NCBI RefSeq assembly: GCF_026810505.1
Contig: NZ_CP101750.1
Coordinates: 6,994,515-7,058,514 of the forward strand
Source: Streptomyces sp. Je 1-369
GTDB lineage: Bacteria > Actinomycetota > Actinomycetes > Streptomycetales > Streptomycetaceae
DNA length: 64,000 bases
Reading direction: 5' to 3'
The position numbers and the translations under genes are program-made. Each line of letters begins with the position of its first letter. Position 1 is the first letter of the stretch. Below, piece by piece: positions 1 through 64,000 of the stretch. The notes under the pieces were generated by a model. The model ran no database searches. It was not told the DNA's origin and saw only the letters and a program-made list of their open reading frames with translations.

Positions 1-1286
1 GTGTCCACGGGCGGGAAGTGGGTGAAGACGCGGGTCCCGTCGATGCCCTCCCACCAGAAGGTGTGGTGCGGCATCTTGTTGGACTGGTTCCAGCTCAGCT
101 TCTGCGTGAGGAACCAGCGGACGCCCGCGAGCTTCGCCAGCTGCGGGAAGGCGGCCGTGTAGCCGAAGGAGTCCGGCAGCCAGATCTCCTCCGTCTCGAC
201 GCCGAGCTCCTCGCGGAAGAACCGCATGCCGTGCGTGATCTGCCGGGCGAGCGCCTCGCCGCCCGGCATGTTGGCGTCCGACTCGACCCACATCGAACCC
301 ACCGGTGCCCAGGTGCCGTCCGCGACCGCCTTCTTGATGCGCTCCCAGATGTGCGGCTGGTGCTCCTTGACCCACGCGTACTGCTGGGCCTGCGAGCAGG
401 CGAAGACCAGCTCCGGGTACTCCTCGGCCAGCGCCGTCACGTTGGCAAAGGTCCGCGAGGCCTTGCGCACCGTCTCGCGCAGGGGCCACAGCCACGCCGA
501 GTCGATATGCGCGTGCCCGGTTGCCGATACGCGGTGGGCGCTGGCGTGCGCGGGCCGCGCGAGGACATCGGCGAGTTCCGCCCGCGCGGCGGCCGCCGTG
601 CCCGGTACGTCGTGCAGATCGAGGGCGTCGAGCATGTCCTCCAGGGCGCGCAGGGTCTCGTGCCGACGCGGACGGTCGGCGTCCAGTTCCCGCATGAGCT
701 CGGAGAGGACCTCGATGTCGAGGATCAGCTGCCATACGTCCTCGTTCAGTACGGCGAGGTCGGCAGACGTGAATCGGTAGATCGGGGTATTGCCTGCGGT
801 CAGTACGTCGCCCAGGGGTGTCGGCACGAAGTCGTGCAGAACAGCCGGATTGGCCGCCGCTTCGAGAAGTAGGTGCACCGGTTCGCCGCCCTGAGCAGGG
901 GAGGCCACCGGAATATGCCGATTGCGCGGGTGAACGCCCTTGAGGGGGACGCCCGTCGCGTCGTAGACGAGCCCCTCCGCCTGGAAGCCGGGTCCCTCGC
1001 CGGTGAACCCGGGGTCGATCACGACCTCGACGCGGCGCCCCCGCCACTCGTCAGGCACCTGCCCTTGAATCCGGAACCAACTGGTCGACCAGGGATTTCC
1101 CCACTCCGTGCCGGTCTCGAAGGGCTCGTACTCCGCTTCGAGTGCGGCCCCGACGGGCACCGGTTCGCCCGGCGCGTGCCACACGGAGAGGGTCAGCGGC
1201 GTGCGCCGTGTGTACTGGGCGGGCCGGATGAACTGGCGCAGCGCCCGCTCCAGGCGGCCTTCCACCAGCAGTCTGTCGTCGTGCAC
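1..1286 (-). CDS. Alpha-mannosidase, GH38 (3' end outside window)
   Basis: Retaining zinc-dependent alpha-mannosidase, probably cytoplasmic, trimming mannosides. About 428 residues are visible; the C-terminal half lies beyond the left edge. Residues 1-240 form the N-terminal beta-rich region typical of actinobacterial GH38 enzymes. The catalytic barrel then starts with HIDSAWLWP (residues 260-268), whose His and Asp are zinc ligands in GH38, and continues with ESDANMPGGE and WLPDSFGY, where Asp372 fits the family nucleophile. I chose GTG at 1286 because GAGGAGCAC lies just upstream on the minus strand; no in-frame ATG is nearby. It is a lone gene reading out of the window, divergent from the anti-sigma-type ATPase. 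The family assignment is secure; substrate linkage cannot be told from sequence. Confidence 0.93.
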   Translation of the reverse strand, partial: MHDDRLLVEGRLERALRQFIRPAQYTRRTPLTLSVWHAPGEPVPVGAALEAEYEPFETGTEWGNPWSTSWFRIQGQVPDEWRGRRVEVVIDPGFTGEGPGFQAEGLVYDATGVPLKGVHPRNRHIPVASPAQGGEPVHLLLEAAANPAVLHDFVPTPLGDVLTAGNTPIYRFTSADLAVLNEDVWQLILDIEVLSELMRELDADRPRRHETLRALEDMLDALDLHDVPGTAAAARAELADVLARPAHASAHRVSATGHAHIDSAWLWPLRETVRKASRTFANVTALAEEYPELVFACSQAQQYAWVKEHQPHIWERIKKAVADGTWAPVGSMWVESDANMPGGEALARQITHGMRFFREELGVETEEIWLPDSFGYTAAFPQLAKLAGVRWFLTQKLSWNQSNKMPHHTFWWEGIDGTRVFTHFPPVD

Positions 1287-1462
1287 TCGTGCTCCTCGGG
1301 ACGCTCGACGGTGGGGTCCACCGCTTCACTTCCCCCCAACCCGGGGATGCACCCCCCGCTATTGGTTGATGATTCGACAAGCGTGCCGTGACCGGCCCGG
1401 GGCATGCATCCCGTGAGGCTGTTCGAAAGGGAGGCAGAGACATCGCTTTGTGGGCGGGGGTC

Positions 1463-1945
1463 ATGACGAGGCACTCACGAGGGGGCGGTCCCGGCAATCT
1501 CGGGACCTCTTCATCGGATACAGAGGACGAGAGGACCGGTGAAACGCGGGGCGGGCCCGACCGGGGTCAGCTCACGTGGCGGCTGGGGAGAGCGGATCTG
1601 CGCGCGGTGTCCGAGGTCAGGAAGTCCCTGAGGGAGCTTCTGCGGCACTGGGGAAAACCGGGAAAGAGCGAGATAGCCGAACTTCTCACCAGTGAACTGG
1701 TCACGAACGCACTGGTGCACACCGATCACGAGGCGGTCGTCACGGCGACCGTGGGCCCGCACGGCCTGCGCGTGGAGGTGCGGGACTTCGTGGGTCACCG
1801 GCCCGAACCGCGGGTACCGATCGCCGACGACGGTACGAGCGGCAGGGGCCTGATCCTGGTGCAGTCCCTCGCCGACGCCTGGGGAGTACGGGCGCACGGC
1901 GTGGGGAAGGCGGTCTGGTTCGAGCTGGACGGCGGCGGGGCCTGA
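1463..1945 (+). CDS. ATP-binding anti-sigma/regulatory protein (HATPase_c_2)
   Basis: Small (160 aa) SpoIIAB/RsbW-like histidine-kinase-fold protein of the type Streptomyces encodes in dozens of copies, usually acting as anti-sigma factors or phosphatase partners. A disordered acidic N-terminus of about 35 residues precedes the fold. The N box is ELLTSELVTNALVHT (about residues 72-86), with the Asn that coordinates magnesium. The ATP-lid Gly motif appears as TSGRGLILVQSLADAWGV. ATG 1463 is preferred over the far upstream start at 1388, which would add 25 unsupported residues. No anti-anti-sigma partner is adjacent, so the target sigma factor is unknown. Confidence 0.85.
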   Translation: MTRHSRGGGPGNLGTSSSDTEDERTGETRGGPDRGQLTWRLGRADLRAVSEVRKSLRELLRHWGKPGKSEIAELLTSELVTNALVHTDHEAVVTATVGPHGLRVEVRDFVGHRPEPRVPIADDGTSGRGLILVQSLADAWGVRAHGVGKAVWFELDGGGA

Positions 1946-1971
1946 GCCTGCACCGCCGCCGAACGGCCCGG

Positions 1972-3048
1972 TCAGCCGAACTGCTGCTCCAGGTCCTTCA
2001 GTTTCCGCTCCAGCGAGTCGAGCCGGGGCAGGGCCTGCGTGTCGTCCTCGGCCGTGAGGTCGACGGTGACAGGAGGGACGGGAGCGGCACCGTCAGGGCC
2101 GTTCCTGACGGCCTGGAGGGAGGGACGGGAGCGTACCGGCAGCTGTTCCTGCGCCGCTATGGCAGGGTCCGCGCTGATCTGCGCGGACCCCGCGGCCGGT
2201 CCGACGGCCTGTACGTCCACCTGACGGCCGCCGCCACGGCCCTGCCAGTTCCGGTGGCCCCGGCTGAGCGCCTTGAGCTGTGCGCGCTCCAGCTTCTCCT
2301 GATCGCGCCTGCGCAGCCGGGTCTGTTCCTTCTCGCGGCGGTCCTCCCGGACCTCCTCGACCGCCTCGTCCAGGGTGCGTACGCCTTCGAGGAGCATCAG
2401 CGACCAGGCGGCGAAGGTCTCGCGGGGTGCCCGCAGCCACCGCACGATGCGGATCTGCGGCAGCGGCCGCGGCACCAGCCCCTGCTCGCGCAGCGCGGCT
2501 CTGCGGGTCTGCTTCAGCGCGCGGTCGAAGAGGACCGCCGCCGAGAGCGACATTCCCGAGAAGAACTGCGGAGCGCCCGCATGTCCCATGCCCCGTGGCG
2601 CGTGGACCCAGTTGAACCAGGCGGCGGCGCCCGCGAACGTCCACACGAGCAGGCGCGAACCGAGGGCCGCGTCGCCGTGGCTCGCCTCGCGCACGGCGAG
2701 GACGGAACAGAACATCGCCGCGCCGTCGAGGCCGAACGGCACCAGATACTCCCAGCCGCCGGAGAGGCTGAGGTTCTGCCGGCCGAAGCCGACCAGGCCG
2801 TGGAAGGAGAGCGCCGCGGCGACGGCCGCGCAGCAGAACAGGAGCACGTAGGACGCGGTTCCGTAGATGGCTTCCTTGCGTCTGCGGCGTTCCTCGCTGC
2901 GCTCCCACGACTCGTCGTTCGCGCTTCCCTTGGCTGCTTTGGCGTGGCCTCGCTTGCCGCGCGTGAGCACCGCAACCGCCACCAGCAGGCCCAGGAGCAG
3001 GACGCCACCCGGGAGCAGCCAGTCCAGCGATATGTCGGTCAGTCTCAT
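1972..3048 (-). CDS. SpdB-like DUF2637 membrane protein
   Basis: Membrane protein of 358 residues with a DUF2637 (SpdB) domain. Hydrophobic segments are at residues about 10-30 (IxWLLPGGVLLLGLLV type), 65-90, 100-120, 130-150 and 155-175. They are followed by a long charged cytoplasmic helix (EEVREDRREKEQTRLRRRDQ) and a coiled-coil end (LDSLERKLKDLEQQF). SpdB proteins were named for plasmid spread in Streptomyces mycelium, but chromosomal homologues outside plasmids are widespread and uncharacterised. I start at ATG 3048 (MRLTDIS), where the first membrane helix begins; the reading frame stays open 170 codons further upstream but with out-of-character sequence. No conjugation, replication or integrase gene is nearby, so an integrated plasmid is not supported. 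Confidence 0.85.
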   Translation of the reverse strand: MRLTDISLDWLLPGGVLLLGLLVAVAVLTRGKRGHAKAAKGSANDESWERSEERRRRKEAIYGTASYVLLFCCAAVAAALSFHGLVGFGRQNLSLSGGWEYLVPFGLDGAAMFCSVLAVREASHGDAALGSRLLVWTFAGAAAWFNWVHAPRGMGHAGAPQFFSGMSLSAAVLFDRALKQTRRAALREQGLVPRPLPQIRIVRWLRAPRETFAAWSLMLLEGVRTLDEAVEEVREDRREKEQTRLRRRDQEKLERAQLKALSRGHRNWQGRGGGRQVDVQAVGPAAGSAQISADPAIAAQEQLPVRSRPSLQAVRNGPDGAAPVPPVTVDLTAEDDTQALPRLDSLERKLKDLEQQFG

Positions 3049-3248
3049 CTGGGGGTCCCTTGCATTGCGGTAGGGCGTATCGGGCGCCATATTGACCCAA
3101 CCCGAAGGGACCCCATGGGGTTTCGGGGCAAGAGGACGCCATGGGGGTGCAAGGGAGCACACAGGGCGTACTTTCGCTCGAACTCGCGGCTCAGTGCCGG
3201 AAGTTGCGTTCGAATAAACGCGCGCAAGACGGTGGTTCAGGGAGAGGT

Positions 3249-4121
3249 TCAGGCGGAAGCGGTGGCCTGGGCGTCCGCGCTCAGCCGCGCGATGCGCTCC
3301 GCGTCGCAGGTGCGCGGGCAGGTGACGCAGGCGTCGTCGGGGCGCAGCGTGTAGAACATGCAGCAGCTCGCCCGGTCGCGGGTCGGCAGCGACTCGCCGT
3401 TCGGGCCCGTCAGCTCCCGGAAGCCCGCCGTGCCGACGTACGGCTTGGTGGCGCCGGGCAGCAGCCGCTCCAACTCCGTCATCGCCCGCTGCTCCTCGCC
3501 GAAGAGGTGCGCCACGTACCAGAGACCCTCGACGATCTCGTCCGTGGCGAGGCTCCACAAGGCGCGCGAGCGGCGCCGCATCCGCGGTCCGAAGCCGTCA
3601 AGGAGCGGTCCCAGATGGTCGGCGACCGAGGCCCGCACCTCCGCGCGCAGGGCCTCCTCGTCCGGTACGACGTGGGCGTCGGGCCGCGCCGCCGCCGGGT
3701 CGTCCGGCAGACAGGCGAAACCGGCCGACCGTACGGCCATCCGGCCCAGCGTGCGATGGAAGGAGACGTCGGCGACCGGGAAGCGGGGGACGCGGCGCTG
3801 CAGGAACCAGGGGACCGTGATGAGCAGGGTGGCCGGCCAGGCGTAGCGGTGCAGGCCGAAGCTCGCCACCACGTCGGGGCGGGCCTGGGTGCCGTAGTCC
3901 TTGAGGACCTGTGCGTTGTCCCATGCCAGGAACGCGTCGAGGTCGGCCCCGCCCTCCGCGAGCCGGGCGGCGGTGACCCAGCCGCCGCCCTGTGGGGCCT
4001 GTTCCTCGTGACCGAGTTCGGTGATGCGCAGTCCGGAGTACACCTCGCCCAGGCGGGCGTAGGAGTCCGCTACGGCACTGGGGGCGCCCTGGGCGGGTGC
4101 GGCCAAGGTGGGGACGGACAT
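3249..4121 (-). CDS. FhuF-like (2Fe-2S) ferric-siderophore reductase
   Basis: About 290 residues, cytoplasmic, proposed to reduce ferric iron released from imported siderophores. The C-terminus has the FhuF-type cluster motif CCMFYTLRPDDACVTCPRTC (CC-x10-C-x2-C), which binds a 2Fe-2S centre in the family. The N-terminal 200 residues match the poorly conserved ferric-reductase body. ATG 4121 (MSVPTLA) and GTG 4133 are both possible; neither has a strong ribosome binding site. An iron box at 4150-4168 sits directly upstream, so iron-dependent repression by a DmdR1/IdeR-type regulator is likely. It is unlinked to the siderophore transporter at 33 kb but shares the same type of operator. Confidence 0.88.
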   Translation of the reverse strand: MSVPTLAAPAQGAPSAVADSYARLGEVYSGLRITELGHEEQAPQGGGWVTAARLAEGGADLDAFLAWDNAQVLKDYGTQARPDVVASFGLHRYAWPATLLITVPWFLQRRVPRFPVADVSFHRTLGRMAVRSAGFACLPDDPAAARPDAHVVPDEEALRAEVRASVADHLGPLLDGFGPRMRRRSRALWSLATDEIVEGLWYVAHLFGEEQRAMTELERLLPGATKPYVGTAGFRELTGPNGESLPTRDRASCCMFYTLRPDDACVTCPRTCDAERIARLSADAQATASA

Positions 4122-4149
4122 GCGGGGGACCACCGAATCGCGATCGATA

Positions 4150-4168
4150 GCAGGTTAGCCTTACCTTA
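4150..4168 (-). promoter_or_regulatory. Iron box (DmdR1/IdeR-type operator)
   Basis: Read on the minus strand the site is TAAGGTAAGGCTAACCTGC, matching the actinobacterial iron-repressor consensus TTAGGTTAGGCTAACCTAA at 15 of 19 positions. It lies about 30 bases upstream of the FhuF-like reductase start, where it would cover the promoter. Confidence 0.8.
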
Positions 4169-4260
4169 CCCGACATGATCGAGGTTTCAACTCCGGTCGT
4201 GTCCGCCTATGGTGCCTCTCGTACCTTTCACAGCGATCAGAGGCAGGGCGGGGTCACGTA

Positions 4261-4971
4261 GTGGAGCAGGCCGGAGCACGCGAGGGGGGTCCCCTCACCG
4301 GGGCGCCGCGCGTCCGGGTGCCCGAACAGGCCGGGAGGCGTCATGCGGTCCGGCGCAGCTCCGTACGCGGACAGATCCTGGCCGCACTGCGGGCCGCCCT
4401 CGTCGGCGGCGAGCTCTCGCCCGGCGAGGTCTACTCGGCGCCCGCCCTCGCCGAACGCTTCGGCGTCTCCGCGACACCTGTCCGTGAGGCCATGCAGCAG
4501 CTGGCCACCGAGGGCGCCGTCGAGGTCGTCCCCAACCGCGGCTTCCGGGTCGTCGAGCGCGGCGCCCGTGAACTCGCGGAGCTCGCCGAGGTGCGGGCGC
4601 TGATCGAGGTCCCGGTGATGCTGCGCCTGGCCCGTACGGTGCCCGCGGTGCGCTGGGCCGAGCTGCGGCCGCTGGCCGAGGCGACCGCGACGGCGGCGGC
4701 GGGCGGCGACCTGGCCCACTATGCCGAGTCCGACCGCGCCTTCCACGGCGCGGTGCTCTCCCTCTCCGGCAACCAGCAGCTGGTCCAGGTCGCGGAGGAC
4801 CTGCACCGCCGCTCGCAGTGGCCCCTGGCGAGCGGCCCCGTCGCGGGCCGCCGCGCCGACCTGGTGGCCGACGCGGCCGAACACATGGCCCTGCTCGACG
4901 CCCTGGCCGCGCAGGACCTCCCGGTGGTCTCGTCCCTGGTCCGCGAACACTTCACGGGCGCGTCGGGCTGA
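4261..4971 (+). CDS. GntR-family regulator, FCD (FadR) type
   Basis: Transcription factor of 236 residues. An N-terminal winged helix (about residues 30-98) contains the recognition region SAPALAERFGVSATPVREAMQQLATEGAVEVVPNRG (described in pieces: GVSATPVREA is the recognition helix and VVPNRGF the wing). An FCD helical ligand domain follows (about 110-230), with Asp/His-rich positions such as ESDRAFHGAVL and DAAEHMALLDAL that usually bind a metal and a carboxylate effector. The GTG at 4261 is the most upstream plausible start; the first 30 residues are low-complexity. It is divergent from the ferric reductase and convergent with the TPR-like gene, so its target is not evident from context. 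Confidence 0.9.
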   Translation: MEQAGAREGGPLTGAPRVRVPEQAGRRHAVRRSSVRGQILAALRAALVGGELSPGEVYSAPALAERFGVSATPVREAMQQLATEGAVEVVPNRGFRVVERGARELAELAEVRALIEVPVMLRLARTVPAVRWAELRPLAEATATAAAGGDLAHYAESDRAFHGAVLSLSGNQQLVQVAEDLHRRSQWPLASGPVAGRRADLVADAAEHMALLDALAAQDLPVVSSLVREHFTGASG

Positions 4972-4994
4972 GCGGTGCGCCCGTGAAGGTCGTG

Positions 4995-5771
4995 TCAGAC
5001 CGCCGCCGCCGGGGGCTGCAGGTGCTGGGCCAGCCAGGACGGTACGCCGCCGAGCAGGCGGAAGAGGCGGGTGGCCTCGGCGCGCAGGCGGGTGGCCTCC
5101 GGTTCCGGTTCCGCGTCCGCGAGCGCGGCGAGCGCCGGCGCCGTGCCGACCAGGTAGCCGAGCTCCTCGCGGATGCGCAGGGACTCCGCGAAACCGTGCC
5201 GCGCCTCCGCCAACTCCCCGTCGCGCAGGGCGAGTCCGGCCAGATGGCGCCAGGTGAAGGAGAGGAGCAGGGGGTCCGAGTGCGCGGTGGCGCCCGCGTG
5301 CGCCCTGCGGTACGCCGCCTTCGCCGACTGCGGCGAGTCCGCGATGTGCTCCGCGATCAGACCGCGCCGGAAGTCGAGCAGCGGGCGTCCCGGTGCGTTC
5401 GGGGCGAGCAGCGCGGCCGCCCTGCCGAGCGCCGTACGCGCTTCGTCGGCCCGGTCGCGGACGTTCAAGACGGTGGACGCATACGCCAGTTGACCCCGCT
5501 CGCAGGCCGCCGCGCCCCGGTCGTCGTCATCCTCGGCGAGCGCCTCCGCGGTCCGCAGCCCGTCCTCCGCCTCGCCCCAGCCTTCCCCGGTGAACAGGCA
5601 CCGCTCGACGAGGAGCGCCGTCCTCTGGAGTGCCGCCGCGGCCCCCGCCCGTGAGGCGAGCAGCGCCGCAGCGTCGGTCCAGCAGCCGCGTGAGCGCAGC
5701 CGCCATACCGCGGTCTGGAGTGGATCGTGCTCTGCAGTCGTTCCGGTACCAGACATGGCGGTATGCGCCAC
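4995..5771 (-). CDS. TPR-like helical repeat protein, unknown function
   Basis: About 258 residues, Ala/Leu-rich and all-alpha, with repeated helix pairs resembling degenerate tetratricopeptide repeats (for example segments ending in QLAYASTVLN, KAAYRRAHA and LAEARHGFAESL). No catalytic motif, signal peptide or membrane segment is visible. GTG 5771 is preferred because GGGGAGGGCAAC immediately precedes it; GTG 5789 upstream and ATG 5738 downstream are alternatives. It probably mediates protein contacts. It stands alone between the GntR and PucR regulators. Confidence 0.65.
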   Translation of the reverse strand: MAHTAMSGTGTTAEHDPLQTAVWRLRSRGCWTDAAALLASRAGAAAALQRTALLVERCLFTGEGWGEAEDGLRTAEALAEDDDDRGAAACERGQLAYASTVLNVRDRADEARTALGRAAALLAPNAPGRPLLDFRRGLIAEHIADSPQSAKAAYRRAHAGATAHSDPLLLSFTWRHLAGLALRDGELAEARHGFAESLRIREELGYLVGTAPALAALADAEPEPEATRLRAEATRLFRLLGGVPSWLAQHLQPPAAAV

Positions 5772-5942
5772 GTTGCCCTCCCCGAGCACACCATTGAGCT
5801 GTTGAGTCGTGGGCGAATCTCAGCATGGATCGCGGCACCGGGCCAAGGGGCTGGGTGAAAGATTTCACAAACTGCGAGCCGGGAAACGGCTCGGGCCCGG
5901 CCGGCGGCTCGTCGCCGCGGACCGGGCCCGTACCGGATGACC

Positions 5943-7619
5943 TCAGCTCATGCGCAGCGCGAGGAAGAAATCGAGCTTGTCCTCCAGGCGCGACAGGTCA
6001 CGGCCCGTCAACTGCTCGATACGGCCCACCCGGTAGCGCAACGTGTTGACGTGGAGGTGCAGCCGCGCCGCGCACCGCGTCCACGAACCGTCGCAGTCCA
6101 GGAACGCCTCAAGCGTCGGGATGAGCTCCGCGCGGTGGCGCTTGTCGTACTCGCGCAGCGGGTCGAGGAGCCGTGCCGTGAACGCCCGACGCACGTCGTC
6201 CGGCACGAACGGCAGCAGCAGCACGTGCGAGGCCAGCTCCTGGTGCCCGGCCGCGCACACCCGGCCGGGGCGCGCCGCGGCGACCCGGCGGGCGTGCCGC
6301 GCCTCCTCCAGGGCGCCGCGCAGCCCCTCCGCCGAGTGCACGGACGCGCTGACGCCGAGCGTGAGGCGGCCGTCGCCGTCCAGGCCCGCCGACAGCGGGT
6401 CGTGGACGGAGGCGAGGAGCGCGTCCGCGAGCAGACCCGTCTCCGGGCCCTCGTGCTCGCCGGAGACCGCGGGCAGCGGCACGAGGGCGATCGCCTCGTC
6501 GCCGGTGTGCGCGACGGCGATCCGGTCGGACGGCTCGGGGCCCGACGCCGCCGGGTCGACGAGGATCTCCTCCAGGAGCGACTGGGCGACGGAACCGCCG
6601 TCGATCTCCCCGCCCTCCCACTCCACCCGGGCCACCACGACCTGCCAGTGCGGAGCCGTGCCGAGACCGGGCAGCAGCACCGGGGCGGCGACGCGCAACC
6701 GGGCCGCGATCTCCGCGGGGGCGGCGCCCGTCTGCACCAGTTCCAGGACCTCCTGGGCCAGCCTGCGGCGCACCGTGCGGGCCGCGTCGCGCCGGTCGCG
6801 CTCCACCGCGATCAGCTGGGTGACGCCCTGGAGCAGGTCGAGCCGCTCCTCGGGCCAGTCGCCCGCGTCGGCCTCCACCGCGAGCACCCAGTCGGAGAGC
6901 ACGGACTCGCGCACGTCACGCGAGGCGCCGGCCGTTCCGCGCCCACTGGTCCGAATGGGGAACAGCGAGTACGTGACCGAGTCCACCGTGACGCGGTGCG
7001 GGCCGCGCCGCCCCGTCCTGACGGCCGCCAGGTGCTCCCCGGCGAGCCGCGCGCACAGCGGCGCGGGCAGGGTGTTCCCGGCCGCGCCCGACCCGGCGAT
7101 GACGCGCCCCGCGGGCGACAGGACCCAGGCCCGCAGGTCCAGGTCGGTGCCGAGCAGGTCGAGTACGACGTCGGGGCCGCCGCCCGCGGGACCCGAGGTC
7201 ATCAGGCGGCGGTGCCGGTCGACGACGGCGGCCAGGTCCCCGGCACGCTCGCCGGAGACCTGGCGCACGACGTGCTCGGTGATCGTCGCGAACGCCACGG
7301 ACTCGTTGACGGCGAAGAGCGGCAGCCGGTGCCGGGCGCAGGCCTGCACGATGTCGTCAGGGATGTCGCCCAGTTCGGCCTCACCGGCCGCCAGGGCGGC
7401 GACACCGGCGCTCGCCAGGATCCGCACGAAGGGTTCCGTGTCGGAGGCGTCGCGGCGCCAGGCGAGGCCGGTCAGGACCAGCTCGCCGCCCGCCAGATAG
7501 CGGCTGGGGTCCCGCAGGTCCGTGGTCATCACACCGCGCACGGTGCGGTCCAGCTCGTCCTCGCCGCCGAGCAGCCGCAGGCCCAGCGCGTCGGTGTCAA
7601 GGAGTGCGCGCAGCCGCAT
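5943..7619 (-). CDS. pucR: PucR-family regulator of purine catabolism
   Basis: Transcription factor of 558 residues with PucR architecture. The N-terminal purine-catabolism-regulator-like domain (about 1-125; LDTDALGLRLLGGEDELDRT and VRGVMTTDL) is followed by a long GGDEF-like/central domain. At the C-terminus is a PucR-type helix-turn-helix (about 505-555; RCAARLHLHVNTLRYRVGRI then LEDKLDFFLALRM). It is transcribed away from the xanthine dehydrogenase genes, the classic arrangement in which PucR controls the adjacent purine genes. Effector and sign of control are not visible. The start ATG is well placed at the domain boundary. Confidence 0.92.
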   Translation of the reverse strand: MRLRALLDTDALGLRLLGGEDELDRTVRGVMTTDLRDPSRYLAGGELVLTGLAWRRDASDTEPFVRILASAGVAALAAGEAELGDIPDDIVQACARHRLPLFAVNESVAFATITEHVVRQVSGERAGDLAAVVDRHRRLMTSGPAGGGPDVVLDLLGTDLDLRAWVLSPAGRVIAGSGAAGNTLPAPLCARLAGEHLAAVRTGRRGPHRVTVDSVTYSLFPIRTSGRGTAGASRDVRESVLSDWVLAVEADAGDWPEERLDLLQGVTQLIAVERDRRDAARTVRRRLAQEVLELVQTGAAPAEIAARLRVAAPVLLPGLGTAPHWQVVVARVEWEGGEIDGGSVAQSLLEEILVDPAASGPEPSDRIAVAHTGDEAIALVPLPAVSGEHEGPETGLLADALLASVHDPLSAGLDGDGRLTLGVSASVHSAEGLRGALEEARHARRVAAARPGRVCAAGHQELASHVLLLPFVPDDVRRAFTARLLDPLREYDKRHRAELIPTLEAFLDCDGSWTRCAARLHLHVNTLRYRVGRIEQLTGRDLSRLEDKLDFFLALRMS

Positions 7620-7960
7620 GGTGTCGTCGCCGCCGATCTGTCTCGAATGGTGTGTACAAACATGTGCGCTCTGTAGCGCCGGGGCCCTGTGCCGCCGTGA
7701 GTCCGGGGTTTCCGGGGGGATCCCGCGAGGTTACTGGGGCCCGTTCTTCATACGAATCTACAAGACGCACGGCTTGGCCAGCCAACTCCTTCATGGTTTC
7801 GGTGACTGACCCCATCGGACGAGCGAGCGGTGTACTTGGCCCACTCCGCGTTAACAGCACATGAACGAGCAGTCGAGGGACCAACGGCCCGAGTGGCCGG
7901 AACGGAATGCTCCCGTCCCTCGAAGCGAAAGACCCTCGATACGAACAAGAAGAGAGCCTC
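7620..7960. promoter_or_regulatory. Divergent control region between pucR and xdh genes
   Basis: A 341-base noncoding gap between divergent starts must hold both promoters. The clearest symmetric element is TTGGCCAGCCAA (7774-7785), a perfect 5-bp inverted repeat with a 2-bp spacer, suitable as an operator half-way between the genes. AT-richer stretches occur at 7642-7667 and 7748-7770. AGAAGAGAG just before 7961 is the xdh ribosome binding site. I see no purine riboswitch and no credible gene here. Confidence 0.4.
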
Positions 7961-8851
7961 ATGGACTTCCTTCGCCCCGCCAGCTGGGAGGAGGCGCTCG
8001 CCGCCAAGGCCGAGCACCCCACGGCTGTGCCGATTGCGGGTGGCACCGACGTGATGGTCGAGATCAACTTCGACCACCGCCGTCCCGAGTACCTGCTTGA
8101 CCTCAACCGCGTCGGCGACCTGCGCGAGTGGGAGGTGGGCGAGGAGACCGTCCGGCTCGGTGCCTCCGTCCCGTACACCCAGATCATGGAGGAGCTCCGC
8201 ACGGAGCTGCCCGGTCTGGCGCTCGCCTCGCACACGGTCGCCTCCCCGCAGATCCGCAACCGCGGCGGCGTCGGCGGCAACCTGGGCACCGCCTCCCCGG
8301 CCGGTGACGCCCACCCGGCCCTGCTGGCCGCCGACTGCGAGGTCGAGGTGGAGTCTGTGCGGGGCTCCCGCCTCATCCCGATCGACGAGTTCTACACCGG
8401 CGTGAAGCGCAACGCACTCGCCCCGGACGAGCTCATCAAGACCGTCCACATCAAGAAGGCGGACGGCCCGCAGCAGTACTCGAAGGTCGGCACCCGCAAC
8501 GCGATGGTCATCGCCGTGTGCGCCTTCGGCATCGCGCTGCACCCCGAGACCCGGACCGTGCGGACCGGCATCGGCTCCGCCGCCCCCACGCCCATCCGGG
8601 CGAAGGCGGCCGAGGAGTTCCTGAACGCGGCGCTCGAAGAGGGCGGCTTCTGGGACAGCAAGAAGATCATCACCCCCTCGATCGCCAAGCAGTTCGCGGA
8701 GCTCGCCTCCGGAGCCGCCAACCCGATCGACGACGTGCGCGGAACGGCGAACTACCGCCGGCACGCCGTCGGGATCATGGCCCGCCGCACGCTCGGCTGG
8801 ACCTGGGAGTCGTACCGCGGCGAGGGCCGCAGCACTGAGGGAGTCGCATAA
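7961..8851 (+). CDS. Xanthine dehydrogenase, FAD-binding subunit
   Basis: Medium (FAD) subunit of the molybdenum hydroxylase, about 296 residues, transferring electrons from the iron-sulfur subunit to NAD. The FAD-binding motif AGGTDVMVEIN is near residue 25 and the second flavin motif TVASPQIRNRGGVGGNLGT near residue 100; both match the FAD_binding_5 and CO_deh_flav_C families. ATG 7961 follows AGAAGAGAGCCTC; the longer frame from 7907 is untranslated leader. It is the first of three coupled genes; its stop overlaps the next start as TAATG. Confidence 0.95.
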   Translation: MDFLRPASWEEALAAKAEHPTAVPIAGGTDVMVEINFDHRRPEYLLDLNRVGDLREWEVGEETVRLGASVPYTQIMEELRTELPGLALASHTVASPQIRNRGGVGGNLGTASPAGDAHPALLAADCEVEVESVRGSRLIPIDEFYTGVKRNALAPDELIKTVHIKKADGPQQYSKVGTRNAMVIAVCAFGIALHPETRTVRTGIGSAAPTPIRAKAAEEFLNAALEEGGFWDSKKIITPSIAKQFAELASGAANPIDDVRGTANYRRHAVGIMARRTLGWTWESYRGEGRSTEGVA

Positions 8852-9444
8852 TGCGCGTGAACTTCACGGTCAACGGCCGAAAGCAGGAAGCCGACGACGT
8901 GTGGGAGGGCGAGTCCCTCCTGTACGTGCTGCGTGAGCGCATGGGGCTCCCGGGCTCCAAGAACGCCTGCGAGCAGGGCGAGTGCGGCTCCTGCACCGTC
9001 CGTCTCGACGGCGTACCGGTCTGTTCGTGTCTGGTCGCGGCCGGACAGGTGGAGGGCCGCGAGGTCACCACCGTCGAGGGCCTCGCCGACTACGCCAAGC
9101 ACCGTCAGGACGCCCACCCGGGCGGCGGCTGCGCCACCGGCGCCTGCGGCACGTCCCTCCAGGACGCCCAGCAGTGGAAGGCCAAGGGACAGGACTCCCA
9201 GACGGGCGAGGGCGCCGAACTCTCCCCCATCCAGCAGGCGTTCATCGACGCGGGCGCCGTCCAGTGCGGCTTCTGCACCCCCGGTCTGCTCGTCGCCGCC
9301 GACGAGCTCCTGGAGCGCAACGACATGCCGTCCGACGCGGACATCCGCGAGGCGCTCTCCGGCAACCTCTGCCGTTGCACCGGTTACGAGAAGATCCTCG
9401 ACGCGGTCCGCCTCGCCGCGGCCCGCCAGGGAGAGGTGGTCTGA
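8851..9444 (+). CDS. Xanthine dehydrogenase, 2Fe-2S subunit
   Basis: Small subunit of 197 residues carrying two 2Fe-2S clusters. The plant-ferredoxin-like cluster uses C40, C45, C48 and C60 (CEQGECGSCTVRLDG). The second, helical cluster is seen as VQCGFCTPG and NLCRCTGYEKI near the C-terminus. It is longer than the usual 155-165 residues because of a roughly 35-residue linker between the domains (about 85-125), which contains its own GGGCATGACG stretch with two extra cysteines. That insertion is common in this actinobacterial subgroup as far as I know. It overlaps the FAD subunit stop by one base and is followed two bases later by the molybdenum subunit. Confidence 0.95.
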   Translation: MRVNFTVNGRKQEADDVWEGESLLYVLRERMGLPGSKNACEQGECGSCTVRLDGVPVCSCLVAAGQVEGREVTTVEGLADYAKHRQDAHPGGGCATGACGTSLQDAQQWKAKGQDSQTGEGAELSPIQQAFIDAGAVQCGFCTPGLLVAADELLERNDMPSDADIREALSGNLCRCTGYEKILDAVRLAAARQGEVV

Positions 9445-9446
9445 TC

Positions 9447-11831
9447 ATGGCTGGTACCACTACCGGTATCCCCGCCAACGTCACCCAGGGTGCGCGGACG
9501 AAGGGCGGCGTCGGCGAGTCGATGCTGCGCCCCGACGGCACCCTGAAGGTCACCGGCGAGTTCGCCTACTCCTCGGACATGTGGCACGAGGAGATGATCT
9601 GGGGACAGGTCCTGCGCTCCACGGTCGCGCACGCCGAGATCGTCTCCATCGACACCTCCGAGGCCGTGGCCCTGTCGGGCGTCTACGCCGTCCTGACGGC
9701 CGACGACCTGCCCGCCGCGAAGAACTACGGCATGGAGTACCAGGACACCCCCGTCCTCGCGTACGGCAAGGTCCGCCACCACGGCGAGCCGGTCGCCCTC
9801 GTGGCCGCCGACCACCCGGAGACCGCGCGCCGCGCCGCCGCCAAGATCAAGATCGAGTACCGGGAACTGCCGGTCATCACGGACGAGGCGTCCGCGACCG
9901 CTCCCGACGCGATCCTGGTCCACGAGAACCGCGGCGACCACCACGCCGGGCACGTCCCGCACCCGAACATCGTGCACCGCCAGCCGATCATCCGCGGCAA
10001 CGCCGCCGAGGCCGCCAAGAAGGCCGACGTGATCGTCAAGGGCGAGTACACCTTCGGCATGCAGGACCAGGCCTTCCTCGGCCCGGAGTCCGGCCTCGCC
10101 GTGCCCTCCGAGGACGGTGGCGTCGACCTGTACGTGGCCACTCAGTGGCTGCACTCGGACCTCAAGCAGATCGCCCCCTGCCTCGGCCTGCCCGAGGAGA
10201 AGGTCCGCATGACGATGGCGGGCATCGGCGGCGCGTTCGGCGGCCGCGAGGACATCTCGATGCAGATCCTCGCCTCGGTCCTCGCCCTGCGCACCTCCAA
10301 GCCCGTCAAGATGGTCTACAACCGGTACGAGTCGTTCTTCGGCCACGTCCACCGGCACCCGGCGAAGCTCTACTACGAGCACGGCGCCACCAAGGACGGC
10401 AAGATCACGCACATGAAGTGCAAGATCGTCCTGGACGGCGGCGCCTACATGTCGTCGACGCCCTCGGTCGTCGGCAACGCCTCGTCCCTCTCGGTCGGCC
10501 CGTACGTCATCGACGACGTGGAGATCGAGGCGATCGGCCTCTACACCAACAACCCGCCCTGCGGCGCCATGCGTGGCTTCGGCGCGGTCCAGGCGTGCTT
10601 CGCCTACGAGGCGCAGATGGACAAGGTCGCCGCCAAGCTGGGCATGGACCCGGTGGCGTTCCGGCAGAAGAACGCGATGGAACAGGGCACGGTCATGCCG
10701 ACCGGGCAGCCGGTCGACTCGCCCGCCCCCGTCGCCGAGCTGCTGCGCCGCGTCAAGGCCCGCCCGCTGCCGCCCGTGCGCCAGTGGGAGTCCAGCGAGG
10801 GCGCCGACGTCCGCGCGCTGCCCGGCGGTCTGTCGAACACCACGCACGGCGAGGGCGTCGTCCGCGGCGTCGGCTACGCGGTCGGCATCAAGAACGTCGG
10901 CTTCTCCGAGGGCTTCGACGACTACTCGACCGCGAAGATCCGCATCGAGGTCATCAACGGCGAGGCCGTGGCCACCGTCCACACCGCCGCGGCCGAGGTC
11001 GGCCAGGGCGGCGTGACCATCCACGCGCAGATCGCCCGCACCGAGCTCGGTGTCCAGCAGGTCACCATCGCCCCCGCCGACACGCAGGTGGGCTCGGCGG
11101 GATCGACCTCCGCGGGCCGCCAGACGTATATGACCGGCGGCGCCATCAAGAACTCCTGCGAGATCGTCCGCGAGAAGGTCCTGGAGATCGGCCGGCGCAA
11201 GTTCGGCTCCTACCACCCGGCGTGGGCCAACGCCGAACTCCTCCTGGAGGGCGGCAAGGTCGTCACCGACGGCGGCGAGGTCCTCACCACCCTCGTGGAG
11301 GTCCTCGAGGACGAGGCGGTGGAGGTGGAGGAGGAGTTCAGGCACCGCCCCACCGAGGCCTTCGACCTGCGCACGGGACAGGGCAACGGCCACGTCCAGT
11401 ACGCCTTCGCCGCGCACCGCGCGGTGGTCGAGGTCGACACCGAGCTCGGCCTCGTCAAGGTGATCGAGCTGGCCTGCGCCCAGGACGTCGGCAAGGCGGT
11501 CAACCCGCTCTCCGTCATCGGGCAGATCCAGGGCGGCACCACGCAGGGCCTCGGCGTCGCGGTGATGGAAGAGATCATCGTCGACCCGAAGACCGCGAAG
11601 GTGCGCAACCCCTCCTTCACGGACTACCTGCTCCCGACCATCCTCGACACGCCGACCATCCCGGTCGACTACCTCGAACTGGCCGACCCGAACGCGCCGT
11701 ACGGCGTGCGTGGCATCGGCGAGGCACCGACCCTGTCGTCCACCCCGGCGGTCCTCGCGGCCATCAGGAGCGCGACGGGGCTCGAACTCAACAAGACGCC
11801 GGTGCGTCCCGAACACCTCACCGGCACGTGA
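9447..11831 (+). CDS. Xanthine dehydrogenase, molybdenum-binding subunit
   Basis: Catalytic subunit of 794 residues that oxidises hypoxanthine or xanthine at the molybdopterin centre. Recognisable motifs are GGAFGGRED (MPT-binding loop), PCGAMRGFGAVQ (the Arg/Phe substrate loop), AAAEVGQGG, and GVRGIGEAP near the C-terminus, whose Glu is the general base in the family. The start ATG 9447 lies two bases after the small-subunit stop, with GAGAGG upstream. The frame is open far upstream but would overlap the whole small subunit. Substrate preference (xanthine versus another purine) is inferred from the PucR and NCS2 neighbours. Confidence 0.95.
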   Translation: MAGTTTGIPANVTQGARTKGGVGESMLRPDGTLKVTGEFAYSSDMWHEEMIWGQVLRSTVAHAEIVSIDTSEAVALSGVYAVLTADDLPAAKNYGMEYQDTPVLAYGKVRHHGEPVALVAADHPETARRAAAKIKIEYRELPVITDEASATAPDAILVHENRGDHHAGHVPHPNIVHRQPIIRGNAAEAAKKADVIVKGEYTFGMQDQAFLGPESGLAVPSEDGGVDLYVATQWLHSDLKQIAPCLGLPEEKVRMTMAGIGGAFGGREDISMQILASVLALRTSKPVKMVYNRYESFFGHVHRHPAKLYYEHGATKDGKITHMKCKIVLDGGAYMSSTPSVVGNASSLSVGPYVIDDVEIEAIGLYTNNPPCGAMRGFGAVQACFAYEAQMDKVAAKLGMDPVAFRQKNAMEQGTVMPTGQPVDSPAPVAELLRRVKARPLPPVRQWESSEGADVRALPGGLSNTTHGEGVVRGVGYAVGIKNVGFSEGFDDYSTAKIRIEVINGEAVATVHTAAAEVGQGGVTIHAQIARTELGVQQVTIAPADTQVGSAGSTSAGRQTYMTGGAIKNSCEIVREKVLEIGRRKFGSYHPAWANAELLLEGGKVVTDGGEVLTTLVEVLEDEAVEVEEEFRHRPTEAFDLRTGQGNGHVQYAFAAHRAVVEVDTELGLVKVIELACAQDVGKAVNPLSVIGQIQGGTTQGLGVAVMEEIIVDPKTAKVRNPSFTDYLLPTILDTPTIPVDYLELADPNAPYGVRGIGEAPTLSSTPAVLAAIRSATGLELNKTPVRPEHLTGT

Positions 11832-11832
11832 G

Positions 11833-11873
11833 CCCTCACTGAGGGTCCCTCGTCGAGGGCTCCTCAGTGAGGG
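11833..11873 (+). terminator. Long hairpin after the xdh operon
   Basis: Perfect 12-bp arms CCCTCACTGAGG (11833-11844) and CCTCAGTGAGGG (11862-11873) enclose a second complementary core (CCCTCG/CGAGGG). There is no strong U-tract, as is common for actinobacterial terminators. A second hairpin GATCCCC/GGGGATC follows at about 11879-11898. Together they probably separate xdh from the permease transcript. Confidence 0.7.
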
Positions 11874-12047
11874 AAATGATCCCCCCGCTCGGGGATCAGC
11901 AAGGTTCTCCGAGCGGTGCGCGGCTGCCAGGAACGTCACACTTCCGCCGCCCGCACCGCTCGGATCTCAACTCCCCTCTCCTTCGAGGGAGATGTCGTTC
12001 GTCTCGGGCCGTCCCCCGGGTCGTGCAGCCAATGCACCATCCCAAAT

Positions 12048-12063
12048 CCCGCGACTCCGCGGG
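12048..12063 (+). terminator. Short GC hairpin ahead of NCS2 permease gene
   Basis: CCCGCG-ACTC-CGCGGG forms a perfect 6-bp stem with a 4-base loop, 16 bases before the permease ribosome binding site. It may be an attenuator or simply a leader structure; no anti-terminator alternative is obvious. Confidence 0.35.
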
Positions 12064-12092
12064 TGCCCCTGTGAACCTTGGGAGTAGGCACC

Positions 12093-13550
12093 ATGACCCA
12101 GTCGTCAGTGGAGCCGAAGACCACCGCAGAGGACGCGGGCTCCGGCTCGCGCGTCCCGGCCGGCAGGTCTTGGCTCGATCGGTACTTTCACATATCCCGG
12201 CGGGGATCCACGGTCGCGCGTGAGGTGCGCGGCGGTATCACCACGTTCATGGCGATGGCGTACATCGTCCTGCTCAACCCCCTGATCCTGTCCGGCAAGG
12301 ACGCGGCGGGGGACACCATGGGCCAGAAGGCCCTGATCACCGCGACGGCGCTCGCCGCGGCGGTCACCACGCTCCTCATGGGCTTCGTCGGCAAGGTGCC
12401 GCTGGCCCTGGCCGCCGGACTCTCCGTGTCCGGTGTGATCTCCTCGCAGGTCGCGCCCGAGATGACCTGGCCGCAGGCCATGGGCATGTGCGTGATGTAC
12501 GGCGTGGTGATCATGCTCCTGGTGGTCACCGGGCTCCGCGAGATGATCATGAACGCGATCCCGCTCGCCCTCAAGCACGGCATCACCATGGGCATCGGCC
12601 TGTTCATCGCCATCATCGGCCTGGTCAAGGGCGGCTTCGTGCACCCCGGCAAGGCCACCCCGCTCTCCCTCGGCCCCGCCGGTGAGCTCTCCGGCTGGCC
12701 CGTCCTGCTCTTCGCGTGCACCCTGCTCCTGATCTTCATGCTCCAGGCGCGCAACACCCCCGGCGCGATCCTGATCGGCATCGTCACCGGCACCGTCGTG
12801 GCCGTCATCCTCAACGCCCTCGACGTGATCAACCCCAAGCAGTGGGCGAACGGCGCCCCCGAACTGCACGGCAGCGCGGTCTCGTCACCCGACTTCTCGC
12901 TCATCGGCGAGGTCGAGTTCGGCGGCTGGGGCGAGGTCGGCGCGATGACCGTCGGCATGATCGTCTTCACCCTCGTGCTCGCCGGGTTCTTCGACGCGAT
13001 GGCCACCATCATCGGCGTCGGCACCGAGGCCAACCTCGCCGACGAGAAGGGCCGCATGCCGGGCCTCTCCAAGGCGCTTTTCATCGACGGCGCAGGCGGC
13101 GCCATCGGCGGCGTGGCGGGCGGCTCGGGACAGACCGTCTTCGTCGAGTCCGCCACCGGAGTCGGCGAGGGTGCCCGCACGGGTCTCGCCTCCGTCGTCA
13201 CCGGCCTGTTCTTCGCGGGCTGCCTCTTCTTCACGCCGCTCACCGCGATCGTGCCGCAGGAGGTCGCCTCCGCCGCGCTCGTCGTCATCGGCGCGATGAT
13301 GATGATGAACGCCCGGCACGTCGACTGGGCCGACCGCGCCACCGCCATCCCGGTCTTCCTGACCGTGGTGCTCATGCCCTTCACGTACACCATCACCACC
13401 GGTGTCGCGGCGGGCGTCGTCTCCTGGGTCGCCATCAAGATCGCCCAGGGCAAGGCCCGTGAGATCGGGGCCTTCATGTGGGGCCTGACGGTGATCTTCA
13501 TCGTCTACTTCGCCCTCAACCCCATCGAAGGATGGCTGGGCGTCCACTGA
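12093..13550 (+). CDS. NCS2-family purine permease (AzgA-like)
   Basis: Integral membrane nucleobase transporter of 485 residues with about 12-14 hydrophobic segments. It belongs to the AzgA-like branch of NCS2 (adenine, guanine or hypoxanthine uptake). Family signatures are GGITTFMAMAYIVLLNP at the first helix, GFFDAMATIIGVG and GGSGQTVFVESATGVGEGAR, the latter being the conserved substrate-site region. ATG 12093 follows TTGGGAGTAGGCACC. Lying between the xanthine dehydrogenase and XdhC genes, it most likely supplies the purine substrate. Confidence 0.93.
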   Translation: MTQSSVEPKTTAEDAGSGSRVPAGRSWLDRYFHISRRGSTVAREVRGGITTFMAMAYIVLLNPLILSGKDAAGDTMGQKALITATALAAAVTTLLMGFVGKVPLALAAGLSVSGVISSQVAPEMTWPQAMGMCVMYGVVIMLLVVTGLREMIMNAIPLALKHGITMGIGLFIAIIGLVKGGFVHPGKATPLSLGPAGELSGWPVLLFACTLLLIFMLQARNTPGAILIGIVTGTVVAVILNALDVINPKQWANGAPELHGSAVSSPDFSLIGEVEFGGWGEVGAMTVGMIVFTLVLAGFFDAMATIIGVGTEANLADEKGRMPGLSKALFIDGAGGAIGGVAGGSGQTVFVESATGVGEGARTGLASVVTGLFFAGCLFFTPLTAIVPQEVASAALVVIGAMMMMNARHVDWADRATAIPVFLTVVLMPFTYTITTGVAAGVVSWVAIKIAQGKAREIGAFMWGLTVIFIVYFALNPIEGWLGVH

Positions 13551-13596
13551 GGCGCTGAGCCCTCCGCACACCCGTAGAAGCCTTGAGGAGGCCGAC

Positions 13597-14757
13597 ATGC
13601 TGGACATCGCCGACGAGCTGAGCCGGTGGGTCGAGCAGGGACGTGACTTCGCCGTCGCCACCGTGGTGGCGGTCGGCGGGAGCGCGCCCCGGCAGCCCGG
13701 TGCCGCGCTCGCCGTCGACAGCGAGGGCACGGCGATCGGCTCGGTCTCCGGCGGATGTGTGGAGGGCGCTGTCTACGAACTGTGCCGGCAGTCCCTGGAG
13801 GACGGCGAGAGCGTCCTCGAACGGTTCGGCTACAGCGACGACGACGCCTTCGCCGTGGGTCTGACCTGCGGCGGCATCATCGACATCCTCGTGACCCCGG
13901 TCCGCGCCGGTTCCGCGTCCAGGCCGGTGTTCGCCGCGGCCCTCGCCGCGGCCTCCGCGGGGGAGGCGGCCGCCGTCGCCCGGGTCACGTCCGGGCCCGC
14001 CGAACTCCTCGGCCGTGCCCTCCTCGTCCGTACGTCGGACGGGGCAGGCGCGTACGAGGGCGGCCTCGGCGGACACCCCGAGCTGGACCGCACGGTGGCG
14101 GGGGAGGCCCGCGCCCTGCTCGACGCGGGACGCACCGCGACCGTGGAGATCGGCGCGGACGGCTCGCGGTGCGGTCAGCCGCTGGTGATCCTCGTCGAGT
14201 CCAGCGTCCCGCCGCCCCGCATGATCGTGTTCGGCGCCATCGACTTCGCGTCGGCCCTGGTCCGCATGGGCAAGTTCCTCGGCTACCACGTCACCGTGTG
14301 CGACGCCAGGCCCGTCTTCGCCACCCCCACCCGCTTCCCCGACGCCGACGACATCGTCGTCGACTGGCCGCACCGCTACCTGGAGCGCACGGAGACCGAC
14401 GGCCGCACTGTGCTCTGCGTCCTCACCCACGACGCCAAGTTCGACGTACCGCTCCTCGAGCTGGCACTGCGGCTCCCCGTCGCCTACGTCGGCGCGATGG
14501 GCTCGCGCCGCACACACGTGGACCGCAACGAGCGCCTGCGCGAGGTCGGCGTCACCGAGCTCGAGCTCGCGCGCCTGCGCTCGCCCATCGGCCTCGACCT
14601 GGGGGCCCGTACGCCCGAGGAGACCGCCCTGTCGATCGCCGCGGAGATCGTCGCCCACCGCAGGGGCGGCAGCGGGGTCTCCCTCACCGGAGCGCACACC
14701 CCCATCCACCACGACGGCTCGCACGCACCGTCGGGGCGGATCGGGTCGGTCGCCTGA
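13597..14757 (+). CDS. xdhC: XdhC/CoxI-family molybdenum cofactor insertion protein
   Basis: Protein of 386 residues that in the family binds sulfurated molybdenum cofactor and delivers it to xanthine dehydrogenase. The CoxI-like N-terminus has GGSAPRQPGAALAV, SVSGGCVEGAVYE and LTCGGIIDILV, whose Cys residues are conserved. The C-terminal Rossmann XdhC domain has RMIVFGAIDFASALVRMG, VGAMGSRRTH and the end motif SPIGLDLGARTPEETALSI. It sits 46 bases after the permease in the same direction and likely belongs to the same transcription unit. GAGGAGG precedes the ATG. Confidence 0.93.
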   Translation: MLDIADELSRWVEQGRDFAVATVVAVGGSAPRQPGAALAVDSEGTAIGSVSGGCVEGAVYELCRQSLEDGESVLERFGYSDDDAFAVGLTCGGIIDILVTPVRAGSASRPVFAAALAAASAGEAAAVARVTSGPAELLGRALLVRTSDGAGAYEGGLGGHPELDRTVAGEARALLDAGRTATVEIGADGSRCGQPLVILVESSVPPPRMIVFGAIDFASALVRMGKFLGYHVTVCDARPVFATPTRFPDADDIVVDWPHRYLERTETDGRTVLCVLTHDAKFDVPLLELALRLPVAYVGAMGSRRTHVDRNERLREVGVTELELARLRSPIGLDLGARTPEETALSIAAEIVAHRRGGSGVSLTGAHTPIHHDGSHAPSGRIGSVA

Positions 14758-14776
14758 CGGCCCTACGGCACCGGAC

Positions 14777-15223
14777 TCATACCGGTCCGGCCGCCAGCAG
14801 CCGGTCCGCGGCACGCCTGAACATCCGCCGCGCCACGGACGACAGCATCCCGTCGCAGAGCGCGGGCAGCCCCCGTACGCGCAGATCCTCACGCCACACG
14901 ACCGCGGAGCCCGCGCCCGCGGTGGGATAGACCTCGATCTCCGCCCAGCCCGTCACGAACGACCCGCGCTTCTCCAGTCGGCACCGCCCCGGCGCGGAGC
15001 CGTCCGGCGGACACCACTCGACGACCTCCATCACGTCGTCGAAGCCGACGGGACCCAGCGCGCTGCGGGCGACGAAGACGGTGCCCACCTGGGTGGGCGC
15101 GGGAGTGCCGACGGTGATGCGGGTGAGCGGGGCGACGTCGCCGTGCCGCTCCCACGTGGTGAGCCGGCGCCACGCCTCGGCGGCGGGCAGGGGGGTGTCG
15201 CGGGTGATCTGGAAGATGGCCAC
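14777..15223 (-). CDS. SRPBCC-family (START-like) protein
   Basis: A 148-residue soluble protein with the polyketide cyclase/START-like fold: N-terminal beta strand (AIFQITRDTPLPAAEAWRRL), then alternating strands and a long C-terminal helix (ARRMFRRAADRLLAAG). Such proteins bind hydrophobic ligands in a deep cavity, and many have no known activity. It converges on xdhC and precedes nothing co-directional except the deacetylase upstream. Ligand unknown. Confidence 0.8.
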   Translation of the reverse strand: MAIFQITRDTPLPAAEAWRRLTTWERHGDVAPLTRITVGTPAPTQVGTVFVARSALGPVGFDDVMEVVEWCPPDGSAPGRCRLEKRGSFVTGWAEIEVYPTAGAGSAVVWREDLRVRGLPALCDGMLSSVARRMFRRAADRLLAAGPV

Positions 15224-15252
15224 GTCTCCGAGCCTGCCAGAGGGATTCGCGG

Positions 15253-16062
15253 CTAGCGGTACACCTTGCCGGGTTCGGCCTTGCCGGGGGCGAGGAGCTG
15301 GGGCACGGTCACGAAGACGTAGCCGCGCTTCTTCAGTCCGTCGATGACTCCGGGGACGGCCGGCACGGTGCCCTTGTAGATGTCGTGCAGCAGGATGATG
15401 CCGTCCCGCTCCGTCTGGTCGAGGACGCGCTTCTGGATCAGCTTGGAGTCATTGGTCGTGTAGTCCTTGGCGGTGACGGTCCACAGGACCTCCGAGAGCC
15501 CGAGCTCCTTGGAGAGCTTGTTGACGTCGTCGTTGGTGCGGCCCTGCGGCGGGCGCATCAGCGTCGGCTTCTTGCCTATGAGCTTCTCTATCGCCTTGTT
15601 GGGGCGCTCCAGCTCGCGGCGCGCCTCGTCCGCGTCGATCTTCGTCAGGATCTTGTGCGACCAGGTGTGGCTCGCGACCTCGTGGCCCTCGGCGTCCATC
15701 TGCTTCACGAGCTCGGGGTACTTCTCCATGTGGTTCTTGCCGAGCGTGAAGAACGTGGCCGGGACCTTCTCCTCCTTGAGGATCTTCAGGAGTCCGGGCG
15801 TGTTCTCGCTGGGCCCCGCGTCGAACGTCAGGGCCACGCACTTGGCCTTGCGGCAGTCGACGGTGCCGAACTTCCCCTGCTCCGCGGCCTTCGCCTCCGC
15901 GCCCGCCTTGCGCACGGTGCTCGGCGAGGTGGTGTCGAGCTTGGTGCAGCCGGTCAGCGCGAGGGCGAGGGCCGCCCCCGCCGCGAGGACGGGGGCGGTG
16001 CGACGCAACCTCTTGGCCGAGTGCGTCGTCTTGCAGGCAGATGGCTTGTTCATGGGGGGCAT
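15253..16062 (-). CDS. Lipoprotein polysaccharide deacetylase (NodB domain)
   Basis: About 269 residues. A lipoprotein signal (RRTAPVLAAGAALALALTGC) ends at a lipobox Cys, anchoring the enzyme outside the membrane. The NodB domain follows: motif 1 reads LTFDAGPSENT (canonical TFDDGP with the second Asp replaced by Ala), motif 2 HTWSH is intact, and RPPQGRTND is motif 3. Loss of one metal-binding Asp is seen in a number of actinobacterial homologues, so activity is uncertain but not excluded. ATG 16062 and 16053 are both possible. The upstream region has two TATACAC copies 13 bases apart (16071-16090), a possible operator. Likely substrate is cell-wall glycan or chitooligosaccharide. Confidence 0.88.
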   Translation of the reverse strand: MPPMNKPSACKTTHSAKRLRRTAPVLAAGAALALALTGCTKLDTTSPSTVRKAGAEAKAAEQGKFGTVDCRKAKCVALTFDAGPSENTPGLLKILKEEKVPATFFTLGKNHMEKYPELVKQMDAEGHEVASHTWSHKILTKIDADEARRELERPNKAIEKLIGKKPTLMRPPQGRTNDDVNKLSKELGLSEVLWTVTAKDYTTNDSKLIQKRVLDQTERDGIILLHDIYKGTVPAVPGVIDGLKKRGYVFVTVPQLLAPGKAEPGKVYR

Positions 16063-16148
16063 GCGCCCACTATACACAGGGCGTATACACCGCGTTCATA
16101 CTGCCTTCCGATGTCAGATACTGCCGGAAAAGCGCAGGTCGGACAGGA

Positions 16149-16700
16149 TCAGACCGGGATCACGCGGATCGAAGGGTGGATGGCCGTGTTCAGGTACAGC
16201 CGCTCCTTCTTGTTCTCCTGCTCCAGCTCCATCACGAGCCGGTACCGGTACAGGCCGGGCTTCGCCGTGCTCATCACCGTGCCCGCCCAGTAGTAGTAGA
16301 CGGGCGTGTACTTGTCCCGCATCCGGTCGGGCATCCCGTAGATCTTCAGCTCGTTGAAGATCCGCCGCTCCGCCACGTCCTCCTCGTCACCCAGCTCGGT
16401 GTCGAGGAAGACGATGTTGTTGATCTTCGGCATGGGCGGCCAGGTGCCGTCCAGGCGCTTCTCCATGTCGATCGGGCGCACGATCCAGTTGATGACCTGA
16501 CCCTGCTTGCACACCGTCTCCAGCGACGACGTGCCCTGCCCCTTGCCGCCGATGCTGTTGTCCATCATGTACATCGCGTCGCTCAGCGAACCCGTCGCCG
16601 TCGCCCGCTCCATGTTGATGAGCGTCACGATGTTGAGCTGGACCGAGTTCAGCTGACCGGGGTTCTGCTTCTCCACGCCGCTGCGCGTAGTGGTGCTCAC
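16149..16700 (-). CDS. AidA/PixA-family inclusion-body-type protein, paralogue 4
   Basis: Protein of 183 residues recognised as AidA/PixA by the N-terminal strand LNSVQLNIVTLINMERA, a central GTSSLETVCKQGQVINW (the family's G-T-x-x-L...G-x-x-I-x-W signature) and the C-terminal YYYWAGTVMSTAKPGLYRY. It is methionine-rich (11 of 183), a trait of PixA, which forms crystalline cytoplasmic inclusions in Xenorhabdus; AidA of Burkholderia is a quorum-sensing-controlled colonisation factor. There is no signal peptide. GTG 16700 follows GGAGGCACG. It is the last gene of the six-gene operon, 39 bases after paralogue 3. Function in Streptomyces is unknown. Confidence 0.85.
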   Translation of the reverse strand: MSTTTRSGVEKQNPGQLNSVQLNIVTLINMERATATGSLSDAMYMMDNSIGGKGQGTSSLETVCKQGQVINWIVRPIDMEKRLDGTWPPMPKINNIVFLDTELGDEEDVAERRIFNELKIYGMPDRMRDKYTPVYYYWAGTVMSTAKPGLYRYRLVMELEQENKKERLYLNTAIHPSIRVIPV

Positions 16701-16739
16701 CGTGCCTCCTTCGCGTACACCGTCATGACTGCCCGGTCC

Positions 16740-17165
16740 CTAGCCGACGAGGGACGACGACAGGGTGGTGGTGATCGGTTCGTCCCGCGTGCCGAGCCTG
16801 AACTTGATCTGGTACGTGATCGGACCGGCGTCCTTCTTCACCGTCCCCGTCCAGTACGCGACGTCGGTGCCGGGATACACCTTGCGCACCGGCTCGCAGA
16901 TGTCGCTGTCGATGACGATGTCGTCGATCGCGACGAACGCCTCGCACTCCAGCGCGAGACAGTTCCACAGGATCTGGTCCCCGCGCCGCGCCTTCGTCTG
17001 CAGCTCCTCGGTGCCGAACCCGGTGGAGCCGCCCGCCTTGTTCGTGTCGTACATGTACAGGTGGCCGTGCATGTTGCCGGCCGCGAGCGCGCCGACGGCG
17101 TCCACGACGGCGGTGATGGAGATCGGCCGCTTCACGGCGGCTTCCCGCCTCGGTTTGGTGGTCAT
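16740..17165 (-). CDS. AidA/PixA-family protein, paralogue 3
   Basis: The most compact and most typical member (141 residues). It opens with ISITAVVDAVGALAAGNMHG followed by LYMYDTNK, continues with GTEELQTKARRGDQILWN and ends with AYWTGTVKKDAGPITYQIKF. This is the whole AidA/PixA domain with little else, and there is no export signal. ATG 17165 has AGGAGG six bases upstream. Spacing to its neighbours is 25 and 39 bases, consistent with one transcript. It is clearly homologous to the three neighbours but strongly diverged, so these are old duplicates rather than recent copies. Confidence 0.88.
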   Translation of the reverse strand: MTTKPRREAAVKRPISITAVVDAVGALAAGNMHGHLYMYDTNKAGGSTGFGTEELQTKARRGDQILWNCLALECEAFVAIDDIVIDSDICEPVRKVYPGTDVAYWTGTVKKDAGPITYQIKFRLGTRDEPITTTLSSSLVG

Positions 17166-17190
17166 CCGTTCCTCCTCGTCCGGGGGTGGA

Positions 17191-18006
17191 TCAGGCGCCC
17201 TGGCCGGGGCGTGCGGTCGACGACGGGATGGGCAGCTGGCCGATGCCCGCCTTGGTGAAGGCGTTGCGCCGCGGCTCGTTGGTGATCTTCAGCGCCGACG
17301 CGCACGTCAGGTTCACCGGGTCCCACCGGAGTTCGCCGTTCGTCTGCACCAGCTTGTGCAGCTGGACGCGCATCATGTACGAGTACGTCCCGGGACGGGA
17401 CGTGTCGACCGTCGCCGACCAGTACCAGCCGTCGGTGACCATGTCCGGCGAGCCGTACTCCGCCGGATACATGATCTTCGAGTCCACGGCCTCGCCGTAG
17501 ATGTCGGTGATCACCGGCGCCGGGTAGCTCGCCGCGGCCGTCGCGTCCTCGGTGACGACCTGACCCATGACGTCCACGATCTTCTGTCCGGACATCCGGC
17601 CCCGGGTGCGCCGCGTCGTCTTGACCCGGGTGCCCACACTCCGCCGGATGCGGTTGAGTTCGACCTCCGCGTCGGCGCTCGGCACCGTCGACTTGGCCGC
17701 GAGCTCCTGCAGTTCGGCGAGTGCCTGCTCGTCGGTCTGCCGGGCCCGCTCGACCTCGTAGCCGCGGGGCACGGTCGGCGGGATGGAACCGAGGCTGTAC
17801 GGCAGCCAGTTGAGCACCTGCTCGCTGGCCTGGGAGCCGTCACGCCAGTAGGAGCCGTTGATCGCGGTCACCAGCTCGGCGGTCCCCTGGTTCTCGGAGC
17901 CGTGCAGCTTCATGTTGTCGAACAGATAGGTGTTGCCTTCGAGCGTGCTGGACGCGAGCGCGTTGCCCACGTCCACGAGCACGATGATCGCCAACTGTTG
18001 GGGCAT
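17191..18006 (-). CDS. AidA/PixA-family protein with internal insertion, paralogue 2
   Basis: 271 residues, nearly twice the family length. The N-terminal half (LAIIVLVDVGNALASSTLEG, NTYLFDN, GTAELVTAINGS, QVLNWLPYSLGSI) and the C-terminal half (GWYWSATVDTSRPGTYSYMM) are standard AidA/PixA. Between them, about residues 75-165, is a charged, helix-prone, Ala/Arg/Thr-rich insertion (ERARQTDEQALAELQELAAK, KTTRRTRGRMSG) that I do not recognise. Because the insertion sits between strands, it could form an external arm. Start ATG 18006; the spacing to paralogue 1 is about 50 bases. Confidence 0.82.
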   Translation of the reverse strand: MPQQLAIIVLVDVGNALASSTLEGNTYLFDNMKLHGSENQGTAELVTAINGSYWRDGSQASEQVLNWLPYSLGSIPPTVPRGYEVERARQTDEQALAELQELAAKSTVPSADAEVELNRIRRSVGTRVKTTRRTRGRMSGQKIVDVMGQVVTEDATAAASYPAPVITDIYGEAVDSKIMYPAEYGSPDMVTDGWYWSATVDTSRPGTYSYMMRVQLHKLVQTNGELRWDPVNLTCASALKITNEPRRNAFTKAGIGQLPIPSSTARPGQGA

Positions 18007-18055
18007 GATTCCGCCTTCGTCGTCGTTCCCGGCTTTGCCGTCGTCGTGGGGGCCG

Positions 18056-18529
18056 TTACTGACACATCAACGCGGGTGACTCGATGGACATGACGCTGTT
18101 GGAACCCTCGTACATCTGGAGTTCGAGGCGGTACTGGTACGGCACGCCCGGCGTCATCCAGTGCGGCACCACGCCGGTCCACACGTCGAGGTCGAGCTTG
18201 TCGCCATCGGACTCGTCCTGACCGCGGGCCTCGCCGTTCGTGGTGCCGGGCCGGCTCGTGGCGGGCCCCGACGCGGTCGCGCCGTTGTGCCCGTTGGACG
18301 GCGCGAACGAGATGTTCTTGATCTCGACCGGCGTCTGCAGGTCGAGGGCGAGCGCGGTCCAGGACACGACCTGGCCGGGCTTGACCACGGTCACGAGGTC
18401 CGCCGTGCCCTGGTGGGTGCTGTCGAACGCACTGTCGTCGACCATGCAGAGGTTGCCGTCGAGCAGCGTCTTGACGGACAGCGCACCGATGACGTCGACG
18501 ACGGCGATGATGTTCACCTGCGTTTTCAT
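18056..18529 (-). CDS. AidA/PixA-family protein, paralogue 1
   Basis: 157 residues: NIIAVVDVIGALSVKTLLDG and LCMVDDSAFDSTHQGTADLV, then KPGQVVSWTALALDL, a Gly/Ser/Asp-rich loop of about 30 residues, and VWTGVVPHWMTPGVPYQYRL near the end. All family landmarks are present. Two starts compete: ATG 18529 (preceded by AGGAGCGGT) and ATG 18544 (preceded by GGGAGTGGA and lying 8 bases from the upstream stop). I chose the first because it begins next to the family's first strand. It lies directly after the PaaK-like ligase gene. Confidence 0.86.
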   Translation of the reverse strand: MKTQVNIIAVVDVIGALSVKTLLDGNLCMVDDSAFDSTHQGTADLVTVVKPGQVVSWTALALDLQTPVEIKNISFAPSNGHNGATASGPATSRPGTTNGEARGQDESDGDKLDLDVWTGVVPHWMTPGVPYQYRLELQMYEGSNSVMSIESPALMCQ

Positions 18530-18552
18530 ACCGCTCCTGTTCATTCCACTCC

Positions 18553-20151
18553 CTAGCCGCGGTCCCGGACCAGCGGGACCTTTCCGACGGCTGTCCGCTC
18601 GATCTCCGCGGACAGCCTGGGCACGAATTTGAGCTGGAGGGTGTATCCGGTCCTCTCGATGGACGCGGCGTTGGCCTCGCCGTGGTTGAACAGCGAGAGC
18701 GCGCGCGGCAGCGCGTTCACGAACACCTGCTGGAGCCCGCACGGGCCGAGTACGGTGTCGGCGCGGTAGCTCAGCCCCATCACGTCGTCGACCGCCGCGT
18801 ACAGCGTGATCGTCTTGCCTTCGCGGTGGTTGACGAACTGGACGTCGTGCGCCACCGCGTCCAGGTCCACCACCTCCGCCGCCTTCAGCTCGTCGCGCAG
18901 CGCCGCGTAGGCCCGCGCCCCCGAGTACTGGCTGTCGTTGATGTGCAGCACGTCCCCGGTGCGGCCCGCGAACTCGAACTGCCGGGTCTTCAGACCGGGG
19001 CCGTCCGTATGGGGCCGGTGGATCATCCGGTCGCCCAGCTTCAGGCGCAGCAGCGGCGTCTCGTGCGCGTGCAGCCGCGTGACGACCAGCTCACCCTCCT
19101 CGCCCTCCGGGACCTGGCGCCCCTCCTCGTCGACGATCTCGATGAAGTGCAGGCCCGGCACCGCCGACAGATAGGGCGACGCGGCGTCCAGCTGCAGGCC
19201 GATCGTCTCCGCCTGGGTGGCGGCGAAGTAGCTGAGGATCGACAGGTTCGGATACAGCGCCTGGAGCTCCACCCGCTTGCGCTGCGGCAGTACCCCGCTG
19301 CCGTACAGGGCGACACGGAAACTGTCGCGGTACTCCTGGCGCATGCCCGCGCCGAGGTCCGCGAGGATCGCGATGCCCGCCGAGATCCCCATCAGGGCCT
19401 TGGGGCCCCGGTAGGAGAACATGTGCTCGAGCACGGGGGCCGTGACGGGTCCCGCGCCGACGTAGTTGACGCCGGGCACGTGTTGCAGCACGCCGCCGAC
19501 CATGGTGCCGCTGCTCCACATCTGGTAGTCGGCCAACGTGGTGAACAGCCACTTCGGGTCGCTGCCCGCGAGGTGACCGGCCAGCTGATAGGCCCCCATG
19601 AAGCGGCCCGCGATCTCATAGGTGTCCTTCAACTCCCGCAAGGAGTAAACGACTTCGAGCGGACGGCCGCCGCTGGTGCCGCCGCTCGCGACGATCTCGA
19701 ATTCGCCGCGGGTGAGGGGCACCACCATGCCGGGCCGGGTGTCCATGAAGAAGTCGCGCTGGACGTCCTTGTCCGACAGCGGAATGCGCTGCCACTCCTC
19801 GTACGTCGCCGGGGCGTGCCCGATGCCGGCGCCGCGCAGCCGTTCGCGCCACAGCGGGTTGAGCAGCACGGTGTTCACCAACTGCTGGAGGCGGCGGAGC
19901 ACGACCGCGTCCTGGATCTCGTGGGGGATCTCGCTGTACAGCGTCTGGCAGACCCGCTCGCACTCGCGCATCTTGCTCGCGAACGAGGGGAGCACGGTGA
20001 CGGCTTCGACGGATTCCGGCTGCAGCTCCCAGTCGGGGATGAGCCAGTTGGCCAGTTCGAGGGCGCCGCCGGGAGCCGGTGCGGGCGATGGAATGTGCGG
20101 TGTCTGCGGTGGAACATGAGGTGCCTGTGGAGCGTGAGATGTACTCAACAT
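18553..20151 (-). CDS. PaaK-like adenylate-forming ligase
   Basis: 532 residues of the ANL superfamily, closest in layout to phenylacetate-CoA ligase-like proteins; expected to activate a carboxylic acid as acyl-AMP. The phosphate-binding loop is VASGGTSGGRP (about residues 157-167). The adenine/acid region includes YFAATQAETIG. The hinge and C-terminal motifs are GEEGELVVTRL, LLRLKLGDRM and FAGRTGDVLHIND, and the end reads RTAVGKVPLVRDRG with a candidate catalytic Lys. A Pro/His-rich 30-residue leader precedes the fold. No carrier protein is encoded nearby, so the acceptor (CoA, amine or protein) is unknown. It starts 9 bases after the decarboxylase with AGAGGGGACGG before the ATG. Confidence 0.8.
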   Translation of the reverse strand: MLSTSHAPQAPHVPPQTPHIPSPAPAPGGALELANWLIPDWELQPESVEAVTVLPSFASKMRECERVCQTLYSEIPHEIQDAVVLRRLQQLVNTVLLNPLWRERLRGAGIGHAPATYEEWQRIPLSDKDVQRDFFMDTRPGMVVPLTRGEFEIVASGGTSGGRPLEVVYSLRELKDTYEIAGRFMGAYQLAGHLAGSDPKWLFTTLADYQMWSSGTMVGGVLQHVPGVNYVGAGPVTAPVLEHMFSYRGPKALMGISAGIAILADLGAGMRQEYRDSFRVALYGSGVLPQRKRVELQALYPNLSILSYFAATQAETIGLQLDAASPYLSAVPGLHFIEIVDEEGRQVPEGEEGELVVTRLHAHETPLLRLKLGDRMIHRPHTDGPGLKTRQFEFAGRTGDVLHINDSQYSGARAYAALRDELKAAEVVDLDAVAHDVQFVNHREGKTITLYAAVDDVMGLSYRADTVLGPCGLQQVFVNALPRALSLFNHGEANAASIERTGYTLQLKFVPRLSAEIERTAVGKVPLVRDRG

Positions 20152-20160
20152 CCGTCCCCT

Positions 20161-21732
20161 CTACGCTTTTCCTGTTCCCTCTTCTCCGCCGAGCAGGTCC
20201 TGAGCCGTCCTCTTGATTTCGGACAGCAGCATCCGGAAGTGCTCGCCGGTGATCTGGTGGTTCATCATGACCACGCGCAGTGCCGCCACCCCGTCGATGT
20301 TCACCTTCGAGATGAAGAAGTTCCCCTCGAATTTGATGCGGTTCCTGAGGGCGATCTGCAAATGGTGCACGTCTTTCTTCTCGAGTCGCCTGCCGAGTTT
20401 GTTTTCGAGGTCGGCCGGATGGTAGCGGAAGCACAGAATGTTCGCTTCCGGACGGTGCAGGGTCTCGAAGTCCGGATCGGCCCGTACGACGCCATAGGCT
20501 TCCTCCGTCAACTGACAGAGATACTCGATTTTCTCCGCGAAGAGGGCCCGCCCGTAAATGGCCCACAGTGCCCACAGCGTCATGATCATCGGACGCTTCG
20601 TGCACTCGAAGTTCTTTCCGCCGCTGTCGTAGGCGGTATAGACGTCCTGCTCCTCGTCGAAGACGTAGCTCGCCTTCTGCCGGAATGCCGAGAGCGCGGT
20701 CTCCTTGTTCCGGTAGAAGAGCATCGTGCAGGGCGCGGGCACGAACATCATCTTGTGCGCGTCCCAGGTCAGGGAGTCAGCCTTCTCGATGCCCCGCAGC
20801 TTGGCGCGGAGCGCGTCCGACACCAGCAGGCTCGCGCCGTGCGCGCCGTCGATGTGCAGCCAGATGTCCTTCTCGCGGGCCACCTCGGCGAGTTCGTCGA
20901 TCGGGTCGAAGGCACCCACCGAGGTGCTGCCGGCCGAGGCGACCATGCAGAACACCTTGAGGTTCTGCCGCTCGGCCGCCTCCAGGGTGGCGCGCACCTC
21001 GCCGGGGCAGATCTGCTGCTGCCGGTTGAGCGGCAGCCGGACGAGCTGCGCGTCGCCGATGCCGAGCACGCCGGCCGCCCGCGCCACGCTGTAGTGCACG
21101 TCCGCGCCGACCGCGATGGCGGGCCTCGGCTGGCCGCGGACCGCCGAACCGCCCTGTGACCAGTACCCCGGCAGCTTCTCGTTCCTGGCCGCGAGCAGCG
21201 CGGTCAGGTTGGCGAGCGAGCCGCCCGACGTGGTGAGCATGGTGAAGCGCTCCGGGTCCCACCCGATGAAGCGGTTCAGCTCGTCGGCCATGATCCGCTC
21301 CACGGCGTTGGGCAACTGGCCCGCCTCGTAGAACGAGGACGGCTGGTTGACCACGGAGCTGACGAAGTCGATGACGCCGGCGAGCGGCACGACTCCGGAG
21401 AACTGCCGCCCCATGTAACCGGGGGAGTGGACCTGGATTCCCGTACGGACGTACAGGTCGATGATGCCCGCCAGACGCTCCTCGTCGAACGCGGCGATCT
21501 TGTCGTGCTCGGTCGTCATGAGCTCTCTCGCGGCCTGGGAGAGCCTGGCCGGTTCGATCAGTTCGAGACCCCTGATCGAGATGTCCGACAGGTGTTTCTC
21601 CAGCTTGGCGAGAGCTGTTTCCGAGTTCTCCCTGAACTGCTGCGGATCAAAGGCCTCCAGCAGCAATCCGCTCCGATCCGATGTTAAGTCACTCCGTTCC
21701 GATCCGGGATCACTCGAGCGAGATTCCTTCAC
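20161..21732 (-). CDS. PLP-dependent group II decarboxylase
   Basis: 523 residues resembling aromatic-amino-acid, glutamate or diaminobutyrate decarboxylases. Visible motifs are TTSGGSLANLTALLAARN (cofactor phosphate loop), VHYSVARAAGVLGIG, ASAGSTSVGAFDPIDELAEV, HIDGAHGAS and WDAHKMMFVP, whose Lys should bind PLP. It is predicted to turn an amino acid into an amine; the substrate cannot be read from sequence. GTG 21732 is preferred for its AAGGGGGACCCTA ribosome binding site over GTG 21813. Codon 16 is TTA (21685-21687), so translation of this first operon gene should depend on bldA tRNA. It heads the six-gene operon. Confidence 0.87.
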   Translation of the reverse strand: MKESRSSDPGSERSDLTSDRSGLLLEAFDPQQFRENSETALAKLEKHLSDISIRGLELIEPARLSQAARELMTTEHDKIAAFDEERLAGIIDLYVRTGIQVHSPGYMGRQFSGVVPLAGVIDFVSSVVNQPSSFYEAGQLPNAVERIMADELNRFIGWDPERFTMLTTSGGSLANLTALLAARNEKLPGYWSQGGSAVRGQPRPAIAVGADVHYSVARAAGVLGIGDAQLVRLPLNRQQQICPGEVRATLEAAERQNLKVFCMVASAGSTSVGAFDPIDELAEVAREKDIWLHIDGAHGASLLVSDALRAKLRGIEKADSLTWDAHKMMFVPAPCTMLFYRNKETALSAFRQKASYVFDEEQDVYTAYDSGGKNFECTKRPMIMTLWALWAIYGRALFAEKIEYLCQLTEEAYGVVRADPDFETLHRPEANILCFRYHPADLENKLGRRLEKKDVHHLQIALRNRIKFEGNFFISKVNIDGVAALRVVMMNHQITGEHFRMLLSEIKRTAQDLLGGEEGTGKA

Positions 21733-22435
21733 TAGGGTCCCCCTTGGAAAGCCCCCGTGTACCCGACATGGTTGTTCCGGTGCGCACGACCGGGCGGCGG
21801 CAGGCTTTTCCACCGGCGTCGCGGCAAAGGCTTGCCGTCCGGCTGATCAAACCGGACGGCGCATCCTTTTCCGACGGCGCGCGTTTCAGCGCAGGCCGCA
21901 CGGACTCCCCCCTCGAAGAGTTCTGCGCAGCTGTCATCTCCCGGCATGGTCAGTGCCTGCCCCACAGCGACCACCGTAGGCGTCGTCGATAAAACGAGAA
22001 ATCGAAACTCCGAGTTCTGTCCGAAAGGGAGCGCGGACCACCTGATGGTTCGTCACTCAACAGTTGCCACACCCGCAACCGGAGCGTTCCGGAGCTTCAG
22101 GGCGGCTCCCCGCTTTTCGGACACCATGCCGTCGGCATGTGCGCGGCGGATAGGCAAAGCGGCAGGACCGGGGACGGGCACGGGGCGGCGCAAGGCGTTT
22201 TCTGCCAATCCGGGCGTCGGTTGCGGAGGGCTTCGTACTGGCCCTGCCCGGCGCCGTGATCGAGGCGGATATCTCCCGCTCCGTCACGACGATCCGGCCA
22301 CGCGAACGAGCTGACGGCGGGATGTTCGAACAGGGCGGAGGGGTGTGACCGCGGGTGCGGTGACCGTGCCGACAGATGTCGTCGGGACGGCCACCGCTCC
22401 TCCCCCGGTCGGTGGGCGCGCCGGTCCGCGCCGGT
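21733..22435 (-). promoter_or_regulatory. Leader/promoter region of the AidA/PixA operon
   Basis: A 703-base gap between two minus-strand genes with no convincing gene on either strand. It must contain the operon promoter. At 21834-21860 a perfect 9-bp inverted repeat GCCGTCCGG...CCGGACGGC with a 9-base loop lies about 100 bases before the decarboxylase start, where it could be an operator or an attenuating hairpin. The stretch 21985-22030 is locally AT-rich (TAAAACGAGAAATCGAAA) and is the likeliest promoter zone. The rest is unremarkable high-GC sequence. Confidence 0.45.
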
Positions 22436-24688
22436 TCAGTGGCTGGTGGCGTCGGACGGCTCGCAGCGGTACAGGGATGGCGCGGGCGCCTCGGGGGCGT
22501 CGTTCGCGGGTGCCGGCTCGGCGTCGGCGGTCGCTCCTCCGTACGCCCGCGGGTCGACCTCGGCGCAGGCGGACGCGACCCAGGAGCCGATTTCCGAGGC
22601 CTTCGAGCCCGCGTCGGTGACCAGGGCGAAGCGGAGGTCTCCCGAGGCGACGAGGTGCCGGTACTCGGTGAGGGTCACGGATGTCGAGTGCATCCCGGCG
22701 AGCGGCAGGACGGGTGTGCCCTCGGCGTAGATGTACGGCGCCGCGGCCTCCCAGTTCTCCGCGGAGAAGGTGTACTCGGTATCCCCGTCGTGCTGCTGGA
22801 CGTAGCCGAGAAGCTTGCTCTGGGCGGGCGTCAGGGAGGTGCGCAGGTCCCGGCCGACGGCGCCCACGCCACCCGTCGGGCCGGCGCCTCCGCCGGCGGG
22901 ACCGCCGGGTCCGCCGCCCGCGCCGGGCCGGTGGCTGATGGAGGGCTTCCCCGTCGGCAGCCCGGCGGGCAGCGGGCCCGCCGCGGCGTCGAACGCCGAG
23001 CCCGCGTGCCGCTCGTTCAGCACCGAGAGCGACCAGGCGGCGGGCGCGGCGAACATGGCCACGCAGCCGGCCAGCAACCCCGCGGCGGCGAAGCGGCGGC
23101 GTGCGGTGGTCCGACGGAGCGTCAGCGCGAGGACGGCGCCGAGCGCGGCCGCGACGGTCAGGGGGATCAGCCACGGCGCGAAGTCGGTGTAGTCGGAGGC
23201 GAGACGGACGGTCCAGGCGGTCTCGGCGACGATGACGGCGGGCAGCACCCATACCCGTACCCCGCTCTCGGCCTTGCCGTGCGCGCGCCGGAGGGCGACG
23301 GTTCCGGCGGCGGCCAGCGCGGCGAGGGGCGGGGCGAGCGGCGCCAGGTAGGCGGTGTGGGGGAAGTCGAACGAGCTGAGCAGCGCGCCGGTCCCGATCA
23401 GCCAGACGCCCCACATCAGGTACCCGGCGCGGGCCCGGTCGGTGCGGGGGGCCTTGCGGTGCCGCAGCAGACCGTAGACCAGGGAGCACAGCGCCAGCGG
23501 GTACAGCCAGCCGATCTGCGGCGCGTAGCGGGAGCTCTCGAAGAGCTTGAGCGCGCTGGTGGAGTCGGCGTCGGGTCGGGGCTGCTTGCCGGTCGTGCCG
23601 CCGGTGCCGTCGGGTTCGGGTGCGCCGTCGGGTCCGGGTGCGCCGTCGGGGCCGGGGCCGGGTGCGCCGGTGCCGTCCGGCCCGGGGGAGCCGGTGCCGC
23701 GGGCGCGCCCGTCCTGGTCGTTCGCCGTGCCGCGGTCCTTCGGAGGAGCCTGGTCCCGGCCGCTGTCCGGGCCCGGGGACGTCCTCGCCGCGCCCGCGGC
23801 CAGCGCCGCCCCGTCGATCAGCCCCGCGTGCAGCCGGTTGAAGCCGTTGTAGCCGAAGACCATCGCCGCCGCGCTGTTGTCGGTGGAGCCGTCCACGTAC
23901 GGGCGGTCGCGCTCCGGGGTGAACGTCATCAGCGCCACCCACGACAGCGACACGGTGAACATCAACGCGCCCGCCAGGGCCAGTTGGCCGAGCCGACGCC
24001 GCAGCCGGACCGGCGCCGCCACGAGATAGCCGACGAACAGCGCGGGCACGATGACCCACGCCTCCATCATCTTCGCCTGGAAGCCGAGCCCGATCCACAG
24101 CGCGCAGAGCAGCAGCGACCGCAGCCGGGCGCTCCGCACCGCCCTCTGATACTGGTCGGCCGCGAGTACGAGGCACATGGTGACCGAGCCGTCGAGCATC
24201 GCGTGGCCGAACATGGAGGCCGCCACGGGCGTCACCGTGAGCAGCCCCGCGGCGAGCAGCCCGGCGGCAGGCCCCTGCCAGCGGCGCACCAGCCGGTACA
24301 TCACCAGTACGGAGATCACGCCCATGACGCACTGGGGCAGGGTCAGTGCCCAGTCGTGGAAGCCGAAGATCCGCGCCGACAGCGCCTGCGGCCACAGGAA
24401 GCCGCCGATCTTGTCCAGGGTGAGGGTGGCGGACGGATCGAGGCTGGTGAAGAGGAACGCCTCCCAGCTCACCGACATACTGCGCGCGGCCACGGAGTAG
24501 TAGGGGGCGTAGCCGCTGCTCGTGATGTTCCACGTGTAGAGCAGGGCGGCGAGGGCGGCGATGCCGAGGAGCGCGGGCCTGGCCCACCGGGGCTGGCCGG
24601 CGGGGGAGCGCCAGAACCGCAGCCGGCTCCGGGGCGTCCGGTCCGGCGAGGTCCGGCTCGCGGGCTGCGCGCTGGTCAGGGACGTCAT
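22436..24688 (-). CDS. GT39-family membrane glycosyltransferase (YkcB/ArnT-like)
   Basis: 750 residues; a polyprenyl-phosphate-sugar-dependent transferase of the GT39/PMT type acting at the outer face of the membrane. The N-terminal half has about eight to ten membrane helices beginning at ALLGIAALAALLYTWNI. The first outer loop holds the expected acidic segment (YSVAARSMSVSWEAFLFTS, then DPSATLTLDKIGG). A Pro/Gly/Asp-rich linker at about residues 275-365 comes from a three-unit 18-bp DNA repeat (23606-23659). More helices follow and a soluble C-terminal domain (about 590-740) typical of YkcA/B-like proteins. ATG 24688 follows AAGGGC. Acceptor and sugar are unknown. Confidence 0.88.
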   Translation of the reverse strand: MTSLTSAQPASRTSPDRTPRSRLRFWRSPAGQPRWARPALLGIAALAALLYTWNITSSGYAPYYSVAARSMSVSWEAFLFTSLDPSATLTLDKIGGFLWPQALSARIFGFHDWALTLPQCVMGVISVLVMYRLVRRWQGPAAGLLAAGLLTVTPVAASMFGHAMLDGSVTMCLVLAADQYQRAVRSARLRSLLLCALWIGLGFQAKMMEAWVIVPALFVGYLVAAPVRLRRRLGQLALAGALMFTVSLSWVALMTFTPERDRPYVDGSTDNSAAAMVFGYNGFNRLHAGLIDGAALAAGAARTSPGPDSGRDQAPPKDRGTANDQDGRARGTGSPGPDGTGAPGPGPDGAPGPDGAPEPDGTGGTTGKQPRPDADSTSALKLFESSRYAPQIGWLYPLALCSLVYGLLRHRKAPRTDRARAGYLMWGVWLIGTGALLSSFDFPHTAYLAPLAPPLAALAAAGTVALRRAHGKAESGVRVWVLPAVIVAETAWTVRLASDYTDFAPWLIPLTVAAALGAVLALTLRRTTARRRFAAAGLLAGCVAMFAAPAAWSLSVLNERHAGSAFDAAAGPLPAGLPTGKPSISHRPGAGGGPGGPAGGGAGPTGGVGAVGRDLRTSLTPAQSKLLGYVQQHDGDTEYTFSAENWEAAAPYIYAEGTPVLPLAGMHSTSVTLTEYRHLVASGDLRFALVTDAGSKASEIGSWVASACAEVDPRAYGGATADAEPAPANDAPEAPAPSLYRCEPSDATSH
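23606..23659. repeat. Three 18-bp tandem units within the GT39 gene
   Basis: Units GCCGTCGGGTTCGGGTGC, GCCGTCGGGTCCGGGTGC and GCCGTCGGGGCCGGGGCC encode the Pro-Asp-Gly-Ala linker in the glycosyltransferase's extracytoplasmic loop; probably length-variable. Confidence 0.75.
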
Positions 24689-24736
24689 GCCCTTGCTTCT
24701 ACCGGTACGGGGTTGTCCGGGGTCGGACGCGACGTA

Positions 24737-24863
24737 CCGGACAACAAGCGCCGGACAATGAGCGCGGGGCAACGAGCGCCGGACAACAAGCGCCGGACAA
24801 CGAGCGCGGGGCAACGAGCGCCGGACGACCGGGCGTCGGACAGCAAGCGTCGGGTGCCGGGCG
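24737..24863. repeat. 14-bp tandem repeat array (nine units)
   Basis: Nine head-to-tail units of consensus CCGGACAACGAGCG fill the gap between the WD40-STAND gene's end and the GT39 start. Units 1-6 form two nearly identical 42-bp triplets (24737-24778 and 24779-24820), differing at one base; unit 7 is 15 bases and units 8-9 are more diverged. There are no spacers, so it is not CRISPR. It lies in the promoter region of the GT39 gene. Confidence 0.9.
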
Positions 24864-24882
24864 GAGGCAGCTCCGCCCTCTC

Positions 24883-27800
24883 TCAGCGCACGCAGGCCCG
24901 CCGGGGCCACTCGCCCTCGTCCGGCACGTTCAGGTACCGGGCGCGTTCCTCCGCGCTGAGATCCCTGCGCAGCGAGCGGCAGATCCGGTCGACCGCCTCA
25001 CCGGTGCCGCGGAGCACGCCCCAGAGCCGCAGCGTGCCGTCCTCGCCGCCGCTGGCGACGGTACGGCCGTCCGGACTGAACGCCACGGACCACACGGCCC
25101 CCTCGTACCCGGCCAGGACGGAGTGCTGGAGCCCGGTGGTGGCGTCCCACAGCCGGACGGTCCCGTCCCGGTCCCCACCGGCCACCGTCCGGCCGTCCGG
25201 GCTGAACGCCACCGACTGAGCGTCGCGGCGGGTGCCGGCCAGCGTGACGCGGGCCGCACCCGTCGCCGTGTCCCAGAGCCGCAGCGTGCCGTCGTCCGCG
25301 CCCCCGGCGAGCGTACGGCCGTCCGGACTGAACGCCACGGTCCGCACGGGCGACTTGGTGCCGGTACGCACGTCGCGGGACTTCCCGGTGGCGGCGTCCC
25401 ACAGGCGCAGGGTCCCTCCGTCACCGCCGACGGCGAGGGTGTGGCCGTCGGCCCCGAACGTCACGGACCGGACGCCCTCGCGCTGCCGTCCCGACACCCC
25501 TCGCGGCGCACCGGTCTCCGCGTTCCACAGCCGTACGTCGGTACCACCGCCGGCCGCGACGGTGCGCCCGTCACGGCTGAACGCGACGGAACGTACGGCT
25601 CCCCGCAACCCGGTCAGCACTTCGCGCGCCCTACCCGTCGCCACGTCCCACAGCCTTACCTTCCCGTCATCACCCCCGCCCGCGACCGTACGTCCATCCG
25701 GTCTGAACGCCACGGAGTACAGACCGCCCTGATGCCCCGTCAACACCCGTCGTGTCCTGCCGTCGGCCGCGTCCCACAGCCGTACGGTCCCGTCGCGGGC
25801 GCCCCCGGCCACCGTGCGCCCGTCCGGGCTGAACGCCACCGAACGCACGGCGCCCTGCCGCCCGGGCACCGTGACACGCTCCTTGCCGGTCGACACGGCC
25901 CACAGCCGTACCGTGCCGTCACGCCCGCCGCTGGCCACCGTGCTCCCGTCCGGGCTGAAGGCCGCGGCGGGCACCGAGCCCCGGTGCCCGGCGAGCACGG
26001 CGCGCAGCGTCCCGGTCGCCGCGTCCCAGAGGCGTACGGTGCCGTCGTGCTGGCCGCTGAGCACCGTACGGCGGTCCGGGCTGAAGGCCACCGACTCCGC
26101 GTCCCTGCGGCGCTCGGCGAGCGCGCCGCGCTCCTTGCCGGTGGCGACGTCCCACACCCGTACCGTGCCGTCGAGGGCGCCGCCGGTCACCGCACGGCCG
26201 TCGGGACTGAACGCCACCGAGGCCACGGCGCTGCTCCGCCCGGCCCGCAGGACACGCGCACCGCCAGTCGCCACATCCCACAGCCGTACCGTTCCGTCGA
26301 CGCCACCGCCGGCCGCCGAGCGCCCGTCGGGGCTGAACGCCAGCGAGCGGACGGCTCCCTGCTGCCCCCGCAGCGCCCGCCGCGCCTTGCCCGTCGCCGC
26401 GTCCCACAGGCGCACGGCGCCGTCACGGCCCCCACCGGCCACGGTGTTCCCGTCCGGACTGAACGCCACCGCCCGCACGTCGCCCCGGAGGCGGGTCTTC
26501 ATGGCCCGCGAGGACCCGGTGGCCGTGTTCCACAGCCGTACGGTTCCGTCGTCCCCGCCCGCGGCCACGGTGTGCCCGTCAGGACTGAAAGCGACGGAGT
26601 GGACCGGCCCGTGATGTTCCGTCAGAGGCCGCTCCTGCCGACCGTTCGCGGTGTTCCACAGGCGTACGGTTCCGTCCTTGCCGCCGCTGACGACGGTCCG
26701 GGCGTCGGGGCTGAAGGCCACCGCCCGCACCTCGCCCCGGTGTCCGGTCAGACGCTGTTGCAGGGGGCCCGAGGCCGCCGCGAAGAGACCGGCGGTCGCC
26801 TCGGGGGTGGGGTGGATGCGGTACGCGTACACGGCGAGGAGCGAGGCGAGGTCGGAGTCGGCGGTGAGGAGGGCCGCCGACTGGGCGGCGAGCTGCCGGG
26901 ACAGGGCGCTGCGCTGCTCGGCGACGGCCTCGCGTCGATGGCCCTCGCTGGTCCTGTACTGGTCCCAGGCGAGCAGGCCCGAGAGCAGTGCGAGCAGCAG
27001 CAGGACGGACAGGGCGAGCGTGAAGCGGCGCAGCCGTCGCGTGGTGCGCGCCTCGGCGAGCCGCTCGCGCTCGCGGGCGGCGGTGCTGGCCGCGAGGAAG
27101 TCGCGCTCCAGCTCGGTGAGTTCACTGCCCACGGAGCTTCCCACGGCGCTTCCCGCGGAGCTGCCCACGGCGCTTCCCGCGGAGGGCGGCCCTTGGGCGG
27201 GGAAGGTGTCCTCCGCCGCGTCGAGGCGCGTGCCGCGGTACAGCGCCCCCGGGTCGCGGTGCTCGCGGTCCCACGCGGTCGCCGCGTCGCTCAGCCGCTG
27301 ACGGAGCAGGAGTCCGGCCCGGTCCTCGTCGATCCAGTGCCGAAGCCGCGGCCAGGCCTGGAGCAGGGCCTCGTGGGTGAGCTCGACCGTGTCCGTGTCG
27401 AGGGTGATCAGGCGGGCCCCGGCCAGCGCGTCGAGGACCGTCCGTACGTCGCCGGGACCGGTGCCGGGCCCGCCGAGGGAGTCGAGGTCGGCGCGGGCCG
27501 GGCGGCGCCGCGTGGCGTCGGTGCCCTCGCCGACGGCGACGAGGCGCAGCAGAAGCGCGCGGGCCAGCTGGCGCTGACGGTCGTCGAAACCGGCGTGCAC
27601 GGTCTCCGCGGTCTGGCCGAGGGCGTGCCGGATGCCGCCCGCGGCCTCGTAACCGGAGAGGGTGAGCGTGTTGCCGCGGCGTCGCCGCCACGTTTCGCGC
27701 AGGGCGTGGGAGACCAGCGGCAGCACGGTGGCGCGGCCGGTGGCATCGGCGATCACCCGGGCGAGCAGCGCCCCCTCGACGGTGCATCCGGCGCGTGCGG

Positions 27801-28752
27801 CGGGCCTGCTGATCGCCCGGCGCAGCTCGTCGGTGTTCATCGGGCCCACGAGCAACTGGGCGTCGCGCAGGGCTTCGACGAGCTCGGGGTGCCGTGCGCA
27901 GCGGGCGTAGAAGTCGGCGCGCACACCCAGGACGACGCGCGTGCGGCTGTTGGGCGCTCGGGCCGCGGTGAGCAAGGCGGCGATGAACCGCGTACGCTCC
28001 CGGTGATCGGAGCAGAGGGTGAAGACCTCCTCGAACTGGTCGACGATCACGAGGAGTTCGACGTCGTCGGGACGGTCGGCCAGCGCCTTGAGCGCGGTCA
28101 GGTGCAGGGCGCGCGGGTCCGTGGCGAGGTCCGTGCGCAGGGTGGTCGCGGAGTCCCCGGTGACGCGGGCGAGTTGTGCGGCGCACTCTTCCAGGGGGTG
28201 GGCGCCGGGCGCGAGCAGAACGACGCGCCACCCGAGCGCGTCCCCTCCCCCTACCCGGGGCAGCAGTCCCGCCCGCAGCAGTGAGGACTTGCCCGAGCCG
28301 GAGGCGCCGAAGACGGCGAGGAAGCGGCGGGAGCGCACCCGTGCGACCAGGTCCTCGGTGAGGTGCTCCCGGCCGAAGTACCAGTCGGCGTCCTCGGGCT
28401 GGAACGCGGCGAGACCCACGTACGGCCCCCGCTGGTCCGGACCGCCCCCCGGGTCGGGCGCCGTATCCGTCCGGGCGTCCGCCGCCGCGAGCCGGGCACC
28501 CAGCGCACGCCACCTCGCCTCCCACGCCGCCGTGTCCCCACCGCAGGCCCGCACGTAGGCGAGCGTGACCGGCAGGCTCGGGAGCCTGCGGCCGGCGGCC
28601 GCGTCGGCCAGCGTCGTCGAGGAGTAATGGGCGTCGCGGGCCAGCCGACGGTACGGCGGACTGCCCGCCTTCTCCCTCAACCGCCGTAACTCGGCGGCGA
28701 ATTCGGTGAGCTCGCCACCGTCGTCCTCCAGCGGCCGCTCACCCCGTGGCAC
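24883..28752 (-). CDS. HTH-nSTAND NTPase with 14 WD40 repeats
   Basis: About 1,289 residues. Order: helix-turn-helix of XRE type (about 14-70; FAAELRRLREKAGSPPYRRL), a STAND-class NTPase with Walker A GASGSGKSS (about 149-157) and Walker B LLVIVDQFEEVF, a helical arm, one membrane-like helix (about 578-598, LALSVLLLLALLSGLLAW), then 14 WD40 repeats (about 666-1275), enough for two seven-bladed propellers. The repeats are strikingly alike (VAFSPDGRTVAGG, DGTVRLWD), pointing to recent internal amplification. Proteins of this build act as ligand-triggered assembly switches, in signalling or phage defence. No effector domain or effector gene is fused or adjacent. GTG 28752 is chosen because proteins of this type usually begin VPRGERPL; TTG 28818 is an alternative. 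Confidence 0.88.
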   Translation of the reverse strand: MPRGERPLEDDGGELTEFAAELRRLREKAGSPPYRRLARDAHYSSTTLADAAAGRRLPSLPVTLAYVRACGGDTAAWEARWRALGARLAAADARTDTAPDPGGGPDQRGPYVGLAAFQPEDADWYFGREHLTEDLVARVRSRRFLAVFGASGSGKSSLLRAGLLPRVGGGDALGWRVVLLAPGAHPLEECAAQLARVTGDSATTLRTDLATDPRALHLTALKALADRPDDVELLVIVDQFEEVFTLCSDHRERTRFIAALLTAARAPNSRTRVVLGVRADFYARCARHPELVEALRDAQLLVGPMNTDELRRAISRPAARAGCTVEGALLARVIADATGRATVLPLVSHALRETWRRRRGNTLTLSGYEAAGGIRHALGQTAETVHAGFDDRQRQLARALLLRLVAVGEGTDATRRRPARADLDSLGGPGTGPGDVRTVLDALAGARLITLDTDTVELTHEALLQAWPRLRHWIDEDRAGLLLRQRLSDAATAWDREHRDPGALYRGTRLDAAEDTFPAQGPPSAGSAVGSSAGSAVGSSVGSELTELERDFLAASTAARERERLAEARTTRRLRRFTLALSVLLLLALLSGLLAWDQYRTSEGHRREAVAEQRSALSRQLAAQSAALLTADSDLASLLAVYAYRIHPTPEATAGLFAAASGPLQQRLTGHRGEVRAVAFSPDARTVVSGGKDGTVRLWNTANGRQERPLTEHHGPVHSVAFSPDGHTVAAGGDDGTVRLWNTATGSSRAMKTRLRGDVRAVAFSPDGNTVAGGGRDGAVRLWDAATGKARRALRGQQGAVRSLAFSPDGRSAAGGGVDGTVRLWDVATGGARVLRAGRSSAVASVAFSPDGRAVTGGALDGTVRVWDVATGKERGALAERRRDAESVAFSPDRRTVLSGQHDGTVRLWDAATGTLRAVLAGHRGSVPAAAFSPDGSTVASGGRDGTVRLWAVSTGKERVTVPGRQGAVRSVAFSPDGRTVAGGARDGTVRLWDAADGRTRRVLTGHQGGLYSVAFRPDGRTVAGGGDDGKVRLWDVATGRAREVLTGLRGAVRSVAFSRDGRTVAAGGGTDVRLWNAETGAPRGVSGRQREGVRSVTFGADGHTLAVGGDGGTLRLWDAATGKSRDVRTGTKSPVRTVAFSPDGRTLAGGADDGTLRLWDTATGAARVTLAGTRRDAQSVAFSPDGRTVAGGDRDGTVRLWDATTGLQHSVLAGYEGAVWSVAFSPDGRTVASGGEDGTLRLWGVLRGTGEAVDRICRSLRRDLSAEERARYLNVPDEGEWPRRACVR

Positions 28753-28847
28753 CGCAATCACCCCCGCCGCCCATTGTCCGGCCCGGCGACCCGTCGCCGG
28801 GCCGCCGGAACCGGACAATCCACCGGATCAGCGTGGGTGTCGGCGCG

Positions 28848-29320
28848 TCAGGACACGCCGTCGACCACGAAGCTGGTGACCGACTGCGCCGGGACCGTGA
28901 ACGTGGCCCGGCCGTCCGCGACCTGGACGGGGTCCCGCTTCTCCGGACCCGCCGGAGACGTAGCCGCTCTTCGCGGTCAGGGAACCGCCACTGCTGGTGG
29001 GCCTTGGCGCCGCAGCGGTACTGGACCACGGTGGCGCCGTCGGCCTTGGACTCGTCGGCGACGTCGAGCTCGTCCATCGTCGCGGGCAGCTCCGTCCGCA
29101 CGATCCCCGACAGGGCGTGCGCGTAGGGGAGGAGCGGGGTGCGACGTGTGAACTCGGCCTCGGTGCGCCGGAGTTTGGGGGCCGGGGGCGGCGACGGCTG
29201 GTCCGGTACCGGCGCGTGGCGGGCGATGACCTCGCGGAAGGCGTGGTACTTCGGGCCCGGGTCGCCGGACTCGGAGAGCGGGGCGTCGTAGTCGTAGGAG
29301 GTGACGACGGGGGAGTAGGC
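28848..29320 (-). pseudogene. Chimeric glycoside hydrolase remnant (GH35/ricin/GH30-like)
   Basis: Read on the minus strand, 29320-29085 gives a fragment of a GH35 beta-galactosidase (PVVTSYDYDAPLSESGDPG, FREVIARHAPVP, later RTELPATMDEL). It runs straight into a ricin-B-lectin piece (DVADESKADGATVVQYRC, HQQW). After frameshifts come TAKSGYVSGGSGE and finally DPVQVADGRATFTVPAQS ending TSFVVDGVS-stop, which resembles the tail of GH30-type galactanases. There is no intact catalytic domain, start or single frame. It reads as the scar of at least two deletions and two frameshifts in an old galactan-degradation locus. The exact parent families of the lectin and tail pieces are less certain than the GH35 piece. 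Confidence 0.7.
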
Positions 29321-29330
29321 TCGGCGCGTG

Positions 29331-29975
29331 GTTACGTAAACATCACCTGGTGAGGGCAGGCGTGTGCGCGTGCTGATCGTGGACACCGACACCGGCGACC
29401 GCTACCGCGTGGTCGACACCGACCAGGTGGGCGGCGCCCGCCTCGCCGTGCAACACCTCCTCGACCTCGGCCACGAGACGGTCTGGCACGTGACGGGGCC
29501 CGAGGAGTCGTTCGTCGGCGAGCGCCGCACACAGGCCTGGCGCGCCACTCTGGAGGAGGCGGGACGCCACGTCCCCGAACCGGTGCGGGGCGACTGGTCC
29601 GCCGACTCGGGCTACGCCGCGGGCCTCGCCCTGGCCGAACTCCCGGACTGCACCGCTGTGTTCGCGACCAACGACTCCGTTCCGGAGGACGTCAGCGTGG
29701 TCGGCTTCGTCGACGTTCCCGACTCCGCGCACTTCATCCCGCCCCTGACCACGGTCCACCAGGACTTCACGGAGGTGGGCCGCAGGAGCGCGGTGGAGGC
29801 GCTGCGCCAGATCCGGGAGCGTACGCCCGCGACCCCCGGGACGGATCTGGTGCCGACGCGACTCGTGGTGCGCAGAAGCACCGGGCCCGCGCCCGCGTCT
29901 GCACCTGCGACCGCACGCACGTCCGACCCCGCTTCTGCCCCCGCGTCTACCTCCGCACCCACGTCCCGTCGCTGA
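29331..29975 (+). pseudogene. LacI-family regulator remnant (no DNA-binding domain)
   Basis: The frame at 29364-29975 matches the C-terminal two thirds of a LacI/PurR sensor domain: YRVVDTDQVGGARLAVQHLL, WHVTGPEESFVGERRTQAWR, ADSGYAAGLALAELPDCTAV and the end TTVHQDFTEVGRRS. The helix-turn-helix and roughly the first 130 residues are missing. There is also an internal gap: FATNDSVPEDVSVVGF lacks the usual 15-17 residues (QMALGLLRA... region) between the ND and the VPEDVSVVGF motif. So it is truncated and internally deleted and cannot bind DNA as a LacI protein. It abuts the GH35 remnant, presumably its former target. Confidence 0.8.
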
Positions 29976-29996
29976 GTGGCTCCTACGAGGAGGAAC

Positions 29997-31013
29997 ATGT
30001 CACTGTCCCCCCGGCCCACGGCCGCCCTCGCCATGTCGCGGAAGGCGGCCCAGGCCATACTGGAACCGCCGACCCTCGAAGCCCTCGCCGACGCCGTGAC
30101 CCTGGAACCGCCGCCCGTACTTGACGACTTCACCACCGGCCGCGCACGAACCGTACTGTCCGAAGCCGAACTGCTCGTCACGGGATGGGGCTGCCCGCCG
30201 CTCACCCCCGAAGTCCTCGCGATCGCCCCGCGGTTGCGTGCCGTCGTCCACACGGCGGGGTCCATCCGCGCGCACATCACCGACGCGTGCTGGGAGCGCG
30301 GCATCGAGGTGTCATCGGCCGCCGCGGCCAACGCGCTGCCCGTCGCCGAGTACACGGTCGCGATGATCCTGCTCACCGGCAAACGCGTCCTGGAGGGCGC
30401 CCGCGACTTCCGTGCCGCACGCGCGGAGGTGGACTGGCTGCGCACGCCGCGCGGCACCGGCAACTACCGCCGCACGGTGGGCATCCTCTCCGCCTCCCTC
30501 ATCGGCCGCCGCGTCATCGAGCTGCTGCGCCCCCACGACCTGCGGGTGCTGCTGTACGACCCGTACGTGTCGGCGGACGAGGCCACCGCACTCGGTACGG
30601 AGCCGGTGCCGCTGCACCAACTCTTCGCGCAGAGCGACACGGTGAGCGTCCACACCCCGCTGCTGCCCGCCACCCGCGGACTCGTCGACCGGCGGCTCAT
30701 CGACGCCATGCGCCCCGACGCCGTACTCATCAACACCGCACGCGGCGCCGTCGTCGACCAGGACGCGCTCACCGATGCCGTCACCTCCGGCCGCATCCGC
30801 GCCGTGCTCGACGTGACCGACCCCGAAGTCCTGCCCCCGGACCACCCGTTGTGGTCCGCGGACAACGCCCTGCTCACCCCGCACCTCGCGGGCTCCCAGG
30901 GCAACGAGTGGCGGCGGCTCGCGTGCGCCGCCGTCGACGAGGTGCGCCGCTGGGCAGCGGGGGACGGCTTCGCGCACCCCGTGCCCTTCGACAGGCTGGC
31001 GTACCTGGCGTGA
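29997..31013 (+). CDS. D-2-hydroxyacid dehydrogenase family protein
   Basis: 338 residues, NAD(P)-dependent oxidoreductase. Substrate-binding halves flank a Rossmann domain at about 140-270. The dinucleotide motif is TVGILSASLIGRRVIELL, a looser form of GxGxxG. The catalytic triad is present: Arg in NTARGAVVDQDAL, Glu in DVTDPEVLPPDHPL and His in LLTPHLAGSQGNE. ATG 29997 has GAGGAGGA directly upstream. Its stop overlaps the DUF2264 start (GTGA), so the two are translationally coupled. Next to a decayed sugar-degradation locus, it probably reduced or oxidised a sugar-derived 2-hydroxyacid; the true substrate is unknown. Confidence 0.9.
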   Translation: MSLSPRPTAALAMSRKAAQAILEPPTLEALADAVTLEPPPVLDDFTTGRARTVLSEAELLVTGWGCPPLTPEVLAIAPRLRAVVHTAGSIRAHITDACWERGIEVSSAAAANALPVAEYTVAMILLTGKRVLEGARDFRAARAEVDWLRTPRGTGNYRRTVGILSASLIGRRVIELLRPHDLRVLLYDPYVSADEATALGTEPVPLHQLFAQSDTVSVHTPLLPATRGLVDRRLIDAMRPDAVLINTARGAVVDQDALTDAVTSGRIRAVLDVTDPEVLPPDHPLWSADNALLTPHLAGSQGNEWRRLACAAVDEVRRWAAGDGFAHPVPFDRLAYLA

Positions 31014-32950
31014 AGGCGAGGACGAGTCGACCGGCGTGGCAACTTCCGCCCTACAAACACGACTTGAGCCCACGTACCGGCTACACCCGCGTTCACTGGG
31101 AGGCCGCCGCCGACGCCCTGCTCCACGCGGCCTGGAAGTGGGCCACGCCGGGGCGCGCCCTGCTCGACCTCCCGGGCAGGCCCTCCGTATCGGGCGTGCG
31201 TTCCGACGGTCTCGAAGGGTACGCCCGTACGTTCCTGGCGGCCGCGTTCCGCGTGGCGGGCGCCGGCGGCGAGGACCCGCACGGCTGGCTGCCCCGGTAC
31301 GCGCAGGGCCTCGCCTCGGGCACCCGCACCCCGGGCCGCGCCGACGCCGAGTCCTGGCCGCTCGTCCTCGACCACCACGTCCAGGGCCAGCCCATGGTGG
31401 AGTCCGCGTCGGTGGCGCTCGGCCTGCGCCTCACCCGGCCGTGGCTGTGGGACACCCTGGACGACGAGGTCCAGGACAGGGCGGAGTCCTGGCTGCGCGG
31501 CGCCCTGCGCCACGTACCCGCACCCAACAACTGGTACCTGTTCCCCTATACCGTCGCCGCGTTCCTGGAAGCGGTCGGCCGCGGCGACGACGAGACGCGC
31601 CGCGCCCGGCAGCGGGCCCTTGAGCTCCTGGAGAGCTGGTACGTCGGCGGCGGCTGGTACACGGACGGCGACGGCCGCGCCTTCGACCACTACAACGGCT
31701 GGGCCCTGCACCTGTATCCGGTCCTGGAAGCACACCTGGCCCGCGACGCACCCCTGTTGGACCGCCTCGGGCCCCGACTCGCCGCGCACTTGGAGGGTCA
31801 CAGCCACCTCTTCGGCGCCGACGGCGCCCCGATCCACTTCGGCCGCTCCCTGACGTACCGCTTCGCGGCCGGGGCGAGCGTGGCCCTCGGCGCCCTCACC
31901 GGCCACACGCCCCTGCGCCCGGGTGTCTCGCGGCGCCTGATCAGCGGCGCCCTGCGGCACTTCCTGGACCGGGGCGCGGTCGACGGCGACGGCCTGCTGA
32001 CCCGCGGCTGGCACGGCCCGCACGGGGCGACCGTGCAGAGCTACTCCGGCCCGGCGTCGCCGTACTGGGCGTCGAAGGCGTTCGTCGCCCTGCTCGCCCC
32101 CGCCGACCACGCACTCTGGACGGCCACCGAGGAGCACGCGCCCGTCGAGACCGCGGACCACGTCCTGGCGCTCCCCGAACCCGGCCTGCTCGTGCAGTCG
32201 ACGCGCGCCGACGGAATAGTCCGCCTCCACAACCACGGCAGCGACGACGTCCGCCCGCACGAGGGGGAGTCGGCGGCGCAACAGGACCCGCTCTACGGCC
32301 ACCAGGCGTACTCGACGCACACGGGCCCCACGGCCCCCGGCAACCCCCCGGACAACCACCTCGCCGTCGAGGTCGCAGGCGTCCCCAGCGTCCGTCGCCG
32401 CATCCACCCCCTGGGCAGCGGTCCCGACTGGGCGGCGTCCTGGCACCGCCCGGTCTTCACCGGGGGCCCGCCGATGATCCCGGGCCTCCGCGTGGAGAGC
32501 GTGTCGGTGGCGAAAGGCCGCCACGAACTACGGGTCCACCGCATCACAGGCGCCCCCGGAGGAGCCCGCGCCACCCAGACCGGCTGGGCGACACCGCTCG
32601 ACGCCCCGCCGTACAGCGCCCTCCACCCCCTGCACGGCTGGACACACCAGGACGAGATCCGCGCCCCGCAGGGCACGGCCTACACCCGCGCGGCCCGCAT
32701 CCCCCGCCTGTCGTCGGAGATTTCGGGCACGACACTCCATGCCTGCCTGGCTGTTCTCAGCGCGGAACCGGTCCCGGAACCGGACCCGACGCCGCTCGCG
32801 GAGGCGGCGGAAGTCGTGGCGGCGGACGACACCCGCATCGAGGTCCGCTGGTCCGACGGCACCGGCACGCGCATCGGATTCGCCCCGCTGACCGTCGAAC
32901 AGCTCGGCCGACCGCCCAGGTCTGGCCGAATACCCGCTTGCGTCCACTGA
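31010..32950 (+). CDS. DUF2264 domain protein (likely carbohydrate-related)
   Basis: 646 residues, no signal peptide, so cytoplasmic. The N-terminal about 380 residues fold as an (alpha/alpha) toroid judged by helical periodicity and landmarks such as NNWYLFPYTVAAFLEAV, GGWYTDGDGRAFDHYNGWAL and GLLTRGWHGPH. This arrangement recalls unsaturated-uronyl hydrolases and heparinase-like proteins, and DUF2264 genes usually sit in plant-polysaccharide loci. A beta-rich C-terminal domain follows. Start GTG 31010 overlaps the dehydrogenase stop. Activity has not been established for the family as far as I know; acting on an oligosaccharide is an inference from fold and context. Confidence 0.85.
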   Translation: MKARTSRPAWQLPPYKHDLSPRTGYTRVHWEAAADALLHAAWKWATPGRALLDLPGRPSVSGVRSDGLEGYARTFLAAAFRVAGAGGEDPHGWLPRYAQGLASGTRTPGRADAESWPLVLDHHVQGQPMVESASVALGLRLTRPWLWDTLDDEVQDRAESWLRGALRHVPAPNNWYLFPYTVAAFLEAVGRGDDETRRARQRALELLESWYVGGGWYTDGDGRAFDHYNGWALHLYPVLEAHLARDAPLLDRLGPRLAAHLEGHSHLFGADGAPIHFGRSLTYRFAAGASVALGALTGHTPLRPGVSRRLISGALRHFLDRGAVDGDGLLTRGWHGPHGATVQSYSGPASPYWASKAFVALLAPADHALWTATEEHAPVETADHVLALPEPGLLVQSTRADGIVRLHNHGSDDVRPHEGESAAQQDPLYGHQAYSTHTGPTAPGNPPDNHLAVEVAGVPSVRRRIHPLGSGPDWAASWHRPVFTGGPPMIPGLRVESVSVAKGRHELRVHRITGAPGGARATQTGWATPLDAPPYSALHPLHGWTHQDEIRAPQGTAYTRAARIPRLSSEISGTTLHACLAVLSAEPVPEPDPTPLAEAAEVVAADDTRIEVRWSDGTGTRIGFAPLTVEQLGRPPRSGRIPACVH

Positions 32951-32974
32951 TTGGGGGCCTGTTTCTATCCCTGC

Positions 32975-32993
32975 TTAGGTTAGGCTAACCTCT
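32975..32993 (+). promoter_or_regulatory. Iron box upstream of siderophore ABC operon
   Basis: TTAGGTTAGGCTAACCTCT matches the DmdR1/IdeR consensus at 17 of 19 positions. It ends only five bases before the GTG of the ATPase gene, leaving no room for a ribosome binding site; the message may be leaderless or the true start lies further in. Confidence 0.92.
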
Positions 32994-32998
32994 GCGGC

Positions 32999-33859
32999 GT
33001 GCATGTAGGTGAAGAGACCGCCGCGGCCCCGCGCCCCCCAGGTCATGAACTCATCGCCACGGGCGTCACCGTGGCGTACGAAGGCGTCGACGTCGTCCAC
33101 GACGCCTCGATGACGCTGCTGCCCGGCCGAGTGACCGTCCTGATCGGCCCGAACGGCAGCGGCAAGTCGACCCTGCTGCGCACCCTCGCGCGGCTCCAGC
33201 GCCCGCGCACCGCGAAGCTCGTCATCGACGGCGACACCGACGGGCTCGCCCTGAGCCCCCGCGCGTTCTCCCGCCACGTCGCCCTGCTCACCCAGGGCCG
33301 CCCCACACCCAGTGGCCTGACCGTGCGCGACGTCGTCGAGTTCGGCCGCTATCCGCACCGGGGCCGCTGGGGCAAGGCCGACCCCGGCGGACGTGCCGCG
33401 GTGGACCGCGCGCTCGCCATGACCGGCGTGACCGACCTCGCCGAGCGCGGCGCCGAGCACCTGTCCGGCGGCCAGCTCCAGCGCGTCTGGCTCGCCGGCT
33501 GCCTCGCCCAGGAGACCGGCGTGCTCCTGCTCGACGAGCCCACGAACCACCTCGACCTCCGCTACCAGGTCGAACTCCTCGACCTCATGCGGGACCTGGC
33601 GGACGACCACGGCATCGCCGTCGGCGCCGTCCTGCACGACCTCGATCAGGCGGCGGCCATCGCCGACCGGATCCTCCTGCTCGACGAGGGGCGGGTCGTC
33701 GCGGACGGCGACCCCGCGGACGTACTGACACCGGAACGCCTCAGCGACACGTACGGCATCCGCATCGAAGTCGACTCCGACCCCCTCACCGGCCGCCTGC
33801 GCACCCGCGCCATCGGCCGCCACCACTCGCGAAGCGAAAGGCTCAGCACCACCTCATGA
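32999..33859 (+). CDS. Siderophore ABC transporter ATP-binding protein (FecE/FhuC-like)
   Basis: 286 residues, cytoplasmic ATPase powering ferric-siderophore uptake. Walker A LIGPNGSGKSTLLR (about residues 49-62), signature LSGGQLQRVWLAG, Walker B VLLLDEPTNHLDL and the H-loop AVLHDLDQA are all present. It is first in a coupled set ATPase, binding protein, permease fusion; the stop and next start overlap as ATGA. The unusual order with the ATPase first and an iron box abutting the GTG suggests iron-regulated expression starting very close to the codon. Confidence 0.95.
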   Translation: MHVGEETAAAPRPPGHELIATGVTVAYEGVDVVHDASMTLLPGRVTVLIGPNGSGKSTLLRTLARLQRPRTAKLVIDGDTDGLALSPRAFSRHVALLTQGRPTPSGLTVRDVVEFGRYPHRGRWGKADPGGRAAVDRALAMTGVTDLAERGAEHLSGGQLQRVWLAGCLAQETGVLLLDEPTNHLDLRYQVELLDLMRDLADDHGIAVGAVLHDLDQAAAIADRILLLDEGRVVADGDPADVLTPERLSDTYGIRIEVDSDPLTGRLRTRAIGRHHSRSERLSTTS

Positions 33860-34836
33860 GACGCCACCTGATCACCGCGGCGGCCGCCACCGCCGCGGCC
33901 CTCGCCCTGTCGTCCTGCGGCACCACCGAGCCCGCCGCCGACGACGCGAAGAGCGCCGACTCCATCACCCTCACCGACGGCACCGGCGCCAAGGTGACGC
34001 TGAAGAACGGCCCCGCCAAGAAGGTCGTCGGCACCGAGTGGAACGCCGTCGAGAGCCTGATATCGCTGGGCGTCGCCCCGACCGGCGTCGCCGACGTCAA
34101 GGGCTACAAGGCCTGGGACAGCGCCGTACCGCTGAAGAACGACGCGAAGGACATCGGCACGCGCGGCGAGCCGAGCATGGACACCATCGCCTCCCTGAAG
34201 CCCGACCTCATCATCGCGACCACCGACCTGCCTGCCGCCGCCGTCAAGCAGCTGCGGAAGATCGCCCCGGTCCTCAACCTGCGCCCCGCCGACGCCGCGG
34301 ACCCCATCGGGCAGATGACCGAGAACCTCGACCTCCTCGCCGAGGCCACCGGCACCACCGAGCAGGCCACGAAGCTCAAGAAGGACTTCGAGGCGAAGCT
34401 CGCCGAGGGCAGGAAGGCGCTCGCGGCCGCCGGCGAGGACGGCGCGAAGTACGCCTTCGCCGACGGCTACGTCACCGGCAACCAGACCTCCATCCGGCCG
34501 TACACCGACGGCTCGCTCATCGGCGCCGTCAACAAGAAGCTCGGCCTGAAGAACGACTGGAAGGTCAAGGGCGACAAGGCGTACGGCCTGGGCGCCACCG
34601 ACGTCGAGGGCCTCACCGAGCTCGACGAGGACGTGCACTTCGCCTACATCGGCAACGACGACGACAAGGGCAGCAACCCGTTCACCGGCGTCCTGAAGAA
34701 GGACAAGGTGTGGACGTCCCTGCCGTTCGTCAAGAAGGGCAACGTGCACCGGCTGCCCGACGGCATCTGGATGTTCGGCGGCACCGAGTCGATGAACCAG
34801 TACGTCGACTCCGTCGTCGAGGCGCTGAAGAAGTAA
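33856..34836 (+). CDS. Siderophore-binding lipoprotein (FecB/FhuD-like)
   Basis: 326 residues with a lipoprotein signal (LITAAAATAAALALSSC; lipobox Cys at about residue 21). The periplasmic-binding-protein type III fold is recognisable from VVGTEWNAVESLISLGVAPTG, IGTRGEPSMDTIASLKPDLI and the C-terminal DGIWMFGGTESMNQYVD. It captures the ferric siderophore outside the membrane and hands it to the permease encoded next, whose ATG lies four bases after this stop. The siderophore type cannot be told from sequence. Confidence 0.94.
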   Translation: MRRHLITAAAATAAALALSSCGTTEPAADDAKSADSITLTDGTGAKVTLKNGPAKKVVGTEWNAVESLISLGVAPTGVADVKGYKAWDSAVPLKNDAKDIGTRGEPSMDTIASLKPDLIIATTDLPAAAVKQLRKIAPVLNLRPADAADPIGQMTENLDLLAEATGTTEQATKLKKDFEAKLAEGRKALAAAGEDGAKYAFADGYVTGNQTSIRPYTDGSLIGAVNKKLGLKNDWKVKGDKAYGLGATDVEGLTELDEDVHFAYIGNDDDKGSNPFTGVLKKDKVWTSLPFVKKGNVHRLPDGIWMFGGTESMNQYVDSVVEALKK

Positions 34837-34840
34837 CACC

Positions 34841-36913
34841 ATGGCCGTCACCGCAACCGCCCCCGCCACCCGTCCGTCGGCGGCCGCGTCCCGGACCGGC
34901 GCGGTCGCGGTGACGGCCGCACTGCTCCTCCTCGTCGCCGCGCTCGCCGTCGTCGACGTCACCCAGGGCACCGCCGCCGTCGGAGCCCCCGAGGTGTGGA
35001 AGGCCCTCACCGGCCGCGCCGACACGACCGACAGCTCCGTCGTCATCGCCTCCCGGCTGCCCCGCATGACCGCCGCGCTCCTCGTCGGCTCCGTGCTCGG
35101 CATGGCGGGCGCCGCCCTCCAGGCCGTCAGCCGCAACGTCCTCGCCTCACCCGACACCCTCGCCGTCAACGCCGGCTCCTACATGGCGCTCGGCCTCGCC
35201 GCGGCCACCGGCATCTCCCTGCCCTTCCTCGCCTCCTCCGGCATCGCGTTCGCGGGCGGGCTCCTGGCCGCCGCCGTCGTCCTCGGCCTCTCCGGCCTCG
35301 GCGCGGGCACGGTCCGGCTCGTCCTCGCGGGCAGCGCCCTCACCCTCGGCCTCACCGCCGTCACCGAAGGGCTGCTCCAGCTGTTCCCGCAGGAGACCGA
35401 GGGCCTCTACAAGTGGAACCAGGGCAGCGTGGCGCAGAACGGCTTCGACGGCGTGCTGCAGATGGCACCCGTCGCCGCCGTCGGCCTCGTCGGACTGCTG
35501 CTGCTCGCCCGCAAGGTCGACGCCCTGGCCCTCGGCGACGACGCGGCGCGCGGTGTCGGCGTACCCGTCCGCTCCACCCGCCTCACCGCCGTCGTCCTCG
35601 CCGCGCTCCTCTCCACCTCCGCCGTCACCCTCGCGGGCCCCATCGGGTTCGTCGGCCTGTGCGCCCCCGCCCTCGTACGCCCCCTCGCCCGCAAACTCCG
35701 CGCGTTCACCCGCTCCCGCGCGAGCCTCCCGGCCGCCGGGCTCACCGGCGCGGCCCTCGTCCTCGGCTCCGACGTGCTGCTCCGCGCCGTCGTGCCGTCC
35801 GACGTGGCGGTCGCCGTGCCGACGGGCGTCGTCACCAGCCTGGTCGGCGCCCTCTTCCTGGTCGTCATGGCCGCACGGGTGCGGGACACGGCGGGCGCCG
35901 CCCCGCCCGACCGGCTGCGCATCCGCAGCCGCGGCGTCTTCATCGGTACGACCGTCGTCCTCGTGGCCGCCCTCGTCGGCCTGGTCGTCGCCGCGGTCCT
36001 CATCGGCGACAGCAAGCTGCTGTTGGGCGACGTCGTCAACTGGGCGCAGGGCAGGGCGGGCCAGACCGTCTCCTTCGTCCTCGACACCCGGGTGCCGCGC
36101 GTCCTCGCCGCGCTGTTCGCGGGGGCGGCGCTCGCTCTGGCAGGCACCCTCGTACAGGCCGTCACGCGCAACCCCCTCGCCGAACCGGGCGTCCTCGGCG
36201 TCACGAACGGCGCCGCGCTGGGCGCCGTGCTGCTCGTGACGACGGTGCCCGCCGCCGGATCGTGGACCATCGCGGGCGGCGCGTTCGCGGGCGCCGCGGT
36301 CAGCGCCGTCATCGTCTTCGGCCTCGCGGCGAAGGGCGGGTTCCGGCAGAACCGGCTCGTCCTCGTCGGCTTCGGCGTCGCCACCGGCGCGACGGCCGTC
36401 ATCAGCATGCTGATCATCCTCACCGACCCGTTCAACGCGACGAAGGCGCTCACCTGGCTCGGCGGCTCCACCTACGGCCGGACCCTGCCCGACGTGGTGC
36501 CCCTCGCGCTCGTCCTCGCCGTGGGCCTGACCGTCGCGGTCGTACGCCGCACCGAACTCGACCTCGTCTCCCTCGACGAGGACACCCCACGGCTGCTCGG
36601 TCTGAACCTGGGCCGCGGCCGCCTCGGCTTCCTCGTCCTCAGCGTGCTCCTGAGCGCCACCGCCGTGGCCGCCGCGGGCACGATCGGCTTCGTCGGACTC
36701 GTCGCCCCGCACGCGGCCCGGGCACTCGTCGGCAAGCAGCACGTGCGCGTGGTGCCGGTCGCCGTGCTCCTCGGCGCCATCCTGGTGTGCGCCGCGGACC
36801 TGGTGGGGCGGACGGTGATCGCACCGGCGCAGCTCGGCGCGGGGCTGATGACCGCGGTGATCGGCACGCCGTACTTCCTGTATCTACTGGTACGCAGCCG
36901 ACACAGGAACTAG
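34841..36913 (+). CDS. Fused FecCD-type siderophore permease (FhuB-like)
   Basis: 690 residues, two complete FecCD permease halves (about 1-340 and 350-690) in one chain, as in FhuB; about 18-20 membrane helices. Each half has the coupling and helix motifs: LPRMTAALLVGSVLGMAGAAL and GPIGFVGLCAPALVR in the first, RVPRVLAALFAGAALALAGTL and GTIGFVGLVAPHAAR in the second. One chain therefore replaces two separate permeases, so the system is complete with the single ATPase and lipoprotein. The stop lies in a small inverted repeat (TAGGGC/GCCCTA) that may end the operon. Confidence 0.95.
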   Translation: MAVTATAPATRPSAAASRTGAVAVTAALLLLVAALAVVDVTQGTAAVGAPEVWKALTGRADTTDSSVVIASRLPRMTAALLVGSVLGMAGAALQAVSRNVLASPDTLAVNAGSYMALGLAAATGISLPFLASSGIAFAGGLLAAAVVLGLSGLGAGTVRLVLAGSALTLGLTAVTEGLLQLFPQETEGLYKWNQGSVAQNGFDGVLQMAPVAAVGLVGLLLLARKVDALALGDDAARGVGVPVRSTRLTAVVLAALLSTSAVTLAGPIGFVGLCAPALVRPLARKLRAFTRSRASLPAAGLTGAALVLGSDVLLRAVVPSDVAVAVPTGVVTSLVGALFLVVMAARVRDTAGAAPPDRLRIRSRGVFIGTTVVLVAALVGLVVAAVLIGDSKLLLGDVVNWAQGRAGQTVSFVLDTRVPRVLAALFAGAALALAGTLVQAVTRNPLAEPGVLGVTNGAALGAVLLVTTVPAAGSWTIAGGAFAGAAVSAVIVFGLAAKGGFRQNRLVLVGFGVATGATAVISMLIILTDPFNATKALTWLGGSTYGRTLPDVVPLALVLAVGLTVAVVRRTELDLVSLDEDTPRLLGLNLGRGRLGFLVLSVLLSATAVAAAGTIGFVGLVAPHAARALVGKQHVRVVPVAVLLGAILVCAADLVGRTVIAPAQLGAGLMTAVIGTPYFLYLLVRSRHRN

Positions 36914-36931
36914 GGCCTGTGTGTCGCCCTA
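36911..36931 (+). terminator. Possible weak terminator after siderophore operon
   Basis: TAGGGC (36911-36916) and GCCCTA (36926-36931) are perfectly complementary with a 9-base loop and include the permease stop codon. The stem is short and has no U-tract, so this is tentative. Confidence 0.3.
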
Positions 36932-36973
36932 TAGAGTGGGCGGTTCTCTCCCACACTCCTCAGGTAGCCCTAC

Positions 36974-38461
36974 TTGCCCACGCCCACATTCTCCGCACTG
37001 CGCCCCGACTGGCTGTCCGATCCGAAGGTCTGGCGCACCGAGATCCTCGCCGGTCTCGTCGTCGGACTCGCCCTGATCCCCGAGGCGATCTCGTTCTCGA
37101 TCATCGCCGGGGTGGACCCCGCGATCGGCCTGTTCGCGTCGTTCACCATGGCCGTCACGATCTCCGTCGTCGGCGGCCGCCGCGCGATGATCTCCGCGGC
37201 GACCGGCGCCGTGGCCCTGGTGATCGCCCCGCTCAACCGCGAACACGGCTTCGGCTACCTGGTGGCCGCCGTCGTCCTCGCCGGTGTCTTCCAGATCGTC
37301 CTCGGCGTGCTGGGTGTCGCGAAGCTGATGCGGTTCGTGCCGCGCAGCGTGATGGTCGGGTTCGTCAACGCCCTCGCCATCCTCGTCTTCATGGCGCAGG
37401 TGCCGGAGATGCACGACGTGCCGTGGGCGGTCTACCCGCTCATCGTCGGCGGGCTCGCGCTCATGGTGTTCTTCCCGAAGGTCACCAAGGTGGTCCCGGC
37501 GCCGCTCGTCTCCATCGTCGTCCTGACCACGATCACGGTCGCCGCGGGCATCGCCGTGCCGACCGTCGGCGACAAGGGCGAGCTGCCCTCGTCCCTGCCG
37601 GTGCCGGGCCTGCCCGACGTGCCGTTCACGTGGGCCACCCTGACCACCATCGCCCCCTACGCGCTCGCCATGGCGCTGGTCGGCCTGATGGAGTCCCTGA
37701 TGACGGCCAAGCTCGTCGACGAGATCACCGACACGCACTCCTCCAAGACCCGCGAGTCCGTGGGCCAGGGCATCGCCAACATCGTCACCGGGTTCTTCGG
37801 CGGCATGGGCGGCTGCGCCATGATCGGCCAGACGATGATCAACGTACGGGTGTCGGGGGCCCGCACCCGCCTCTCGACGTTCCTCGCGGGCGCGTTCCTA
37901 CTGGTGCTGTGCGTCGTCTTCGGACCCGTGGTCTCCGACATCCCGATGGCGGCGCTCGTCGCCGTGATGGTGATGGTGTGCTTCGCGACGTTCGACTGGC
38001 ACTCCATCGCCCCGAAGACGCTCAAGCGGATGCCCGCAGGCGAGATCGTCGTCATGGTCGTCACCGTGGTCTGCGTGGTCGCCACGCACAACCTCGCCAT
38101 CGGTGTCGTCGTCGGCACGATCACGGCGATGGTCATCTTCGCGCAGCGCGTCGCCCATTTCACCGACGTCACCTCCCTCACCGCCCCCGACGGCGGCAGC
38201 GTGGTGCACTCCGTGACCGGCGAGCTGTTCTTCGCCTCGTCGAACGACCTGGTCACGCAGTTCGACTACGCCGGGGACCCGGACCGGGTCGTCATCGACC
38301 TGTCGGCCGCGCACATCTGGGACGCCTCCACGGTCGCCGCGCTCGACGCCATCACCACCAAGTACGAGCAGCGCGGCAAGACCGTCGAGATCATCGGCCT
38401 CAACCGGCCGAGCGCCGAGAGGTACGAGAGGCTCAGCGGCGAACTCACCTCGAACGGCTGA
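36974..38461 (+). CDS. SulP-family anion transporter with STAS domain
   Basis: 495 residues, integral membrane, expected to carry sulfate, bicarbonate or another anion. The SulP signature begins at [20 protein letters not shown] and continues [20 protein letters not shown] and [17 protein letters not shown]; about 10-14 helices to residue 390. A cytoplasmic STAS domain (about 405-490) contains [20 protein letters not shown] with the normal Asp-Ala-Ser. Starts at TTG 36974 after AGGTAG. It is 60 bases after the iron operon but probably separate. The cys operon at 59-63 kb also uses sulfate, but linkage is not implied. Confidence 0.92.
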
Positions 38462-38470
38462 CGGGCGGGC

Positions 38471-39472
38471 TCAGCCGACCGGCTCGCCCGGCTGGTCGTG
38501 CGTGGCGCAGTGGATGCCACCGCCGCCGGACGCGATGGTGTCGATCCGGACCTGGACGACATCGCGCCCGGGGAAGTGCTCCCGCAGAATGCTCCGCGCC
38601 CGGCTGTCGGCCTTCCGGTCCCCGAACCGGGGCATGAAGACGGAGCCGTTGGCGACGTAGAAGTTCGCGTACGTCGCCACGAAGTCGTCGCCCTCGCCCG
38701 TGATCCTCGACAGATCGGGCTGCGGCAGGTCGACGATCTCGAAGCGGCGCCCCTTGGCGTCCTCGGCCCTGCTCAGCACGGCCCTCGCCTGGTCGGCGGC
38801 GCGTGACCAGACGTCGGCGGGGGTGTCCGGGTGCGGCCGGTCGAGGAGCACGACGCCCGGCCCGGTGAACCGTACGAGGCTGTCCACGTGCGCGTCGGTG
38901 ATGTCCTGACCGCGCACACCGGCGAGCCACACGACCCTCTCGACGCCCAGCGTCCGTGCGAGTTCGGCCTCGATGTCGTCCCGGCTCTTCCCGGGGTTGC
39001 GGTTGTCGTTGACGACCGAGCTCTCGGTGACGAGGAGCGTGCCCTCGCCGTCGGTCTCCAGGGACCCGCCCTCCGCGACGAGGGGCGCCTCCCTGCGGGG
39101 GACGCGGTACTCGGACAGCAGGGCGCGGCCCACCCGGGCGTCATGGGTGTGGACCTGCTTGTCGCCCCAGCCGTTGAAGTTGAGGTCGACGCCGGTGACC
39201 GTGCCCGCGTCCTCCACGAACACCGGCACCGTGTCGCGCGCCCACAGGTCGTCGACCGCCAGCGGCACGACCTCCACGTCGCTCCCGCACGCCTTCTGGG
39301 CGGCCGCGTACTGGTCGGGCCGGGCCAGCATGACGACGTACTCGTACGCGGCGACCGCCCGCGCGACCCGGGCGATGTCCTCGCGCACGTAAGGGAGGTC
39401 CTCGCCCCACACGGAATCCAGCGCGGGCCACGCCATGAAGGTCCGCGCGTGGCTCTCCCACTCGGCACTCAT
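38471..39472 (-). CDS. Agmatine deiminase / peptidyl-arginine deiminase family enzyme
   Basis: 333 residues, cytoplasmic guanidine-modifying enzyme that would hydrolyse agmatine (or a related guanidine) to the carbamoyl form plus ammonia. Motifs: MSAEWESHARTFMAWP at the N-terminus, RDTVPVFVEDAG, EGGSLETDGEGTLLVTES, and the catalytic GGGGIHCATHDQPG at the C-terminus with the nucleophilic Cys. ATG 39472 is chosen; the upstream Pro/Arg-rich extension to 39520 looks noncoding. No polyamine gene is adjacent. A DasR-like site (39541-39556) lies in its upstream region. Confidence 0.92.
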   Translation of the reverse strand: MSAEWESHARTFMAWPALDSVWGEDLPYVREDIARVARAVAAYEYVVMLARPDQYAAAQKACGSDVEVVPLAVDDLWARDTVPVFVEDAGTVTGVDLNFNGWGDKQVHTHDARVGRALLSEYRVPRREAPLVAEGGSLETDGEGTLLVTESSVVNDNRNPGKSRDDIEAELARTLGVERVVWLAGVRGQDITDAHVDSLVRFTGPGVVLLDRPHPDTPADVWSRAADQARAVLSRAEDAKGRRFEIVDLPQPDLSRITGEGDDFVATYANFYVANGSVFMPRFGDRKADSRARSILREHFPGRDVVQVRIDTIASGGGGIHCATHDQPGEPVG

Positions 39473-39540
39473 GCGCGGTGCCCGCGTCGCGGGGCGTCGG
39501 GCGGGTGGGGGAGGGGGCACGGCGGACTCCGGTCTTCAGT

Positions 39541-39556
39541 AGTGGACTAGACCTCT
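39541..39556. promoter_or_regulatory. DasR-type (dre-like) operator candidate
   Basis: AGTGGACTAGACCTCT agrees with the dre consensus ACTGGTCTAGACCACT at 13 of 16 positions and keeps the CTAGAC core. It sits between the divergent agmatine-deiminase-like and STAS genes, with a TATAGA-like -10 at about 39575. Confidence 0.5.
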
Positions 39557-39599
39557 GGCGGGAAGCCTGGGGCTCATGGTATAGACGTATGGAAGAAGT

Positions 39600-40076
39600 A
39601 TGAAGAAGTACCTTTCGGCCCGTCTCGGCCGACAGGCGGCGCACCGCCGGAAGGTCCGTACCGTGCAAGCTTCTGATCCCGTTCCTCTTCCTGACCACAC
39701 GCACAAGCCTCTTCCCGACCAGACGCACAAGACGCCGTGGCTGCCCAGCCCGGGCACGGCCCGCAGGCTGCGCCGCGCGGGCATCGCCCGGGTGCTCGTC
39801 ACCGGCTGTCTGGTCCGCGTGAGCCTGCGCGGCGAGATCACCGCCCGCGAGGCCGAATCGCTCGCCGCGCAGCTGCGCGGCCTGGTCCAGGACGGCTGCC
39901 GCCATCTGATCGTCGACCTGTCCGAGGTCACCTACCTCGCACGGGAAGGCGCCGGCGTCTTCTTCGGCACGCTGCGGGCCCTCAGAGCCGTGGGCGGCAC
40001 CCTCGCCGTGCGGGGCGCCTGCCCCCGGTCCGCCGCCACGCTGCACTGCCTGGGCATGGGCCGACTGGCCGAGTAG
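39600..40076 (+). CDS. STAS-domain protein (anti-sigma antagonist-like, degenerate site)
   Basis: 158 residues. The first about 60 are basic and contain a duplicated LPDHTHKP/LPDQTHKT peptide. The STAS domain spans about 65-158 (GCLVRVSLRGEITAREAESL, HLIVDLSEVTYLAREGAGVF). In phosphorylatable anti-anti-sigma factors the loop after the DLSxV strand carries a conserved Ser in D-S-S/T-G; here it reads A-R-E-G, so the usual phosphorylation switch is absent. The ATG lies in GAAGAAGTATGAAGAAGTA, a short tandem repeat overlapping the ribosome binding site. It may be constitutively active or have another role. Confidence 0.78.
   Translation: MKKYLSARLGRQAAHRRKVRTVQASDPVPLPDHTHKPLPDQTHKTPWLPSPGTARRLRRAGIARVLVTGCLVRVSLRGEITAREAESLAAQLRGLVQDGCRHLIVDLSEVTYLAREGAGVFFGTLRALRAVGGTLAVRGACPRSAATLHCLGMGRLAE
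39684..39731. repeat. Two 24-bp tandem units in the STAS gene
   Basis: 39684-39707 and 39708-39731 differ at two bases and encode the repeated PLPDxTHK peptide in the N-terminal tail. Confidence 0.85.
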
Positions 40077-40096
40077 GCGGGTGGGGCGCGGGACGA

Positions 40097-40630
40097 TCAG
40101 GCGTCGACCGCGTTCCGCCGCGTGAAACGGTGCCACCAGTGCCGTCGGCGCGGATGGATGGCCCGGCCGAGGCGCCGCCCCAGTACGAGGTAGCCGAGCA
40201 GTGCGCCCGCCGTGTTGAGGATGACGTCGTCGATGTCGAAGGTGCGGCCCGTCACGAACGCGCCCTGCGCCAGCTCGACGAGCACCATCGTCACCGCCGT
40301 GGCGAGCCCGACCCGCACGAACCCGCGCGTGCGGGGGAGCACCACGGGCAACAGCACACCGAACGGCACGCCCAGCAGGATGTTCCCGCCGAGCTGCTTG
40401 ACGGTGTCGCGGAAGGCGGGCTGCGCGAGATACGCGTCGATGGAGTCGCCCGGCGTGAAGTTGCTGTGCGTCAGCGCCTCCGAGCTCGCGGACGGCTCCA
40501 GCGTCAGACGGGCAAGCACCACGGCGAAGCCGACCATGAAGGCGAAGGCCACCAGCATGATCACCGCCCGGGCCGGCGTCGACATGGGCGCCGCGCGGCG
40601 GCCTTCCTCGTAACGTCCTGTCCGTGCCAT
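40097..40630 (-). CDS. VanZ-like family membrane protein
   Basis: 177 residues with four to five hydrophobic helices (AVIMLVAFAFMVGFAVVLA; GGNILLGVPFGVLLPVVLP; VGLATAVTMVLVELAQGA; ILNTAGALLGYLVLG). The VanZ signature is the GNILLGVPFGVLLP and DIDDVILNTAGALLGYL pair. VanZ proteins give low-level teicoplanin tolerance in enterococci, but most homologues are uncharacterised envelope proteins. ATG 40630 has CAGGAGGCGCTG directly before it, which settles the start against the longer frame. A strongly basic tail follows the last helix. Confidence 0.88.
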   Translation of the reverse strand: MARTGRYEEGRRAAPMSTPARAVIMLVAFAFMVGFAVVLARLTLEPSASSEALTHSNFTPGDSIDAYLAQPAFRDTVKQLGGNILLGVPFGVLLPVVLPRTRGFVRVGLATAVTMVLVELAQGAFVTGRTFDIDDVILNTAGALLGYLVLGRRLGRAIHPRRRHWWHRFTRRNAVDA

Positions 40631-40676
40631 CAGCGCCTCCTGGTCCCTCTCAGGTCCCTTCCAGGTCCTTCGAGCC

Positions 40677-41069
40677 TCAAGCCGGTTCGGTGCGGCCGAA
40701 CAGTCCCGCGTGCCCCGGTGGGAGCTGGGTGAGGATGCGGCGAAGCAGCGCGTCGTCCGCCACGTCCGCGAGCGTGCCGAGCACTGAGGTGACGGCACGG
40801 CGGGCCCCGGCCGTGTCCTCGCCCGTCCGCGCGGCCACCGCGTCGACGAACTCCGCGGCGGACAGGGGTTCGGCGGCGGGTTCCGCGTCGGTCAGCAGGG
40901 CCCCGCACCCGGCGGGCAGCAGCCGGGCCAGGTCGGTGCGGTCGTCGCCCACCAGATGCGCGCCAAGGACGTCGAGCACCTTCTCGAGGGCGCCCGCCGC
41001 CTGCTGGCGCCCGGCGTAACTTCCCCGCTGCCGCACCCGGTCGAGAAGCGTTTCCAAGGATGTGTCCAT
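40677..41069 (-). CDS. DUF2267 domain protein
   Basis: 130 residues, soluble, all-helical. It matches the DUF2267 pattern: an N-terminal LETLLDRVRQRGSYAGRQQA, a central LGAHLVGDDRTDLARLLP and a C-terminal ALLRRILTQLPPGHAGLFG. Family members contain two repeated helical segments and are often linked to stress or envelope genes; function unknown. ATG 41069 follows GGGGACTCCAGC. It sits 46 bases upstream of the VanZ gene on the same strand and may be co-transcribed with it and with the YihY gene upstream. Confidence 0.82.
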   Translation of the reverse strand: MDTSLETLLDRVRQRGSYAGRQQAAGALEKVLDVLGAHLVGDDRTDLARLLPAGCGALLTDAEPAAEPLSAAEFVDAVAARTGEDTAGARRAVTSVLGTLADVADDALLRRILTQLPPGHAGLFGRTEPA

Positions 41070-41121
41070 GCTGGAGTCCCCGAGTCCCTGTTGTGGCAGT
41101 CCCTCTGGTGGCATCAACTCT

Positions 41122-42006
41122 TCATCCGGTACCCGGAGATGGCGATGTGATGCCCCGGGCCTTCTCCACCTCGACCGTGAACTGCGCCCCCGCGAGCAGC
41201 GCCAGGTTGGACACCCACAGCCACATCAGGAAGACGACGATGCCCGCGAGGGAGCCGTACAGCTTGCCGTAGGTGCCGAACACCGTCGCGTACAGCGTGA
41301 ACAGGCCCGAGGAGAGCAGCCAGAGCAGCGCGGACAGCAGTCCGCCGGGCAGGATGTGGCGCCAGCCGCGGGCCTCGGGCGGCGCGTTGCGGAAGAGGAC
41401 GAGGACGAGCAGCGCCACCAGGCAGACCAGCGCCGGCCACTTCAGGACGGCCCAGGCGTTCTGGCCCGCGTCGCCGAAGCCGACGCGGTGCCCGATGCTC
41501 TCGGCGACCGAACCGCTCAGCACGAGAAGCAGGGCGCTGGCGACCAGCAGGCCGAGCAGCGTGACCGCGGTCATCACCACGCGGTGGCCCTTCCGCCACA
41601 GGGGACGGCAGTCCTTGACCCCGTGCATCGCGTGCAGCGCACGCCGGAACACGGCCGCGTAGCTCGACGCGGACCACACCGCGCTGACGGCGCCGGCGAT
41701 CACCACGGTGAGCGCGGCGGAGCGCGCGTCCGCCATGTCGCTGAGGGCCTGGTGCAGGGAGCGCCCCGATTCGGCGGGAGCCCAGTCCGTGACCTCGGCG
41801 ATGAGCGCCTGGGTCGTGGCGGGGCTGACGAGGCTGATGAGGCTGACGGTGACGAGCAGCGCGGGGAGCAGGGCGAGGATGGCGTAGTACGTCAGGGCCG
41901 CCGCCCAGTCCGACACGTCGTCGTCCCACATCGACACGGGGGTGCGGCGCAGGGCGGTGCGGCGCAGGGCCCACGTTCCGTGGACGGCGGACGGTGAACT
42001 GTCCAT
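41122..42006 (-). CDS. YihY/virulence factor BrkB family membrane protein
   Basis: 294 residues with six predicted helices: AAALTYYAILALLPALLVTVSLISL starts the domain, followed by AALTVVIAGAVSAVWSASSY, VVMTAVTLLGLLVASALLLV, LVCLVALLVLVLFR, ILPGGLLSALLWLLSSGLF and LAGIVVFLMWLWVSNLALL. These match YihY/BrkB (once called ribonuclease BN). The role is unknown; an envelope transporter or channel has been suggested for the family. ATG 42006 is preferred with GGAAAGAG upstream; ATG 42033 is an alternative. First of three co-directional small envelope/stress genes. Confidence 0.9.
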   Translation of the reverse strand: MDSSPSAVHGTWALRRTALRRTPVSMWDDDVSDWAAALTYYAILALLPALLVTVSLISLVSPATTQALIAEVTDWAPAESGRSLHQALSDMADARSAALTVVIAGAVSAVWSASSYAAVFRRALHAMHGVKDCRPLWRKGHRVVMTAVTLLGLLVASALLLVLSGSVAESIGHRVGFGDAGQNAWAVLKWPALVCLVALLVLVLFRNAPPEARGWRHILPGGLLSALLWLLSSGLFTLYATVFGTYGKLYGSLAGIVVFLMWLWVSNLALLAGAQFTVEVEKARGITSPSPGTG

Positions 42007-42122
42007 AGGGCTGCTCTTTCCTGCATGAGGCATGAGGCGTTACGCACGACGCAGCGCGGGTGCCGCCAGGTGTTTCCTTGTTCTGTTGCCCTGCCTGAGC
42101 GGTTTCGTGCCCGGAGACGACA

Positions 42123-42159
42123 GAAGCCCTGGACTCCGACATGCGGAGTCCAGGGCTTC
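42123..42159 (-). terminator. Terminator hairpin after the tRNA-like gene
   Basis: Perfect 16-bp arms GAAGCCCTGGACTCCG and CGGAGTCCAGGGCTTC with a 5-base loop, the strongest simple hairpin in the window. It lies 6 bases beyond the 3' end of the tRNA-like sequence on the minus strand; on the plus strand it is followed by GTTTTG, so it could act in both directions. Confidence 0.8.
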
Positions 42160-42165
42160 GTTTTG

Positions 42166-42235
42166 AGCGCTGGGCAGGCCTTGCACCTGCATTTCCCCGC
42201 AGGAAGCGGGGCGTCTTTCCTTGGACGACCAACGC
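42166..42235 (-). tRNA. tRNA-Gly(UCC)-like gene, non-canonical
   Basis: On the minus strand 70 bases fold as a full cloverleaf. The acceptor stem is GCGTTGG with CCAGCGC and U73. The D arm is short (GTC/GAC) with U8, A14 and G18G19. The anticodon arm is CCCCG-CTTCCTG-CGGGG, anticodon UCC after U33. The T arm is GCAGG/CCTGC with loop TGCAAGG. CCA is not encoded. Deviations from a translating tRNA-Gly are G instead of U55 in the T loop, U instead of a purine at position 37, and a mismatch closing the D stem. U73 and UCC fit glycine. It may be a specialised or decaying glycine tRNA. I recall similar sequences annotated as tRNA-Gly in other Streptomyces, but cannot check. Confidence 0.65.
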
Positions 42236-42287
42236 CTGTCCCCCGACCGGAAGTCCGGCTTGAGGAGGCGATATTGATCTTATCCCA

Positions 42288-43178
42288 TCAGCGGAGGTGC
42301 TCCGTACCGTCCCGGGCGGCGGCACGGTCGAGCAGACGCGTCATCGCCTCGGCGGCCCGGACGGCCGCGTCCGCACAGCAGTTGTTGAACAGGACGTGCA
42401 CCTCCTCGGTCCGTTCGGCGAGGGCGTGCAACCGGGGCAGCCAGGAGCGGAGTTCGTCCTCGTCGTACGCGTACCGGAAACGGTCCTCCTTGCTTCCCCG
42501 CCCCCACGACGTGCTGCGGCCGTGGAACCGTACGACGGAGAGCCCCGGCACGGTGACCGGCGCGACCGGCGGCATCGCGGACGGCACCGACTGGTTCATG
42601 TCGACGGCGACCGCCGTCATGCCGTGACCGGCGAGGAGTGCGCGCGTGGCCTCGGCGTTCCCGTCGCGCCACCAGTCGGGGTGGCGGAACTCCACCGCGA
42701 CGGGCCAGCCCCGGGTGCGCCGCGCGGTGTGCGCGAGCAGCTCGGCGGCGCGCTCGCCGGGCCGTAGCCACGGCGGGAACTGGAACAGCACGCTCCCGAG
42801 CCGTCCTGCGTCACGCAGCGGCGCGATCCCGGCGGTGAACCGTGTCCACACCTCGTCCAGGGCGGCCGCGTCCCGGGGGCCGTCACGCAGCTTGTCGCGC
42901 AGGTCGGCGGGGAGCGCGGCGGGGCGTGTGGGGTGCCCGGTGAGCATCGAGAACGCCTTCACGTCGAACGTGAAGCGGTCCGGCGTCCGCTCCACCCAGA
43001 GCCGGCTGTTGCGCTCGCCGGGCAGCGCGTAATACGACGAGTCCACCTCCACGACCGGGAACCGCTCGGCGTAGTACCGCAGCCGCCCCGCCGCGTCCCG
43101 CCGCCCGCGCGGGTACCAGCCGCTGCGGACCAGCGCCGGATCGGTCCACGAACACGTGCCCACCAGGATGTCGCCCAT
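42288..43178 (-). CDS. DUF72 family protein (TIM-barrel)
   Basis: 296 residues, cytoplasmic. DUF72 landmarks are all present: LVGTCSWTDPALVRSGWYP at the start, RYYAERFPVVEVDSSYYALP, FQFPPWLRPGERAAELL, VEFRHPDWWRD, and the end HVLFNNCCADAAVRAAEAM. The family has a TIM-barrel fold and unknown catalytic function. ATG start with no ambiguity. It is a single gene upstream of the tRNA-like sequence and divergent from the glycosyltransferase operon. Confidence 0.92.
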   Translation of the reverse strand: MGDILVGTCSWTDPALVRSGWYPRGRRDAAGRLRYYAERFPVVEVDSSYYALPGERNSRLWVERTPDRFTFDVKAFSMLTGHPTRPAALPADLRDKLRDGPRDAAALDEVWTRFTAGIAPLRDAGRLGSVLFQFPPWLRPGERAAELLAHTARRTRGWPVAVEFRHPDWWRDGNAEATRALLAGHGMTAVAVDMNQSVPSAMPPVAPVTVPGLSVVRFHGRSTSWGRGSKEDRFRYAYDEDELRSWLPRLHALAERTEEVHVLFNNCCADAAVRAAEAMTRLLDRAAARDGTEHLR

Positions 43179-43362
43179 GGGGGCCCGGTACCCGGATCCC
43201 GCGCGGTGACAAGTCCGCGGCCGTGATCACTGTGACAGCCGCGTACACCGGGACAGCCTTTACATGCTTGCGTCCTTACGCTCCGTCGCGCTCCGAATGC
43301 GCGATGCGGCGGCCCTCTACAAACTGGAGGGAAGTGCCCAGCCCTCGCACTGAGGAGTCGCC

Positions 43363-44457
43363 GTGCTCGAAAAAACGTCGCCGCCGCCCACGCCCGCCTG
43401 TGAGATCCGGGTCGCATCGGTGCCCGCGGGCCACGTCTACGTACGGCACTGCTCCTCAGCGGAACCGGACGGCGTCCGGCGCCTCGCCGATCCCCGCCCC
43501 AACGGCGCGCCCAGCACCTCCGCGCGCTGGTGGCCGCCGGTGATGCTGCAACCGGAGTGGGTCGACGCCCACCACCGGGACTTCGACGTCTTCCACCTGC
43601 ACTTCGGGTTCGACGCGCAGAGCCCCGCCCAGCTGACGGCCCTCGTGGACGCCCTGCGCGAGCACCGGAAGCCACTGGTCTATACCGTCCACGACCTGCG
43701 CAACCCCCACCAGCCCGGCCCCTCCGCCCACGACGCGGCCCTGAACGTCGTCATCCCGGCCGCCGACCGCCTCATCACCCTCACCCACGGCGCGGCCGGC
43801 ACCATCCACAGGCGCTGGGGCCGGGCGGCGACCGTGCTGCCCCACCCCCACGTGGTGGACCTGCCGCTCCTGGACCGGGCCAGACCGTCCCGCGACCGGT
43901 TCCGAGTGGGCGTACACGCCAAGAGCCTGCGGCCGAACATGGACGTGCTGCCCGTCGTACGCGTCCTCGCCGACACCGTCGCAGGGCTCCCCGACGCGGA
44001 GCTCCAGGTCAACCTCCACCGCGAGGTGACGGACCCGGCCTCCCCGGCCCACTCCCCGCAGCTTCTGCGCGAGCTCCACGACCTCGCCGAACGGGACCGC
44101 CTCACGCTCGTCGTCCACGACTACTTCGACGACGAACAGCTCTGGGACTACCTCACCTCGCTCGACCTCTCCGTGCTGCCCTACCGGTTCGGCACGCACT
44201 CCGGATGGCTGGAGGCGTGCCACGACCTGGGCACCGCCGTCGCCGCGCCGGACTGCGGCTTCTACGCCCAACAGCGTCCCTGCCACTCCTACGGCCACAC
44301 CCAGGACGACGGCCTCGACGAGGAGTCCCTGCACAAGGCGGTGCTCGCCGCCCACGCGCAGAGGCCCGCCCCACGGGCCGCGGTCCGGCACAGGACGCGG
44401 GAGCGCGCCGACATCGCGGCGGCACACCACGCCCTCTACACCGACGTACTCCGATGA
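43363..44457 (+). CDS. Glycosyltransferase family 1-like protein (operon gene 1)
   Basis: 364 residues, no membrane segment. It resembles the GT-B fold: an N-terminal acceptor half with DVFHLHFGFDAQSPAQLTAL and LVYTVHDLRNPHQPG, and a C-terminal nucleotide-sugar half with RFRVGVHAKSLRPNMDVLPV and LDLSVLPYRFGTHSGWLEACHDL (the family's EAxxxG region, here with modified residues). GTG 43363 follows GAGGAGTC. Its stop overlaps the next start by ATGA. The donor-binding motif is weak, so it could be a non-catalytic partner. It opens a coupled set of four GT-like genes whose product is unknown. Confidence 0.78.
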   Translation: MLEKTSPPPTPACEIRVASVPAGHVYVRHCSSAEPDGVRRLADPRPNGAPSTSARWWPPVMLQPEWVDAHHRDFDVFHLHFGFDAQSPAQLTALVDALREHRKPLVYTVHDLRNPHQPGPSAHDAALNVVIPAADRLITLTHGAAGTIHRRWGRAATVLPHPHVVDLPLLDRARPSRDRFRVGVHAKSLRPNMDVLPVVRVLADTVAGLPDAELQVNLHREVTDPASPAHSPQLLRELHDLAERDRLTLVVHDYFDDEQLWDYLTSLDLSVLPYRFGTHSGWLEACHDLGTAVAAPDCGFYAQQRPCHSYGHTQDDGLDEESLHKAVLAAHAQRPAPRAAVRHRTRERADIAAAHHALYTDVLR

Positions 44458-45521
44458 GCGGCGTGCGAGTGGCGCTCATCGCGTCCGCGCGCCACCCCAT
44501 CACCGAACCGTTCGCGGGCGGCCTCGAAGCGCACACGTGGGGCCTGGCCCATGCGCTGACCCGGCGCGGACACGAGGTGGACCTGTTCGCCGCGCCCGGC
44601 TCCGATCCGGCGCTCGGAGCGTGCGAACTCCCCGTGCGGCACGTCGTGCTGAGCGCGGCGGCCCGCTCCGACGCCTCCATGCCGAGCACCGCATGGATAG
44701 AGGAGCACCACGCGTATCTGAGCCTGATGCTCGACCTGGCGCGGGACGGCGAGCGCCGGTTCGACGTCGTGCACAACAACAGCCTGCACTACCTGCCCGT
44801 CGCGATGGCCTCGGCCCTGCGGGTCCCGGTCATCACCACGCTCCACACGCCCCCGACCCCCTGGCTCGAGTCCGCCATCCAGAGTCACGACGTGTGCCCG
44901 GTGGTCTTCACCGCCGTCAGCCAGTACACGGCGTCGGCCTGGCACTCCGTCGTCCCCGCGGCGCGCGTCGTCCGCAACGGCATCGATACCGACTTCTGGC
45001 AACCGGGCCCCGGCGGCACCGATGTGGCCTGGTCGGGCCGGATCGTCCCGGAGAAGGGCCCCCATTTGGCGATCCGGGCCGCCCGCGCGGCCGGAGTGCC
45101 GTTGAAGCTCGCGGGGCCGATATCCGACGAGCGGTACTACGAGGAGGAGGTCGCGCCGCTGCTCGGCGACGGCGCGGAGTACGTCGGCCACCTCGACCGG
45201 CAGGGGCTCGCCGCGCTCCTCGCCACGTCGGCCGCCGCGCTGGTCACCCCCAGCTGGGACGAACCGTACGGCCTGGTCGTGGCGGAGGCGCTGGCCTGCG
45301 GCACGCCGGTCTGCGGCTTCGACCGCGGCGCCCTCGCGGAGATCCTCACCCCGGCCTGCGGGCTGCTCGCGCCACCCGGGGACGTGGCGGCGCTCGCCGC
45401 ACTCATACCGCGCGTCATGGAACTCGACCGGGGGGAGGCGCGGCGCCGCGCGGAACGGTTCTGCTCGCTGGGCCGCACCGCCGACGCGTACACGCGCCTG
45501 TACGAGGAGGTGGCGCGGTGA
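44454..45521 (+). CDS. GT4-type glycosyltransferase (operon gene 2)
   Basis: 355 residues, GT-B fold. The N-terminal half has EPFAGGLEAHTWGLAHALTR, a sugar-acceptor Gly-rich loop, and VVHNNSLHYLPVAMA. The C-terminal half has NGIDTDFWQPG, WSGRIVPEKGPHLAIRAA and the donor motif TPSWDEPYGLVVAEALACGTP with the E-x7-E arrangement of GT4. This is the best-supported enzyme of the cluster. Start ATG 44454 overlaps the upstream stop and its own stop overlaps the next GTG (GTGA), so synthesis is coupled. Confidence 0.88.
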   Translation: MSGVRVALIASARHPITEPFAGGLEAHTWGLAHALTRRGHEVDLFAAPGSDPALGACELPVRHVVLSAAARSDASMPSTAWIEEHHAYLSLMLDLARDGERRFDVVHNNSLHYLPVAMASALRVPVITTLHTPPTPWLESAIQSHDVCPVVFTAVSQYTASAWHSVVPAARVVRNGIDTDFWQPGPGGTDVAWSGRIVPEKGPHLAIRAARAAGVPLKLAGPISDERYYEEEVAPLLGDGAEYVGHLDRQGLAALLATSAAALVTPSWDEPYGLVVAEALACGTPVCGFDRGALAEILTPACGLLAPPGDVAALAALIPRVMELDRGEARRRAERFCSLGRTADAYTRLYEEVAR

Positions 45522-46573
45522 TCGGCTACTACGTCCACCACCAGGGGCGGGGACACCTGCACCGCGCGATGTGCGTCGCGTCCCGCACGACGGACCGCGT
45601 CACCCTCCTCTCCTCCCTTCCCCGCCCCGCCGCATGGGCGGGCCCGTGGATCTCCCTGCCGACGGACACCGCCGACGACCCGCTCGACCCCACGGCCGGC
45701 GGACGCCTGCACTGGGTGCCGCTGCACCACGCGGGACACCGCGAACGCATGGGGATCATCGCCCAGTGGATACGCCGGGCAAGCCCGTCCCTGTTCGTGA
45801 GCGACGTGTCCGTGGAGGCGGCGGCGCTGGCCCGGCTCATGGGCGTCCCCGTCGTGGTCATGGCCATGCGCGGTGACCGCAAGGACCCCGCCCACCGCCT
45901 CGGCTACGACCTCGCGGACGCGCTCATCGCCCCCTGGCCGCACACCGTCCCGGAACCGGGCTGGCCCGCGCACTGGCACGCCAAGACGGTCCACACGGGC
46001 AGCATCTCCCGCTACGACGGACGACCCCGGCCCGCCTCCGACGGCGCCGCCCCGGAGAGCGACGAGGTCGTCGTGATGCTCGGCGCCGGCGGCACGGCAC
46101 TCACCGCGGAGCGCCTGCGGGAGGCGCGGCGGGCCACGCCCGGATGGTCGTGGACGGTCCTGGGAAGCCCGGCAGGGAGCGAGGGTGGTCCCATTCCCGA
46201 CGACGGCCACCCCTCAACCTGGCTCGAAGACCCCTGGCCCGTGCTCTGCCGGGCCCGGGTCGTGGTCACGCACGGTGGCCAGAACGCCGTCGCCGAGTGT
46301 GCCGCCGCCCGCGTACCCACCGTGGTCATCCCCGAGGAACGTCCCCACGGCGAGCAGCATGCCACCGCGCGGGCCCTGCGGTCGGCCGGCCTCGCGACCG
46401 TCCGGGAGAGCTGGCCCGACCCCGAGGAGTGGCCCGACCTGCTGGCCGAGGCGGCCGCCCTGCCGGACCGGTGGGAGCAGTGGTCCCCCGGCGACGGTGC
46501 CGGGCGCGCCGCGCGGCTTCTCGGCGACCTGGCGGCCCGGCCGATGAGGAGGACCGTATGCGTATCCCAGTGA
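45518..46573 (+). CDS. MurG/GT28-like glycosyltransferase (operon gene 3)
   Basis: 351 residues. The N-terminus VIGYYVHHQGRGHLHRAMCV has the Gly-rich HHQGRGH loop of UDP-glycosyltransferases of the MurG/GT28 type. The C-terminal half carries VVVMLGAGGTALTAERL, PWPVLCRARVVVTHGGQNAVAECAAARVPTVVIP, whose HGGQN and E positions match the nucleotide-sugar site, and EERPHGEQHATARAL. It starts at GTG 45518 within the upstream stop. The small ORF at 46558 begins inside its last 16 bases. Confidence 0.85.
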   Translation: MIGYYVHHQGRGHLHRAMCVASRTTDRVTLLSSLPRPAAWAGPWISLPTDTADDPLDPTAGGRLHWVPLHHAGHRERMGIIAQWIRRASPSLFVSDVSVEAAALARLMGVPVVVMAMRGDRKDPAHRLGYDLADALIAPWPHTVPEPGWPAHWHAKTVHTGSISRYDGRPRPASDGAAPESDEVVVMLGAGGTALTAERLREARRATPGWSWTVLGSPAGSEGGPIPDDGHPSTWLEDPWPVLCRARVVVTHGGQNAVAECAAARVPTVVIPEERPHGEQHATARALRSAGLATVRESWPDPEEWPDLLAEAAALPDRWEQWSPGDGAGRAARLLGDLAARPMRRTVCVSQ

Positions 46574-46707
46574 GCACTCTCGCGCGCGCCGCGGCCCGGG
46601 CGCCGCGGGCGGTGGGGGAGGGCCGGTCCGGTCCCCGGGTGCGGCCCGCGCTGCCGGTCGAGGCGGCGGTCCTGTCGAGCGAGGGAGTCGTATGCGTACC
46701 GCGGTGA
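46558..46707 (+). CDS. Small coupled ORF (49 aa), unknown
   Basis: Encodes a 49-residue basic peptide (MRIPVSTLARAAARAPRAVG then a Pro/Arg-rich part ending VVCVPR). It is listed because GAGGAGGACCGT precedes the ATG, it overlaps gene 3 by 16 bases and gene 4 by 16 bases, and otherwise 118 bases would be unused inside a tightly packed operon. Its start context and codons 1-2 resemble those of gene 4 (ATGCGTA), so it may instead be a duplicated start region acting in translational coupling. No domain is recognised. Confidence 0.4.
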   Translation: MRIPVSTLARAAARAPRAVGEGRSGPRVRPALPVEAAVLSSEGVVCVPR

Positions 46708-47543
46708 TCACCCTCGCGGCGGGTCGCCACCGGCACCTGTTGCTTCAGCAGGACGGTCTTGCCCATGGTGAGCGCGGACCCGACCATTACGTGGTCGTCT
46801 CCATGGACGACCCGGCCATCGCGCCCCTCGCCACCGGCAGGGAACCCGCCGCCGAAGTGGTCACGCTGCCGCTGGCCGACGGACGGCTGCCGCTCGCCGC
46901 CGCACGCAACGAGGGCGCGGCCCGGGCCATGGCGCTCGGCGCGGACTTGCTGGTGTTCCTCGACGTGGACTGCGTGCCGGGGCCGACCCTCCTGGACAGC
47001 TACGTCAACGCCGCCCACGACTGGGCGCTGCTGTGCGGAACCGTCGCCTACCTGCCGCCCCCGCCGCGCGGCGGCTACCCGCTCGACGAGCTGCACCACC
47101 TGGCCGAACCCCACCCCGCACGGCCCGTCCCGGCCCACGGCCAAGTGCTGCGCGGGGGAGACCCGCACCTGTTCTGGTCCCTGTCGTTCGCCCTGACCGC
47201 CCGCACCTGGAAACACATCGGCGGCTTCTGCGAGGCCTACACCGGATACGGCGGCGAGGACACCGACTTCGCCGCCACCGCGGCCCACCGGGGCGTCGAC
47301 CTGTGGTGGGTGGGCGGCGCCCCCGCCTACCACCAGCACCACCCGACCCAGCAGCCTCCCGTCCAGCACATCGACGACATCCTGCGCAACGGGGCGACCT
47401 ACAAGCGCCGTTGGGGCAGCTGGCCGATGGAGGGCTGGCTGCGCGCGTTCGAGGCGCGGGGCCTCGCCGTGTACGACCACGCGGCCGACGCGTGGCGCAA
47501 GACCGAGCCGGAACCGCTGCTCAGGGCTCCGTACGCTCCCTGA
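46692..47543 (+). CDS. GT2-family glycosyltransferase (operon gene 4)
   Basis: 283 residues, GT-A fold. RTAVITLAAGRHRHLLLQQDGL opens the nucleotide-binding half, AAARNEGAARAMALGADLLVFLDVDCVPGPTLL contains the DxD (DVD) metal motif, and HIGGFCEAYTGYGGEDTDFA carries the conserved GG-x-D/ED acceptor motif of galactosyl- and N-acetylgalactosaminyltransferase-like GT2 proteins. GGGAG precedes ATG 46692. Converges with the ligase gene, overlapping its end by 23 bases (47521-47543). Confidence 0.88.
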   Translation: MRTAVITLAAGRHRHLLLQQDGLAHGERGPDHYVVVSMDDPAIAPLATGREPAAEVVTLPLADGRLPLAAARNEGAARAMALGADLLVFLDVDCVPGPTLLDSYVNAAHDWALLCGTVAYLPPPPRGGYPLDELHHLAEPHPARPVPAHGQVLRGGDPHLFWSLSFALTARTWKHIGGFCEAYTGYGGEDTDFAATAAHRGVDLWWVGGAPAYHQHHPTQQPPVQHIDDILRNGATYKRRWGSWPMEGWLRAFEARGLAVYDHAADAWRKTEPEPLLRAPYAP

Positions 47544-48543
47544 CGACGTCGGCGGGGTCCTTGTCGTCGCGGAGCCCCTGAAAGCGGGGATGGCGGAGCA
47601 TGCCGTCGCGTGTCCACTCCGAGAAGGCGATCTGCGCCACGAGCCGCGGCCGCACCCACCGGGCGGACCGTTCCGCGACCGGCCCGTCGAACGGCGACGC
47701 GTCCACCCGCAGCCCGTCGAGTTCGCGGCGCAGGGCGAGCAGCGTCTTGTGGTCGAAGCCCGTGCCGACCTTGCCCGCGTACCGCAGCCGCCCGGCGGCG
47801 GCCTCGTCGTAGTGGCCGAGCAGCAGCGCGCCGATGCCGACCCGGCTGCCCGCGGGCTCCGTGAAGCCGCCCACCACGAACTCCTGCCCGCGGGAGCACT
47901 TCAGCTTGAGCCAGTCGTCCGAGCGGCGCCCCTGATACGTGCTGTCGGCCCGCTTGGCGATCAGTCCCTCCCAGCCGCGCCGGCACGCCTCCGCGAGGAG
48001 TTCGGGGCCGCCCGCGTTGCGGTGGGCGCTGAAGCGCAGCGGCGCGGCGAAGGTGACCGAGCGGCGCAGCAGGGACTTGCGGGTGCGCAGCGGCAGCCGC
48101 CGCACGTCCGTGCCGTCCAGGCGCAGCAGGTCGAAGACGTAGTAGGTCACGGCGACCTTGCTGGCCGCGACGTCCGCGGGCCGGGTGAGGCCCATGCGCT
48201 GCTGGAGCCGCGCGAAGTCGGTGCGGCCGTGCGCGTAGGCGACGATCTCACCGTCGACGGTGAAGTCCGCGCACTCCTGCGCGGCGAGCGCGTCGACGAT
48301 CTCCGGGTACGTGGCGTCGAGCCGCCGCCCGGACCGGGACCGGAGCGTCACCCGCCCGTTCTCGCGGACGGCGAGGACGCGGATGCCGTCCAGCTTCCTC
48401 TCGAAGACCCAGCCCCGCGGGAACTCACGCCGGTCGCTGAGCGTCGCAAGCATCGGCGACGCCGCGAGCTCGACGCCCGGCGACGCCTCGCGGGTACGGC
48501 TCGACAGGTCGGGCGGCAGCGTCTCCAGCGCGCTCCGGGGCAA
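47521..48543 (-). CDS. ATP-dependent DNA ligase (LigD ligase-domain type)
   Basis: 340 residues; seals DNA breaks in the actinobacterial end-joining or repair pathway. The nucleotidyl-transferase motif I is FERKLDGIRVLAV with Lys as AMP acceptor, motif III VDGEIVAY, motif IV GWEGLIAKRADSTYQGRRS and motif V DDWLKLKC. An OB-fold completes the protein (VVGGFTEPAGSRVGIGALLLGHY). It starts at TTG 48543, three bases after the phosphoesterase stop, so the two genes are one operon. In many bacteria these domains are fused in LigD together with a polymerase domain, which is absent here. Confidence 0.93.
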   Translation of the reverse strand: MPRSALETLPPDLSSRTREASPGVELAASPMLATLSDRREFPRGWVFERKLDGIRVLAVRENGRVTLRSRSGRRLDATYPEIVDALAAQECADFTVDGEIVAYAHGRTDFARLQQRMGLTRPADVAASKVAVTYYVFDLLRLDGTDVRRLPLRTRKSLLRRSVTFAAPLRFSAHRNAGGPELLAEACRRGWEGLIAKRADSTYQGRRSDDWLKLKCSRGQEFVVGGFTEPAGSRVGIGALLLGHYDEAAAGRLRYAGKVGTGFDHKTLLALRRELDGLRVDASPFDGPVAERSARWVRPRLVAQIAFSEWTRDGMLRHPRFQGLRDDKDPADVVRERTEP

Positions 48544-48548
48544 GGCGA

Positions 48549-49259
48549 TCAGCCCTGCTCGGCGATCTGGCGCAGCGTACGGCCGCTGCGGGCCGAGCGG
48601 GCGCGCCGGGGATCCGGGGTGCCGCCGCCCGAGTGGTGCCCGGTCCGTACGAGCAGCCAGGTCGGCTTCGCGCTCCCGCCGGACGAGGCGTCCTGCTCCT
48701 CGCGGCCGTGGAAGCGGGTCAGCGCGTACTGTCCGCGCAGCTTCTCGCCGTGCAGGTCGAACGTGGCATGGCCCTTCTCCAGGGCCTGCGCGAACGGCAC
48801 GGGACGGTGCTGCTTGTCGTGGCTCGTGGGCCGGTACGTGCCGCGGTCCCAGACCATGACGGTCCCGCCGCCGTACTCACCCTCGGGGATCACGCCCTCG
48901 TAGTCCCGGTAGTCCAGGGGGTGGTCCTCGGTGGGGATGGCGAGCCGCTTGTCCTGCGGGTCGGTGGAGGGGCCCTTGGGGACCGACCACGACTTGAGCA
49001 CGCCGTCGACCTCGAGGCGGAAGTCGAAGTGCATCGTGCTCGCGTCATGGATCTGCACGACGAACGAGGGCTCGTCGTCGGCGGCCTCTCCTGCTCCGTC
49101 CCGGGCCGCGCGCTCGTCTCCGTCCAGGGCCGCGTGCTCACCGCTGGGCTCGGCGGTCCTGCCGAAGTGCCGCTTGCCGCGGTAGGTCCGCAGAGCGTCC
49201 TTCCCGCTCTTCCCGTTCCCGCTCTTCCCGTTCCCGTTCCGCTCGCTCTTCTCGCTCAC
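48549..49259 (-). CDS. LigD 3'-phosphoesterase domain protein (stand-alone)
   Basis: 236 residues; expected to remove 3'-phosphate or 3'-ribonucleoside blocks from DNA ends before ligation. An acidic low-complexity N-terminus with an SGNGKSGNGKSG repeat precedes the domain. The catalytic motif is VQIHDASTMHFDFRLEVDG, the H-x-A...H-x-D-x-R pattern, and LDYRDYEGVIPEGEYGGGTVMVWD is the other signature. GTG 49259 follows GGAGTCGAG. It is translated just before the ligase gene, giving a split LigD. Confidence 0.93.
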   Translation of the reverse strand: MSEKSERNGNGKSGNGKSGKDALRTYRGKRHFGRTAEPSGEHAALDGDERAARDGAGEAADDEPSFVVQIHDASTMHFDFRLEVDGVLKSWSVPKGPSTDPQDKRLAIPTEDHPLDYRDYEGVIPEGEYGGGTVMVWDRGTYRPTSHDKQHRPVPFAQALEKGHATFDLHGEKLRGQYALTRFHGREEQDASSGGSAKPTWLLVRTGHHSGGGTPDPRRARSARSGRTLRQIAEQG

Positions 49260-49473
49260 CTCGACTCCCTTCCGCGCCCTCTGTGCTCGGTTTCGGCCAG
49301 GTTATGCACGTCCGCCTCCGCCCGCACGGCAGGCGCCCGCCGCTGTGACGAGGCCACGGGTGAACTTGTTCCACTTCAACTCACCGTCGCTTCGAGCCAC
49401 GTGGGGGATAATGGGCCACCCGCCCGCCGGAGCCGCTCCGGCCCGATCCGCCGGCAATCGAGGTGTCCGTCAA

Positions 49474-50424
49474 ATGAGCGCGCCGACCCAGACCGAGCCC
49501 TTCGTCCACCCGGCGTTGTTCTACCGGGGTACGGAGGAGTACGTGGCGGGAACCGTGCCGTTCGTACGCGAGGGGCTCGACGCGGGTGAGGCGGTGGCCG
49601 TGGCGGTGCCCGCGGCCAACCTGGAACTCATCAGGGACGCGCTGGGCGAGCGGGCCGGACAGGTGCGGCTGCTCGACATGTCGCAGGCCGGACGCAACCC
49701 CGGCCGGATCATCCCGCGCGTGCTGCGGGCCTTCGCCGACGCCCACCCCGGCCGACGGGCGCGCATCATCGGCGAACCCATCTGGGCCGGGCGCACCCCG
49801 ACGGAGTACCCGGCCTGCGCGCAGCACGAGGCCCTGATCAACCTGGCGTTCGAAGGACGCGAAGCAACGATTCTCTGCCCCTACGACGAGGCGGGCCTGG
49901 CAGAAACGGTCCTGGCGGACGCGCACGCCACCCACCCCACGGTCATCCGCGCGGGCCGGACGGAGCTGAGCGCCGCCTACGCGCCCGAAGCGGTGGTCTC
50001 CCGCTACAACCAGCCCCTGATGGCCCCCGACGACGTGCCGCAGGCGGCGTACGCGAAACAGTCGCTGTCCGACGTGCGGCATCTCGCCATCCTCCGGGCG
50101 ACCGAACTCGGCATGCCCGAGGCGCGCTTGCAGGACTTCGCCCTGGTCGTCTCCGAGCTGACGACCAACAGCGTGGTGCACGGCGGGGGCACGGGCGCGC
50201 TGCGGGTCTGGGCCGAGGACGGTCACATCGTCTGCGAGGTCCGTGACGCGGGCGTCCTCACCGATCCGCTCGCCGGCCGCCACTCTCCGGCCAAGGACCA
50301 GTACGGGGGCGGGGCCTCCTCATGGTGCACGTGCTCACCGACCTCGTCCGCGTCCACACGGACCCCGCCCTGGGCACGACCACCCACTGCTACTTCCAGA
50401 GCTCCTGACCGACAGTGCTCCTGA
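49474..50424 (+). CDS. MEDS-domain anti-sigma-type ATPase, frameshifted near its 3' end
   Basis: MEDS sensor domain (about residues 8-175; HPALFYRGTEEYVAGTVPFV, GRRARIIGEPIWAG) followed by an RsbW-like ATPase (about 195-300; FALVVSELTTNSVVHGGGTG with the N box Asn). In the given frame the end reads GGGASSWCTCSPTSS and has no family character. Adding one base at the G-run 50304-50314 restores GLLMVHVLTDLVRVHTDP, the expected Gly-rich ATP-lid strand, ending at TGA 50406-50408. So the gene is either truly frameshifted in its last about 30 codons or has a sequencing indel in the homopolymer. ATG 49474 follows GAGGTG. Confidence 0.85.
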   Translation: MSAPTQTEPFVHPALFYRGTEEYVAGTVPFVREGLDAGEAVAVAVPAANLELIRDALGERAGQVRLLDMSQAGRNPGRIIPRVLRAFADAHPGRRARIIGEPIWAGRTPTEYPACAQHEALINLAFEGREATILCPYDEAGLAETVLADAHATHPTVIRAGRTELSAAYAPEAVVSRYNQPLMAPDDVPQAAYAKQSLSDVRHLAILRATELGMPEARLQDFALVVSELTTNSVVHGGGTGALRVWAEDGHIVCEVRDAGVLTDPLAGRHSPAKDQYGGGASSWCTCSPTSSASTRTPPWARPPTATSRAPDRQCS

Positions 50425-50515
50425 CCGTCAGAACCCCGTCAGGAATCGTCCCCGCGGCATGAAGGGTCCGTAAGGGACGTACTTCGGGCGCCGCCGGTGG
50501 ACGGAACCTGAGCGC

Positions 50516-52357
50516 ATGTCCATCCTGACTGCACGGTCCGCCCCCGCCGAGAGCGCGGCGGCGGGCCCGGACCCCGGCGACAAGCACCGGCTCACCGCCC
50601 TGACCGGGCTCGCCGCGCTCTCCCTCGACGCGATGGCGTCCGTGGCGTACGGGCCGGAGGCGATCGTCCTCGTGCTCGCCGCGGCCGGCGGCCACGGCCT
50701 CGGGTTCACCCTCCCCGTCACCCTCGCCATCGCGGGCCTGCTCGCCGTCCTCGTCGCCTCGTACCGCCAGGTGATCGCCGCGTTCCCGGACGGCGGCGGC
50801 TCCTACGCCGTGGCCAAGCGGCACCTGGGGCGCCGCACGAGCCTGGTCGCCGCGGCCTCCCTCGTCCTCGACTACGTGCTGAACGTCGCCGTCGCCGTTA
50901 CCGCCGGTGTCGCCGCGCTGACCTCCGCCTTCCCGGAGCTGTACGGCGACCGGCTGCCGATCTGCCTGGCGGTGCTCGCCCTGATCACAGCCGTGAACCT
51001 GCGCGGCATCGTCGAGTCCGCGAAGGTGTTCATCGCCCCCACCGCCGTGTTCGTCGTCGCGATCTTCACCCTCATCGCCGTCGGTCTGTTCCGGAACGGC
51101 CCGGTCTCGACCGCGGCCGCCGACGGGCACGCCTCCGTCGTCGCCGACAACGCCACGACGGTCGGCGCCCTGCTCCTGCTCAAGGCCTTCGCGTCCGGCT
51201 GCTCGGCGCTGACCGGCGTCGAGGCCATCGCGAACGCGGTGCCGTCGTTCCGTGAGCCGAGGGCCAGGCGCGCCCAGCACGCGGAGGTCGTCCTCGGCGG
51301 GCTGCTCGGCGCGATGCTGATCGGGCTCGCCGTGCTCATCTCCCGCTTCGAGCTGCGGCCCGCCGACGGCGTCACCGTCCTCGCCCAGCTCGCGGACGCC
51401 TCCCTCGGCCACAACTGGGCTTTCTACGTCGTCCAGTTCGCGACGATGGTGCTGCTCGCGCTCTCCGCCAACACCTCCTTCGGCGGCCTGCCCGTCCTGC
51501 TCGAACTGCTCGCCCGCGACAACTTCGTACCGCACGTCTTCGCCCTGAAGGCCGACCGCCAGGTGCACCGGCACGGTGTGCTCGCGCTCGCCGCCGTCTC
51601 GGCCGCGCTGCTGCTGTTCTCCGGCGGCGACACCAACACCCTCGTGCCGCTGTTCGCGATCGGCGTCTTCGTCGGCTTCACCGTCGCCCAGACCGGCATG
51701 GTGCTGCACTGGCGGCGCGAGCGCGGCGCGAACCGGCGCGGCAAAGCACTCCTGAACGGCGCGGGCGCGCTGCTCACCGGCGTCGGCGCGGTCGTCGTGA
51801 CCGCCACCAAGTTCCACGACGGCGCCTGGCTGATCGTGATCGCGCTGCCGCTGCTCGTGCTCGCCTTCGAGACCGTCCACCGCGCCTACACGCGCATCGG
51901 TGAACGGCTCGGCATCGGCCGCGTGCCCGAACCCCCTTGCCGCGCACGCTCGTTGGTGGTCGTCCCGGTCGTCGGCCTGTCGAAGCTGACCTGCGAGGCG
52001 CTGAACACGGCGGTCTCGCTCGGCGACGAGGTGCGCGCGGTGACCGTGACGTACGACGAACCCGCGGACCGCGAGAGCGCGGCCGCGCTGCGCCGAGACT
52101 GGGAGCTGTGGAACCCGGGCGTCGACCTCGTCGAACTCCCCTCCGCGCACCGCACGGTCGGCGGCCCCGTGGCGGCGTATGTCACGAAGGTCCACGAGAC
52201 CCACCCGGGCACGCGGGTCACGGTCCTGATCCCCGAGACCGAACCGGCGCGCCTGTGGCAGCGGATCCTGCAGAACCGGCGCGGGGCGGTCGTCGCCCGC
52301 GCTGTGCGCAGAAACACGGACGCGGCGATCTGTCGCCTCCGGTTCCGTCTGACCTGA
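50516..52357 (+). CDS. APC-family permease, KimA-like (potassium importer candidate)
   Basis: 613 residues, about 12 membrane helices plus a soluble C-terminal domain. The start LTALTGLAALSLDAMASVAYGPEAIVLVL and the GGGSYAVAKRHLG motif match the KimA/YdaO subgroup of APC transporters, known in Bacillus as a high-affinity potassium importer about 607 residues long. The soluble tail (about 475-613; ARSLVVVPVVGLSKLTCEAL) corresponds to the KimA cytoplasmic domain. I see no c-di-AMP (ydaO) riboswitch in the short upstream gap. Potassium is an inference from subgroup. Confidence 0.8.
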   Translation: MSILTARSAPAESAAAGPDPGDKHRLTALTGLAALSLDAMASVAYGPEAIVLVLAAAGGHGLGFTLPVTLAIAGLLAVLVASYRQVIAAFPDGGGSYAVAKRHLGRRTSLVAAASLVLDYVLNVAVAVTAGVAALTSAFPELYGDRLPICLAVLALITAVNLRGIVESAKVFIAPTAVFVVAIFTLIAVGLFRNGPVSTAAADGHASVVADNATTVGALLLLKAFASGCSALTGVEAIANAVPSFREPRARRAQHAEVVLGGLLGAMLIGLAVLISRFELRPADGVTVLAQLADASLGHNWAFYVVQFATMVLLALSANTSFGGLPVLLELLARDNFVPHVFALKADRQVHRHGVLALAAVSAALLLFSGGDTNTLVPLFAIGVFVGFTVAQTGMVLHWRRERGANRRGKALLNGAGALLTGVGAVVVTATKFHDGAWLIVIALPLLVLAFETVHRAYTRIGERLGIGRVPEPPCRARSLVVVPVVGLSKLTCEALNTAVSLGDEVRAVTVTYDEPADRESAAALRRDWELWNPGVDLVELPSAHRTVGGPVAAYVTKVHETHPGTRVTVLIPETEPARLWQRILQNRRGAVVARAVRRNTDAAICRLRFRLT

Positions 52358-52510
52358 TCTGACCGGACCTGTCTGGGCCGATCTGCGCCTTTTCGCCCCG
52401 ACTGGCCTCCCGGAAAGGCCTGTTGCCCCGGGCCGTGGGTGCCCGAGTAGGGTCGGGGACCCCCACATACAAAGAGTCGCGCGTCGCGCGGCCGCAGATC
52501 AGGAGCACCA

Positions 52511-52927
52511 GTGCGAGGCACCCCCCACATAGCCGGCACACCGCACACGGCGCGCGCGGCGCCGGTGACGCGACGTCCCGAAGCCGCCGCCGCGCCACAA
52601 CTCCCCGTCTTCATCGACGAGTCGGGCTGGCGCAGACGCGCGCTGCAAGGCATGGCGCTGCTCGTCGGCTGCGCCTGCCTCGGCTACCTGCTGTTCGTCG
52701 GCGCGCTGGCGAGCGGCCTGCGTGACCCCGTCGGCACACACCCACCGAGCACGAACGGAACCAGCACGACCACGGGTACGAATACGGGTATGGGTACGGG
52801 TACGGGTACGGGTACGGACACGACTACGCGTACCAGCGCACACGGCAGTGACGGTGACGGCGGCGACCGCCACCGCCCGCCCACCGGCAGATCCGGCAGG
52901 CCGCCGGCCGGAGGCGCGGAGCAGTGA
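52511..52927 (+). CDS. Small bitopic membrane protein with Thr-Gly repeats
   Basis: 138 residues. A cytoplasmic Arg/Pro-rich N-terminus is followed by one membrane helix (MALLVGCACLGYLLFVGALA, about 49-68) and an extracytoplasmic Thr/Gly/Ser-rich low-complexity tail built on a hexanucleotide repeat (GTNTGMGTGTGTGTDT). No enzyme motif. It overlaps the NodB-GT2 gene by ATG/TGA (52924-52927), so the two are coupled, resembling the small gene that precedes matB in Streptomyces. A MatA-like accessory role in glycan synthesis is a context inference. Confidence 0.72.
   Translation: MRGTPHIAGTPHTARAAPVTRRPEAAAAPQLPVFIDESGWRRRALQGMALLVGCACLGYLLFVGALASGLRDPVGTHPPSTNGTSTTTGTNTGMGTGTGTGTDTTTRTSAHGSDGDGGDRHRPPTGRSGRPPAGGAEQ
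52773..52817. repeat. Hexanucleotide (GGTACG) microsatellite in the membrane-protein gene
   Basis: Degenerate tandem GGTACG/GGTATG units encode Thr-Gly dipeptides in the outer tail. In-frame 6-bp slippage would change tail length without breaking the gene. Confidence 0.75.
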
Positions 52928-55050
52928 GCCGGCGCGCCGCTGTCCGCCGCCCCCCACGCGGACACTGGCTCGTGCTCCTGCTCGTCCTCCTCGTGGTCGC
53001 CGTCGCCCTCCTCTTCGAGGGCTGGACGACCCACCAGGTCGACGCCGCGCGCGCCAAACCGCCGTGCACCCGCCCCATCCCGCGCGGCGACGACGACGGA
53101 AAGCCGCTCCTGCGGTTCGGCCCGAAGGGAGTCACCACCGCCGCCATGCCGCCCGGCACCGCCGCGCTCACCTTCGACGGCGGACCCGACCCGGTGTGGA
53201 CGCCGCGCCTGCTCGACCTGCTGCGCCGACACCACGCCCAGGCGACGTTCTTCGTGTACGGAAAGGACGCCGCCGAGCATCCGGAGCTGATGCGGCGGAT
53301 CCTGTACGAGGGCCACGAGATCGGCTCGTACACGTACAGCGGCGGTGACCTCGGTGTCGCGTCGCCGCTGCGCGCCCGTCTCGAACTGTCCCTCACGCAG
53401 AGCGCTCTCGCGGGCACGGCGGGCATCAACACCACCCTGCTGCGGCTGCCGCACACCACGGCCGCGGACACCCTCTGCGGCCCGCAGTGGCCCGCCGCGA
53501 AGCGGGCCGCGGACCAGGGGTACCTGGTGGTCGCCTCCGACCACAAGGACCGCAAGCCGTGGCGGGGCGTGGTGACGCAGCACAGCCAGACCGACCTCGG
53601 CTACCACGAGGCCCAGGACCTGCTGCGGGACCACCGCGTGAAGCGGTTCACCACCATCAGCGGCGGCCTGGGCAGGCCCTCCTTCACCGACGAGGTCCCG
53701 GTGGCACAGGAGATCAAGGGCGAGGGCCTGGTCCGGACGCAGCAGCTCGGGCACGCCTTCCTCACCGTCATGGTGTGGGCGCTGACCCTCACCGGCGTGC
53801 TGGGCGTCCTGCGGATGCTCCTGTTCGCCGTGTTCGCCCGCCTGCACGTGCGCAGGCTGCGCCGGTTCCGGCCGGGGGCGCCCAGGCTGCGCGAGGTGCG
53901 GGAGCCGGTGACGGTCCTGGTGCCCGCGTACAACGAGGAGGCGGGCATCGCCTCCACCGTGTACTCGCTGCTCGCCTCGACCTACCCGCACTTCCAGATC
54001 ATCGTCATCGACGACGGCTCGACGGACGCCACCGCCGACATCGCCGAGTCCATCGCCGACGCCGACCCGCGCGTGACGGTGATCCGGCAGCCCAACGGCG
54101 GCAAGCCCAGCGCCCTCAACACCGGCCTGGCGTACGCCAGGCACGACATCGTCGTGATGGTCGACGCGGACACCATCTTCGAGCCCGAGGCGCTGGCCCG
54201 CCTCGTCCAGCCGCTCGCCCACCCGGCGGTCGGCGCGGTCAGCGGCAACACCAAGGTCGGCAACCGGCGCCGCCTCCTCGGCAAGTGGCAGCACCTGGAG
54301 TACGTACTCGGCTTCAATCTGGACCGGCGGATGTTCGAGGTCCTGGAGTGCATGCCGACCGTGCCGGGGGCGATCGGCGCCTTCCGCAGGGACGCGCTGA
54401 TGGGCGTCGGCGGTGTCAGCGACGAGACGCTCGCCGAGGACACCGACCTCACGATGGCGCTCTGGCGGGCCGGCTGGCGCGTCGTGTACGAGGAGTCGGC
54501 GGTCGCCTGGACCGAGGTGCCGACCACGATCCGGCAGCTGTGGCGCCAGCGCTACCGCTGGTGCTACGGCACCCTCCAGTCGATGTGGAAGCACCGCCGC
54601 GCGGTGACGGAGCTCGGACCCGCCGGACGCTTCGGCCGCCGCGTGGCGGTCTACGTCACGCTGTTCCAGATCGTGCTGCCGCTGTGCGCGCCGGTCGTCG
54701 ACCTGTTCGCCCTGTTCGGCGCGGTGTTCCGCGACCCCGTGGAGGCCGCCCTCGTCTGGTTCGGGTTCCTCTCCGTGCAGCTGGTCACCGCCGCGTACGC
54801 GCTGCGGCTCGACCGCGAACGGCTGCGGGTCCTGTGGGCGCTGCCGCTGCAGCAGCTCATCTACCGGCAGCTGATGTACCTGGTGGTCATCCACTCCGTG
54901 ATCACGGCACTGCTCGGCACCCGCCTGAAGTGGCACAGCATGAAACGGGCGGGCACGGCCGACCCCTATCTGGTCGAGGCACCGTCCCCGTCGCCATCCC
55001 CGTCGCCGCCCGAGGAGGAGCGGCCGAGCCTGCAAGGGAGCCGGACATGA
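52924..55050 (+). CDS. NodB–GT2 fusion glycan synthase (MatB-like)
   Basis: 708 residues. After one membrane anchor (LVLLLVLLVVAVALLFEGW), a NodB deacetylase-like domain spans about 75-250. The catalytic metal site is degraded: motif 1 is LTFDGGPDP (second Asp lost) and motif 2 reads GHEIGSYTYSGGDL, where both metal-binding His of HTxSH are Tyr and Gly. A helix leads to a complete processive GT2 synthase (about 320-640): VLVPAYNEEAG, IIVIDDGSTDAT, VVMVDADTIF, EDTDLTMAL and QRYRWCYG, then three to four more helices. Layout equals MatB, which makes a PNAG-like surface glycan that drives pellet formation. Coupled with the small membrane protein before it and the LCP gene after it. Confidence 0.88.
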   Translation: MSRRAAVRRPPRGHWLVLLLVLLVVAVALLFEGWTTHQVDAARAKPPCTRPIPRGDDDGKPLLRFGPKGVTTAAMPPGTAALTFDGGPDPVWTPRLLDLLRRHHAQATFFVYGKDAAEHPELMRRILYEGHEIGSYTYSGGDLGVASPLRARLELSLTQSALAGTAGINTTLLRLPHTTAADTLCGPQWPAAKRAADQGYLVVASDHKDRKPWRGVVTQHSQTDLGYHEAQDLLRDHRVKRFTTISGGLGRPSFTDEVPVAQEIKGEGLVRTQQLGHAFLTVMVWALTLTGVLGVLRMLLFAVFARLHVRRLRRFRPGAPRLREVREPVTVLVPAYNEEAGIASTVYSLLASTYPHFQIIVIDDGSTDATADIAESIADADPRVTVIRQPNGGKPSALNTGLAYARHDIVVMVDADTIFEPEALARLVQPLAHPAVGAVSGNTKVGNRRRLLGKWQHLEYVLGFNLDRRMFEVLECMPTVPGAIGAFRRDALMGVGGVSDETLAEDTDLTMALWRAGWRVVYEESAVAWTEVPTTIRQLWRQRYRWCYGTLQSMWKHRRAVTELGPAGRFGRRVAVYVTLFQIVLPLCAPVVDLFALFGAVFRDPVEAALVWFGFLSVQLVTAAYALRLDRERLRVLWALPLQQLIYRQLMYLVVIHSVITALLGTRLKWHSMKRAGTADPYLVEAPSPSPSPSPPEEERPSLQGSRT

Positions 55051-56114
55051 CAGAGACGGACCCCACGGTCACGCGCGAACGGTTCGCCGAGCGTCCCAGC
55101 TCCCGCTACGGGCCACGGCGCGCCCACGCCCGCCGGCCGAAGAAGCGCAGGAGGCTGCGGCGGACGGTGCTCGTCCTGCTCGCCGCGGCGGTCGTCGCGG
55201 CGGGCGGCACGTACGGCTGGGCGGAGACCCGGCTGCGACGCGACGTCGACCTCGGCGCGTACGGGGACCGCCCGCCGCCCGGCGAGGGCACCAACTACCT
55301 CATCGTGGGCTCGGACAGCCGCGACGGGCTCTCCGAGGGCGACGTGAAGGACCTGCACGCGGGCGGGGGCGGCGGGCGGCGCACGGACTCGATGATGCTG
55401 CTGCACACCGGGGCCAACGGCGCCACGATGGTCAGCCTGCCGCGCGACTCATGGGTCACCCTGCCCGGCCGCCTCGACACGACGACGGGCAAGACGAAAC
55501 GCCCGGAAGGAGACAAACTGAACGCAGCCTTCTCCTACGGCGGCCCCGAGCTCCTCGCGCACACCGTCGAGCGGAACACCGGCCTGCGCATCGACCACTA
55601 CGCGGAGATCGGCTTCGCCGGGTTCGTGAACATCGTCGACGCGATCGGCGGCGTACGGATGTGCCTGGACCGGGACATCAAGGACGAGAAGTCGGGCGCC
55701 GACCTGCGCAAGGGCTGCCACACCCTGAACGGCAAACAGGCGCTCGCCTACGTACGCCAGCGCCACCAGGAGCGCGAGGGCGACCTGGGCCGGTCGAAGA
55801 ACCAGCAGAAGCTCCTGTCGACCCTCGCCCACCAGGCCGCCCGCCCCGACACGCTCTTCGACCCCACGGAGATCGGCCCGGCCGCGCGGGCCGGGCTCGA
55901 CACGCTCATCGTCGACGAGGACATGAGCCTGCCCGATCTCAGCCGGATGTTCCGCGCCGTGCGGAGCGTCTCGGGCGGCCACGGCAGGCGGCTCAACGTG
56001 CCCGTGTCCGGCATCGGCATCCCCACGTCCAAGGGCAACGTACTGAAGTGGGACCCGGAGAAGGCGCCCCGGCTCTTCGCCGACCTGCGGCACGACAGGC
56101 CGCCCGCCGCATGA
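55047..56114 (+). CDS. LytR-CpsA-Psr (LCP) family protein
   Basis: 355 residues. A basic cytoplasmic tail, one membrane helix (TVLVLLAAAVVAAGGTYGWA, about 40-60) and an extracytoplasmic LCP domain. LCP motifs: NYLIVGSDSR, RRTDSMMLLHTG, MVSLPRDSWV, KLNAAFSYGGPELLAHTVE, HYAEIGFAGFVNIVDAIGGV and YVRQRH. LCP enzymes transfer undecaprenyl-linked polymers to peptidoglycan. Coupled by ATGA to the glycan synthase, it is a good candidate to anchor that glycan to the wall. Its stop is only one base from the converging PAP2 gene's stop. Confidence 0.93.
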   Translation: MTETDPTVTRERFAERPSSRYGPRRAHARRPKKRRRLRRTVLVLLAAAVVAAGGTYGWAETRLRRDVDLGAYGDRPPPGEGTNYLIVGSDSRDGLSEGDVKDLHAGGGGGRRTDSMMLLHTGANGATMVSLPRDSWVTLPGRLDTTTGKTKRPEGDKLNAAFSYGGPELLAHTVERNTGLRIDHYAEIGFAGFVNIVDAIGGVRMCLDRDIKDEKSGADLRKGCHTLNGKQALAYVRQRHQEREGDLGRSKNQQKLLSTLAHQAARPDTLFDPTEIGPAARAGLDTLIVDEDMSLPDLSRMFRAVRSVSGGHGRRLNVPVSGIGIPTSKGNVLKWDPEKAPRLFADLRHDRPPAA

Positions 56115-56115
56115 C

Positions 56116-57513
56116 TCACACGAGCTCGGGCGCGGGCGGCTGCTTCCGGGTCTCCGGCACGGGGTCCGCGTCCGCCTGCCGGGGCAGCCGCACCGGCTCG
56201 GGCCGCGCGTCCCACGCGCGGGTCGTCCGCACGTACACGTAGATCACCGAGAGCATCGCGAGCACGATGAGCGGGCCGGACATCCACGGGTGTTCGGCCA
56301 TCTCCACCGGCAGGAAGCGGTACGAGGCGAGGAGCGCGGCGAACACGGCGGTGCCGTAGGCGACGAGGCGGACCCCCGACCGGTCCCAGCCGCGGTCGAA
56401 CGTGCGGAGACCCGCCTCGACGGTGAGCGAGAACACCACGCCCGCGAGGAGGTCCACGCCGTAGTGGTAGCCGAAGCCCAGCGTCGCGGTGAGGGTCGCG
56501 GCGAGCCAGAAGGTGCCCGCGTACCGGAGCCAGCGCGGTCCCTTCCGGGAGTGGATGAAGATCGCGGTGGCCCACGCGGTGTGCAGGCTGGGCATGCAGT
56601 TGCGCGGGGTGATCCCGTCGTACGGCACCGGGTGCGGGGCCGTGATCGGCGGCGGGGTGTGCGGCCACAGGTCGGCCACCGCCCACTGGAGACCGCCGGT
56701 GCCGGAGGTGCCGGGGCCGTAGGCGAAGATCGGGCCGACCACCGGGAAGATCATGTAGAAGGCGGGCCCGAGGACGCCGATCAGCAGGAAGGTGCGCACC
56801 AGGTGGTGGCGCGGGAAGCGGCCATCGGCGGCCACGTTGCGCAGCTGGTAGAGGGCGACGACGACCGCGGCGACCGCCAGCTGCGCGTACACGAGGTCCG
56901 TCACGTGCGTCACGACCGGGCCGCCGGCATCGAGGAGGCGGCCCGCGAGCCACGACGGGTTGCCCAGGGCGTGGTCGGCGACGGCCACGTACGGGTCGAG
57001 GACGGTGGGGTGGGTCTTGGCCGTGATGAGCAGCCATGTGTCACCGGTCTTGCGGCCCGCCACGAGGAGCAGACCGAGACCGACGCCTTTCAGGAGCAGG
57101 ACGCGCTGCTCGCCGGTGCGGCGGGTGATCGCGAAGACCGCGCAGCCCAGCATGGCCCAGAGGGCGCCGTTGCCGAAGAACTGCCCCTCGGGCACGTCGG
57201 CGTCGACCAGCCACCGCACCAGCACGAAGACGGCGTCGATGCCGATCGCGGCACCGGCGGCGATGCATCTCTGCCGCCAGGTGAGCACCACCATCATCAA
57301 CGCGAGGCCGCCGTAGAGCGGCCCCGGTTTGGGCGGGAACAGCACTTCGCGCGCCTGGTTGGTGAGGGGTCCCGGCACGCCGCCGTAGTGCCGGGCCGCG
57401 ACCTCCAGGGCGACGAGCATCCCGAGGGCCACCACACCCGCCCCGGCCCACAGGAGCACCCGTGGCCGACGCCACGCGGCGCGCTCCATGCTGCGGTCTA
57501 TTCGCGAATACAC
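56116..57513 (-). CDS. PAP2-superfamily membrane phosphatase/transferase
   Basis: 465 residues with about ten to eleven hydrophobic segments. The PAP2 core is at about 290-370: CMPSLHTAWATAIFIHSRKG contains motif SLHT with the His that takes the phosphoryl group, and GFGYHYGVDLLAGVVFSL is motif 3. The longer N-terminus with helices places it with the bacterial inositolphosphotransferase-like PAP2 proteins. It could recycle undecaprenyl pyrophosphate or transfer a phosphoalcohol in envelope-lipid synthesis. GTG 57513 or ATG 57489 may be the start. Convergent with the LCP gene. Confidence 0.85.
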   Translation of the reverse strand: MYSRIDRSMERAAWRRPRVLLWAGAGVVALGMLVALEVAARHYGGVPGPLTNQAREVLFPPKPGPLYGGLALMMVVLTWRQRCIAAGAAIGIDAVFVLVRWLVDADVPEGQFFGNGALWAMLGCAVFAITRRTGEQRVLLLKGVGLGLLLVAGRKTGDTWLLITAKTHPTVLDPYVAVADHALGNPSWLAGRLLDAGGPVVTHVTDLVYAQLAVAAVVVALYQLRNVAADGRFPRHHLVRTFLLIGVLGPAFYMIFPVVGPIFAYGPGTSGTGGLQWAVADLWPHTPPPITAPHPVPYDGITPRNCMPSLHTAWATAIFIHSRKGPRWLRYAGTFWLAATLTATLGFGYHYGVDLLAGVVFSLTVEAGLRTFDRGWDRSGVRLVAYGTAVFAALLASYRFLPVEMAEHPWMSGPLIVLAMLSVIYVYVRTTRAWDARPEPVRLPRQADADPVPETRKQPPAPELV

Positions 57514-57559
57514 CCGGAAACTATAGGTTTCCTTCGGACGTCCCGGTGCGGCGGGGGAG

Positions 57560-57913
57560 TCAGCTCCCGGGAGACCCGGCGTAGTGCGCGTCTATCCGCG
57601 CCCGGTAACCGGGGTCGGTGACCCGCAGGTCCCTGTCGAAGCGCGGGGCGTCCCTGACGTGGTCCTTCGTGTGGGGCACGTGGACGGTGCGGGTCGCCTC
57701 GTCGACGTGCGAGACGACCCAGAGGGGCAGCAGGACCTTCCTGCTCAGGAGCGTCCCGCCGGTGTCGACGACGACATGGTCGGGCGCCACCTCCTCCGAG
57801 GCCGGGTCCACCTTGCCGATCGATCCGTCGCTGCCCTCCACCGCGCAGTCCAGGAGGCGGGCGACGGAGATGTGGCTGTTCGGGTTCCCGGGAGCCGGGA
57901 CTCTGTCGGTCAT
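57560..57913 (-). CDS. PRC-barrel domain protein
   Basis: 117 residues with a single PRC-barrel-like domain (HISVARLLDCAVEGSDGSIG, HVVVDTGGTLLSRKVLLPL). Such beta-barrel domains occur in ribosome maturation, photosynthesis and stress proteins; in Streptomyces stand-alone PRC proteins are common and uncharacterised. ATG 57913 with GGAGAGGAA upstream is chosen over 57943. Divergent from the small TTA-containing membrane gene. Confidence 0.78.
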   Translation of the reverse strand: MTDRVPAPGNPNSHISVARLLDCAVEGSDGSIGKVDPASEEVAPDHVVVDTGGTLLSRKVLLPLWVVSHVDEATRTVHVPHTKDHVRDAPRFDRDLRVTDPGYRARIDAHYAGSPGS

Positions 57914-58158
57914 CGCGCGGTTCCTCTCCGCCGCAAGCGGCATCGGTGTCAGTGCTGCGCAACTGCTGTGTGCAACTGCTCTGTGTAACGCGTGGTAGCC
58001 GCATGCTCGCGTCGGCGCGGATGAAACGTGGTTCCCGCGCCCTCACCCCCGTCGGGTGGGGCCGCCCGGGCGGCGTTGCGGGACCTTCACATCTCGGGAC
58101 CGGTGAAGGCGCCCGCGAGGGGCAACCGGGAAGGGACGCCGCGGGGAGGTTGCCGCAG

Positions 58159-58395
58159 ATGTTAATTGTCGCTCTCTTGTTGTTGCCGGTCATGGGACTG
58201 CTGCTGGTCGGTATGGACCGGATCGAGAGCCGTATGGAAGCAGAGACCCCACCACCCTCCGGCCGCCACCGACGCCACCTGCGCCTGATCCCCGGGCACG
58301 CCGGACGCGCCCGGCAGTCCGGACCGTCCGGCCAGCACCGCGGGGGACGCCGGGAGGCGGTGGCGGGGGCACGCCGCGAGGACGAGGCGGCCTGA
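58159..58395 (+). CDS. Small membrane protein with TTA second codon
   Basis: 78 residues: one N-terminal membrane helix (LIVALLLLPVMGLLLVGMD) and a basic, Arg/His-rich cytoplasmic tail. GGGGAGG precedes ATG 58159. The second codon is TTA, so synthesis should depend on the bldA leucyl-tRNA; expression late in development is expected. Codon use elsewhere is normal, supporting a real gene. Similar short proteins exist in other streptomycetes as far as I recall; function unknown. The upstream gap 57914-58158 contains two GCAACTGCTSTGTG direct repeats (57959-57986). Confidence 0.7.
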   Translation: MLIVALLLLPVMGLLLVGMDRIESRMEAETPPPSGRHRRHLRLIPGHAGRARQSGPSGQHRGGRREAVAGARREDEAA

Positions 58396-58406
58396 GAGGG
58401 CGTGGG

Positions 58407-58877
58407 TCAGGAGGGCGGGTACCGGACGTCCTCCCGGTACTCCCGCGCCTGCTGTCGGACCGAGGGTGGCAGCTCGCCGACCGCCAGGTCGGCGAGCGTC
58501 ACCCGTTCCAGGACCTGGCGCAGGCTCACCCGCACCGCACGCCACACGTCCGGCAGTGCGGCCGCCGGACCCGGGTAGCTGAGGTCGCTGAGCTTGAGAT
58601 CGCGGAAGTTCGCCAGCGAACCGTCGATGGCCCGGATGATGTCGGCGATGGAGATCTCCTCCGGCGGCCTGGCGAGCCGGTACCCCCCGTCGGGCCCGCG
58701 GCTGCTGAGCACGAGACGGTGCTGGCGCAGCTCGCGCAGGATCGAGAGCAGGAAACGCACCGGTATGCCCTGCGAGTCGGACAGTTGCTCGGCCTTCTGC
58801 GGTGACTGCGGACTGCGCGCGAGTTCGGCCATCGCCCGTATCGCGTAGTCCGTCCGGGCCGTGATCCGCATACGCAT
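58407..58877 (-). CDS. Rrf2-family transcriptional regulator (no Fe-S cysteines)
   Basis: 156 residues. An N-terminal winged helix (ITARTDYAIRAMAELARSP, GIPVRFLLSILRELRQHRLV, RGPDGGYRLARPPEEISIAD) is followed by a dimerisation helix. The protein has no cysteine at all, so unlike IscR/NsrR it cannot bind a cluster and resembles CymR-type sulfur regulators. ATG 58877 lies 3 bases after GGAGG; ATG 58871 is equally possible. It is divergent from the sulfate-activation operon, which it probably represses. Confidence 0.9.
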   Translation of the reverse strand: MRMRITARTDYAIRAMAELARSPQSPQKAEQLSDSQGIPVRFLLSILRELRQHRLVLSSRGPDGGYRLARPPEEISIADIIRAIDGSLANFRDLKLSDLSYPGPAAALPDVWRAVRVSLRQVLERVTLADLAVGELPPSVRQQAREYREDVRYPPS

Positions 58878-58988
58878 CAGCCTCCGTGGGTCGGTCGGGG
58901 CCACGCCAGGTCACTTTCGGTCAACCTGCCGCTGCTTCCCGACATTTGACGAACCGTTGGGAGCGCTGGGTCCACCCCCTGACATATA

Positions 58989-59003
58989 ACCTATCGAATT
59001 GGT
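58989..59003. promoter_or_regulatory. Candidate Rrf2 operator/promoter of the cys operon
   Basis: ACCTATCGAATTGGT is an imperfect 15-bp palindrome (ACC...GGT arms) next to a TATAAC-like -10 (58985-58990), 24 bases before the first cys gene and about 110 bases from the rrf2 start. Suitable for the neighbouring Rrf2 regulator; sequence match is suggestive only. Confidence 0.4.
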
Positions 59004-59026
59004 GGACAATCCCAGCGGAGGTGCAG

Positions 59027-61009
59027 ATGCTCCCCGGCACACGCGCACATGTCCCGCACAGAATCGTGGTGGTGGGCGCCGGAGCCGCCGGAACCACGGT
59101 CGTCATCCACGTCGCCGACGAGGCGGTCCGGCGCCGCACACCCGTGGAGATCACGCTGGTCGACCCGAGCCCGCGGACCGGCGCGGGCGTCGCCTTCGCC
59201 ACGGACGACCCACGGCACCTCCTCAACGTCCCCGCCGGGGGCATGAGTTGCCTCCCGGACCGGCCCGGCCACTTCGTCGACTGGCTCGTGCGGCACCGCG
59301 AACCCGCCGCGACCGCCCGCTCCTTCGTCTCCCGGCGCCACTACGGCGACTACCTCGCCGCCACCTCGGCGGCCTCCGTCGAACGGGCGGGCGGCCTGGT
59401 CACCTACCGGCGCCTGCACACCCGCGCGACGGCCTGCGCCTGGCGCGGCGACCGCGCCCGGGTGACCCTCGCCGACGGCACCCGCGTCACCGCCGACAGC
59501 GTGGTGCTCGCGACCGGCCCGCTGGCAGGCCGCTCCCCGTGGGCGTCACCCGAACTCCGCGCGTCCAAGCGGTTCGTGGCCGACCCCTGGGCCCCCGACG
59601 CGCTCGCGGGACCGCTCGCCGACGACGCGGACGTACTCCTCGTCGGCAGCGGACTCACCGCCGTGGACGTCGCTCTGACACTCGCCCGCCCCGGCCGCAC
59701 CGTTCACGTCCTGTCCCGCCACGGCCTGCTGCCCGAGGCCCACGCCGTCGCGCCGCTGCCGCCCGTGGCACCGGCAGAACCCCTGGAGGGCCTGCCGCTG
59801 CGCCCGCTGCGTGCCGCGGTCCTGCGGCACGTCCGGCAGGTGACGCGCGCACACGGCGACTGGCGTCCGGCCGTCGACGGCCTGCGGCCGCTGACCGCCG
59901 GCCTGTGGAGCGCCCTGGACGACGAGCAGCGAGCGGAGTTCCTGCGCACCGACCGGCCCCGCTGGAACGTGCTCCGGCACCGGATGGCCCCGGAGACGGC
60001 GGAGGCGGTCACCCGGCTCAGGACCGCCCGGCGGCTGCGCCTGCACGTGGGAGAGGCCGCCGGGACCCGGATGGACCCGGACGCGCTGACCGTCACACCG
60101 ACGGGCTCGGCGCCCGTGCGGGTCGGCTGGGTGGTGGACTGTTCCGGGCCGGGCCTCCGCCCGGCCGAATCCGCCGACCCCCTGCTGTCGTGCCTGCTGT
60201 CGTCCGGGCTCGCCGAGCCCGGGCCGCTGGGCATCGGACTCGCGGGCACCCCCGTGGGACAGCTGCGGTCCCGCGACGGATACCGCTCGCTGTGGACGCT
60301 CGGCGCGCACCGGCGCGGCGAACTGTGGGAGACCACCGCGGTCCCGGAGATCCGGCAGCAGGCCGCGCGTCTCGCACGGTCGATCCTCGGCGCCGTACGG
60401 ACCGGCGGCGACCCGCGGGTGGCGGAGGAGACGCCGGTCGTCGTGGCCTCCCCTCCGTCGTCCCGGGTCCGCCACCGCACCGGCTGCACGGTCTGGCTCA
60501 CCGGCCTGCCCAGCGCCGGAAAGAGCAGCGTCGCCCAGGAACTGGCCACCCGGCTGCGCGCGGAGGGACACCGGGTGGAGGTCCTCGACGGGGACGAGAT
60601 CCGCGGGAACCTCTCGGCGGGACTCGGCTTCTCCCGCGAGGACCGCGACACCCACGTACGGCGGATCGGCATGGTCGCCGAGGTGCTCGCCCGCAACGGC
60701 GTCATCGTCCTGGTCCCGGTCATCGCGCCCTACCGCGCCAACCGCGAGAGCGTCCGGCTCCGCCACGACCTCGCGCGCATCCCGTATCTGGAGATCCATG
60801 TCGCGGCGCCCGTGGAGGTGTGCTCGGTGCGGGACGTCAAGGGCCTGTACGCGAAGCAGGCCGCCGGCGCGATCCAGGGCGTGACCGGGGTGGACGACCC
60901 GTACGAGGCGCCCGAGCGCCCGGACCTGCGCCTGCACACGCACCGCGAGCCGGTCTCGGTCTCGGCGGACGGCGTCCACCTCATGCTCACCGAACGGGGA
61001 CTGATATGA
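59027..61009 (+). CDS. FAD/NAD(P)-binding module fused to APS kinase
   Basis: 660 residues. About 1-475 is an FAD/NAD(P)-binding protein of the NAD_binding_9/HpnW-like kind: RIVVVGAGAAGTTVVIHVAD (dinucleotide motif), GAGVAFATDDPRHLLNVP and a second Rossmann DVLLVGSGLTAVDVALTLA. About 484-660 is a complete APS kinase (CysC): WLTGLPSAGKSSVAQEL (Walker A), LDGDEIRGNLSAGLGFSREDR, and VKGLYAKQAAGAIQGVTGVDDPYE. ATG 59027 follows GCGGAGGTGCAG. It heads the cys operon and overlaps cysD by ATGA. The fusion makes phosphorylation of APS and some flavin chemistry part of one polypeptide; the N-terminal reaction is unknown. Confidence 0.88.
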   Translation: MLPGTRAHVPHRIVVVGAGAAGTTVVIHVADEAVRRRTPVEITLVDPSPRTGAGVAFATDDPRHLLNVPAGGMSCLPDRPGHFVDWLVRHREPAATARSFVSRRHYGDYLAATSAASVERAGGLVTYRRLHTRATACAWRGDRARVTLADGTRVTADSVVLATGPLAGRSPWASPELRASKRFVADPWAPDALAGPLADDADVLLVGSGLTAVDVALTLARPGRTVHVLSRHGLLPEAHAVAPLPPVAPAEPLEGLPLRPLRAAVLRHVRQVTRAHGDWRPAVDGLRPLTAGLWSALDDEQRAEFLRTDRPRWNVLRHRMAPETAEAVTRLRTARRLRLHVGEAAGTRMDPDALTVTPTGSAPVRVGWVVDCSGPGLRPAESADPLLSCLLSSGLAEPGPLGIGLAGTPVGQLRSRDGYRSLWTLGAHRRGELWETTAVPEIRQQAARLARSILGAVRTGGDPRVAEETPVVVASPPSSRVRHRTGCTVWLTGLPSAGKSSVAQELATRLRAEGHRVEVLDGDEIRGNLSAGLGFSREDRDTHVRRIGMVAEVLARNGVIVLVPVIAPYRANRESVRLRHDLARIPYLEIHVAAPVEVCSVRDVKGLYAKQAAGAIQGVTGVDDPYEAPERPDLRLHTHREPVSVSADGVHLMLTERGLI

Positions 61010-61947
61010 CCACGGTCGCGTCATCCGCCGCGGGGCTGCCGACCGGCGGCGCACCCCACCTCTCGCACCTGGACGTGCTGGAGTCGGAGGCGGTGCACAT
61101 CCTGCGCGAGGTGGCGGGCGAGTTCGAGAACCCGGTGGTGCTTTTCTCCGGTGGCAAGGACTCCATCGTCATGCTGCACCTGGCGCTGAAGGCGTTCACC
61201 CCGGCGCCGGTGCCCTTCGCGCTGCTGCACGTGGACACCGGCCACAACTTCCCCGAGGTGCTTGCCTTCCGCGACCGTGTCGTGGCGGAGCACGGCCTGC
61301 GCCTGCACGTCGCCTCGGTGCAGGACTACATCGACCGCGGTGTGCTGAAGGAGCGTCCTGACGGCACCCGCAACCCGCTCCAGACGGTGCCGCTGACGGA
61401 GAAGATCGCTCAGGAACGGTTCGACGCGGTCTTCGGCGGCGGGCGCCGCGACGAGGAGAAGGCGCGGGCGAAGGAGCGCGTGTTCTCCCTGCGGGACGAG
61501 TTCTCGCAGTGGGATCCGCGCCGCCAGCGCCCCGAGCTGTGGAACCTGTACAACGGCCGCCACGCGCCGGGCGAGCACGTCCGGGTGTTCCCGCTGTCCA
61601 ACTGGACCGAGCTGGACGTGTGGCAGTACATCGCCCGCGAGGACATCGAACTGCCCGGGATCTACTTCGCGCACGAGCGTGAGGTGTTCCAGCGGGCGGG
61701 GATGTGGCTGACCGCGGGCGAGTGGGGCGGTCCGAAGGAGGGCGAGACGGTCGAGAAGCGGCTCGTGCGGTACCGCACGGTCGGCGACATGTCCTGCACC
61801 GGCGCCGTCGACTCCGACGCGACCACGCTGGACGCCGTCATCACCGAGATCGCCGGGTCCCGCCTCACCGAGCGCGGCGCGACCCGCGCCGACGACAAGA
61901 TGTCCGAGGCCGCGATGGAAGACCGCAAGCGCGAGGGGTACTTCTGA
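61006..61947 (+). CDS. cysD: Sulfate adenylyltransferase small subunit CysD
   Basis: 313 residues; with CysN forms ATP sulfurylase, making adenosine phosphosulfate from sulfate and ATP. The PP-loop motif VVLFSGGKDSIVMLHLAL is at about residues 44-61, LLHVDTGHNFPEV follows, and the C-terminal family block includes WTELDVWQYI, RYRTVGDMSCTGAV and the end MEDRKREGYF. Starts inside the fusion gene's stop and ends overlapping cysN by one base (TGATG), giving strict coupling. Confidence 0.96.
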   Translation: MTTVASSAAGLPTGGAPHLSHLDVLESEAVHILREVAGEFENPVVLFSGGKDSIVMLHLALKAFTPAPVPFALLHVDTGHNFPEVLAFRDRVVAEHGLRLHVASVQDYIDRGVLKERPDGTRNPLQTVPLTEKIAQERFDAVFGGGRRDEEKARAKERVFSLRDEFSQWDPRRQRPELWNLYNGRHAPGEHVRVFPLSNWTELDVWQYIAREDIELPGIYFAHEREVFQRAGMWLTAGEWGGPKEGETVEKRLVRYRTVGDMSCTGAVDSDATTLDAVITEIAGSRLTERGATRADDKMSEAAMEDRKREGYF

Positions 61948-63245
61948 TGGGTGTTCTGGCCGGTACGACCGTCGACACGCTGAACTTCGCCACCGCGGGC
62001 TCCGTCGACGACGGCAAGTCCACGCTCGTGGGACGGCTGTTGCACGACTCCAAGTCGGTCCTCACCGACCAGCTGGAGGCCGTCGAGCGCGCCTCGGCCA
62101 GCCGCGGCGCCGACGCCCCCGACCTGGCGCTGCTCACCGACGGCCTGCGCGCCGAACGCGAGCAGGGCATCACCATCGACGTCGCCTACCGCTACTTCGC
62201 GACGGCCCGGCGCCGGTTCATCCTCGCCGACACCCCCGGCCACGTGCAGTACACCCGCAACATGGTCACCGGCGCCTCCACGGCGGAGCTGACGATCATC
62301 CTGGTCGACGCCCGCAACGGCGTCGTCGAGCAGACCCGCCGCCACACCGCCATCGCGGCCCTGTTGCGCGTCCCGCACGTCGTCCTCGCGGTCAACAAGA
62401 TGGACCTCGTCGGGTACGAGGAGTCCGTGTTCGCCGCGATCGCCGAGGAGTTCACGGCGTACGCGACCGGGCTCGGCGTCCCCGAGGTCACCGCCGTCCC
62501 GATCTCGGCGCTCGCCGGGGACAACGTGGTGGAGCCGTCCGCGCACATGGACTGGTACGGCGGCCCGACCGTCCTGGAACACCTGGAGACCGTGCCCGTC
62601 GGCCACGACCCGGAGCCCTGCGCCGCCCGGCTGCCCGTGCAGTACGTGATCCGCCCGCGGACCGCCGAACACCCCGACTACCGCGGCTACGCGGGCAGGA
62701 TCGTCGCCGGTACGTTCCGCGTCGGCGAGCAGGTCACCGTCCTGCCGTCCGGCCGGACCACGAAGATCTCCGGCATCGACGTGCTGGGCGAACCGGTCGG
62801 CACGGCATGGACGACGCAGTCGGTGACGGTCCTGCTCCAGGACGACGTCGACGTCTCGCGCGGCGACCTGATCGTGCCGAGCGCGGCCGCGCCGACCCTC
62901 ACGCAGGACGTGACGGCGACCGTCTGCCACGTGGCCGACACGCCGCTGACCGTCGGGCACCGGGTACTGCTCAAACACGGCACCCGCACGGTCAAGGCGA
63001 TCGTCAAGGACATCCCGTCCCGGCTCACCCTCGACGACCTCTCCCAGCACCCGCACCCCGGCCGACTCGCCGCCAACGACATCGGCCGGGTGCGACTGCG
63101 TACCGCCGAGCCGCTGCCCCTCGACGCCTACGCCGACTCGCGCCGCACCGGTTCGTTCATCCTCATCGACCCGCGCGACGGCACCACGCTGACCGCGGGC
63201 ATGGTGGACGGCTCCGAGCCCGCGGCTACCGCTTGTGCCCGATGA
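61947..63245 (+). CDS. cysN: Sulfate adenylyltransferase large (GTPase) subunit CysN
   Basis: 432 residues, EF-Tu-like GTPase that drives sulfate adenylation by CysD. G motifs: GSVDDGKSTLVGRLLHDSKS (P-loop), EREQGITIDVAYRYF, DTPGHVQYTRNM and VNKMDLVGYEES. It has GTPase plus two beta-barrel domains and no fused APS kinase, consistent with that activity being on the upstream fusion gene. Its 3' end overlaps the converging methyltransferase by 20 bases. CysH, sulfite reductase and sulfate transporter are not in the window. Confidence 0.95.
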   Translation: MGVLAGTTVDTLNFATAGSVDDGKSTLVGRLLHDSKSVLTDQLEAVERASASRGADAPDLALLTDGLRAEREQGITIDVAYRYFATARRRFILADTPGHVQYTRNMVTGASTAELTIILVDARNGVVEQTRRHTAIAALLRVPHVVLAVNKMDLVGYEESVFAAIAEEFTAYATGLGVPEVTAVPISALAGDNVVEPSAHMDWYGGPTVLEHLETVPVGHDPEPCAARLPVQYVIRPRTAEHPDYRGYAGRIVAGTFRVGEQVTVLPSGRTTKISGIDVLGEPVGTAWTTQSVTVLLQDDVDVSRGDLIVPSAAAPTLTQDVTATVCHVADTPLTVGHRVLLKHGTRTVKAIVKDIPSRLTLDDLSQHPHPGRLAANDIGRVRLRTAEPLPLDAYADSRRTGSFILIDPRDGTTLTAGMVDGSEPAATACAR

Positions 63246-64000
63246 CCACGTGCTTCTCGCCGCCGGACCGCCGCACCTCGCAGTCCTCGAACCCGGCCCG
63301 CTCCAGCAGGGCGATGAACTCGGCAGCCGTGCGGTGCCTTCCGGCCATCTCGATGTGCATCACGAGGTTCATCGCGGCGGTGGCCAGCGGGCCGGTGCGG
63401 TCGTCCTCGAAGAGGCGGTCCATGATGAGGACCCGGCCGGGTGCCTGGCACGCCCGGTAGGCCTTCTCCAGGAGCTTGACGCTGGTGTGGTCGTCCCAGT
63501 CGGAGAGGATGTAGCCGAAGGCGAGGCAGTCGCCCTGCGGGAGTTCGTCCGCGAAGAAGTCACCGCCGATGAAGTCCAGACGGTCGGCGACCGGCCGTGC
63601 CTCGGCGTCCTCGCCGACCAGCGGGCCGACCGCGGGCATGTCGAAGACGGTGGCGCGCAGCGCGGGGTCGGTGAGCAGCGCCGCCACGGCGAACGGTCCG
63701 GTGGCCCCGCCGACGTCCACGAGGTGCTTCGTCCCCGCCATCCCGGCGAGGGGCGCCAGCTCACGCGAGACGCCGAAGCTCAGGTCCCACATGGCGCGCA
63801 TGAACGCCCGCAGCGACTCGGCGTCCCGGTACACGTCGTCGAACGGTGACGCCTCCGTGGTCGGCTTCCCCTCGGCGAGGTAGGTGTCGAGGCGGCCGAG
63901 GCGGCCCTGGGTCTCCTCCGTGAGGTGCTTGATGAAGCCGCCCAGGTAGCGGCTGTTGCCCGGGTCGAGGAACGGCTCGGCGTCGGCGGCCAGCGCGTAC
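63226..64000 (-). CDS. SAM-dependent O-methyltransferase (N-terminus outside window)
   Basis: C-terminal about 258 residues of an acetylserotonin/hydroxyindole O-methyltransferase-like enzyme. The SAM motif is HLVDVGGATGPFAVAALL, then ATVFDMPAVG, DRLDFIGGDFFADELP and the catalytic region CLAFGYILSDWDDHTSVKLLEKA, whose His-Asp positions are conserved. Before it come helix-rich dimer and substrate residues (FLDPGNSRYLGGFIKHL). Such enzymes methylate phenolic or small aromatic metabolites, often in secondary metabolism. Convergent with cysN; the remaining N-terminal dimerisation domain lies to the right. Confidence 0.88.
   Translation of the reverse strand, partial: YALAADAEPFLDPGNSRYLGGFIKHLTEETQGRLGRLDTYLAEGKPTTEASPFDDVYRDAESLRAFMRAMWDLSFGVSRELAPLAGMAGTKHLVDVGGATGPFAVAALLTDPALRATVFDMPAVGPLVGEDAEARPVADRLDFIGGDFFADELPQGDCLAFGYILSDWDDHTSVKLLEKAYRACQAPGRVLIMDRLFEDDRTGPLATAAMNLVMHIEMAGRHRTAAEFIALLERAGFEDCEVRRSGGEKHVVIGHKR

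Follow-up and report, generated by a model that had tools for sequence, protein, structure and literature searches.

The locus described here raises the question of what two apparent enzymes of small-molecule metabolism do in a single run of genes together with four small proteins of the MakCD/PixA superfamily. The run lies on the minus strand, at 16149-21732 of the window (by which we mean the whole stretch of 64,000 nucleotides that was analysed), and all six open reading frames, here named A to F, were confirmed to be present:

20161-21732, minus strand: gene A, group II PLP-dependent decarboxylase, GAD/CSAD/GADL1-like (523 aa, GTG start)
18553-20151, minus strand: gene B, PaaK/CoF-synthetase-like adenylating enzyme (532 aa), which reaches no curated family
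18056-18544, minus strand: gene C, MakCD/PixA-superfamily protein, slot 1 (likely true start the ATG at 18529)
17191-18006, minus strand: gene D, MakCD/PixA-superfamily protein, slot 2 (271 aa; residues 83-160, approximately, form a helical insert)
16740-17165, minus strand: gene E, MakCD/PixA-superfamily protein, slot 3 (141 aa; the top MakCD scorer of the four)
16149-16700, minus strand: gene F, MakCD/PixA-superfamily protein, slot 4 (183 aa; 55 bits to NF049870)

The intergenic distances are 9 bases between A and B, 8 or 23 between B and C depending on the start codon of C, 49 between C and D, 25 between D and E and 39 between E and F, which is close to the 9-50 bases given in the first-pass annotation of this DNA. 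Translation of C probably begins at the second ATG, since most of the aligned orthologues begin there; the C query used in our searches ran from 18056 to 18541 and is thus one residue shorter than the product from the upstream ATG.

The six genes form one block, with a fixed order and four distinct MakCD-type slots. That they are a unit had been proposed in the first-pass annotation, and a synteny test bears this out. A 23-row profile of gene B was scanned over the GTDB species genomes, which gave 74 loci, and profile searches of the six genes were run over six-frame translations of these loci. The genes occur as A-B-C-D-E-F, in one order and on one strand, in 73 of the 74 B-encoding loci, which chance would not produce, and in the other one (L086) the contig ends inside B. 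Among the 73 loci, 61 are clean, four have two AB pairs, and in eight a reading frame is split or an additional weak match appears; in L062 gene A is cut by the contig start. As the loci were gathered via B, relatives without A or B are undersampled in this set. According to the record titles, 49 loci belong to Actinomycetota, 12 to Pseudomonadota, nine to Bacteroidota and one each to Acidobacteriota and Chloroflexota, with two unassigned, and several of those from the rarer phyla are metagenome bins. The minimum pairwise identity, taken over the 71 loci with calls for all six genes, is 34% for A, 40% for B and 21-28% for C-F; with its order held across at least five named phyla despite minimum identities of 21-40%, the cassette is under selection as a unit.

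Fusion, duplication and co-divergence were also observed. A and B are fused in one ORF of 1046 residues in an uncultured Kordia (L074, 8342-11482), and in four Flavobacteriaceae loci (L072, L074, L075 and L082) the cassette is immediately preceded by another A-B pair, which is divergent. Over 71 loci, the pairwise-identity matrices of all six genes correlate with Spearman coefficients of 0.82-0.94. A tree of the slot proteins was made from 22 of the 73 loci plus two proteins of L107, a locus that is described below. Each slot lies on one side of a branch in this tree, with a support of 100/99 for D, 100/97 for E, 100/96 for F and a weak 75/12 for C, based on few columns, which suggests that the four paralogues probably diverged before the cassette spread.

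The distribution of the cassette is patchy. In Streptomyces, where according to the first-pass annotation neither AidA nor PixA is usually discussed, it is rare: eight of the 392 Streptomyces genomes encode gene B, and that of the window is one of these eight. At E 1e-3, 431 B-like proteins were found among the 7999 candidates scored. The E profile matched the window's own genome only among 396 genomes of the phylum and 3 of 147 genomes of the Filimonas family; two of these three carry full cassettes (the genome of L066, and L108) and the third is that of L107. A tree of B, built by a quick method with SH-aLRT support only, groups the Bacteroidota (support 91) and has two changes for Actinomycetota and four for Pseudomonadota. 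Several of its end branches are long; the B tree suggests transfer between phyla but is by itself no proof of it, and we have moderate confidence that the cassette moved between lineages.

Genes A and B are both likely to encode active enzymes, since the putative catalytic residues and motifs are conserved in both (37 rows for A, 23 for B); the reading of the pair as two enzymes in the first-pass annotation is supported. Gene A matches Pfam PF00282 with 183 bits (cut-off 27), which places it among the group II PLP decarboxylases. Its 37-row profile, built from 36 of the 77 A sequences plus that of the window, has GAD67, GAD65, GADL1 and CSAD as its best matches in the PDB, and the alignment with GAD67 spans most of the length of A (profile E 2.6e-78). 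H213, D295 and K327 are invariant in the 37-row alignment; we take them to be the PLP-contacting and Schiff-base residues, with K327 presumably the catalytic lysine, and on this assignment of roles A keeps the PLP-site lysine and aspartate of the GAD/CSAD/GADL1 decarboxylases. Unlike that group, A stays under every NCBIfam equivalog cut-off (for PanP, 182 of 606 bits). Its closest solved relatives suggest an acidic amino acid as the substrate.

The matches of gene B are weak, with 16.5 bits to Pfam PF00501 against a cut-off of 29.9, a best NCBIfam match to the DVU_1553 AMP ligase at 39 against 300 and a weak profile match to PDB 4r1l (E 6e-11). Its SGGT loop, E315, D374, G396-R397 and K524 are invariant in the 23-row profile, which consists of the window and 22 of the best 120 listed relatives; the SGGT loop, E315, D374, the GR pair and the C-terminal GK lysine are presumably adenylation motifs. 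The SGGT loop, GR and C-terminal GK motifs are common to B and the PaaK and coenzyme F390 synthetase-like enzymes; however, B differs from these in falling under all the curated cut-offs listed and in sitting with the full cassette in 73 of 73 uncut sampled loci.

The four small proteins all match the NCBIfam MakCD model (NF049870), with E values of 1e-19 to 7e-11 and 42-71 bits, below the cut-off of 110, and their similarity to MakCD is significant both in sequence and in fold. C has the 42 bits, and all 39 C rows match the model, as do all 39 F rows; among PDB entries, the C profile finds MakC (8rqy) and MakD (6tct), and the F profile finds MakD at E 4.5e-9. We also counted MakCD matches at E 1e-5 in the genomes of 32 cassettes, a selection from the 74 loci. 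Each genome has two to four, on one contig and within about 2.3 kb; in 12 of these genomes the model fails to detect one or two of the slots, a fifth copy was not seen and the MakCD cut-off is exceeded in none of the 32. The Pfam PixA family (PF12306) is matched in the window by E alone, with 15.5 bits and thus under the gathering score of 21, and the Pfam scan gave no PF12306 match for C, D or F. The structure models of D and E show the PixA beta-sandwich fold. The label AidA/PixA, under which the four proteins had first been described, is right for the fold and approximate for the sequence: they belong to one superfamily and D and E are modelled with the PixA fold, but the profile cut-offs are missed and, judged by sequence, MakC and MakD rather than AidA or PixA are the closest characterised relatives.

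Several features set the four proteins apart from both groups. MakC and MakD of the Vibrio cholerae makDCBAE operon fill two slots and have alpha-pore-forming toxins as partners, whereas the cassette has four slots, which are accompanied by a decarboxylase and an adenylating enzyme; in addition, D has the helical insert and C-F remain below the curated MakCD cut-off. As compared with PixA and AidA (PF12306; PDB 4lzk, 4pib), C-F miss the gathering score, their orthologue groups are not methionine-rich and the two enzymes are tied to them in every uncut sampled locus. A model of an E-F read-through product, computed as a single tethered chain with a disordered linker and no PAE matrix (pTM 0.78), hints at packing between E and F.

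The cassette has no fixed outside neighbour. For this comparison, flank ORFs were clustered by BLAST and the nearest genes were called by codon usage, a coverage with which pathway genes elsewhere may be overlooked. By eye, the largest flank clusters (18, 15 and 15 loci) look like ABC-transporter ATPases and two-component proteins, whose distance and strand vary, and only L021-L023, L027, L028 and L048 have a two-component pair as an immediate neighbour. Within 1 kb of the cassette, 13 of the 74 loci have an isochorismatase-like cysteine hydrolase, in more than one orientation; the best relative of this associated hydrolase in the window's genome has 36% identity and lies far from the cassette. 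In 3 of 74 loci (L055, L056 and L058), B and C are separated by a class I/II aminotransferase, and several loci of Streptosporangiaceae and Thermomonosporaceae have an MBL-fold hydrolase (for example L043, 14239-14994) next to the cassette or in its vicinity. The statement in the first-pass annotation that no exporter is encoded is correct for the window, but a DHA2 efflux gene is located directly upstream in 3 of 74 relatives (L077, L078 and L086), and relatives of it lie at a greater distance from the cassette in L030 and L034. The hydrolase, aminotransferase, DHA2 and MBL-fold recruits fit a small-molecule pathway.

The explanation that we favour, with a probability of about 0.5, is a standalone cassette in which A and B make or activate a small molecule and C-F build a dedicated hetero-oligomer in the cytosol that surrounds the two enzymes or what they produce. 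We have strong confidence that, within one pathway, A would decarboxylate an amino acid and B would activate a carboxylic acid with ATP, and moderate confidence that the product of the cassette would be a small molecule. Because the nearest solved relatives of A use acidic amino acids, a first guess for its products would be compounds of the beta-alanine, GABA or taurine type, and the substrate of B may be the product of A or else the acid that becomes linked to the amine. In some lineages, an aminotransferase, amide hydrolase or efflux pump seems to have been added to the pathway. It is a weaker proposal that C-F join as MakCD-type dimers into a cytosolic hetero-oligomer, which would hold the enzymes or the product and might serve as a dedicated scaffold, carrier or chaperone. 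We regard it as doubtful that C-F go further and constitute a new heteromeric assembly housing or channelling the two-enzyme pathway.

It has to be considered whether C-F could instead be chaperone or export accessories, a role proposed for MakC and MakD, with A and B, or a complex with them, as the exported cargo. We think this unlikely, although MakC and MakD are the closest relatives of C-F and are cytosolic accessory proteins of a Vibrio tripartite toxin; loss of both impairs MakB, reduces the expression of MakE and compromises the secretion of MakA (PMC11484084). A locus of the Filimonas family (Bacteroidota; L107, 6044-10212) also speaks for this alternative, as two MakCD-like ORFs flank three ORFs there, two of which are similar to HBL, one over and one under the cut-off of the Pfam haemolytic enterotoxin (HBL) family. 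Going by its gene content, L107 is a Mak-type operon outside Vibrio and not a cassette, whereas the paper just cited writes of an 'exclusive presence' of the two proteins in V. cholerae, to which its introduction adds V. anguillarum (PMC11484084). However, the three ORFs of L107 have no relatives in the 74 loci at E 1e-3, so that the toxin neighbours typical of MakCD were not found in this search, and A and B resemble ordinary cofactor- or ATP-dependent cytosolic enzymes. Furthermore, no secretion gene was noticed among the listed recurrent flank clusters obtained by BLAST. An extracellular role, which had been suggested at first, received no support here either; MakC and MakD are described as cytosolic (PMC11484084).

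Less likely still is that C-F are PixA-like storage or crystalline inclusion proteins, sharing their stationary-phase regulation with A and B as metabolic enzymes. The PixA of Xenorhabdus is methionine-rich. Methionine makes up just 1.3-3.8% of the residues in the C-F orthologue groups, though in the window C has 7/161 and F 11/183, next to 8/271 for D and 3/141 for E, and the methionine-rich inclusion put forward in the first reading of this DNA has little support. Four distinct slots in a fixed order, together with two enzymes, also exceed what storage would need, and none of the 39 E rows or 39 F rows has a Pfam match at E 0.01.

The cassette is also carried on plasmids. Seven records of a plasmid collection match B, and the three that were viewed (L091, L092 and L093, from Bradyrhizobium and Sinorhizobium) all have A-B-C-D-E-F in order, with the cysteine hydrolase next after F and C-F annotated as 'hypothetical protein'. 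Transposases are nearby in three of three and toxin-antitoxin genes in two of three. This plasmid carriage, the patchy occurrence within the genus (8/392) and over several phyla, and the efflux or hydrolase partners, which could confer self-protection, would suit an anti-phage or antagonism system that acts via a toxic or signalling small molecule. We nevertheless consider such a system improbable: B-F have no PADLOC match, the SspA/DndA scores of A look like generic PLP-enzyme similarity, and relatives of B are absent from phage records (E 1e-10) and from viral contigs. Least probable of all is that C-F are regulators which tune the AB pathway without taking part in it. In its favour, C is moderately acidic (net charge -9 in 161 residues) and the PixA relative Bnr1 of Burkholderia has been proposed as a DNA mimic affecting many proteins (PMC9060813); against it, D, E and F of the window are near neutral (-3, -1 and 0), and it would be strange for two enzymes to require as many as four regulators.

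The system appears to be new in kind, while its parts belong to known superfamilies; our literature searches found no published description of the six genes together, in agreement with the first-pass annotation. Should C-F indeed build a new heteromeric assembly that houses or channels the two-enzyme pathway, the MakCD/PixA superfamily would be a general 'partner-organising' module, which is coupled to pore-forming toxins in mak or to a biosynthetic enzyme pair. The cassette provides this poorly understood superfamily (AidA of Burkholderia, PixA inclusions, MakC/D) with a tractable enzyme context, makes the role of its members testable by ordinary biochemistry in a Streptomyces and points to an uncharted small-molecule pathway.

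The next genes around the cassette in the window encode a polysaccharide deacetylase and a polyketide_cyc2-domain protein. The deacetylase (15253-16077; Pfam PF01522, 144.7 bits) is located directly downstream of the cassette, and a polysaccharide deacetylase is found in the same position in L013, L014 and L017. On the Sinorhizobium plasmid, a CVNH-domain gene (L092, 8817-9260) lies about 1.4 kb before the cassette.
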